Position numbers and translations under genes: made by a program. The notes under the pieces are model-generated. The model was given only the letters and a program-made list of their open reading frames with translations. It was not told the origin of the DNA and made no database searches. Shown one piece after another: positions 1 through 32,756 of a stretch of DNA of 32,756 bases (position 1 is the stretch's first letter; every line of letters begins with the position of its first letter). Origin of the DNA: Clostridia bacterium (lineage in GTDB: Bacteria > Bacillota > Clostridia > Christensenellales > CAG-138); the NCBI GenBank assembly GCA_017395105.1, contig JAFPWD010000031.1:1-32756 (forward strand). Reading direction: 5' to 3'.

Positions 1-2
1 AG

Positions 3-59
3 CGTTTTGTAATTGCCCAAGATGCTGAGAAGTTTTTGGATGTCGTTGTGAACGCTTGA
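3..59 (+). CDS. C-terminal fragment of an unidentified protein
   Basis: The third plus-strand frame is open from the window edge to a TGA at 57-59 and encodes 18 residues ending in DAEKFLDVVVNA. The amphipathic, protein-like composition suggests the end of a real gene running in from the left. The other two plus frames stop early. It is too short to name, and chance openness over 19 codons cannot be excluded. Confidence 0.3.
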   Translation, partial: RFVIAQDAEKFLDVVVNA

Positions 60-187
60 TCTCAATTAAGTGTCAAGCTGTTGCAAATTGTTTCCCATTC
101 CCGTAAGAGATCGGATATTCCCATTCATGCGTTTGTCGTGAAAAAAATACCGCTTGGGGTTGAAAAGCTTGTGAAATTATAGTAAAA

Positions 188-240
188 TATAATTGGGAAA
201 TGTTGGGCACGGCAATGCCTTTTGCCCATATAACGGAGAG
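188..240 (+). promoter_or_regulatory. -10-like element and Shine-Dalgarno before the DUF5685 gene
   Basis: A perfect TATAAT lies at 188-193. No good -35 sits 16-18 bases upstream of it. An alternative pair is TTGGGG (154-159) with TATAGT (178-183) and an 18-base spacer. GGAGAG at 235-240 is a clear ribosome binding site and decides the start at 245 rather than the upstream in-frame ATG at 200. The rest of 60-244 holds nothing else I can support. Confidence 0.4.
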
Positions 241-244
241 GATC

Positions 245-1183
245 ATGTACGGGTACGTTCGACCGAATATCCCCGAATTGAAGGTTCGGGAAAAGCAAAG
301 ATACGATGCATGGTACTGTGGGCTTTGCAGAAGCATCGGCAAGCGGTATTCGCTTTTATCCCGCCTGGTGCTGAGCTATGATTCCGCTTTTCTTGCGATG
401 CTCCTATCGGATGTTTCTGGCAAGTTCTCCCCGTGCGCTAAGCATACCTGCCCCATTCGACCCTTGGGCAAAAAGAAGGTTATGATCGATTCGGAAAGCA
501 CCGCACTCGACTACGCCGCCGACGTTTGCGTAATACTTGCCGAGTTTAAGCTCAAGGACGATGCGCGGGACGGCAAAAAGCTTCGCAGCGCGGCGAAGCT
601 CCCTCTTGCAAGCGCTTTTAAAAAGGCAAGGGAGTTTGCACCCGAGCTGCATGCTGCTGTAAGCGACAGCATAGCGGCGCTGAACGCGATCGAATCAGAG
701 CGAGAGCCATCACTTGATCTTGCGGCTAACGCCTTTGGAGAGCTTATGAAAAGCGTGCTGCGGCTTGCCCCGCTGCCTTCGGATATGGACTCCGACAGCG
801 AGCAGCGAACGCGGACGATCCTTTCCGAGCTCGGCTACTGGCTCGGCAGAGCGATCTACTTTCTCGATGCTTGGGACGACCGCGAGGAGGACGAAAGGCA
901 CGGGCTTTACAATCCGTTTCTTATCGCGGGAGCATCAAAAGAGGATGCGGATTTCGAAATCAACTATTCCATAAACTCTGCCGTTTCGGCATATAATCTG
1001 CTTGATCGCAGCGAAGCTTCCCCCGACCGCGCGATAGAGGACAACGTGTTCTACCAAGGTCTTTTCGCGATGTGGGACAGCGTTTCGAGCGATAGAAAGA
1101 ATAAAAAAGCCGCTCGCAGAGGTTTAAACGGCGGCTCCGACGATACTGCTTTAAGCAAAGATGAAAGGATGGATATTGAATAA
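245..1183 (+). CDS. DUF5685 family protein with Asp-rich, isoprenoid-synthase-like motifs
   Basis: A 312-residue, predicted all-alpha soluble protein. The N-terminus carries WYCGLC (Cys25, Cys28) followed by Cys64 and Cys69, a spacing that could bind a metal. This layout and the conserved YCGLCRSIGKRY segment match what I recall of DUF5685, a family without assigned function. Two acidic motifs stand out: DDARD at 105-109, and DAWDDREED at 208-216 followed by RHGLYNP. They resemble the paired Asp-rich metal-diphosphate sites of prenyl, phytoene and squalene synthases, but that link is my inference and no overall homology is shown. The stop overlaps the next start (TAATG at 1181-1185), so translation is probably coupled to the J-domain gene. 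The start at 245 is chosen for its GGAGAG site; an ATG at 200 in the same frame lacks one. The C-terminal 35 residues are polar and probably disordered. Confidence 0.7.
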   Translation: MYGYVRPNIPELKVREKQRYDAWYCGLCRSIGKRYSLLSRLVLSYDSAFLAMLLSDVSGKFSPCAKHTCPIRPLGKKKVMIDSESTALDYAADVCVILAEFKLKDDARDGKKLRSAAKLPLASAFKKAREFAPELHAAVSDSIAALNAIESEREPSLDLAANAFGELMKSVLRLAPLPSDMDSDSEQRTRTILSELGYWLGRAIYFLDAWDDREEDERHGLYNPFLIAGASKEDADFEINYSINSAVSAYNLLDRSEASPDRAIEDNVFYQGLFAMWDSVSSDRKNKKAARRGLNGGSDDTALSKDERMDIE

Positions 1184-1869
1184 TGAATCCTTATAAGGTG
1201 CTTGGCGTTAGCGAAAAGGCAACGGACGAGCAGATTCGCGCCGCGTATCTTGAGCTCGTTAAAAAATACCATCCCGATAAATATCAAGACAATCCGCTCA
1301 AGGAGCTTGCGAGCGAAAAGCTCAAGGAGATCAATGAGGCTTACGAAACCATAACAAAGCAGCGCCAGCAGAGCGGTTTCTCCGGCGGCAGTTATGGCGG
1401 CAGCTCGTCTTACGGTTATTCAAGCGGAAGCTCGTATTCCGGCAGCTCATCCTACGGCGCTTATTCAGGCGAATACGCTTCCCAATTTGCGCGCGTTCGC
1501 GAGCTTTTAAACAGCAATGCCGTTAATCAGGCGCTCGCTGTGCTGAACAATATCCCAAACCGCAACGCGGAATGGAACTACCTCTACGGCATAGCACTTT
1601 TCCGTTCAGGCGAGTATTCCGCCGCAAGGAACTATCTTGAAACCGCCGTTAAGCTCGACCCGAACAATGCCGAGTATCGCAATGCCTATCAAACCACCTT
1701 CGCTCGCGGTGCGAGGAGCTACCACACCTATACACGCGGCGACGACGTCAGCCAAGGCTATGGGAGCGGCTGCGGCTCGAATATGTGCACAACGCTAATC
1801 TGCGCCGACTGCTGCTGCGAATGCATGGGAGGAAATCTCATCCCCTGCTGCGGCTTCAGAACTTTTTAA
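1183..1869 (+). CDS. J-domain protein with TPR-like segment and Cys-rich tail
   Basis: A 228-residue protein. Residues 1-62 form a J domain with the HPD signature at 30-32, which stimulates the ATPase of DnaK-type Hsp70. A Gly/Ser/Tyr-rich linker follows (about 65-98). Residues 100-170 look like one or two TPR helices pairs (LFRSGEYSAARNYLETAVKL). The last 35 residues hold ten cysteines, including a CCCEC cluster, after a polar stretch. The zinc-finger and C-terminal client domains of true DnaJ are absent, so this is a class III J protein and not DnaJ itself. Its ATG overlaps the stop of the DUF5685 gene, which implies joint expression. The Cys cluster could bind metal or act as a membrane or redox anchor; the sequence does not decide which. 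Confidence 0.85.
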   Translation: MNPYKVLGVSEKATDEQIRAAYLELVKKYHPDKYQDNPLKELASEKLKEINEAYETITKQRQQSGFSGGSYGGSSSYGYSSGSSYSGSSSYGAYSGEYASQFARVRELLNSNAVNQALAVLNNIPNRNAEWNYLYGIALFRSGEYSAARNYLETAVKLDPNNAEYRNAYQTTFARGARSYHTYTRGDDVSQGYGSGCGSNMCTTLICADCCCECMGGNLIPCCGFRTF

Positions 1870-1892
1870 GCTTCAAAAAAGTTTCAGTTTAA

Positions 1893-2426
1893 ATGAAAAA
1901 GCTATCCCCAACAACAAGGCTGACGATCGGCGCCATGACCACGGCGCTTGGTGTGCTCTTTATGTACGCTTCTTCGATTGTTCCGAGCGGCAAGCTTGTG
2001 CTCCTTTTTCTCGCTTCGCTCGTGATATGGATACCGCTTAACGAGCGCGGCGGGATAGCTGCCGCTGCCGTTTGTTTCCTTGCCACGGCGCTTCTGTCGC
2101 TGCTGCTCATTCCGAACAAGCTTTATCCGCTCGCCTATGCTCTGTTTTTCGGGCTATACGGCTTTATAAAGCTTGGGGTGGACAGCGCCGTTCACGACCG
2201 GTTCATCGCATTCATACTCAAGCTTATCCTTATGAATGCGCTTGCCGCAGCTTTGATATGGCTCGGCGGGCTGATAATAAAACAGGACGTACTTTCGCTT
2301 CTTCCCGATTATCCGATCTATATTGTAATAATCGCAATGGAAGCGGCGTTCATACTTTATGAGCTTGTTTACACCTTCTGCATCACGGAATTTGACAAAA
2401 GATTCAGGAGAATACTAACGCATTAA
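1893..2426 (+). CDS. small polytopic membrane protein, ECF S-component-like
   Basis: A 177-residue integral membrane protein with about five to six hydrophobic segments and a short basic C-terminal tail (FDKRFRRILTH). The opening TTRLTIGAMTTALGVLFMY, the central PNKLYPLAYALFFGLYGFIK and the overall size resemble substrate-binding (S) subunits of energy-coupling-factor vitamin transporters. No specific substrate motif is visible and no ECF ATPase or T subunit lies nearby, so the assignment is tentative. The gene follows the J-domain gene by 23 bases and has only a weak ribosome binding site. It is followed after 8 bases by the acyltransferase gene, so the four plus-strand genes probably form one transcript. 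Confidence 0.6.
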   Translation: MKKLSPTTRLTIGAMTTALGVLFMYASSIVPSGKLVLLFLASLVIWIPLNERGGIAAAAVCFLATALLSLLLIPNKLYPLAYALFFGLYGFIKLGVDSAVHDRFIAFILKLILMNALAAALIWLGGLIIKQDVLSLLPDYPIYIVIIAMEAAFILYELVYTFCITEFDKRFRRILTH

Positions 2427-2434
2427 AGAGGAAA

Positions 2435-3538
2435 ATGATGAAAGATTCGCTTCGATCAAATCCCGCTGCCCGTTCTGCTTTTTGGGATAATTTCAAGGGC
2501 ATACTCATTGCCTTTGTTGTTCTCGGTCACTTTTTATATGCCTTAAGTGATAACTCAACGATCGGCAGCATAGTTACCGCTATCTATTTCTTCCACATGC
2601 CCGCATTCGTTTTTGCTTCGGGATTCTTCGGAAAGAGCAAAAATGCGCAGAGCGCCGGTTCTATCGTTAAGCTTTTAAGTGCTTATTTGCTGCTTACTGC
2701 CGTGCATCTGTTCTTATTGTTCTTTCAGGGCGGCAGCTCTTTTTCGATAACCTCGCCCTATTACTCGGCGTGGTACCTATTGGCACTTATATTTTGGCGC
2801 ATGATCACTCCCTATTTTGCAAGGAGCAAGTGGAGCCTTTGTGTTTTGGTTATTGCTGCGATCCTCTGCGGCTTCTGGGGTGATATTCAAAATGAATTTG
2901 CCGTTTCCAGGATAGTTGCGTACTATCCGTATTATCTTGCTGGCTACATGCTCTCAAAAGAGGATGCACTCAAAATCGAAAACCTTCCCGCGCTCAAGCG
3001 CATTGCCGTTGGCATCATTTCTGTTTGCATCGCTGCCTGCATAGCTTGGTTTGTGGTTAATAAGCTGGACCTCGGATATCAGGCCGCTTTCAACCCCTAT
3101 GATTATTCTCGGCTCCCCGCGCATATCCTTGCGCGTATCCTCTGCTATATCATCTCTTCGCTGTGCATCATTGGTCTGATGCTGCTCACGCCGAGAGCGA
3201 AGCTTTCGTTTATCACCAAGGCCGGCAGAAACACGCTGTCAATCTACCTTATCCATCGGCCGCTGATTCTGGTTCTTTCAAAGCTTATCGCAAAGCTTTC
3301 GCTGCCTTTGGTTTTTGTTGCTGCGGCGCTGTTCGTTGTTGTATCGCTATTGGTTTTCGGATCGGAGCTTGTTTCCGATCTTGTAAACAAGGTTATTGGA
3401 TTCGTCACCACAGGATTCCTGCCTTCTAAAGATAATGAAACCAAAGTCGGAATTGGCGTTCGCGCAGCCGCGATCGCTTTGGTGTTCGCAATACTCGCAG
3501 TTCCTTTGCTTGCATACCTTGTTAAAACTGTTTTTTAG
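2435..3538 (+). CDS. acyltransferase 3 family membrane protein
   Basis: A 367-residue protein with about ten transmembrane helices. The N-terminal WDNFKGILIAFVVLGHF (catalytic-type His at about residue 32) and the following FFHMPAFVFASGFF are typical of the Acyl_transf_3 / fucose 4-O-acetylase branch, which moves acyl groups onto surface polysaccharides or lipids from the cytoplasmic side. Length fits the family. Two adjacent ATG codons (2435 and 2438) are possible starts. The AGAGG at 2427-2431 fits the second slightly better. It is the last gene of the left-hand plus-strand group and is followed by a hairpin at 3603-3636. The acceptor is not evident from context. Confidence 0.85.
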   Translation: MMKDSLRSNPAARSAFWDNFKGILIAFVVLGHFLYALSDNSTIGSIVTAIYFFHMPAFVFASGFFGKSKNAQSAGSIVKLLSAYLLLTAVHLFLLFFQGGSSFSITSPYYSAWYLLALIFWRMITPYFARSKWSLCVLVIAAILCGFWGDIQNEFAVSRIVAYYPYYLAGYMLSKEDALKIENLPALKRIAVGIISVCIAACIAWFVVNKLDLGYQAAFNPYDYSRLPAHILARILCYIISSLCIIGLMLLTPRAKLSFITKAGRNTLSIYLIHRPLILVLSKLIAKLSLPLVFVAAALFVVVSLLVFGSELVSDLVNKVIGFVTTGFLPSKDNETKVGIGVRAAAIALVFAILAVPLLAYLVKTVF

Positions 3539-3602
3539 TTTGATTTTCGCCATGCGCTGTACGACCTATTTGCATGGCTTATCGATTTGAATTGAATAGC
3601 AA

Positions 3603-3636
3603 AAGCGTACAGTTGTTTGAACTACACTGTACGCTT
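3603..3636. terminator. convergent hairpin terminator
   Basis: An 11-bp perfect inverted repeat (AAGCGTACAGT / ACTGTACGCTT) with a 12-base loop lies between the converging acyltransferase gene and the 114-residue gene. A short T-rich run follows on the plus strand and TTTT on the minus strand, so it may end transcription from both sides. Confidence 0.6.
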
Positions 3637-3653
3637 AATTTGTTGAATCGGCT

Positions 3654-3998
3654 TCAGCCAAGCCTTGCTTCGATAAGCGGGCTTTCCCAGCAGATGGTGC
3701 CGTTTAATGATGCGGCAAGCTCGTTTGCATGCTCGCGAAGAGCGGGCATAAGCTCAGTCTGCTCGCGCTTTTTGGAGCGGCGACCCTTGGCTTGGTAGAG
3801 GATCTTTGTTGCCTCCGCATCGTAGGAGATGCGGAAGTCATCGTCCGCTTCATGCTGGAAAAATGAAACCGAAACGGTGTAGGTTATCTGACCAGCATCG
3901 CTCTCGGCGGTGAGTCGCACGGCGGCGCCGTTTCTTTGAACGCCATTTGCCATGCAGTCTGCCTTGAAGTATTGAAGGTAAACGTCAATGGTTTTCAT
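3654..3998 (-). CDS. unrecognised 114-residue protein downstream of a decarboxylase pump
   Basis: A small soluble protein I do not recognise. The first half is beta-rich (NGAAVRLTAESDAG, TYTVSVSFFQ). The centre has a basic patch (KGRRSKKREQTE), and the C-terminal part is helical. No signal peptide, membrane segment or Cys motif is present. The ATG at 3998 is preferred over an in-frame upstream ATG at 4058, which would overlap the gamma-subunit gene. With this start the gap to that gene is only 10 bases, so it is the third gene of the beta-gamma decarboxylase operon. Position suggests an accessory role in the complex, but this is context only. Codon use looks like that of its neighbours. Confidence 0.6.
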   Translation of the reverse strand: MKTIDVYLQYFKADCMANGVQRNGAAVRLTAESDAGQITYTVSVSFFQHEADDDFRISYDAEATKILYQAKGRRSKKREQTELMPALREHANELAASLNGTICWESPLIEARLG

Positions 3999-4008
3999 AG
4001 TCCACGCC

Positions 4009-4197
4009 CTATTTATCCTCGCCGTTCTTTTTCTTGCTGTACTTATTGAGCACGACAACGAGAAGGATAAGGATGGCGGTAACTATGAAGATGGAGAGCA
4101 TTCCGCGAGCCATGACCTTCAGCGAATCTATGAATTGGAAATTATCGGTGTTCGGCGTAAGGATGCCGCTTTTAAGAATATTGGTTAAACCGTGCAT
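4009..4197 (-). CDS. sodium-pump decarboxylase gamma-like subunit (OadG type)
   Basis: A 62-residue protein with one transmembrane helix (MLSIFIVTAILILLVVVLN, about residues 33-51) and a short lysine-rich cytoplasmic tail. OadG, MmdD and related gamma/delta subunits have this shape: a single helix that anchors the carboxyltransferase and stabilises the beta subunit. The usual proline/alanine-rich C-terminal extension is missing. Sequence alone would be weak evidence, but the gene lies 14 bases after the OadB-family gene with a strong AGGAGG site, which makes the call reasonable. Confidence 0.6.
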   Translation of the reverse strand: MHGLTNILKSGILTPNTDNFQFIDSLKVMARGMLSIFIVTAILILLVVVLNKYSKKKNGEDK

Positions 4198-4211
4198 TTT
4201 TCATCCTCCTA

Positions 4212-5345
4212 TCAGTTCGGGAAAGAAGTGAAGATGCTGAGGATAAGACCGCCCGCAACAACGGAAGCGATCTGACCCGAAACGTTTGCGCCGATGGAGT
4301 GCATCAGAAGGAAGTTCTGATTATCCTCCTCCTGCCCCATCTTATGCACAACGCGCGCACTCATCGGGAACGCAGAGATACCAGCCGCGCCGATCATGGG
4401 GTTGATTTTCTTCTTGGCGAAGATATTTATAAGCTTTGCGAAGAAAACGCCGCCAACAGTATCGAAAACGAATGCGATAAGGCCGAGACCGAGCACGATA
4501 AGAGTCTGAGTCTGAAGGAAGCTTGCGGCCTTCATTGTGTAGGAAATTGAGAGACCAAGGAAGATGGTGATAAGGTTTGCAAGCACCTTCTGCGCGGTTT
4601 CGGAGAGGGAGTTAAGAACGCCGCACTCGCGGATGAGGTTGCCGAACATAAGGCAGCCGATCAGCGGCAGACCGCCGGGAGCCACGAAGCCGACGACCGC
4701 GGTTATGACTATCGGGAACAGGATGCGGGTGAATTTGGAAACATCCTGCTGCTTATACTCCATTCGGATGAGGCGCTCCTTTTTGGTGGTTATCAGCTTG
4801 ATAACCGGGCGCTGAACTATCGGAACGAGCGCCATATAGGAGTATGCCGCAACAACGATCGCGCCGAAAAGACCCGGATTATTGGTACTTATACCGAGCG
4901 CATTTGCAACAACGATGCTGGTGGGGCCATCCGCCGCACCGATTATGGCTATACTCGCCGCTTCCTTGGGAAGGAAGCCCACGAGAGTTGCCATGGAAAG
5001 CGTGAAGAATATTCCGAACTGAGCCGCCGCGCCGAAGAGCATAAGCTTCGGGTTGGTGAGCACGGGGCCGAAATCGATCATCGCGCCGATGCCTATAAAG
5101 AGCACCAGCGGGAAAAACTCGTTTTCGATGCCGCTTTTATAGAGAAGCTCTATTATCTGGCCGGGCTCGGTGAGGGTCGAACCGGGCAGGTTTACGAGGA
5201 TAGCGCCAAAGCCGATCGGCAGCAGGAGCGTGGGCTCCATATCCTTCTTGATGGCGAGATAGATGAGTATGCCGCCGATGATCCACATTATGGCGTTCAT
5301 CCAGTTTGCCTGAATGAATTCCCATGCAACGTTTAAAATTTCCAT
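4212..5345 (-). CDS. sodium-translocating decarboxylase beta subunit (OadB/MmdB/GcdB family)
   Basis: A 377-residue polytopic membrane protein of the sodium ion-translocating decarboxylase beta family, which couples decarboxylation of a biotin-bound carboxyl group to sodium export. Hallmarks are visible in order: an FIGIGAMIDFGP segment, GAAAQFGIF, the ADGPTS loop with the sodium-binding Asp, AAYSYMALVP with the functional Tyr, and HSIGANVSGQIASVVAGG near the C-terminus. The start at 5345 is chosen for the GGAG six bases upstream; an upstream ATG at 5378 would add 11 residues without a good site. The promoter lies directly upstream at 5406-5435. No alpha (carboxyltransferase) or biotin-carrier gene is in the window, so the substrate (oxaloacetate, methylmalonyl-CoA or glutaconyl-CoA) cannot be set. 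Confidence 0.93.
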   Translation of the reverse strand: MEILNVAWEFIQANWMNAIMWIIGGILIYLAIKKDMEPTLLLPIGFGAILVNLPGSTLTEPGQIIELLYKSGIENEFFPLVLFIGIGAMIDFGPVLTNPKLMLFGAAAQFGIFFTLSMATLVGFLPKEAASIAIIGAADGPTSIVVANALGISTNNPGLFGAIVVAAYSYMALVPIVQRPVIKLITTKKERLIRMEYKQQDVSKFTRILFPIVITAVVGFVAPGGLPLIGCLMFGNLIRECGVLNSLSETAQKVLANLITIFLGLSISYTMKAASFLQTQTLIVLGLGLIAFVFDTVGGVFFAKLINIFAKKKINPMIGAAGISAFPMSARVVHKMGQEEDNQNFLLMHSIGANVSGQIASVVAGGLILSIFTSFPN

Positions 5346-5405
5346 GTTTGCTCCAATAATGTTTTTTGCGCAAAGCATCGGTAAACACTTTTACGCATCT
5401 TTTCT

Positions 5406-5435
5406 ATTATACTCCAATTAGGGCTGAATTTTCAA
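5406..5435 (-). promoter_or_regulatory. sigma-A promoter of the decarboxylase beta-gamma operon
   Basis: Reading the minus strand, TTGAAA (5435-5430) and a perfect TATAAT (5411-5406) are separated by 18 bases. The predicted leader to the ATG at 5345 is about 55 bases. Confidence 0.7.
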
Positions 5436-5462
5436 GTATGATTGAATGGTTTTTACAGTATT

Positions 5463-5945
5463 TTACTGCATTAGGAGCAGAGCGATATAGCACGAAAGCA
5501 GTATGAACTGCGCAATAAGCAAAAAGATACATACGGCATCGGCTTTTAATCCGAGCTTAATGCCGATCAATACACCTATCGCCGTGCCGAGAGTATTCAT
5601 AATAACGTCCGTAATATCCGAAGCACCGATTTTAAAAGCGAACTGCACGGCTTCAAATGCGATGCTGACGGTTAAGCCAATGAGTATCCCATGCCAAGCC
5701 TTTTTTGTGACATTCAAAAAAGAGAGATACATTCCGAGCGGCAAGAAGAACAGCGCATTATAAACGATCTCCGAAAGACTTATGCCGCCGTTCTGCATCA
5801 TCGAAGCGCCAAACGGGATTAGGTTCAAGCTGCGCCCGGTTTGCGGAAGAGCCCAAAACCTCGGCTCGAGTTTGAAGATAATGAGCCAAATGAGCAGGAC
5901 GATATAGAGCAAAAAGCCGATATGGGCAAGAACTTTTCTTTTCAT
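5463..5945 (-). CDS. VanZ-like membrane protein
   Basis: A 160-residue protein with about five membrane helices. The VanZ pattern is clear: NLIPFGASM after the first loop, YNALFFLPLGMYLSFL, then SIAFEAVQFAFKIGASDITD and NTLGTAIGVLIG. VanZ from enterococci gives low-level teicoplanin resistance, but most chromosomal VanZ-like proteins have no known role, so no resistance is inferred. It has its own promoter at 5978-6006 and a GGAGG site at the start. It lies between the glutamate mutase operon and the decarboxylase genes, and promoters on both sides suggest it is expressed on its own. Confidence 0.88.
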   Translation of the reverse strand: MKRKVLAHIGFLLYIVLLIWLIIFKLEPRFWALPQTGRSLNLIPFGASMMQNGGISLSEIVYNALFFLPLGMYLSFLNVTKKAWHGILIGLTVSIAFEAVQFAFKIGASDITDVIMNTLGTAIGVLIGIKLGLKADAVCIFLLIAQFILLSCYIALLLMQ

Positions 5946-5977
5946 GGTGCCTCCGAGAGCTCGTTAGTGTATCAATC

Positions 5978-6006
5978 ATATTAGTACGCATGATTCGATT
6001 TGTCAA
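5978..6006 (-). promoter_or_regulatory. sigma-A promoter of the VanZ-like gene
   Basis: On the minus strand a consensus TTGACA (6006-6001) and TAATAT (5983-5978) are separated by exactly 17 bases. The ATG at 5945 lies about 26 bases after the expected start of transcription. Confidence 0.75.
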
Positions 6007-6050
6007 GCCCCTCCCTGCGGCTGTTCCGCATATATTTTCCCGTTACGCAC

Positions 6051-6075
6051 GAACGACCCGCAAAGCGGGTCGCTC
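6051..6075. other. stable hairpin after mal
   Basis: An 8-bp GC-rich stem (CGACCCGC / GCGGGTCG) closes a three-base loop, with two more pairs beyond one mismatch. It sits 29 bases past the mal stop. No T-run follows on the minus strand, so it may act as an mRNA 3' stabiliser or Rho-type end rather than a classic terminator. Confidence 0.5.
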
Positions 6076-6103
6076 GAAGATGATACTTATTTTTTTGTAA
6101 GGC

Positions 6104-7354
6104 TTACTTCGCTTTCTTAGCCCTTGCGTAGGCGAGGATGCGCTGCATCTCGTTGTAAACGATCATGTAGCCCTCGTCAACACCCATACCGGGCTTGGCA
6201 AGGATCTGATCGGGACGAGTTGCCATGGCGCACTGTACGCAGACCTGTGCGCTGCGGTCGGTCTCGTTGCAGGTGCCGCCCTGATAGGCGCCGATGCCGC
6301 GCTCCTTGCAGTAAAGAACGGCTTCGATGGTGTTGTTGATGCCGCCGAGGTCGGGGGTCTTGATCTGAACCATGTGGCCCGCCTTGTTGTCGGCAAAGTA
6401 CTTGATATCCTCGAGAGTGTTGCACCACTCATCGGCTACGATCTCAACGTTGATGCCGCGCTCGTCGAGCTCACGGGTGATAGCCTGAAGCGCAAGCATC
6501 TGCTTTTCACGATCCTCAACGTCCATGGGGCCTTCGATGCGGAGGTGGAAGGGCTTTGCGGCCTCTTCGAGGGTTGCGATATAGTCGGCCATGCCCTTGT
6601 AGTTGTCGTTGCCGAACGCAGCGCCGATGGTGCCGTAAACATCGATATGGAAGATGGGGTTATAGTCCTCGCTCGTGCGAAGCGCAAGAACGCGGTCGCT
6701 GAGCCACTTGACGTACTCAAGAAGCAACTCGCCATGCTCGCCGAGCTTGGTCTTTACGTTGTTGATAAGCGCATGGGGCAGGATCTGAGCACCCTTGATT
6801 ATCATTTTATCAGCGTTGGTATAGCGATCATCGCCGGACTGGGTGAAGATATCGAGTTCCTTATCCTCGAACTTGCAGCCGTATTCATCGGCAACGACCT
6901 CATACATCATGCGGCCGGTTGCCCTTGCAACGGCATCGAGGATGGCCTGAGTCATGCCATAGCGGATGGCAGTGTGAAGGCGCTTGCCGTCCACGGTAAT
7001 CGCCTCGAGCATTGCGGAAAGCTCGCGGAAATTATCGGCCTCTTTGCCAACGAGCGCAGGCTTGATGTGCTTCTCGATGATCGGGATGAAGTCCTTTGCG
7101 AGGAAAAGTGGATCGCGTCCGCCGCAGCCGGAATACTGAACCGCAGCGCAGTCGCCATAAGCGATCTGGCCGTTCTCAAGAATGAGCATAACGGAGATGG
7201 ACTCGCCGGGCATACGCACGGATGTGAAGCCCGCGGTCTTGGGCTCGCCAACGTATGCAAAGCCATCGGACTTGGCGCCGCCCTTAATGGCGCGCTGATC
7301 GTCAAAATAGAAGCCGGTACGGCCTGCGGAGCAAATAAGGTCTACGATTTTCAT
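6104..7354 (-). CDS. mal: methylaspartate ammonia-lyase
   Basis: Catalyses reversible loss of ammonia from (2S,3S)-3-methylaspartate to give mesaconate (EC 4.3.1.2), the second step of the methylaspartate pathway of glutamate fermentation. It belongs to the enolase superfamily. The 416-residue length matches the clostridial enzyme. The known active-site residues can be placed: His194 (LPHALINN), metal ligands Asp238 (HIDVY), Glu274 (RIEGP) and Asp308 (ADEW), and the catalytic base Lys332 (QIKTPD). All are present, so the enzyme should be active. It is the last gene of the glmS-glmL-glmE cluster, the order known from Clostridium tetanomorphum. A GAGG lies nine bases before the ATG. The upstream gap from glmE holds a small coupled ORF (7361-7471). 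Mesaconase and citramalate lyase genes are not in the window. Confidence 0.97.
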   Translation of the reverse strand: MKIVDLICSAGRTGFYFDDQRAIKGGAKSDGFAYVGEPKTAGFTSVRMPGESISVMLILENGQIAYGDCAAVQYSGCGGRDPLFLAKDFIPIIEKHIKPALVGKEADNFRELSAMLEAITVDGKRLHTAIRYGMTQAILDAVARATGRMMYEVVADEYGCKFEDKELDIFTQSGDDRYTNADKMIIKGAQILPHALINNVKTKLGEHGELLLEYVKWLSDRVLALRTSEDYNPIFHIDVYGTIGAAFGNDNYKGMADYIATLEEAAKPFHLRIEGPMDVEDREKQMLALQAITRELDERGINVEIVADEWCNTLEDIKYFADNKAGHMVQIKTPDLGGINNTIEAVLYCKERGIGAYQGGTCNETDRSAQVCVQCAMATRPDQILAKPGMGVDEGYMIVYNEMQRILAYARAKKAK

Positions 7355-7360
7355 GTTATT

Positions 7361-7471
7361 TTACCTCGTTGAATTTGTTTTTGCTTTACTTTTCTTTTTA
7401 AGCTTGGATCCGACAAGAGCTTCGATCGCTTCAGCGAAAAACTCGCAGATCAGTTCAAGGATCGTTTCCAT
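7361..7471 (-). CDS. possible 36-residue small protein between glmE and mal
   Basis: An unlisted short ORF fills the 121-base gap between glmE and mal. It starts at an ATG four bases after the glmE stop and ends with TAA six bases before the mal ATG. The predicted peptide begins METILELICEFFAEAIEALV, a clean amphipathic acidic helix, and ends in a lysine-rich tail (KLKKKSKAKTNSTR). There is no strong ribosome binding site, so it would depend on coupling to glmE. The stop overlaps the region of the mal ribosome binding site, so its translation could tune mal. I know no family for it. A non-coding spacer of this length that stays open by chance is possible. Confidence 0.42.
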   Translation of the reverse strand: METILELICEFFAEAIEALVGSKLKKKSKAKTNSTR

Positions 7472-7475
7472 GCTT

Positions 7476-8939
7476 TTAGCTGTTCTTGAGTCCCTGCGGA
7501 CGGCCTACGAGCCTGCCCTTGCTGATGGCGTAAACGTCATCGATGACCATCTGGAAGGAGGCGTTGCGCTTCTCTGCCTTCGCCCTTTCGGCGATCTTGG
7601 CGCGGTGGAACTCCTTGATATCCTCGGTGAAGGGCAGGTTGCCCATCTCGTAGATGCGGATAGCGCCGTCGTTGTCACGCGCGGGGAGCATCTTGCCCGC
7701 GTTGAAGCGGGAGGGAGCGAACGGGATATCCAGAACGCCGGAGAGAACTGCGCGAACGGTGCCCGCGGCAACGTCGCCATCGCCGAGCTCGAAGCACTTG
7801 TCCACGATGCAGCGGGTCTCGCGGCGGATCATTTCCTTCTCTTCCTCAAGGTTCTTCGCGGTGCAGACCTGATCGGAGAGCATGGAGATGACCTGCTTGG
7901 TGCAGCGAAGTCCCTGCGCGTTTGCTTCCATGGTGGGAACGCCTGCGGCCTCGTGCGGAGTTTTGACGATAACCTTGGTGGCCTTGGAAAGCGCGGCGGT
8001 CGCGCTGCCCCAGCTTATAACGCCGAAAGCCTTGGCCTCATCCTGCGGGAAGCCGCCCATCCACTGATGGAATACGGTGGTAACGACAACGTCCTTATAG
8101 CCGTACTTCTCAAGGTATTCATTGGTGAGCTCATCGAGCACACGGATGGCCGCAACGTCCTGAACGAGGTTGCCGCACTGACCGTAGCCTACGGTGATAT
8201 TGCGAACACCCTGCTCGGCGGCAAGAAGCGCCTCGATGATAGCAACGGCATGGGAGATGCAGGCGGGAACGAGGGTGCCGGTCAGCGGACCGTAGGGCTC
8301 TCGGTTGATCGAAACGCCCGCTTCCTCGTAGATGCCGGTCAGCCTGTCCACATACTGCCAATCGCGGATGGTCTTTTCCATCGGAACGTTCTTGGCGTAG
8401 GGAAGGTTGTAGGAGATGCCGCCGCCTTCGTAGCTGGTGAAGCCGCCCGCGTAGGTGATCTCGGTAAGAAGCCTTGCATCGGGCGTGCCATGACGAACCT
8501 GAATCGGGGTGTCGAGGTTGTTTATGAGCCTGCGGCAGCCTTCAACGCCGTGGTTGACCGCTGGGAAGCCGTTGAGAAGTGAGCGGCGCTCCTTCATGGA
8601 TTCGCGAATGCCGGTCTCCGCCTCTTCGTAGCGGTTCTGACGGGTGTAGCTGTCGATCGTGGTGGGCAAAAGATCCGCCTCGCCCTTATCCTGAAGATAG
8701 GTGAGTAGCTCGATCTGATCCTGGATCAGAGCAACGCCGGCGCGGGGCTGGATCAGGGTAACGCCATTGTTTTTTGCATCCACAAGCTTCTTGGAAAAGA
8801 CCTTGTGGGCGGGCATGGCCTTATGGTACTCGATCGCTTCTTTGAAGTCAACCTCTGCGCCGGTGGGCCACTGTTTGAGAACCTCCTCGCGTATAGCGTA
8901 GAATTCGTCGTCGGGAATGCGCTTATTTTGCAGTATCAT
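7476..8939 (-). CDS. glmE: glutamate mutase epsilon subunit (methylaspartate mutase E)
   Basis: The catalytic subunit of coenzyme-B12-dependent glutamate mutase (EC 5.4.99.1), which rearranges L-glutamate to (2S,3S)-3-methylaspartate. It forms a TIM barrel that sandwiches adenosylcobalamin with GlmS. At 487 residues it matches the clostridial protein, and the substrate-binding arginines fall at the published positions: Arg66 (QPRAG), Arg100 (YTR) and Arg149 (QVRHG). Glu171, Tyr177 and Tyr181 of the active site are also present. Its first 17 bases overlap the end of glmL, implying translational coupling. It is followed by the 36-codon ORF and mal. Confidence 0.97.
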
Positions 8940-10314
8940 CTTTAACTAACTCCTGTTTCATTATTTTGAGCGCCGCTTCGGGATGATGCTCGCTTAAAAG
9001 CCCCATCGCGGCGATTATGTACTTTCTATCGACCAATACGTCGGCGTTTCTCGGGCGGAGGGCTTCGGGATCCTCCTGCTCATCATAAAAGCTGTAGGAC
9101 GCGATGCGCCCGGTGTGCTCGGTGTGGATCAAGGAGCCGCCGGTGACGATCAGCTTATCCACGTTAGTAAGGTTTTTGCCGGTTTGAACGAGCTTGAGCC
9201 CGCCGAGGCCGAACATTTCTTCAAGCCTGCCCGCGTGCCTTGTGACCGCAACGCGCACAGCCATGCTCGCGAGCGCCTCATCCACTGCTTGGGTCTCCGC
9301 ATCGGTGGGAAGAAGCTCGGTGTTGTTTGCAAACATTTCGATTATTTCGCTCGTTCGCTCCTCGCTCAGCCCCGCTATCTCGGCCACGCGGTCGAGACCC
9401 GCCGCATCCACTATGCCATGGATGCTGTAGCGCATGCCGATATCGCCCTCTACCGTGCGCTTAATGTACGGCTCGGGAAGTCCCTTTAGGCTTGTTCGCG
9501 GATCGTCCGGAAGGCCTTCGCAAACGGAGTAGATATCCGTTGTTGCGCCGCCGACATCCACGGCAACAAGATCGCCTATGCCGCTCAGGGTTTTGGTGCC
9601 CTCGGCAAGAAGCTTCATCGCCGCCATGACCGCCGATGGAGTCGGCATCATAATGCCGCTTATAAGCTCGCTTGCCTGCGATAGCCCCTTGGCCTGAACG
9701 ATCCGAGCAAGGAACACTTCGCGTATCTCCCTTTGGGTGGGCTCTATATTGAGCTTTCCGAAGGTTGGCATAACGTTTTCGGTTATATGCACTTCCCTGC
9801 CTTCAAGGATTCGCTCGCATTCGCGCGCGGCGTTGCGGTTGCCTGCGTAGATTATAGGATAATCGCCGCCGATATCCCGTAAAACCTTAGCGTTGTGGAT
9901 CACGGTGTCGGTATTGCCGCCGTCCGTGCCGCCGCAAAGAAGGAAGATGTCCGGCGAAAGCTTTTTGATCTCCTCGGCATCATCCTCGGTGAGCTTAAAC
10001 GCATAAGTCTTTAAAACCTTAGCGCCTGCTCCGAGGCTGGCGGTTTTGGCCGCCTCCGCTGTCAGCTCGGGAACCAATCCGCTTGCAAGCATACGAAGAC
10101 CGCCCGCAGCACTCGAAGCCGCATAACGGGCAGAAAAATCGAGCCTGCCGGTCGTCTGCTCCAATTTAATAAGAGCATCGGCAAGCCCGTTGTTTATATC
10201 TGTTTGAACGGTGGTATAGGAATTTGCAGTTCCCAAAAGGCGCGGCTCATCGATATCGACGGCCGTGACCTTGGTGTATGTACTTCCGAAATCTATCAAT
10301 AGAACCGGATTCAT
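8923..10314 (-). CDS. glmL: GlmL/MutL, glutamate mutase reactivation protein
   Basis: A 463-residue ASKHA-fold ATPase encoded between the two mutase subunits. Phosphate-binding loops are visible at the N-terminus ([16 protein letters not shown]) and near the middle ([15 protein letters not shown]), with an adenosine-type GG segment later ([13 protein letters not shown]). MutL proteins of this kind are believed to swap inactivated cobalamin off the mutase, or to act as a chaperone. The gene starts 40 bases after the glmS stop, directly behind a 14-bp palindrome and without a recognisable Shine-Dalgarno sequence, which may hold its expression below that of glmS. Its 3' end overlaps glmE by 17 bases. 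Confidence 0.95.
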
Positions 10315-10322
10315 AAGCTTTA

Positions 10323-10336
10323 AGCGTTATAACGCT
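10323..10336. repeat. perfect 14-bp palindrome before glmL
   Basis: AGCGTTATAACGCT is self-complementary and lies 8 bases upstream of the glmL ATG. A second imperfect hairpin (10339-10356) overlaps the glmS stop. Together they could fold in the mRNA between glmS and glmL. The palindrome could also be a protein-binding site. Confidence 0.45.
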
Positions 10337-10354
10337 GCGACCCCGCTTACGGGA

Positions 10355-10777
10355 TCAGTCCTCAACGTGCAGATCCTCTTTGAGCGCCTCGATATCCACC
10401 TCAGGCGGGGTTCCCGGCGGGAAGGAGCGATCGAAGCCCATCGCCTTGAAGCGCTTCTCAACCTCATCGAAGGGCTGCTTTCCGATAACGATGTTGCCTC
10501 CCACGTACAGCAGTATGTGCTCAAGACCCGCTTCATCGCACTTCTCTCGAAGGCCGCGGCAGTCGAGCTCGCCCTGACCATACAGAGACGAAACGATGAT
10601 CGCATCCGCATTGGTCTCGATCGCGGCGGCGATGAACTCCTCCTGGGAGACCATTACGCCGAGATTGATAACGTTGAAGCCCGCGTCGCTGAACGCATGG
10701 TAGAGGATCTGGTTGCCCACTGCGTGGACGTCGGCGCCGATAACGCCGATGACGAGAGTTTTCTTTTTCTGTTCCAT
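10355..10777 (-). CDS. glmS: glutamate mutase sigma subunit (B12-binding component S)
   Basis: A 140-residue Rossmann-like cobalamin-binding domain. The base-off/His-on signature DVHAVG is at 16-21 (Asp16, His18, Gly21), followed by SSLYGQ (63-68) and VGGN (92-95), which line the nucleotide tail of B12. It docks with GlmE to form the active E2S2 enzyme. A TTG two codons upstream (10783) is in frame, but GAGG sits seven bases before the ATG at 10777 and would overlap a TTG start, so the ATG is preferred. It is the first gene of the glmS-glmL-glmE-mal operon and is preceded by a promoter and a leader hairpin. This symbol should not be confused with glucosamine synthase glmS. Confidence 0.96.
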
Positions 10778-10788
10778 ATCCAAACCTC

Positions 10789-10816
10789 GTAAAACAGTTT
10801 TTCTTGGGTGTTTTAC
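10789..10816 (-). promoter_or_regulatory. leader hairpin directly before the glmS ribosome binding site
   Basis: On the minus strand GTAAAACA and TGTTTTAC form a perfect 8-bp stem with a 12-base loop. The stem ends right next to the ACGAGG Shine-Dalgarno region. It is too small for a cobalamin riboswitch, and I see no B12-box-like sequence in the roughly 90-base leader. Confidence 0.4.
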
Positions 10817-10872
10817 CGCCTTCTGTTTCGCTTTCCATACAGATGGCGATTTTATACTCTTTACTTTGGCGT

Positions 10873-10901
10873 ATGATACCCCTTATGGCGAAAAAAGTCA
10901 A
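10873..10901 (-). promoter_or_regulatory. sigma-A promoter of the glutamate mutase operon
   Basis: On the minus strand TTGACT (10901-10896) and TATCAT (10878-10873) are separated by 17 bases. The leader to the glmS ATG would be about 90 bases. Confidence 0.7.
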
Positions 10902-11094
10902 TAGTTACGCTCAGAAAAAATCAATATATTTAAGAGTTTTGTTCTTTGCAGCCCATTTCGCAAAAAGCTCGGTATAATATATTGCCTCTTGTTCTTTAAC
11001 AAGTGGCTAAAGTGTGGTAAAATTGAATCAGCTTTTGCGCGTTTTCCCTATCGGAAAGCGGTGCGAACGTGAAATTTCCCAAAGGAGAAAAACC
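10902..11094 (+). promoter_or_regulatory. upstream region of the metalloprotease gene
   Basis: The 317-base divergent gap between glmS and the metalloprotease holds the glm promoter on one side. On the other it holds a perfect TATAAT at 10973-10978 for the plus strand, with no convincing -35 at normal spacing (TTGCAG at 10946-10951 is 21 bases away). A small hairpin CTTGTT-CTTT-AACAAG (10988-11003) and the strong site AAAGGAG just before the ATG follow. Nothing else is evident. Confidence 0.45.
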
Positions 11095-13530
11095 ATGAAG
11101 AAGCTTACCGCACTTATCATTGCCATGCTCCTCGTTCTTTCCGTGCTGCCCCTTTCGGCATTCGCAAAGACCGTTGAGCAGCCGAAGCTTGTCAATGCCA
11201 ACGTTGAGTTTGACGACGACGGCAGCGACGGCTACAGCGGCGACTACGTAGTTATCTACAACCCCTCCACCAGTTCCTCCGCCACCGCCTCCACCGGCAA
11301 TATGGCGGGACTTATCGAAACCACCGTCGGCGGCAATTCGATCGGTTATGAACCCGATCGCGCCGTTATGGATCGCCCCTATAAATTAGATGTTGACGGC
11401 ATTATCGCCGAGCAGAACGAGGCCGCCGGCATCCCCGCAGATCCTGTGACTGACGGAGCCGTTATCGCCACATCCTTCAACGTTGGCGACACGCACAACT
11501 TCCAAATCAACAGCACCTACTGCCCCCTCCCCTCCACGAGCGTTCAGTTCAAGGTGCTTGCCAAAGGCGATCATTGCTACATTTGGACTCCCACCTCCAC
11601 CGCCGCCAATGTATACCCCCTCGATCAGATCGACGAGAGCTTCGGTGATATGGCCGCTGCGGAGTTTGACTCCAAGTTCGAGCTTATGCAGTCCTCCTTC
11701 GGCGATCATTCCAACGGCACCAACGGTGACGGCAGGCTGAACATACTTTACTACAACATCGACGACGGCTGGCAGCCCGGCGAAGGCTACGTTGCAGGCT
11801 TCTTCTCCTCGAGCGATCTTTACTACAACGGCATGCCGATCCTCAATATCGACACCTACCCCGGCGTTTACTACGAGCGTGTGAACGGCGAGGTCATCAT
11901 CGATCTTGAGAGCACCTACGGCACGATGGTTCACGAATACCAGCATCTTATCAACTACTCGGCAGGCGGCACCGACACCTGGATCAACGAGTGCATGAGC
12001 GCCGCAGCCGAGGAGATCTGCTACCCCGGCAGCTCGGTTGTTTCCCGTATACAGAGCTGGCTCAACTACAGGTTCTCCACCAATAACGACTGGCTCAACC
12101 CGCCCACCGAGCATGAGTATACCAGCGCCTACAGCCTCCACAAGGGCTACTCGATGTATTCCTGGAGCAACTATCTGAACACGAACGACCTTCTCGCGCT
12201 TTACGCACAGGTTTCGTTCTTTGCGCAGTATATCTACACCCAGCACGGCAACTCCACCTTCCGCGCGCTTCTTGAAAAGCTTACGGACGGTTTCAGCTTC
12301 CCCAACGCGCTTCAGAACGTTACCGGACAGAATGCATCGGATTTCGTTCGCAATTTCAGGATCGCGCTTACCGCGAACACAACTCAGGAAATCGAGGACG
12401 GTATCTATGGCTTCGTGCCGCAGGAAGGCTATGATCCCTCTCAGTACCATGACGTTGAGAATATGTACGACCTTCTCGCGCCCCTCGTGTTCACCGGCAG
12501 CTCCTGCTCCATCAGCGGCGGCGGTGCTATCACAATTAAGCCCGTCGGCGGCATTTACAATCCCCCCGCAGGCGCAGCCTCTTCGCTTCAGTACATGGGC
12601 ATCACGATCCACGATCAGCCCCTTGAGCCCGTTGCCCTGACCACGCTCACGCTCGATCCCGCTTCGATCGATATGTACGCAGGCGGTTACGCGGTTATCA
12701 GCGCGCTTCGCGAGCCCGTGAACGCAAACAATTACGAGATCAGCTGGACAAGCTCCAACGAAGCGATTGCGACCGTTGTTGGCAACAACCGCAAGGCTAC
12801 CGTTTCCGCAGTTGCCGTCGGCACCGCCGTTATCACCGCGCGCGCCCATGACCTTATCAACGATGTTTACTACACCGCGCAAACGCTCGTGCATGTCAAT
12901 GGCGTTCCCTCCTTCGATGAGGCGGCCAACGTTGAAAACGGCACGCTCGAATTCAATAACTCCGTTGGCACGTATCACTGGGTCGTAGATCCCATAAGCG
13001 ATCCCGGCAGGGTCAGCGTTCGCAGCGACAACCGCGGCGTGAACAGCTCCGACGCGGCGTTCACCGTTACCGTTGCGCTCAACGCAGGCGACGTTGTTTC
13101 CTTCGATTGGAAGGTCAGCAGCGAGGCGAGCTACGATAAGCTCAATTTCTACGTTGACAACAGCGTTCGCAACACCATCCACGGCGAGCAGGATTGGGCA
13201 ACCGTAACCTTCACCGCAACCGCAACAAGGTCTTACACCTTCAAGTGGGAGTTCCATAAGGACGTTTCCACCCACACCGGCGCGGACTGCGGCTGGGTGG
13301 ACAACATCTCCATCCCCGGCTATATCAACGAGGAGCCCGATTATCTCCCCGGCGACGTCAATATGAACGGCACCGTTGAGATGGCGGATGCGCTGATGGC
13401 GCTTCGCGCTGCGATGGGCATTCTTGAGCTTACCGAGCTTCAGACCCTTATCGCCGACATGGACGAGAATGGCACCATTGCCGTTTCCGATGCACTCAGC
13501 ATCATGCGTATATCGATGGGCATAGATTGA
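11095..13530 (+). CDS. secreted M30-like metalloprotease with Ig-like and dockerin modules
   Basis: An 811-residue exported protein. A signal peptide ends near residue 24 (SAFA-K). The catalytic part contains HEYQH at 280-284 with a downstream WINECMSAAAEE (from 296), the layout of M30 hyicolysin-type zinc peptidases in which a later Glu is the third ligand. Residues about 513-603 are a bacterial Ig-like (BIG2) domain (WTSSNEAIATV). Residues about 604-742 form a beta-sandwich resembling MAM or carbohydrate-binding modules (GDVVSFDWKVSSE). Residues 752-811 are a type I dockerin with two calcium loops, DVNMNGTVEMAD and DMDENGTIAVSD. The start at 11095 is fixed by AAAGGAG and the signal peptide; a GTG at 11014 is in frame but has no site. 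It is monocistronic, with a strong terminator after it. The dockerin should tether the protease to a cohesin scaffold, none of which is in the window. Confidence 0.85.
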   Translation: MKKLTALIIAMLLVLSVLPLSAFAKTVEQPKLVNANVEFDDDGSDGYSGDYVVIYNPSTSSSATASTGNMAGLIETTVGGNSIGYEPDRAVMDRPYKLDVDGIIAEQNEAAGIPADPVTDGAVIATSFNVGDTHNFQINSTYCPLPSTSVQFKVLAKGDHCYIWTPTSTAANVYPLDQIDESFGDMAAAEFDSKFELMQSSFGDHSNGTNGDGRLNILYYNIDDGWQPGEGYVAGFFSSSDLYYNGMPILNIDTYPGVYYERVNGEVIIDLESTYGTMVHEYQHLINYSAGGTDTWINECMSAAAEEICYPGSSVVSRIQSWLNYRFSTNNDWLNPPTEHEYTSAYSLHKGYSMYSWSNYLNTNDLLALYAQVSFFAQYIYTQHGNSTFRALLEKLTDGFSFPNALQNVTGQNASDFVRNFRIALTANTTQEIEDGIYGFVPQEGYDPSQYHDVENMYDLLAPLVFTGSSCSISGGGAITIKPVGGIYNPPAGAASSLQYMGITIHDQPLEPVALTTLTLDPASIDMYAGGYAVISALREPVNANNYEISWTSSNEAIATVVGNNRKATVSAVAVGTAVITARAHDLINDVYYTAQTLVHVNGVPSFDEAANVENGTLEFNNSVGTYHWVVDPISDPGRVSVRSDNRGVNSSDAAFTVTVALNAGDVVSFDWKVSSEASYDKLNFYVDNSVRNTIHGEQDWATVTFTATATRSYTFKWEFHKDVSTHTGADCGWVDNISIPGYINEEPDYLPGDVNMNGTVEMADALMALRAAMGILELTELQTLIADMDENGTIAVSDALSIMRISMGID

Positions 13531-13562
13531 TATCTGCGCTATAAAACCGAACAAATCATAAA

Positions 13563-13601
13563 GCGCCGCCGCACGGATTTCCGTGCGGCGGTGCCGTTTT
13601 T
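13563..13601 (+). terminator. Rho-independent terminator of the metalloprotease gene
   Basis: A 14-bp stem (13563-13576 with 13581-13594, one G-T pair) with an ATTT loop is followed at once by a GTTTTT run. It lies 33 bases past the stop codon, between converging genes. Confidence 0.9.
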
Positions 13602-13686
13602 ATCTCCGGTCAATGAGCACATCACTTACGAGGATCGACTATAAGTGCCGAGTGCCTTTTGCCATGCCGAGCGCGTTTCAAACACT

Positions 13687-16600
13687 TCAGTCAAAGAGCT
13701 TGCTCATGAAATACGCCCGCATTTCCTCCAATGCGTACGGTAAATAAACGTTGACACTTTCCCTGTCCGCATTGTATGTTGAAAGTATGATATTCATCTC
13801 TTCAAGACTGATACGCGGAAGCCCGGAGAAGTCATCAAATATGCTGTTCGTTACTTCCGTAAGTATGCAGCAGTATTCATCGTGATCGTGTCGTTTGGTG
13901 ATATAAACAACCAAATAGTCCGCGTGCAGACCGAAGTACTGCGGATAGGAAAGGCGAAGCTGGGCTTCAACCGTACCGAGATCGGGCGAAGTGTAGAGAA
14001 CCGCGCCGTTCTCGACCGTTACGAACATCGCCGGTCTATTGAAGCTTACGAAGTAGCGTATAGTGCCGTTTTCATTCTCGATCACCTTGGCAAGCCTCAG
14101 GCTCGATACCGACGCAGCTTCCGAGTAGCCGGCGGCAAGAAGGTATTCCCGCGCCGCCTCTATCGCATCGTTCAACGCCGATTCGTCCATAAAGGCTGAG
14201 GGATCGGAAAAGACCCCTATCACGCTGTCGCCGCTGACGAGCACATAGTTGCGGTCGGTATTATAAAGCAGCAGCTCTTTGGGAATGTAAACAAGATAGC
14301 TTCTCACGCCGCTGCTGTCGATGCTCTCCTTGATGATGTGAACGCCGGTATAGTTGCCGATGCCGACGTACTCGCCCGCCTCGGCCAGCGCCCTGTTGCT
14401 TTCAAGCACATAGTTTGCGTACTCGAGCTTTTCCCTAACGCTTCCTTCGCGCGGGAAGTCAACTCGAGCGCCAAGCACAAAGTCGAGAACAGAGAGGCTT
14501 TCGAAGCAAAGCGGATCGCGCTGAGTGAACATGCAAAACGGCAGGGAAACAGCGGGTGAACCGCCATCCGATGTGGGCGCGGCGGGCAGATTGCTTGTGA
14601 TAGTCAGACCGTTTGAATTTATAACGCATTCACAGCCCGTGGTGTCGATATGCTCGCCGCTTTCGCGGTCGAAGAGCCCGAATTTTGTCAAGCCGCAGTA
14701 CGCATCGGCGCTCATAAGCAGCGTTCCTCTTTCAAGAAGAGCGTTTACTTCGCCCGCAAACTCAAGCACCTTGTCGATATCGTTCGGCTGAGCGGGCACG
14801 CTGCCGTGAACCGTGAAATTGATGCTGCGCTCCTCGGCGCAGATCAGTGCATCGTTTTTAACGGTATAGAGCTTGTACGAATACTCGCATTCACCGCCGC
14901 TTGCATAGCCGGGCTTATAAACCATGATGCACCTTCCGATGCCTTCCTTTTCAGTCAGGATATAGCTGCGATTCCATACACGCGAATAGCCTATCATATC
15001 CAGACCGCCGAGGTTTTCGCCGTTCTCTCCGATAAGATAAGGTATGGTGTACGATTCGTTTTTGAGCAGTGCAAGGCTCAGGCAGAATCTTTCCTCCGCT
15101 CCGTCGCCGTCGAGGTCAACAGCCCAATAATCGGCCGAATTCTCCGCGCTCTCATAAACGATCTCGCAGTTCGGCAGCATCTGTGAAAGCGAGAGAACAT
15201 GGTTCTCATCGAGCCAGTTATCGCTCAGCATAAGCTGCTCGAGCGAGTTAAGATAGCGAAGCGAATAAACGTTTGAGATCCAGTTATTGTTGAGCGAAAG
15301 CACCCTAAGCTTCGGGAACAGCCCTTCCTCGCAAAGCTGTTCTATGCCGTTGATCTCGTTGTTGTCAAGAGTAAGCGTTTCAAGCTCGGTAAGCCTCCTA
15401 AGAGGATACAGATTGCTTATCGAGTTGCCGCTCAGATCCAGATCTTTAAGCTTCGTCAGCGGCTCGATAAACGAAATATCACCGATACCGCAGTTTTCAA
15501 GCATCAGATAGCGCAGCTCGGTAAAATTCCCGAGCGTATCCAAGCCCTCCAAGCTAACTCCGTTGCCGCCGAGAATGAGCTGATGAAGCCCCGTGAGACC
15601 ACCGAGCTGTGCAAGATCACTCACGCCGCAGTTATACAGCCAAAGGGAGTGAAGGCTCGTCAGCTCGGAAAGCGGCTCAATGTCGATCGCCTGCGATCCG
15701 AAGCGCTTATTGAGCTTAAAAGTTTCGAGATTCTTGAATTTCGCAACGTCCGAAATGTCGCTTATCTCCGAGAAGCTGCTGTTAGTTGAAAAGCCGAAGG
15801 AAAGGCTCGTTACGCCGAGCAGCTCTTCATCGGTGATGATATTACCGGCATCATCGGAGCGAGTTTTTCTGTACTCCACTTCGAATACGGGATCGGCGAA
15901 CACTACGCCTACGGGCTCTTCGGCGTTAGGTGCAGCGGTCGGCTCGGCGGTCGGTGCGGTCATTGGCGCTATGGGTGCGCCGGACTGTTTCGGATCGGTT
16001 TCCGGAGCGTTCGCTGGGTTCGCAACGCAGGCGGCGAGCACCGCAAGCGAGAGAGCGAGCGCGATGATCGTTACGATAAACTTCGGTTTTTTATAATTCA
16101 TAGCGTTTTTAATGCGGCTCCTTACTCCGCTTTCGCCAAAAGCGAGGGGGCTTGGTGAGGGAAACTGCTTGCTGACGGCAAAGCTCAAGAGAGTCGATGA
16201 GTATTCGCTTCTGATATCGAGCTTTTCGCCCAAGACCTTTTCATCGCAGCTCATCTCCATATCCTTATTCGAAAGAAAGAACGCGAGCCAGCAGAGCGGG
16301 TTGAACCAATGCAGCGCAAGCAGCAGGAAAGCAAAGACCTTTATGATATGGTCGCCGCGCCTTATATGGTATCTTTCATGCGCGAGCACATAGCTGCATG
16401 CCTCATCGCTAAGACCGTATGGAATATAGATCTTCGGACGGATGAAGCCGAGGATGAACGGCGAGCGCACAAGCTCGCTTTGATAGATACTGCCTTCGAG
16501 CCGAACGGCTGTGGACATTTTGCGATACATTTTGATGTAGCCGATAACGCTGTATGCGATAAGTGCTATCATTCCGACTATCCAAAGCACGACTGCGGCC

Positions 16601-16785
16601 GTCATCAGCACCTCGACAATACCGACTGACGAGGCCGCCTGCGCGGCGCTGCCCGCTCCGCCCGAGCCGCCGATATTCTCGGTCAAACCCGCGATAACGC
16701 CCTGAGTTGCGGCGGGCGCGGAGGTCGCTTCATGCACCGCAGCGGGTATGCTTGTTTGAACAGCATGCGGTGTTGCTTGCGGCAT
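13687..16785 (-). CDS. M56 (BlaR1-type) membrane metalloprotease with leucine-rich-repeat sensor, main part
   Basis: A 1032-codon open frame that contains most of a BlaR1/MecR1-like sensor protease. In order: Thr/Pro/Ala-rich loop; a transmembrane helix; the M56 zinc motif AHERYH (16366-16380) with NPLCWLAFF and the DEKVLGEKLD segment; a fourth membrane helix (FIVTIIALALSLAVLAACVA); a Pro/Thr-rich stalk; then about eight 22-residue SDS22/internalin-type leucine-rich repeats (for example LKDLDLSGNSISNLYPLRRL). A DLDGDGAEERF segment and an uncharacterised domain of about 450 residues complete it. BlaR1 has a penicillin-binding domain in this place; here it is replaced. The N-terminus is incomplete: the first helices lie in another frame at 16842-17084, so a frameshift separates the parts. 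The ATG at 16785 has no ribosome binding site and is not a credible start. The repressor gene blaI lies just upstream. Confidence 0.8.
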   Translation of the reverse strand: MPQATPHAVQTSIPAAVHEATSAPAATQGVIAGLTENIGGSGGAGSAAQAASSVGIVEVLMTAAVVLWIVGMIALIAYSVIGYIKMYRKMSTAVRLEGSIYQSELVRSPFILGFIRPKIYIPYGLSDEACSYVLAHERYHIRRGDHIIKVFAFLLLALHWFNPLCWLAFFLSNKDMEMSCDEKVLGEKLDIRSEYSSTLLSFAVSKQFPSPSPLAFGESGVRSRIKNAMNYKKPKFIVTIIALALSLAVLAACVANPANAPETDPKQSGAPIAPMTAPTAEPTAAPNAEEPVGVVFADPVFEVEYRKTRSDDAGNIITDEELLGVTSLSFGFSTNSSFSEISDISDVAKFKNLETFKLNKRFGSQAIDIEPLSELTSLHSLWLYNCGVSDLAQLGGLTGLHQLILGGNGVSLEGLDTLGNFTELRYLMLENCGIGDISFIEPLTKLKDLDLSGNSISNLYPLRRLTELETLTLDNNEINGIEQLCEEGLFPKLRVLSLNNNWISNVYSLRYLNSLEQLMLSDNWLDENHVLSLSQMLPNCEIVYESAENSADYWAVDLDGDGAEERFCLSLALLKNESYTIPYLIGENGENLGGLDMIGYSRVWNRSYILTEKEGIGRCIMVYKPGYASGGECEYSYKLYTVKNDALICAEERSINFTVHGSVPAQPNDIDKVLEFAGEVNALLERGTLLMSADAYCGLTKFGLFDRESGEHIDTTGCECVINSNGLTITSNLPAAPTSDGGSPAVSLPFCMFTQRDPLCFESLSVLDFVLGARVDFPREGSVREKLEYANYVLESNRALAEAGEYVGIGNYTGVHIIKESIDSSGVRSYLVYIPKELLLYNTDRNYVLVSGDSVIGVFSDPSAFMDESALNDAIEAAREYLLAAGYSEAASVSSLRLAKVIENENGTIRYFVSFNRPAMFVTVENGAVLYTSPDLGTVEAQLRLSYPQYFGLHADYLVVYITKRHDHDEYCCILTEVTNSIFDDFSGLPRISLEEMNIILSTYNADRESVNVYLPYALEEMRAYFMSKLFD

Positions 16786-16841
16786 GGGCGTTATATTCGG
16801 CAGAGGCGTATTTATCGTTATCGGCGCCTGCGTGTAGTGAA

Positions 16842-17084
16842 CTATGCTCGGAATGTATTCGAGGCATTTTCGGCGGTGTTCGCGGCCTTTGGAACGAAGT
16901 TAAACAGGCTTATCGCCGATTTGATGCTCACGGGGCAACAGAGTCGAAACGCCGCTGCGCCCCAGAGAAGATATGACCATTTCTTCGGCGCTTTTTTAAG
17001 GATCAGCCTTGCAAGCAGGATCGCAAGGATCACTATTGCGCCTGATATGCTCATATTCAGAACGGTCAGCGTGAATTCTTTCAT
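16842..17084 (-). CDS. N-terminal part of the M56 sensor protease, separated by a frameshift
   Basis: Eighty codons beginning MKEFTLTVLNMSISGAIVIL with a well placed GGGAGG eight bases upstream (an in-frame GTG at 17093 overlaps that site). It encodes the first membrane helix and the typical M56 segment WSYLLWGAAAFRLCCPVSI, then hits a TAG at 16842-16844. The next reading frame carries the expected continuation (EYIPSIVHYTQAPITIN). Together the two parts would give about 1133 codons. A one-base deletion, perhaps in the A4 run opposite 16867-16870, would explain it. It could be a true mutation, an assembly error or, less likely, programmed -1 frameshifting. Confidence 0.75.
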   Translation of the reverse strand: MKEFTLTVLNMSISGAIVILAILLARLILKKAPKKWSYLLWGAAAFRLCCPVSIKSAISLFNFVPKAANTAENASNTFRA

Positions 17085-17099
17085 GATCTTCACCTCCCG

Positions 17100-17459
17100 C
17101 TACTTTTTATGGCTGTCGATAAGCTTTTTAAGCTCCTCCGCCTCGTCCTCGGAGATGGTCTTACCGCCGAAGAACGAAATGAGGAAGCCCGGAAGCGAGC
17201 CGCCGAAATCGCGGTTTATGAAAAACTCGCTCTCCTTTTTTTGAACCGAGGTTTTCGGCACAGCCGATGTAACGGTTGAAGCCTCGTTTTTCGCAAAACC
17301 GTTTTCGCACATCTTTCTCAGCATGGTGTAGGTGGTGGACTTCTTCCAGCCAAGCTCCCTTTCGCAGAGCTTCACAAGCTCGGTCGAGCCCACAGGCTCG
17401 TTTGACCAGATAACGTCCATAAAGCGGTAATCGCTTTCGCAGAGCAGTTTTTCAAACAT
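17100..17459 (-). CDS. BlaI/MecI family transcriptional repressor
   Basis: A 119-residue winged-helix repressor. The N-terminal half has the family pattern: DYRFMDVIWSNEPVGSTEL, then the recognition helix region GWKKSTTYTMLRKMCENGF. The C-terminal half is a short dimerisation helix pair (SEDEAEELKKLIDSHKK) joined by a linker, the region cut or affected by the partner protease in the BlaR1/BlaI system. The gene ends just before the M56 gene, whose ribosome binding site overlaps the spacer. Two 16-bp dyads in the promoter fit autoregulation. Nothing indicates beta-lactam resistance: no beta-lactamase or PBP2a is present, and the paired sensor lacks a penicillin-binding domain. Confidence 0.92.
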   Translation of the reverse strand: MFEKLLCESDYRFMDVIWSNEPVGSTELVKLCERELGWKKSTTYTMLRKMCENGFAKNEASTVTSAVPKTSVQKKESEFFINRDFGGSLPGFLISFFGGKTISEDEAEELKKLIDSHKK

Positions 17460-17481
17460 ATTTTTAAACCTCTCCGGTTAA

Positions 17482-17497
17482 GTTTAGTTTTATAAAC
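17482..17497. promoter_or_regulatory. candidate BlaI operator, proximal site
   Basis: GTTTAGTTTTATAAAC, an imperfect dyad (one mismatch in the six-base arms, four-base centre). It has the same arm sequence and size as the dyad 26 bases away and lies in the blaI leader just downstream of the -10. Confidence 0.5.
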
Positions 17498-17506
17498 CTC
17501 GTGTGC

Positions 17507-17535
17507 AGTTTATCATTATAAACCAATCTTGTCAA
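17507..17535 (-). promoter_or_regulatory. blaI promoter with overlapping operator dyad
   Basis: On the minus strand TTGACA (17535-17530) and TAAACT (17512-17507) are 17 bases apart. The dyad GTTTATCATTATAAAC (17508-17523) has perfect six-base arms and a four-base centre. It covers most of the spacer and the -10, so a bound repressor would block RNA polymerase. A second copy lies at 17482-17497, about 2.5 helical turns away centre to centre (26 bases). Confidence 0.6.
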
Positions 17536-17574
17536 GTCCTTTTTGAAAATTGTTTATCGATTTGTTGACAAGTC

Positions 17575-17602
17575 AAAAGCAGCCCGAGCTCGAGCTGCTT
17601 TT
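17575..17602 (-). terminator. terminator after deoB
   Basis: On the minus strand a 9-bp stem (AAAAGCAGC / GCTGCTTTT) with a 10-base loop ends in TTTT, 20 bases past the deoB stop. It separates the seven-gene operon from the blaI promoter. Confidence 0.7.
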
Positions 17603-17621
17603 CGATGCACTATATTGTTTT

Positions 17622-18788
17622 TTATTCTATATTAAGCTTCCCTATAAAGGATTCTCCGCAATTGAAGCCTTCGCCGAGAAGATAATCCACTACGCTTGCG
17701 CCTATATCCGCAAAGGTGGGAAGCGTTCCAAGCGAAACGGGCTGCACCTTTCTTCCCCAAACGAGCACGGGAATGTATTCGCGGCTGTGGTCTGTGCTCG
17801 GCGTGGTGGGATCGCAGCCGTGGTCTGCGGTTATGATAAGCAAATCGTCATCGCTCATGGCGTCCATTATCTCGGGCAGCTTTTTGTCGAAGTATTCAAG
17901 CGCTTCCGCATAGCCCTCAACATTGTTTCTATGGCCGTATAGCGCATCGAAATCCACAAGGTTTGTGAAGATGAAATCTCCCCTGCCCTTCTTCAAAAAT
18001 TCTATCGTGGATTCTATTCCCGTGACGTTGTTCTTAGTGTGATCGACGGTGGTTATGCCCCTATGGCAGAAGATATCCTCTATCTTGCCGATCGCGACGA
18101 CTTCCTTTCCGCGCTCGGTCAATCTGTCGAGTATCGTTTCACCGACGGGCTCAACAGCGAAATCGCGGCGGTTCTCGGTGCGCTTATAATCCCCGTTTGA
18201 GCCGAGGAACGGGCGCGCGATCACCCTTCCTACGAGATTTTCGCCCATGAGTATCTCCCTTGCTATCTCGCACATTTGATAGAGCTTTTCCGGCGGGATC
18301 ACCTCTTCATGCGCCGCGATCTGAAAAACGCTGTCCGCCGAGGTATAGATGATGGGCCTGCCGGTGCGAACATGCTCGTCGCCGAGCTCGTTTATTATGA
18401 CCGTTCCCGAGGCAACGCAGTTTCCGAGCGTTCCCCGATGGATCTTCATTTCAAAATCATTCATTATCGAGCGCGGGAAGCCATCTGGATATGTCTTGAA
18501 CGGCACCTCCATCTGCAGCCCCGCCATCTCCCAATGCCCGCTCGTGGTATCCTTGGCATGGGTCAGCTCCGCAGCTCTGCCGTATGCTGCTCTCGGGTGC
18601 TCCGAAGCAGGCATACGCGAATTTTCGATGTTTCCGAGACCGAGCGAAAGCAGGTTTTTAATGTTCATCGGACGCTCGGCGTAGGTGTTTCCGAGGGTAT
18701 GGGAGCCGACATCGCCAAAATCCGCAGCATCGGGCAGCTCGCCTATGCCAACGCTGTCTAAAACTATGATGATTGCACGTTTTTTCAT
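17622..18788 (-). CDS. deoB: phosphopentomutase
   Basis: Interconverts ribose 5-phosphate (or deoxyribose 5-phosphate) and the 1-phosphate (EC 5.4.2.7), linking nucleoside breakdown with the pentose pathway. The 388-residue length is normal. Alkaline-phosphatase-superfamily features are present: the N-terminal metal-site segment IIVLDSVGIGELPDA (Asp11), the phosphorylated Thr region AKDTTSGHWE, and the C-terminal metal ligands in FTNLVDFDALYGHR and ITADHGCDPTTPSTDHSRE. The start at 18788 has GGAGG upstream; the frame remains open further upstream but overlaps ybaK. It is the last gene of the minus-strand operon. No nucleoside phosphorylase gene lies beside it. Confidence 0.97.
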   Translation of the reverse strand: MKKRAIIIVLDSVGIGELPDAADFGDVGSHTLGNTYAERPMNIKNLLSLGLGNIENSRMPASEHPRAAYGRAAELTHAKDTTSGHWEMAGLQMEVPFKTYPDGFPRSIMNDFEMKIHRGTLGNCVASGTVIINELGDEHVRTGRPIIYTSADSVFQIAAHEEVIPPEKLYQMCEIAREILMGENLVGRVIARPFLGSNGDYKRTENRRDFAVEPVGETILDRLTERGKEVVAIGKIEDIFCHRGITTVDHTKNNVTGIESTIEFLKKGRGDFIFTNLVDFDALYGHRNNVEGYAEALEYFDKKLPEIMDAMSDDDLLIITADHGCDPTTPSTDHSREYIPVLVWGRKVQPVSLGTLPTFADIGASVVDYLLGEGFNCGESFIGKLNIE

Positions 18789-18840
18789 GTTTTTCCTCCA
18801 AAAATTACTTGATTTTGAATTACTTTCCCAGATTCCCCGA

Positions 18841-19311
18841 TCATTCGGGCATTTTGAAAACGTCCACCCACTCGGCATCGGGGCAGACCTTTTCAAACTC
18901 GTGTATCTCGAGCCGGACCGCACTGTGATCGGTGCCGGCGGCGGGATAGACGGTTTGATGCAGCTTAAGGCTTTCGTCGAGATAGACCCTAACGCCTTCG
19001 TTCACACCGAACGGGCAAACGCCGCCAATGGCGTGCCCAACAAGCTGCTCCACAAGCTCTCCCGGGATCATTCTCGCTTTGCAGCCAAAGCGCACCTTAT
19101 ACTTGGCATTGTCTATACGAGCCATGCCCTCGGCAAGTATCAGCACCGGCTTGTCCCCTTGCATGAACGAAAGCGTTTTTGCTATCATTCCGGGTTCGCA
19201 GCCAAGTGCTTCGGCTGCCTCGGCGACCGTTGCGCTGCTGTGATCGGGAATGATTATCCTATCCTCAAAGCCCACGCTTTTCAGATATTCCTTTGCTCTT
19301 TCAAGCGACAT
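18841..19311 (-). CDS. YbaK/EbsC family aminoacyl-tRNA deacylase
   Basis: A 156-residue single-domain protein of the YbaK/ProX editing family, which hydrolyses misacylated tRNA such as Cys-tRNA(Pro) or Ala-tRNA(Pro). Visible family segments are AKTLSFMQGDKPVLILAEG, the central KARMIPGELVEQLVGHAIGG and the substrate-loop GGVCPFGV, plus a C-terminal FEKVCPDAEWVDV. The catalytic lysine of this family probably corresponds to Lys45 (AKTL). The exact tRNA substrate cannot be told. It follows the flavodoxin gene by 19 bases and precedes deoB by 52 bases. Confidence 0.9.
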   Translation of the reverse strand: MSLERAKEYLKSVGFEDRIIIPDHSSATVAEAAEALGCEPGMIAKTLSFMQGDKPVLILAEGMARIDNAKYKVRFGCKARMIPGELVEQLVGHAIGGVCPFGVNEGVRVYLDESLKLHQTVYPAAGTDHSAVRLEIHEFEKVCPDAEWVDVFKMPE

Positions 19312-19330
19312 TTTTCTTTTCCCCCGAGGT

Positions 19331-19822
19331 TCAGCAGCCTATGAGTGCATCGCAGAAATCGGCGATACGCTTGTCGTTCGCCTCCCGCGGCTTATCCTTG
19401 GGATCGATCAGCGCAAGCTCGGCTTCAAGGCTGTCGGTACCGAGGCAGGCTTTGAGCTTTTCCATGGCCTTGCCTGCACCCGAGCCGCTGAGACATACGA
19501 ACGCCGCGATCCGCTTTTCGCTCAAAGTAGCTCTGTTTTCCTCGATAAAGCTGCGAAGCGGAGGCGCAATATTGCTTGCCCAAACGGGCGTGCCGAGTAT
19601 CACACGGTCGAAGCCGTCGGCATTGAAGCTATACGGCTTGAGCTTGGGCGTTTCGTTCTTCATTGCGCTTTTTCCGCCGTGGAAGAACTTTTTAAGTCCC
19701 TTCGCAGGGTATGCCTTCTCGGGAACGATCGGAATAAGCTCCGCACCGAGTTTCTTTGCGATTCTTTCCGCGGCATAAGAGGTATTTCCGTTCAGAGAGT
19801 AATAGACTATTACCGTTCTCAT
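19331..19822 (-). CDS. flavodoxin-like protein
   Basis: A 163-residue flavodoxin fold. The N-terminal strand and FMN-phosphate loop are clear (TVIVYYSLNGNTSYAAERIA), as are the later FMN-contact segments VILGTPVWASNIAPP and FVCLSGSGAGKAMEKL. It probably carries electrons or serves as a small NAD(P)H-dependent FMN reductase-like protein; partners are not evident. Two close ATG codons occur. AAGGAG lies nine bases before the one at 19822 but directly abuts the one at 19831, so 19822 is chosen. It lies in the seven-gene minus-strand operon. Confidence 0.88.
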   Translation of the reverse strand: MRTVIVYYSLNGNTSYAAERIAKKLGAELIPIVPEKAYPAKGLKKFFHGGKSAMKNETPKLKPYSFNADGFDRVILGTPVWASNIAPPLRSFIEENRATLSEKRIAAFVCLSGSGAGKAMEKLKACLGTDSLEAELALIDPKDKPREANDKRIADFCDALIGC

Positions 19823-19865
19823 GCTTTTCATCTCCTTTTCGATAGAATTCGGTATTTCAAGCTTA

Positions 19866-21107
19866 TCAAGGCCTGTATTCCATACCGCCCTGCTCGTAGA
19901 GTGCGAGCAGAAGATCAACGTCCCTGCCATAGCTCTTCAGGCCGTCGCTGTGTCCATGATACTGCAAATATGCATCGTTTATGCTGTTGTTGACCTGCGC
20001 TGCGGGGTGGTTTTCGTATTTTTTATAGTACTCGCGATAGTTTTCAAGGTCGCGCTGCATGCCCTCGGAATAGCATCTGTACCAAATATCGGCATATTTA
20101 TCGTAATCGTTTGAATACAGGCTGCTTGCGCAGGACGAGAGCGCCGCCATCACCGCCGAATAGCGGAACGCAGGATCATTTGACCAAAGCGAAGCATAGT
20201 ATGAGATAAAATTCGCCTCATCCTCGGCGGCAAAGCCGAAATAATGCCCCATCTCGTGCGATGCGCCGCTCAAGAAGTACAGATCGGGCTGTTCTGCGTT
20301 TACGTTTGGTTCGGCGAGGTAAGGTATGTAGATTCCGGCGATATCGAGCTTTGAAAGGGTTTTAGAGAGTATCGGAGTTTTTGCTTTATAGCATTTATTG
20401 GCGAAAAGCTCGTTGTCCCTTCCGAGCGAACGGAAAGCCTCCGGGATGGCCTTGAGCGCCTCAGCTCTCGAGCCCGCGCTGAACACGCCGTTTTCGTCCT
20501 CATCAACCTGAGTGCGAAGCTCCGCCGCCTGCTTTGCAAGATGCTCGGTCAGCTCGGCAAGCTCGTCCACGCTCCTTGTGTGAACGTTCAGCTCCATCAG
20601 CTTAGAAAGCGGCTGACGGTAGTGGTTAAAGCCCCAAAGAACGTAGAACAGGTTCAGCATAATTCCCACGAATATTCCAAGCGAAACAAGATAGCTGAAG
20701 AACCTTATGCGATTCTCGCCCCTCGAGCGCAGCTTGCCGAAAGGTATCTTCAAAAGGCGAACAACAAGTATAAGAACGAGCAGACCGCCGATAAAAACTA
20801 TCACAAGCTCTGCGACAGAAAATGGGAAGAGCGAATTCAAAAAGCCGAGCAGTCTTGATACGATCGGATAGATACCGCGCGAATAGATGCGCTCCACCTT
20901 CTCGGGCGAATTCTTGACAAGGCGCGGCAGGAAAATTGCGATGGGTATGAGCAAGAGCAGCGGAAGCCGCTTTAGAGTATTTGCCCAAGTGTATTTATCA
21001 CCTCGAGTTTTTCCCCTGCGCGAAGAACGCGAAGTACGGGTATCGCTTGAATAAGCGCTTTCTCTTTCCAATTTCATTCTCCTTTTCGATCCGTAAAATT
21101 TTCTCAT
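19866..21107 (-). CDS. DUF3810-type membrane protein with HExxH metallopeptidase motif
   Basis: A 413-residue protein. A basic, Ser/Arg-rich cytoplasmic N-terminus (1-42) is followed by three membrane helices at about 46-64, 99-118 and 137-159. A large extracytoplasmic domain follows. It contains HEMGH at 284-288 with a following FGFAAEDEANFISY, whose Glu residues could be the third zinc ligand of a gluzincin-like site. This arrangement is what I recall of DUF3810, a family of predicted but unproven peptidases. The start at 21107 has a weak site; an internal ATG at 21077 has GGAG only one base away, so the first is kept with some doubt. The gene begins 11 bases after the zinc-ribbon gene. Confidence 0.78.
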   Translation of the reverse strand: MRKFYGSKRRMKLERESAYSSDTRTSRSSRRGKTRGDKYTWANTLKRLPLLLLIPIAIFLPRLVKNSPEKVERIYSRGIYPIVSRLLGFLNSLFPFSVAELVIVFIGGLLVLILVVRLLKIPFGKLRSRGENRIRFFSYLVSLGIFVGIMLNLFYVLWGFNHYRQPLSKLMELNVHTRSVDELAELTEHLAKQAAELRTQVDEDENGVFSAGSRAEALKAIPEAFRSLGRDNELFANKCYKAKTPILSKTLSKLDIAGIYIPYLAEPNVNAEQPDLYFLSGASHEMGHYFGFAAEDEANFISYYASLWSNDPAFRYSAVMAALSSCASSLYSNDYDKYADIWYRCYSEGMQRDLENYREYYKKYENHPAAQVNNSINDAYLQYHGHSDGLKSYGRDVDLLLALYEQGGMEYRP

Positions 21108-21118
21108 AAGCTATCGGC

Positions 21119-21967
21119 TTATTCTTTGCTTGCTGACCCTCTTGAATACGCTTTGGGCAGCCTTGCCATAAGCGCGTTGCTTTTAAGGAGCCCGATCTCG
21201 CGCCTTGCGACATCGTATTTGCAGCGATTAAGGCAGCTTTCAGCGTTTAGACGACGAAGCGCACGTATGCCGAGCACTCTAAAAACAAGTGCGAGCACGG
21301 CGGCGGCATAGACGTACACGGTCGGCGAAACGGACAGATTCAGCGTTATCACTCCCTCGGCCGTGGACTTTTCGGAAATCGAAGATAACGCGGAGTTCCC
21401 GATAAAAACCAAGCCGATAAAGAGCAGCAGTGCTATAAAGTAGAGCGTTCCTCCGACTCTTGCGAAGTAATAGCGAAGTTTTCCGGCGGAAAACAGCCCG
21501 ATCACTCCGAAAAGGATGAAATGGACGGCTATCAGGAAAAACAAACCCGTCAAGAGCAAAAGCATGCCGTTCAGAAGCCAAACGAGATGCTCGCCCTCCT
21601 GAGTAAGCTCCGAGCCCGAACCTGCGAGCTTTAATGCTTTGTCTATACAGCCGCTTATGAACGACGGCAGTTCAAAGATATTCACGCCCCTGTTTGTGAG
21701 CAGCTTCGTTCCGTTCAGCACGGCATTTGCACTCATCCAAGGGAAAAAGAAGGTTGCCAGCATCACGAGTGCCAAAACAAACGACAGAGGCTTGCTGAAA
21801 TTGAAGCGTATCCCGCCCGAGGTGCTTCGAGCAGCACTCTGCACATCGCGCGAATAATCGGCGCGAGCGGCGCTTTCGTTCGTTTCCGTTAGCACTTCTC
21901 CGCATTCTGGGCAGTATTTAGCGGGTATATCCACCCTTGCATTGCATTTTTCGCAGTATTGAGCCAT
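21119..21967 (-). CDS. zinc-ribbon membrane protein of unknown function
   Basis: A 282-residue protein. The N-terminus is a short zinc ribbon (CEKC at 5-8 and CPEC at 19-22). A polar linker follows, then about five hydrophobic segments, the first beginning near residue 60 (LSFVLALVMLATFFFPWMSA). A large outer loop lies between segments one and two. The C-terminal 60 residues are cytoplasmic and basic. Such zinc-ribbon plus membrane proteins are frequent in Firmicutes and usually have no assigned role. The ATG sits 3 bases after the stop of the ComEC-like gene, and its AAAGGTGA site lies within that gene's end, so translation is coupled. Confidence 0.75.
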   Translation of the reverse strand: MAQYCEKCNARVDIPAKYCPECGEVLTETNESAARADYSRDVQSAARSTSGGIRFNFSKPLSFVLALVMLATFFFPWMSANAVLNGTKLLTNRGVNIFELPSFISGCIDKALKLAGSGSELTQEGEHLVWLLNGMLLLLTGLFFLIAVHFILFGVIGLFSAGKLRYYFARVGGTLYFIALLLFIGLVFIGNSALSSISEKSTAEGVITLNLSVSPTVYVYAAAVLALVFRVLGIRALRRLNAESCLNRCKYDVARREIGLLKSNALMARLPKAYSRGSASKE

Positions 21968-21970
21968 AAA

Positions 21971-22930
21971 TCACCTTTCGGGTTTTTGATATTCGATCGT
22001 AACAGATTTGCCGTCCGAGAACGCAGCGACCGTTCCGCGCTCATCGGTGCGAACGACCGAGCAGCCCGCAAAATTCAGCCTGCTCAGTATGTCGAAATCG
22101 GGATGTCCGTATGGATTGCTTGCGCCAACGGATATGACGGCGATATCCGCATCCACGGTTTCAAGGAAGCCGATGGAAGAGCTTGTCGTGGAGCCGTGAT
22201 GCGCCACCTTTAGTACGTTTGCCTTAAACAGCTCCTTTTCGTTATGAAACATGGAGAGCTGCTCGGCATGCACCGTTGCATCGGCAGTAAATATAAAGGC
22301 GGTTTCGCCGTATTCTATGCGGAGCATAAGGCAGCCGTCGTTCGCATCGTATTGTGAATACTCACAGCCGAGTATCGGGGAGATCACGGTAATTCCGCAT
22401 TCTTCATCCCACTCAACGATATCGCCGCACCATACCTTTCGGATAGGAACGCCTTTTTCATTTAATGCCGTTTCAACAGCCGACGAATAGTCGCTCTCTA
22501 TATCCGCTGCCGTAGTTATATAGCCGCCTGTCTCAAAGCCTTTGATGATGCGCGGCATCGAGCCGATATGGTCGCTGTGGGAATGGGTGCCGACCATCAT
22601 ATCTATGCGCTCAACACCAAGCGTTTTCAAAAGTTTCTCCATGCGGTTTGCGTATATGCTCTCACCCGAATCGATCAGCATCGTTTTTCCGCTCGGCGAA
22701 ATGAGCACCGCAGCATCGCCCTGCCCGACATCGACAAAATAGACAGACAGCTGACCCTCTATCGGCATTTTCGGAACGAGGGGCGGATCGTGCTCGGATT
22801 CGCTCGGCACATTGCTGCATGAAAATGCAGGCAGGCTTAACGCACCCGAAAGAAAGCCGATGCATACAAGGGCTGCGGCAACGGCAAGCCCAATGAGCAG
22901 TATCAGTATTTTCGCAGTTTTATTCACCAT
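21971..22930 (-). CDS. ComEC/Rec2-like metallo-beta-lactamase-fold protein, membrane anchored
   Basis: A 319-residue protein with one N-terminal hydrophobic helix (8-34) and an outer metallo-beta-lactamase domain. It has the ComEC-type opening VYFVDVGQGDAAVL (from 63), the metal motif THSHSDHIG (115-123), a DANDGCLMLRIEYGE segment and VLKVAHHGSTTSSS. It corresponds to the C-terminal nuclease-like domain of ComEC without the channel. Stand-alone forms are common in Clostridia, and their substrates (DNA or others) are not settled. AFSC near residue 38 is not a good lipobox. The start has a weak ribosome binding site. The spacer from the YgjP-like gene contains two small hairpins. Confidence 0.88.
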   Translation of the reverse strand: MVNKTAKILILLIGLAVAAALVCIGFLSGALSLPAFSCSNVPSESEHDPPLVPKMPIEGQLSVYFVDVGQGDAAVLISPSGKTMLIDSGESIYANRMEKLLKTLGVERIDMMVGTHSHSDHIGSMPRIIKGFETGGYITTAADIESDYSSAVETALNEKGVPIRKVWCGDIVEWDEECGITVISPILGCEYSQYDANDGCLMLRIEYGETAFIFTADATVHAEQLSMFHNEKELFKANVLKVAHHGSTTSSSIGFLETVDADIAVISVGASNPYGHPDFDILSRLNFAGCSVVRTDERGTVAAFSDGKSVTIEYQKPER

Positions 22931-22978
22931 ATCAAGCTAAACCCGTTTCCGGTAAAAGCGGGCTGCGTTTGAGCGCAG

Positions 22979-23584
22979 TTATTCCCCCGTCATCCTGCGC
23001 ATTATTGCAGCGCCGTTCTTTTTAAGCCAGTCATTCCAGCGGTCGTAATCGGGGAATACCCTTTTTACCTCGGCATAGAAACGCGGCGAATGATTCATCT
23101 CCTTGAGATGACATAGCTCATGCACCACCACGCTGTCGATGACTTCGGGCGGAGTAAGCATCAGAAGGCAGTTGAAGTTCAGATTGCCATTGCTCGAGCA
23201 GCTTCCCCATTTGGAGCGCTGGTTTCTGATCGTTATTCTGCCGAATTTTACGCCGATCAACGGGGCAAAACAGCGAACCCTTTCGGGAATCAATTCACGC
23301 GCTCTCGCGGCAAGCTCGCGAATATCGGATTCAGAGAGCTTTTCCGTGCTTTCTCCCTGTGCCGCGCGCTCCTGCTCACGCCTCCGATACTCCCTCGTAT
23401 GCTTTTCGATCCAAGCAAGATGCTTTTCAATGAAGGCGCGGATATCCGCATCGCTCGCTTTGAGCGGAGCTCGAACTATCAGTCCGTTTTTGCCTATCTC
23501 CATTCCAAGCGTTCTTCTTTGGCTTCGAATCAGCCTGTATTCAAGGCCAAATGCCTTGTTTTTGTTTTTATCGTTATTCTGCAT
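22979..23584 (-). CDS. YgjP-like (DUF45) metallopeptidase
   Basis: A 201-residue cytoplasmic protein of the YgjP/DUF45 family. The N-terminal RSQRRTLGMEI...GLIVRAP strands and the signature RNQRSKWGSCSSNGNLNFN are present. The zinc site is VVVHELCHLKEMNHS (HELCH at 155-159, His165). The start at 23584 matches the family's N-terminus. Remarkably, a consensus promoter lies at 23592-23620, so transcription would begin on or next to the ATG and the mRNA would have no room for a Shine-Dalgarno sequence. An in-frame ATG at 23629 lies upstream of the -10 and cannot be used from that promoter. First gene of the seven-gene minus-strand operon. Confidence 0.9.
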   Translation of the reverse strand: MQNNDKNKNKAFGLEYRLIRSQRRTLGMEIGKNGLIVRAPLKASDADIRAFIEKHLAWIEKHTREYRRREQERAAQGESTEKLSESDIRELAARARELIPERVRCFAPLIGVKFGRITIRNQRSKWGSCSSNGNLNFNCLLMLTPPEVIDSVVVHELCHLKEMNHSPRFYAEVKRVFPDYDRWNDWLKKNGAAIMRRMTGE

Positions 23585-23591
23585 TCTATAT

Positions 23592-23620
23592 ATTGTATCA
23601 CCTCGAAAACATATTGTCAA
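23592..23620 (-). promoter_or_regulatory. near-consensus promoter predicting a leaderless mRNA
   Basis: On the minus strand TTGACA (23620-23615), a 17-base spacer and TACAAT (23597-23592). Only seven bases separate the -10 from the ATG at 23584, so the expected start of transcription is the ATG itself or one base before it. Confidence 0.75.
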
Positions 23621-23631
23621 TCTGACCACAT

Positions 23632-23660
23632 TTGCAAAAAGGCTTTTTTTATGTTATAAT
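23632..23660 (+). promoter_or_regulatory. sigma-A promoter of the DUF512-der operon
   Basis: TTGCAA (23632-23637), a 17-base spacer and a perfect TATAAT (23655-23660). Its -35 lies 11 bases from the -35 of the divergent promoter at 23592-23620, so the two polymerase sites are back to back and probably compete or are co-regulated. Confidence 0.75.
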
Positions 23661-23698
23661 TATTTGGGATCATTAGGGACATGACTCCGTGAGGCAAT

Positions 23699-25126
23699 AT
23701 GAAGCATAGAATCATCGGCGTTGACGCAGGCTCACCCGCCGAAAGAGCGGGCATCGAGCCGGGCTGGTGCCTTGAGCGCATCAACGGCGAAAACGTATAC
23801 GACGTTATAGACTACGAGCAGCTTTCGGCGCATAGTCGGCTTGAGCTTACGCTTGTTAAGAATGCTATTCGTGCTTCGGACGACGAAAAAAGCAATATCG
23901 AGACCGCCGAGAGTGTTCATTCAAAAAGTGCCGAGGCCGAGCGCGAAAGCGGCGATGATGCTTTCTTATGCGAAGCCTCCTGCTCCGAGGAGCGGATAAC
24001 GGTTCGCATAAGAAAGGGCGAATACGACCCTCTCGGGCTAAATTTTGAATCGGGTCTTATGAGCCGCGTTCGCCAATGCGCCAACCACTGCATCTTTTGT
24101 TTCATCGACCAGATGCCGCACGGCAACCGAAAAACGCTATACTTTAAGGACGACGACTGGCGGCTTTCGCTGATAATGGGCAACTACGTTACGCTTACAA
24201 ACGTTGGCGAAACCGAGTTTGAGCGCATACTCGCTCGAAGAGCCGCACCGCTTTATATTACAGTGCATGCGACTGACGGAGAGGTTCGAAAGCGCATGCT
24301 GCGCGGCAAGAACGCTGAGAACCTGCTTCCGAGGCTCAAAAGGCTGCACGAAGAAGGGCTTTCCTTCCATTGTCAGGTGGTGCTCTGCCCCGAGATAAAC
24401 GACGGCGAAGTGCTCGAAAGAACGCTTGCCGACCTATACGCGCTGAGGCCCGAATGCCGATCGGTTGCAGTCGTTCCACTCGGGATAACCAAGCATCGCG
24501 AGGGGCTTACCAAGCTCACCCCGATGAACGAGGAGAGGGCAAAAGCCGCCGTCATGCAGATCGAGGGCTTCAGAAAAAGGCATGGTATAACCGATTTTTG
24601 CTACGCCTCGGATGAAATGTATCTTGCCGCAGGGCTTCCGCTGCCCGAATACGAAGAGTACGGCGATTTTGAGCAGATAGAGAACGGCGTGGGCATGTAC
24701 CGTCTTTTCGAGTGCGATTTCCTTATGATGCTCGACACGCTTGAAAAGCGTGATGAGTTCGTCGAGCTCGACTCGGTAAGCGGCGTTTCGATAGCCCCGC
24801 TGATGCAGGCTCTTTTCGATAAGCTTTTGCCGTACAACATCCGAATAACCGTCCACCCTGTTTTAAACGATTTCTTCGGGCATACGATCACCGTAACGGG
24901 ACTTATCACTGCTCGGGACATCCTCGCGCAGCTCGAAGGAAAGCTCAACGGCAAGGCGCTTCTGCTACCGTATACGATGCTGCGCGAAAACGACACCGTT
25001 TTTTTGGACGGGCTCAGGATAGCCGAGGTTTCGGAACGGCTCGCGATGCCTGTTTACAAGATATCCGCAAGCGACGGCGCCGATTTTATCGACGAACTCG
25101 AGGCGATCGTTTCCGAGCTTGAATAA
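23699..25126 (+). CDS. DUF512 protein: PDZ domain plus radical-SAM-like domain
   Basis: A 475-residue protein. An N-terminal PDZ-like domain (SPAERAGIEPGWCLERING) is followed by a CxxxCxxC cluster, Cys127, Cys131 and Cys134 (QCANHCIFCFIDQMP), and the family segments TLYFKDDDWRLSLIMGNYVT, ITVHATD and FHCQVVLCPEINDG. The family is linked to radical-SAM enzymes by this cluster, but its reaction is not established to my knowledge. A polar, acidic stretch of about 40 residues (about 56-97, with Cys91 and Cys95) is inserted between the PDZ strands compared with the family members I remember. It directly precedes der, a neighbourhood common in Clostridia. Confidence 0.9.
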   Translation: MKHRIIGVDAGSPAERAGIEPGWCLERINGENVYDVIDYEQLSAHSRLELTLVKNAIRASDDEKSNIETAESVHSKSAEAERESGDDAFLCEASCSEERITVRIRKGEYDPLGLNFESGLMSRVRQCANHCIFCFIDQMPHGNRKTLYFKDDDWRLSLIMGNYVTLTNVGETEFERILARRAAPLYITVHATDGEVRKRMLRGKNAENLLPRLKRLHEEGLSFHCQVVLCPEINDGEVLERTLADLYALRPECRSVAVVPLGITKHREGLTKLTPMNEERAKAAVMQIEGFRKRHGITDFCYASDEMYLAAGLPLPEYEEYGDFEQIENGVGMYRLFECDFLMMLDTLEKRDEFVELDSVSGVSIAPLMQALFDKLLPYNIRITVHPVLNDFFGHTITVTGLITARDILAQLEGKLNGKALLLPYTMLRENDTVFLDGLRIAEVSERLAMPVYKISASDGADFIDELEAIVSELE

Positions 25127-25198
25127 AAGCTAATATCGGCTGTATGCCGATCAAGCTTACCGAATAAACAAACTAATCACCGCAAAGGAAATATAAAA

Positions 25199-26524
25199 AT
25201 GAAACCCCTTATAGCGATAGTCGGTCGCCCGAACGTGGGCAAATCGACCCTTTTCAATAAGATAGTGGGCAAGCGCATTGCGATAGTTGAGGACACGCCC
25301 GGCGTTACGCGCGACCGCATCTATGCGGACGGCGAGTGGCTCAACTACCACTTCACCCTGATCGACACGGGCGGCATAGAGCCCGATAGCGAGGACATAA
25401 TCGCAAAGCAGATGCGCCGCCAGGCGGAGCTTGCGATCGAGACCGCGCACGTTATCGTTTTCATCGTGGACGGAAGAGCCGGTCTCACCTCCGCAGATGA
25501 AGAGGTTGCGGAGATGCTTCGCCGCAGCAAGAAGCCCGTTGTGCTAGTTGTGAACAAGCTCGACCATCCCAAATTCGAGGACGAGATATACGACTTCTAC
25601 GCTCTCGGCATCGGCACACCCATCGGGATCTCCGCCGAGCAGGGGCTTGGCCTTGGCGACATGCTCGACGAGGTCGTGGCCTATTTTCCGCGCATCGAGG
25701 AAGAGGCCGCCGAGGAGAATCCCTCAATAGCGATCGTAGGCCGCCCGAACGTTGGCAAGTCCAGCCTTGTGAACGCACTGCTTGGGCAGGAGCGCACCAT
25801 AGTTTCCGATATCCCCGGCACAACGAGGGACGCTATCGACACTCCTTTTATTTGGAATGAAAAGGAGTACACGCTGATCGATACCGCAGGCATCAGACGA
25901 AAGCGCGCCGTTGAGGATGAAACGGTTGAACGCTACAGCGTTATCCGCTCGCTTGCCGCTATACGCCGCTGTGATATCGCGCTTATCGTAATCGATGCAG
26001 AGCGCGGACTCAGCGAGCAGGACGTTAAGATCGCGGGCTACGTTCACGAGGAAGGCAAGGCGAGCGTTGTGATCGTGAACAAATGGGATCTTATCGAGAA
26101 GGACACCTACACCGCCGATAAGTTCAAGAAGGATATGCTTGTGGATCTTGCATTCATGAGCTACGTTCCTATGCTCTTCATCTCGGCAAAGACCGGCCAG
26201 AGGGTGAATAAGGTCATGGAGCTTGCTGAGTACGCGCTTGAGCAAAACAGCATGCGCATCTCCACCGGCAAGCTGAACGGCGTTGTAAACGAGGCCATAA
26301 CGATGAACGAGCCTCCCGTTTCAAGCGGCAGAAGGCTGCGTATCTACTATACCACTCAGGTCAGCATCAAGCCTCCGACCTTCGTTATATTTGTAAACGA
26401 ACCCGATCTGATGCATTTTTCCTACAAGCGTTATCTCGAGAATTTTATCAGAAAATCCTTCGAGCTTAAGGCAACTCCTATACGGATAATCATTAGAAAA
26501 CGTGAAAGAAATGAGGACAGATAA
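25199..26524 (+). CDS. der: ribosome-assembly GTPase Der (EngA)
   Basis: An essential tandem GTPase acting in 50S subunit maturation. The 441-residue protein has two complete G domains: GRPNVGKST at 9-17 with DTGG (56-59) and NKLD (119-122), then GRPNVGKSS at 181-189 with DTAG and NKWD. A C-terminal KH-like domain ends in [12 protein letters not shown]. Length and domains are normal. An AAAGGA site lies nine bases before the ATG. The 72-base gap from the DUF512 gene holds a small hairpin (ATCGGC / GCCGAT, 25135-25151). Its stop abuts the start of the SGNH lipoprotein gene. Confidence 0.98.
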
Positions 26525-27508
26525 ATGAGAAAGCCCCTTATTCTGCTGATCGCTGCGGCGCTGCTTGCCGCTATGCTTATCAGCGGCTGCAAAAAGCACA
26601 ACGACGTTATAATCGACGTTGATCCCGTAAACACCGAGCAGAGCCTTCCCACCGCCGAAAGCACAGGCGATGCAAGCACTACAGGCGATGCCGTATCCCC
26701 AACGGAACCCGCGATCACGGACGGCGCCGAAACCGATACGCCAGCAGACACTCCGACCGCCGTGCCGTTCGTTACAAACACCCCCGATGCCGAGCAGCCC
26801 ACTGCGGTTCCGACCTCGCTGCCGAGTGCCGTGCCGACCTCCGCTGCCGTTGAGACCGATCCTCCCGCGACCGCCATAACCGTTCCCACCATCGCGCCTA
26901 CGGCAGCACCCACGAACGCGCCCGGGCAGCTCAACTACGGCGTTTTCGACAGCTGCTGCTTCATTGGCAACTCCGTTTTCGAGGGTCTGCACAACTACGG
27001 CGTTATTAAAAACGGAACATGGTATACCAAGGTCGGTCTGAACATACTTACGGTTTACAACACTCCCGTTATCGGCGGCACCGTTCCGGTTATAGACGAG
27101 CTCAACAGCGGCAGCTATTCGGGCGTGCTGCTCATGTTCGGTCAAAACGAATGCGGCTGGCCCGACCTAAACAACTTCATCCGCAAATACGAGCAGCTTC
27201 TTAGCGACGTTTGGGCGAAGCAGCCTCAGGCAAAGCTGTTTATAATGGGAATAACTCCCGTTTCAAAGGCCGTTTCGGACAAGGGCGAAAACGGCGTTAC
27301 CAACGCAAACATAAACACCATCAACGAGGGGCTTGCGGCGCTTGCCTCGCGCACCGAAAATGCTTATTTTGTTAGCGTTCCTTCTCAGTTTTACACGTCC
27401 GACGGTTCGCTTCAGCCGGATGCATCCACCGACGGAGTTCACTTGAACGTCAATTATATGAGGCTGTGGGCGGATCATATCTGCCGTGTCGTTGACGGCG
27501 TGCTCTGA
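26525..27508 (+). CDS. SGNH/GDSL-family lipoprotein hydrolase
   Basis: A 327-residue exported lipoprotein. The lipobox LISGC places the lipidated Cys at residue 22. A Thr/Pro/Ala-rich stalk of about 110 residues follows, then an SGNH esterase domain. Catalytic residues can be placed: Ser150 (FIGNSVFEG), the oxyanion Asn208 (MFGQNECG), and Asp303 and His306 (DGVHL). Likely it deacetylates or de-esterifies cell-surface glycans or peptidoglycan; the substrate is not shown. The ATG directly follows the der stop and uses a GAGG inside the end of der. In many Clostridia plsY follows der, so this neighbour is less usual. Confidence 0.88.
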   Translation: MRKPLILLIAAALLAAMLISGCKKHNDVIIDVDPVNTEQSLPTAESTGDASTTGDAVSPTEPAITDGAETDTPADTPTAVPFVTNTPDAEQPTAVPTSLPSAVPTSAAVETDPPATAITVPTIAPTAAPTNAPGQLNYGVFDSCCFIGNSVFEGLHNYGVIKNGTWYTKVGLNILTVYNTPVIGGTVPVIDELNSGSYSGVLLMFGQNECGWPDLNNFIRKYEQLLSDVWAKQPQAKLFIMGITPVSKAVSDKGENGVTNANINTINEGLAALASRTENAYFVSVPSQFYTSDGSLQPDASTDGVHLNVNYMRLWADHICRVVDGVL

Positions 27509-27513
27509 TGATA

Positions 27514-27541
27514 AGCCGATAATGCTTTGAAATTATCGGCT
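27514..27541 (+). terminator. hairpin after the SGNH gene
   Basis: A 10-bp perfect stem (AGCCGATAAT / ATTATCGGCT) with an eight-base loop starts six bases past the stop codon. No T-run follows, so termination may be partial. Confidence 0.5.
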
Positions 27542-27616
27542 CATGTAGCTCGAGCATGGGATGCTGAACCGATTTGAGTTGTTTAAAAAACATTTGTTTT
27601 CAGGAGGTATAGAACA

Positions 27617-28729
27617 ATGAAAAGATCACTCAAAATCACCGCCGCTCTGCTTGCGCTCGTTATGGCGCTTGCAGCATTTCCCGTTTCCGCTAAAAAGAAC
27701 GTTGAAGCAGACAGATCTTCCGTTTCGCCGAGTTGGACCGTTCCCGAGGGATACAATGCGCACGACTACAACAAATGCGCAGATTTCCTTGAGCAGACCG
27801 ATGCAAACGGCGTTAAAAACGGCAAGAAGATGATCGAAAGCTATGACGTGAACGATCCCGATACTTGGGGCGTTTCAAACTTCCAATGGACCGAGCGCAA
27901 CGGCGAGATGCGCATTTGGAATATCTCGCTTTGGAGATACAACAATCTCACGGGCGTGTTGGACGTTTCAGACTGCACCGCGCTGTTTTCCGTCGATTTC
28001 ATGGAAAATGATCTGACCGGGATCAACGTTTCCGGCTGCCGTGAGCTGCTGTATCTTGACTGCTCCGGCAACGATATCACCGAGCTGGACGTTTCCGACT
28101 GCGTTGATATGATCTATCTGTATTGCGACACGAACCATATCTCCGAGCTGAACGTGACAGCACTTGTCGATCTTGAGGAGCTCGACTGCTACAACAACAA
28201 GCTGAGCGAGCTGGACGTTTCCCGCTGCACGAAGCTTGAGGCGCTTTACTGCACCGGCAACCTTTTCACCGCTCTCGATCTGAGCCAAAACCCGAATCTT
28301 GGTTTGGACGTTATGTCGGTCGAGGGCAGCGGTCATATCGGCTACAGATTCCTCATCGACAACGGCGAGCTCCATGCAAGACCTGCGGACGGAGCGAGCT
28401 TTGAGGGCTTCTATGATGAAAGCGGCAATCTGCTCGATGAGGGCTTCTTCGTTGAAGAGGATGATGCCTACGTTTACTACATTTCCGGCCTTGAGAGCGG
28501 TAATATCGTTGCGCACTTCAGCGGCGGCTCCCCCGCCGTTCCCGGCGATATCGACGATAACGGCTCGGTTTCGGTTTCCGATGCCGTTATCGCGTTGCGC
28601 ATCACTATGGGCATCATTGACGCTGCTTCCTTCAATACCGATAACGCCGATATGGACTCTAACGGCAGCATCACCATCTCCGATGCGGTGTTGATACTGA
28701 GGCTTGCTATGGGGCTTAATCAGCCATAA
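27617..28729 (+). CDS. secreted leucine-rich-repeat protein with C-terminal dockerin
   Basis: A 370-residue exported protein. The signal peptide ends near residue 25 (FPVSA-KK). A unique N-terminal region (about 30-105) is followed by about six short LRR units of about 21 residues with the pattern LDVSDCxxLxxLDCxxNxIxE, where regularly spaced cysteines line one face (for example LLYLDCSGNDITELDVSDC). After a small spacer domain, residues 309-370 are a type I dockerin with calcium loops DIDDNGSVSVSD and DMDSNGSITISD. GGAGG precedes the ATG. The LRR part probably binds a protein or host ligand; the dockerin should attach it to a cohesin scaffold. It shares the dockerin design of the metalloprotease at 11095-13530. 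A terminator follows. Confidence 0.87.
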   Translation: MKRSLKITAALLALVMALAAFPVSAKKNVEADRSSVSPSWTVPEGYNAHDYNKCADFLEQTDANGVKNGKKMIESYDVNDPDTWGVSNFQWTERNGEMRIWNISLWRYNNLTGVLDVSDCTALFSVDFMENDLTGINVSGCRELLYLDCSGNDITELDVSDCVDMIYLYCDTNHISELNVTALVDLEELDCYNNKLSELDVSRCTKLEALYCTGNLFTALDLSQNPNLGLDVMSVEGSGHIGYRFLIDNGELHARPADGASFEGFYDESGNLLDEGFFVEEDDAYVYYISGLESGNIVAHFSGGSPAVPGDIDDNGSVSVSDAVIALRITMGIIDAASFNTDNADMDSNGSITISDAVLILRLAMGLNQP

Positions 28730-28761
28730 CGTTGTTTACCGAATAGCTTATATTGATTTTG

Positions 28762-28787
28762 AATGCCGCTCGATCGGGCGGCATTTT
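28762..28787 (+). terminator. terminator after the LRR-dockerin gene
   Basis: An 8-bp stem (AATGCCGC / GCGGCATT) with an eight-base loop is followed by TTTTG. It lies 33 bases past the stop. Confidence 0.75.
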
Positions 28788-28788
28788 G

Positions 28789-28816
28789 CATATTCCCCCG
28801 CCTTCGCGCATAAGCA
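28789..28816 (+). promoter_or_regulatory. candidate sigma-E promoter of spoIVA
   Basis: CATATT (28789-28794) and CATAAGCA (28809-28816) are separated by 14 bases, close to the Bacillus sigma-E pattern of a -35 ending in ATATT, 14 bases, then CATAC-like. spoIVA is a known member of the sigma-E mother-cell regulon. The -10 matches only in its first four, most conserved bases. Confidence 0.45.
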
Positions 28817-28869
28817 TTTCACAAACGGAAGTATCAAGCCGAAAAACTTATCGGAGGTAAAGCATTTTT

Positions 28870-30360
28870 ATGGGAATCAGCAGGGGCACGGAGATCTACC
28901 GTGACATAAAATCGAGAACGGGCGGAGACATTTACGTTGGCGTGGTGGGTCCCGTTCGGACAGGAAAATCGACCTTTATCAAACGATTCATGGATCTGAT
29001 CGTGCTCGATCGGATCGAAAACGAGTTTGCAAAAGAGCGCGTTATAGACGAGCTGCCCCAGAGCGGCAGCGGCAAAACGGTTATGACCACGCAGCCGAAA
29101 TTCGTTCCAAACGAGGCTGTTTCCATCAGTATCGGCGAGGACGGCGCTGAGCTGCGGGTGCGGATGGTGGACTGCGTTGGCTATATGATCGACGGTGCCT
29201 TGGGCGGCATTGAGGATGAGGCACCGCGAATGGTGCGCACCCCGTGGTATGACTACGACATCCCGTTCGATGAAGCGGCGGAGCTTGGCACGAGAAAGGT
29301 GATAACCGAGCATTCAACGATCGGAATAGTTATTTTGACGGATGGAAGCATAACCGGCATTGAGCGTGGGAGCTATGAAAAGGCCGAGGAGCGTGTGATA
29401 AGCGAGCTTCAAGGCACAGAAAAGCCGTTCATCGTGCTTTTAAACAGCACCGACCCAACGGGTGAGAATGCTCAGGCGCTCGCTGCTTCGCTTTCGGAGA
29501 AATACGCTCTGCCCGTGCGAGCTCTGGACGTTATGGCGATGACGAAGCAGGATGCGGAGGCGCTTATTGAGGGCATACTGATGGAGTTCCCCCTCGGCGA
29601 GGTTTGCATAGAGCTGCCCAAATGGATCAAGGCGCTTGGAGCCGAGCATCCTCTCATGGGCGGGCTTATCGACCGAATGCGAGGAATTATGGGCGAGCTT
29701 AATAAAATGCGCGATGCCTCGCTGATAGGGAAGGCATTTGCCGATACAGAGGATTTCCGCCCGATCGAGCAGCTCTCGCTGAGCCTTGGCTCGGGCAGCG
29801 TAAGCTACCGCCTTACACCGAACGACGACGTTTTCTATCGAATACTGAGCGAGGAATGCAGCTATCAGATAGCGGATGAAGCACAGCTTATCTCTTCGCT
29901 CAAGGATTTCGTTCGGGCGAAGAAGGAATTCGACCGCATTGCCGGCGCACTCCGGGCTGCCGAGGAGACCGGCTACGGGCTCGTGCCGCCCGAGATGGAT
30001 GCAATGCGGCTTGAAGACCCCGAGATAGTGCAGCAGGGCTCAAGGTTCGGTGTGCGGCTGCGGGCTCATTCGAGCGGCCTGCATATCATCCGTGTGGACG
30101 TGGAGAGCGAGGTCAATCCGCTCGTTGGCACCGCCGAGCAAAGCGAGGAGCTTGTGCAGTATCTTATGGAAAAATTCGAGCGCAGCCCCGAGGAGCTTTG
30201 GAGCACCAATATCTTCGGTAAATCACTCTACGAAATGGTAAAGGACGGCATGGCAGGCAAGGTTGGCAGGCTGCCTGCAGAGGTGCAGATGAAGCTTCGT
30301 GATGCAATAACAAGAATGGTAAACGAGGGCTGCCGGGGGCTTGTGTGCATAATGCTTTGA
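28870..30360 (+). CDS. spoIVA: stage IV sporulation protein A, spore-coat basement ATPase
   Basis: A 496-residue cytoskeletal-type ATPase that polymerises on the outer forespore membrane and forms the base of the spore coat. The Walker A motif GPVRTGKST is at 27-35, preceded by the family hallmark RTGGDIYVGVVG. The TRAFAC-type DCVGYMIDG segment, the mother-cell ATPase region and the conserved C-terminal domain are all present; length is normal (about 490). A GGAGG lies twelve bases before the ATG, slightly far, but no better start exists and the N-terminus aligns with known proteins. It has its own candidate sigma-E promoter. It shows that the organism, or a recent ancestor, forms endospores. 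Confidence 0.97.
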   Translation: MGISRGTEIYRDIKSRTGGDIYVGVVGPVRTGKSTFIKRFMDLIVLDRIENEFAKERVIDELPQSGSGKTVMTTQPKFVPNEAVSISIGEDGAELRVRMVDCVGYMIDGALGGIEDEAPRMVRTPWYDYDIPFDEAAELGTRKVITEHSTIGIVILTDGSITGIERGSYEKAEERVISELQGTEKPFIVLLNSTDPTGENAQALAASLSEKYALPVRALDVMAMTKQDAEALIEGILMEFPLGEVCIELPKWIKALGAEHPLMGGLIDRMRGIMGELNKMRDASLIGKAFADTEDFRPIEQLSLSLGSGSVSYRLTPNDDVFYRILSEECSYQIADEAQLISSLKDFVRAKKEFDRIAGALRAAEETGYGLVPPEMDAMRLEDPEIVQQGSRFGVRLRAHSSGLHIIRVDVESEVNPLVGTAEQSEELVQYLMEKFERSPEELWSTNIFGKSLYEMVKDGMAGKVGRLPAEVQMKLRDAITRMVNEGCRGLVCIML

Positions 30361-30409
30361 TCTCCCCCGCTTTCATCCTCGAACGGCAAAATCCAATACG
30401 CCTTTAAGT

Positions 30410-30449
30410 GCCCCGCCGCGGCTGCATCGATCGAGCGCTTCGGCGGGGC
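30410..30449 (+). terminator. terminator after spoIVA
   Basis: A 9-bp GC-rich stem (GCCCCGCCG / CGGCGGGGC) encloses a 22-base loop that can pair partly with itself. A TTTGTTTTTT stretch follows about nine bases later. Confidence 0.6.
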
Positions 30450-30494
30450 GCGATTCTGTTTGTTTTTTGACACAAAATGCTCAAAATTTTCATG

Positions 30495-30522
30495 TTGATG
30501 TTTTATACTTTAGTGATATAAT
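30495..30522 (+). promoter_or_regulatory. sigma-A promoter of the CAP-domain gene
   Basis: TTGATG (30495-30500), 16 bases and a perfect TATAAT (30517-30522). A TTGACA at about 30467 may be an alternative -35 with a poor -10. The leader is about 70 bases and ends in AAGGAG before the ATG. Confidence 0.65.
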
Positions 30523-30599
30523 TACGATGTACCTGTCGTCGCAGCTCCAAGAAGCGTTGTTCTGCTGCAATCTATTTTGAAACACGAAGGAGAAACACT

Positions 30600-32756
30600 A
30601 TGAAAAAAGCTCTGTCTCTGATGATCTGCGCTGTAATGGTATTCGCGTTTATGATGCCGTTATTCCGCGATAGCATCGCCGATGCAAAGCAGCTCGACAC
30701 AAAAGCCGTTGACGGCGGCAACGAGCTCACGGTTCAAAAAGTGCAGGATGAAGCCTTGCGCGATACCGTTTATATGAACAGCGGCTTAGCCTCCATTCCC
30801 AAGCTTTCCAAGCAGGAGATCTATCAGCTTCTGCGCAATAACCCGACCACCATGCCCTCGAACGTTTTCGTTACGGCGCCCACCTATAATCCGTATACCA
30901 CGGGCGAGCTGACTCAGGAAGTTTTGAGCCGAACTCTCAACAGGCTCAACGCACTCAGGCAGCTCTGCGGCCTTACACCCGTTGCTCTTGATGCTGCGCT
31001 TTGCCAAAACGCTCAGTACGGCGCGGTGCTCCAGGCATGTTTGCCATCTCTCAATCACACACCGCCCGCATCAAGCAAGCCCGAAGGCATGACGGACGAG
31101 TTTTTCAACCTCGGGTATAACGCTTCAAGCTCGAGCAATCTCTACGCAGGCAGGGATCTGACGAGAACGCCCGACGGCTTCATGAACGACAGCGACTCCG
31201 GCAATATCAAAAGAGTCGGTCATCGCCGCTGGCAGCTCAACCCCGCGATGGGCAAGATCGGCTTCGGCTATGCAGAAAAATCCGATTCAAACTTTCGCAG
31301 ATATACCTGCGAAAAGGTGTTTGACTCCAGCGTAACGCCCGGTGAATACGATTTTATCTCCTGGCCTTCCTCCGGCAATTTTCCGAACAACACCGATGGT
31401 TTCGACAGCAACACCGCTTGGAGCGTAACCTTCAACCTTTCCAAATACACCGCGCTCAACGAGAACGATATCACCGTTACAATAACCAGGGACAGCGACG
31501 ACACCGTTTGGACGCTGGACAGCACCTGCAAGGATACAGGCACCCGCGGCAAGTATCTGACCGTCAGTACCGGCGGCATCGGCTCCGGCACCTGCCTTAT
31601 CTTCAGACCCGATGGCATCACCAAATACGAGGGCATTTATACCGTTGTGATCAATGGCGTCAAGGATAGAAGCGGCAACAGCGTAAGCTGCGCCTTCCAA
31701 GTCGATTTCTTCAATGCAGCTGTGGATCCCAACGAGCCCACTCCCGTTCCGACTCCCGTTCCAACGCCCACGCCCGCGCCCACTCCCACTCCCGAACCCA
31801 CCGACATCCCCTCGGACGGCGAGCTCGTTACCGAAAAGAGCATCGTTCTTGAGGCCGACGGAACCTATACCATCTCCTTTGGTGCATATTCCACCGGAAC
31901 GCTGCATGATGCGAGCAGCGAGATGAAATTCTATTTTGACGGTGACGTTACGCTTCCAAGCACTGTTTCCTTGAACGTTCTGAAATACAAATGCTTAAGA
32001 TATGAAAACGGCGAGCCTGTGTTCGCATCCTACGGCTCCTCCATTTATAATGACGTTTCGATTGGTGTTTCTTACTATGCTTACAGTCCCAATAGACTTT
32101 TGATGACCGTTTCCGGCTTCGACTTCTATTCAAACACCGTAAGCTACAGCGGCGGCTATAAGATAGTTGTTAAGGTCTATGGCGTTTCCCCCAGATATGC
32201 CAATGCGGTTGGCACGGTTCAAACGAATGAAGTGGCAAGAACCGGTATCTATCTAAACAGCAGCGCCGCCGCTCCCGATGCGGTTTTCCCCGATGAAAAC
32301 ATAATGATCGGCAACAGATACGTTTCCTACGATTTCGGAAAACAGCTCGTTTTCAGCGAGGACGGCGTTTCTGACGTGCTTTCGATAGACTCCGCATTCC
32401 CCGCATACAAAAGTCAGAACGGCGCATACGCTTACAACACCTCCATGCCTTCCGGCGAGGACGATGCTCCCGGCTACAGTGCCACCATCTCCGAAAAAAA
32501 GCTAAGCTTCGATCCGCTCAGCATCAATACCGACCTCACTACGATGAATGCACTTATCCGTCTTTCCGGCGGCAGCTATGAATGGACGAAGCTTACCTTC
32601 CTTCCTGCAACCGCAGTTCTGTATGAAGAGGGCTTCGGCACCTACAGCAACTCCGAATCCGGCGGCGAAAACGGTCAGTGGACTGTTGACGGCACTCCGA
32701 GCGATACGCCTCAGACCGGCGGCGGCGTTTACGGCTTTGATGCGAGCTATCTTGGC
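30600..32756 (+). CDS. large secreted CAP (SCP-like) domain protein, cut by the window end
   Basis: An open frame of 719 codons that reaches the window edge without a stop. The signal peptide ends near residue 29 (SIADA-K). Residues about 105-225 form a CAP/SCP-like domain of the Firmicute type: LNRLNALRQLCGLTPVALD, SLNHTPPAS (His153), and FMNDSDSGNIKRVGHRRW (GHRRW at 207-211), then LNPAMGKIGFG. A beta domain and a Pro/Thr-rich repeat linker (about 376-408, PTPVPTPVPTPTP) follow. The remaining 310 residues are beta-rich and unrecognised, ending near YEEGFGTYSNSESGGENG. AAGGAG lies seven bases before the ATG. CAP proteins have varied roles on the cell surface; no activity is inferred. A dockerin or surface anchor may lie beyond the window. 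Confidence 0.85.
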   Translation, partial: MKKALSLMICAVMVFAFMMPLFRDSIADAKQLDTKAVDGGNELTVQKVQDEALRDTVYMNSGLASIPKLSKQEIYQLLRNNPTTMPSNVFVTAPTYNPYTTGELTQEVLSRTLNRLNALRQLCGLTPVALDAALCQNAQYGAVLQACLPSLNHTPPASSKPEGMTDEFFNLGYNASSSSNLYAGRDLTRTPDGFMNDSDSGNIKRVGHRRWQLNPAMGKIGFGYAEKSDSNFRRYTCEKVFDSSVTPGEYDFISWPSSGNFPNNTDGFDSNTAWSVTFNLSKYTALNENDITVTITRDSDDTVWTLDSTCKDTGTRGKYLTVSTGGIGSGTCLIFRPDGITKYEGIYTVVINGVKDRSGNSVSCAFQVDFFNAAVDPNEPTPVPTPVPTPTPAPTPTPEPTDIPSDGELVTEKSIVLEADGTYTISFGAYSTGTLHDASSEMKFYFDGDVTLPSTVSLNVLKYKCLRYENGEPVFASYGSSIYNDVSIGVSYYAYSPNRLLMTVSGFDFYSNTVSYSGGYKIVVKVYGVSPRYANAVGTVQTNEVARTGIYLNSSAAAPDAVFPDENIMIGNRYVSYDFGKQLVFSEDGVSDVLSIDSAFPAYKSQNGAYAYNTSMPSGEDDAPGYSATISEKKLSFDPLSINTDLTTMNALIRLSGGSYEWTKLTFLPATAVLYEEGFGTYSNSESGGENGQWTVDGTPSDTPQTGGGVYGFDASYLG

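Follow-up and report, generated by a model that had tools for sequence, protein, structure and literature searches.

The receptor gene described here raises the question of what a membrane protease of the BlaR1 type senses, and what it switches on, when leucine-rich repeats (LRR) take the place of the antibiotic sensor. In the parts of PMC9834060 on which we draw, M56/BlaI signalling is portrayed as a beta-lactam resistance switch. The locus lies in a 32,756-nucleotide stretch of DNA (the window) from a gut-type clostridial bacterium, and its product is a relative of the penicillin-type antibiotic sensor. Our working answer, which we hold with about even confidence, is an M56/BlaI regulated-proteolysis receptor that carries LRR, C1 and C2 regions outside the cell and amplifies itself through its own promoter. 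The receptor is made up as follows.

16845..17084, minus strand: N-terminal receptor piece (TM1, TM2 and the first part of the outer loop), whose frame differs from that of the remainder; M56 profile positions 2-73 at 16848-17066, start codon placed by eye
13687..16785, minus strand: main receptor open reading frame of 1032 aa (TM3, M56 protease, TM4, ectodomain); the frame is open up to 16899
16531..16623, minus strand: TM3, from hydropathy
16366..16380, minus strand: HERYH zinc-protease motif, residues 136-140, with the presumed third ligand E177 at 16255-16257
16024..16083, minus strand: TM4, from hydropathy and motif, ending in the lipobox-like LAAC (Cys253 at 16027-16029)
15166..15795, minus strand: leucine-rich repeats of the internalin/SDS22-like 22-residue type, residues 331-540, from the LRR_4 profile and the repeat pattern
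14605..15153, minus strand: C1 module, residues 545-727; further M56 proteins share it, as do ORFs that have lipoprotein-type leaders
13690..14604, minus strand: C2, residues 728-1032, without a family match; its first part is similar to an ORF of L239

The first-pass annotation described a standard BlaR1-type M56 half with an HERYH motif, and this is well supported. Residues 49-226 of the 1032-aa ORF match Peptidase M56 (PF05569, E 6.2e-39, 134.4 bits against a cut-off of 31), and a profile of 26 relatives matches residues 4-323 of the BlaR1 structure 8exp (E 4e-20). Both histidines and the glutamate of the motif, the downstream E177, an aspartate four residues further and one arginine are invariant in the alignment of 26 relatives. 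Close to the BlaR1 autocleavage position there is a phenylalanine, two residues away from the aligned position in a part where the alignment is uncertain. With the 1032-aa frame only, the BlaR1 families scored below their cut-offs (NF000326, 71.4 bits against 400; NF033109, 22 against 1200), and Pfam and NCBIfam profile searches gave no penicillin-binding or class-D-lactamase-like sensor domain in the window protein. The ectodomain matches PF12799 LRR_4 (E 1.3e-19), and the idea that an LRR ectodomain replaces the penicillin-binding domain in an M56/BlaI relay thus finds support at the sequence level.

Seven strict repeats start at residues 378, 400, 424, 446, 468, 493 and 515, with spacings of 22, 24, 22, 22, 25 and 22, against at most one in 2000 shuffles of the ectodomain; a looser pattern gave seven against at most five in shuffles. 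As one or two degenerate repeats can be seen by eye ahead of these, the earlier estimate of about eight was fair. The remainder had been described as a domain of some 450 residues of no known family. It measures 488 aa (residues 545-1032), and neither C1 nor C2 matches a family, but C1 recurs elsewhere: the L239 ORF is 30% identical to the window receptor over residues 553-855, and in L115 LRR-C1 forms a separate gene beside M56. By eye, the L115 LRR-C1 ORF and the L239 C1 ORF both start with lipoprotein-type leaders, so that, as far as their sequences tell, the ectodomain modules of the LRR receptor are also used in lipoprotein-type ORFs.

An outside position of the LRR region is very likely: the M56 half can be aligned with residues 4-323 of BlaR1, a protein that has both termini and its sensor outside (Nout, Cout; PMC9834060, in the parts used), and in other ORFs the LRR-C1 and C1 modules follow lipoprotein-type leaders. 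The same evidence argues against a cytoplasmic LRR region, which had been raised as an objection to a sensor role. Since LRRs commonly bind proteins or peptides, a ligand of this kind can be guessed from the fold.

A second objection was that the M56 and LRR parts might be joined only here, and a fusion confined to the window was rejected by a survey of the bacterial family. One hundred regions were picked by hand from the M56 matches listed, with a preference for long open frames; numerous M56-only genes of some 300 aa, among others, stayed outside the sample, so that the counts are no census. Together with L005 and the window they gave 109 M56 ORFs, of which 106 have HExxH; the counts use the 98 that continue for 120 aa or more beyond TM4. 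LRR_4 matched 14 of these 98 ectodomains, and others matched RCC1, lipocalin, solute-binding, beta-helix, DUF6034 and further families. On the tree the LRR label changes nine times, at least eight gains or losses being forced by the starred branches; the tree's 14 LRR rows come from the repeat pattern plus L117 and need not equal the 14 of Pfam. Pfam LRR matches were found in nine of the ten LRR-type ectodomains scanned, the exception being L102 at a contig edge. Rather than the single odd protein it first seemed, the receptor is thus one version of a modular receptor class. An LRR-M56 receptor outside the family was not borne out: two repeat patterns were found in none of 36 order-level ectodomains (four had one) and in none of 11 further ectodomains not sorted by family, one of which, L009, is the same DNA as the in-family L136. 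BlaI is adjacent to 89 of the 106 M56 ORFs and within the fetched locus for 101; as a point against our working answer, a rough ORF picker placed a same-strand ORF within 100 bp downstream of 32 of the 98 genes.

The regulatory side of the locus consists of the following features.

17100..17459, minus strand: BlaI/MecI-family repressor of 119 aa (PF03965, E 8.3e-17)
17482..17497, minus strand: O2, putative operator GTTTA-N6-TAAAC, 26 bp from O1, from sequence search
17508..17523, minus strand: O1, putative operator, perfect dyad GTTTATAATGATAAAC that overlaps the -10-like hexamer; L108 and L101 have the identical sequence
17530..17535, minus strand: -35-like TTGACA of the blaI promoter, with a 17-base spacer to TAAACT at 17507-17512, placed by eye

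The BlaI partner expected for the M56 receptor is clearly present: its PF03965 score is 62.0 bits against a cut-off of 22.6, and MecI/BlaI structures are matched. Upon alignment to 1sd4, S95-F96 coincides with N101-F102, the cleavage site of S. aureus BlaI (PMC9834060, in the parts used). The position aligned with P1' is F in 63, M in 24 and L in 6 of 97 family rows; the place of the cut is conserved in the alignment, and cleavage there we infer. In the mechanism that we propose, the two-gene operon would be repressed by BlaI dimers bound to both dyads, 26 bp apart, at its own promoter. Binding of a ligand to the ectodomain would cause a shift, and TM4 together with the outer loop would relay this shift to the HERYH protease on the cytoplasmic side. 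The protease would then cut BlaI at Ser95-Phe96 and lift the repression, so that the switch would amplify itself and present its own ectodomain.

The dyad reported at 17508-17523 is indeed there, and the same -35/-10-like layout can be seen by eye upstream in L108 and L101. The mapping of BlaI targets suggested earlier was carried out: exact GTTTATN4ATAAAC occurs solely at the system's own promoter, but degenerate dyads are not limited to it. The wider GTTTA-N6-TAAAC is found at five places in the genome bearing the window, which is 68% complete and bounds the search accordingly; two are those described here and one is at the promoter of the genome's second M56-BlaI pair. All three orthologue-bearing genomes have two copies of it 26 bp apart at the receptor promoter. 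In G006, G079, G087 and G090 a different dyad, CTCTA-N6-TAGAG, occurs in exactly two copies, again 26 bp apart and only at the LRR-type promoter. Exact pairs at 26 bp are thus present, in two dyad types, at 7 of the 14 LRR-type loci. Near blaI, L005, L087 and L095 have one exact dyad, L109 and L102 one dyad with a mismatch, and L129 two mismatched dyads 24 bp apart, while inspection upstream in L133 gave none.

Genome-wide searches covered seven LRR-type genomes (three of one orthologue group; two dyad types), chosen since the pair was already visible upstream, and four with non-LRR systems. No second exact pair was found in those seven; each of the other four has one GTCTA-N6-TAGAC upstream of blaI, with one extra copy in G069. 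TA-N6-TA dyads are present in 34 of 97 blaI upstream regions, against a mean of 1.3 and a maximum of 5 in two-base-block shuffles. Exact-dyad counts over whole genomes do not exceed the controls in some cases (G009, 2 against 8; G025, 1 against 4), and therefore the location of the sites, not their number, is informative. As the clear operators were found at the receptor promoter, induction would chiefly yield the receptor.

It has to be considered whether one receptor might serve many targets, in the conventional manner, BlaI repressing also distant genes through degenerate operators and the LRR receptor controlling, for instance, secreted enzymes like the neighbouring dockerin-bearing peptidase. 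Resistance genes are the targets of the classical Bla system (PMC9834060, in the parts used). Moreover, O1-like sites with up to three mismatches exceed a reversed-pattern control, both counted forward plus reverse, by about 2.6- to 3.5-fold in three genomes (G000, 46 against 13; G005, 47 against 18; G009, 60 against 21), and degenerate BlaI targets are therefore possible. Other places within two mismatches of O1 number at least three in G005 and at least six in G009; however, among the matches listed G000 has none. Single extra exact dyads occur in G000 at C14, inside an ORF, and at C46:21033, where a 181-aa ORF follows after about 57 bp, as well as in G005 at C54; the one before the 181-aa ORF fits the idea of further targets, but exact pairs stand only at the LRR-type promoter in the seven genomes. 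A palindromic three-mismatch site of the GTTTATCACGATAAGC type, shared by all three genomes among the matches listed, was rejected since its copy in G000 overlaps a coding-frame start. The peptidase gene, which is convergent, adjoins the system in L006 as it does here, but the flanks differ at the G005 orthologue. A many-target role thus appears possible, although unlikely.

Another view of the receptor comes from the end of TM4. Lipoproteins, the substrates of signal peptidase II, are marked by a lipobox that closes a hydrophobic stretch. The receptor has such a motif in LAAC, lying internally after TM4 and with no N-terminal signal peptide. A cysteine ends TM4 in 83 of the 98 family proteins, and 54 of the 98 have a loose lipobox there. 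Windows on the hydrophobic stretches ahead of HExxH gave 12 of 279, and 500 shuffles gave 12.2 +/- 3.2 (maximum 22), kinship being ignored; for a strict lipobox the figures are 23 of 98, 5 of 279 and 5.5 +/- 2.2 (maximum 14). The motif is present in 13 of 14 LRR types, and the genome has an LspA gene. The TM4-plus-linker of the window protein also matches non-M56 ORFs of the genus, and all seven fetched (L232-L238) open by eye with lipoprotein-type leaders. There is also a precedent, as the cysteine lies close to the point where SpsB cleaves S. aureus BlaR1, Gly331-Gln332 in the linker past the last helix (PMC9834060, in the parts used). The M56 part might thus also place or mature a surface LRR lipoprotein, with TM4 as the leader, signal peptidase II freeing a lipid-anchored LRR-C1-C2, and sensing as a secondary role. 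However, 29 of the 83 cysteines lack A, G or S in the position before them, 18 of these having Val there, which does not suit a lipobox, and the fit extends to only 11 of 36 order-level proteins of other families. Considering also that the motif is internal and that the leader matches may reflect composition, we regard this role as a tentative and rather unlikely one.

The span 13687-17084 had been read as a single frame, which is wrong: the frameshift was overlooked, and the N-terminal piece, an 85-aa open frame, sits in a different frame. As assembled, the gene is frameshifted between TM2 and TM3, near 16,845-16,899. To arrive at the four helices reported before, the two frames have to be taken together, since TM1-2 lie in the first and TM3-4 in the second; TM2 is weak by hydropathy. 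The relative L108/L006 has one unbroken 1142-aa frame, with 91% receptor identity. The frameshift is compatible with both a real mutation and an assembly error, and because of it the copy in the window may be inactive. A decaying gene, with the LRR receptor out of use in this strain, would account for the two frames, and a recent break would leave dN/dS unaltered. This seems improbable, since dN/dS against L108 is 0.14-0.35 within the 1032-aa frame (0.11-0.43 in the parts compared), O1 is identical to that of the relatives, the orthologue is in one frame, and in an assembly that is 68% complete one error would suffice to give this picture. Recombination specific to the ectodomain was considered for the low dS of LRR, C1 and C2 against L108 and rejected, as the neighbours are low as well: dS is 0.085 in blaI and 0.098 at the start of the neighbouring peptidase gene but 0.315 in deoB, so that divergence is patchy across the region.

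It is barely credible that the protein truly senses beta-lactams or cell-wall antibiotics in the manner of BlaR1: the protease half is homologous to BlaR1 and comes with BlaI, and C1 and C2, without family match in the case of this protein, leave room for an unrecognised sensor, but for the 98 M56 ectodomains the 18 NCBIfam families included no beta-lactam-sensor model, and the best 25 of 28 Pfam families no transpeptidase.

Returning to the self-amplifying receptor, the M56/BlaI pairs of the family could be seen together as modular, self-contained surface switches, with their own operator code, action chiefly on their own promoter, an exchangeable ectodomain and often a signal-peptidase-II lipoprotein at TM4. 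In two lineages this action would run through a pair of dyads spaced exactly 26 bp; a single locus would combine receptor, regulator and output, and sensor and protease would be separated after synthesis. Taken as a whole, this reading is doubtful. If true, the M56/BlaI relay would serve generally as a platform for receptors whose outer domains can be exchanged, much like the sensor domains of histidine kinases, and the operators of some lineages would be distinct enough to seek the regulon in the genome. The TM4 lipobox may also bear on why BlaR1 is cut by signal peptidase nearby.

Among known systems, BlaR1/MecR1-BlaI/MecI of S. aureus shares with this locus the M56 half with HExxH...E...D, the BlaI partner, a sensor after the last helix and Phe at the aligned BlaI P1' position. 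It differs in having a class-D-lactamase-like sensor instead of LRR-C1-C2 and, by eye, a shorter outer loop 1; the lipobox-like motif near the signal peptidase site of BlaR1 is a feature of the present receptor, and among its exact operator sites no clear second target gene was found. Internalins and SDS22-like proteins have the same 22-residue type of LRR, internalin A giving the best PDB matches, but here the repeats ride on a membrane protease, and the InlA model reached 72.2 bits, far under its cut-off of 1600. The lipoprotein-type ORFs at L115:906-2324 and L239:1503-2753 carry the LRR-C1 or C1 modules with no fusion to M56. The other M56 proteins of the family are also among the closest systems; they are alike in the protease half, the adjacent BlaI, the cysteine of TM4 and the dyads upstream of blaI, at the frequencies given above, and differ in their ectodomains.

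The receptor of the window and its BlaI are a real, recurrent variant of the M56/BlaI relay. The genes concerned are:

13687-16785, minus strand: main receptor ORF, 1032 aa; the open frame extends up to 16899
17100-17459: BlaI, 119 aa
11014-13530, plus strand: convergent neighbour, 838 aa, with Big_2 and dockerin above cut-off

The 1032-aa ORF carries LRR_4 repeats (E 1.3e-19) and only the C-terminal two thirds of the M56 protease (PF05569, E 6.2e-39), and the Pfam and NCBIfam family models found no beta-lactam-type sensor domain in it. Positions 2-73 of the M56 profile are encoded at 16848-17066 in a different frame, and the frame break, as assembled, falls in the outer loop that joins TM2 to TM3. 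In the relative RUG13931 (taken to be genome G009) the protein is encoded in one uninterrupted frame of 1142 aa, with 91% identity across the 1032 aa. The hydrophobic stretches of the main frame lie at residues 48-87 (TM3), 147-171 (past HERYH) and 232-260 (TM4); beyond TM4, hydropathy gave none above threshold. Passages of PMC9834060 place the protease motif of BlaR1 in a re-entrant helix and describe its topology as Nout, Cout. Since a profile of 26 relatives matched the solved BlaR1 (8exp) over residues 4-323, reaching the last helix (E 4e-20), the LRR region of the window receptor should be outside.

Matches to PF05569 occurred in at least 78 of the 103 genomes of the family. One hundred regions picked from the matches listed, together with the window and a second M56-BlaI locus of its genome (L005), contained 106 M56 ORFs with HExxH, and in 98 of these the ectodomain has 120 aa or more. 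Among the best 25 of 28 Pfam families, LRR_4 was found in 14 of these ectodomains, DUF6034 and Lipocalin_4 in six each, DUF5640 in four, RCC1 in three, Big_14 in two, and SBP_bac_5, NAGPA, Beta_helix, RHS_repeat and PG_binding_1 in one each; further LRR models and a few more families were also matched. None of the 18 NCBIfam families of the ectodomains was a beta-lactam sensor. This variety takes in extracellular solute-binding and phosphodiester glycosidase families.

A maximum-likelihood tree built from the protease part requires nine changes of the LRR label (14 rows), at least eight of them forced by starred branches, versus 13.4 for shuffled labels; thus the label is also clustered, as near-copies would make it. 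The row nearest the three-row clade of the window (L136) lacks LRRs, and the second M56 gene of the window genome (contig C46, L005) has a different LRR array and groups with L109 and L102. This second receptor of the window genome (L005:3105-6230) has SGC-type repeats, with a lipoprotein-like ORF 59 bp downstream. In 36 ectodomains from other families of the order, two LRR patterns were found in none and one pattern in four.

Seven strict LRRs start between residues 378 and 515 of the window receptor, spaced by 22-25, where 2000 shuffles gave at most one; their best PDB matches are internalin A. The part that follows, C1 (545-727), is also present in the LRR-bearing M56 proteins of L133, L096, L117 and L112, and in L123, where the pattern search found no LRR. 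The last part, C2 (728-1032), had no Pfam match above cut-off (best E 0.038), and its end weakly matched L110. In L115, a 473-aa open frame with LRRs and C1, starting by eye with a lipoprotein-type leader, lies 29 bp downstream of the M56 gene, whereas in its sister L133 (support 98/86) LRR-C1 is fused to M56; therefore, the module occurs both fused and free. An ORF of L239 (genome G007) with a lipoprotein-type leader gave a 30% match to residues 553-855. Two other genes were noted by eye. A long ORF of the window genome (L240, contig C13) opens with several LRRs whose type differs (LSGTSISSLP), and the large part after them is not LRR-like. An open frame of RUG13931 (L241, G009:C1) resembles a Ser/Thr protein kinase and, close to its end, matches the LRRs of the window.

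The dN/dS of the window receptor was 0.14-0.35 against RUG13931 (L108) and 0.11-0.43 against the pieces of the orthologue in G005. The window and RUG13931 have in common the gene order deoB (as we take the neighbour of blaI to be), blaI, receptor and convergent peptidase; the match of the latter to Peptidase_MA_2 is weak and below cut-off. In G005, the sequence upstream of blaI (220 bases) resembles that of the window by eye only at the promoter, and the receptor is followed by a 611-aa lipoprotein-like ORF. As these flanks differ, the conserved unit consists of operators, blaI and receptor. Synonymous divergence between window 11014-18791 and RUG13931 is patchy (deoB 0.315, blaI 0.085, M56 0.26, LRR 0.09, start of the peptidase 0.098), a pattern that suggests recombination between the lineages.

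The blaI promoter (by eye TTGACA, 17 bases, TAAACT) has two operator dyads. The first, O1 (GTTTATAATGATAAAC), covers the spacer and -10 and is identical in RUG13931 and G005 (L108, L101); the second, GTTTA-N6-TAAAC, lies 26 bp further on. In the window genome, exact GTTTATN4ATAAAC occurs only at this promoter, and GTTTA-N6-TAAAC at five places versus 0 for the reversed control:

receptor promoter: the pair
C46:6691: promoter of the second M56-BlaI locus
C14:13318: inside an ORF
C46:21033: about 57 bp before a 181-aa ORF

RUG13931 has the pair only (control 8), and G005 the pair and one single site (control 2). The LRR-type genomes G006, G079, G087 and G090 each have exactly two CTCTA-N6-TAGAG sites, 26 bp apart, all at the promoter of the LRR-type system (controls 0 to 3), and four non-LRR systems have one GTCTA-N6-TAGAC site at each M56-BlaI locus, with one extra in G069 (controls 0 to 4). 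An exact pair at 26 bp is present at 7 of the 14 LRR-type loci. Of the others, three (L005, L087, L095) have a single exact dyad near blaI and two (L109, L102) a single dyad bearing a mismatch; L129 carries a pair at 24 bp, both dyads with mismatches, and L133 has none. The general form xxxTA-N6-TAxxx was found in 34 of 97 blaI upstream regions of the family (block shuffles 1.3, at most 5).

These exact pairs point to self-regulation of the locus as its predicted mode of control. It is possible, judging likewise from sequence, that BlaI has degenerate targets beyond its own promoter. Against a closed loop, sites differing from O1 at no more than 3 positions, counted on both strands, exceeded the reversed control about 2.6- to 3.5-fold (G000, the window genome, 46/13; G005 47/18; G009 60/21), and among the matches listed, other places within 2 mismatches numbered three in G005 and six in G009; those of G000 included none. 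One O1-like site common to the genomes overlaps a coding start in G000. The excess may reflect either degenerate operators or promoter-like composition. The operon of the window comprises blaI and receptor, since the downstream gene is convergent. In the family, according to a rough ORF picker, 32 of 98 M56 genes are followed within 100 bp by an ORF on the same strand, and six of these ORFs (L005, L111, L115, L122, L129, L140) start like lipoproteins by eye.

A lipobox, the motif of signal peptidase II substrates, lies at the end of a hydrophobic stretch. Of the 98 M56 proteins, 83 have a cysteine where TM4 ends on the outer side, and in 54 of these 83 it follows Ala, Gly or Ser. A loose lipobox pattern was found at 54/98 TM4 ends versus 12/279 windows on hydrophobic stretches before HExxH (500 shuffles 12.2 +/- 3.2, at most 22), and the strict one at 23/98 versus 5/279 (shuffles 5.5 +/- 2.2, at most 14). 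The loose pattern is present in 13/14 LRR types versus 41/84 others (Fisher p 0.0026, without correction for kinship) and in 11/36 proteins from other families of the order. The region of TM4 plus linker (about residues 202-316) has at least nine non-M56 matches in the genus, and by eye all seven fetched (L232-L238) open with lipoprotein-type leaders; LspA is present in the genome. Against a lipobox, Val precedes the cysteine in 18 of 83, AVCFLTNPK being a common form of this kind. In L159 (G030:C26), three consecutive M56 genes, each with a BlaI, have a TTAC lipobox-like motif after TM4. We hypothesize that a signal peptidase II site at the end of TM4 would keep a released ectodomain on the cell.

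Among the titles listed from open-licence PMC papers, none describes an LRR-bearing M56 receptor, although the architecture may be catalogued in domain databases. A specialist would not anticipate the paired private operators or the lipobox-like motif at TM4. Ser95-Phe96 of the window BlaI aligns with the cleavage site of S. aureus BlaI (1sd4), which a passage of PMC9834060 gives as Asn101-Phe102; at the Phe96 position, of 97 BlaI rows of the family, 63 have Phe, 24 Met and 6 Leu. According to the same source, the signal peptidase SpsB cleaves S. aureus BlaR1 at Gly331/Gln332, in the linker past the last helix, with shedding of the sensor; this site lies beyond the end of our alignment (residue 323), so the two positions may be no more than roughly equivalent. 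The inner half of the window system would be expected to work like BlaR1-BlaI, but by its sensor the receptor is not a BlaR1.
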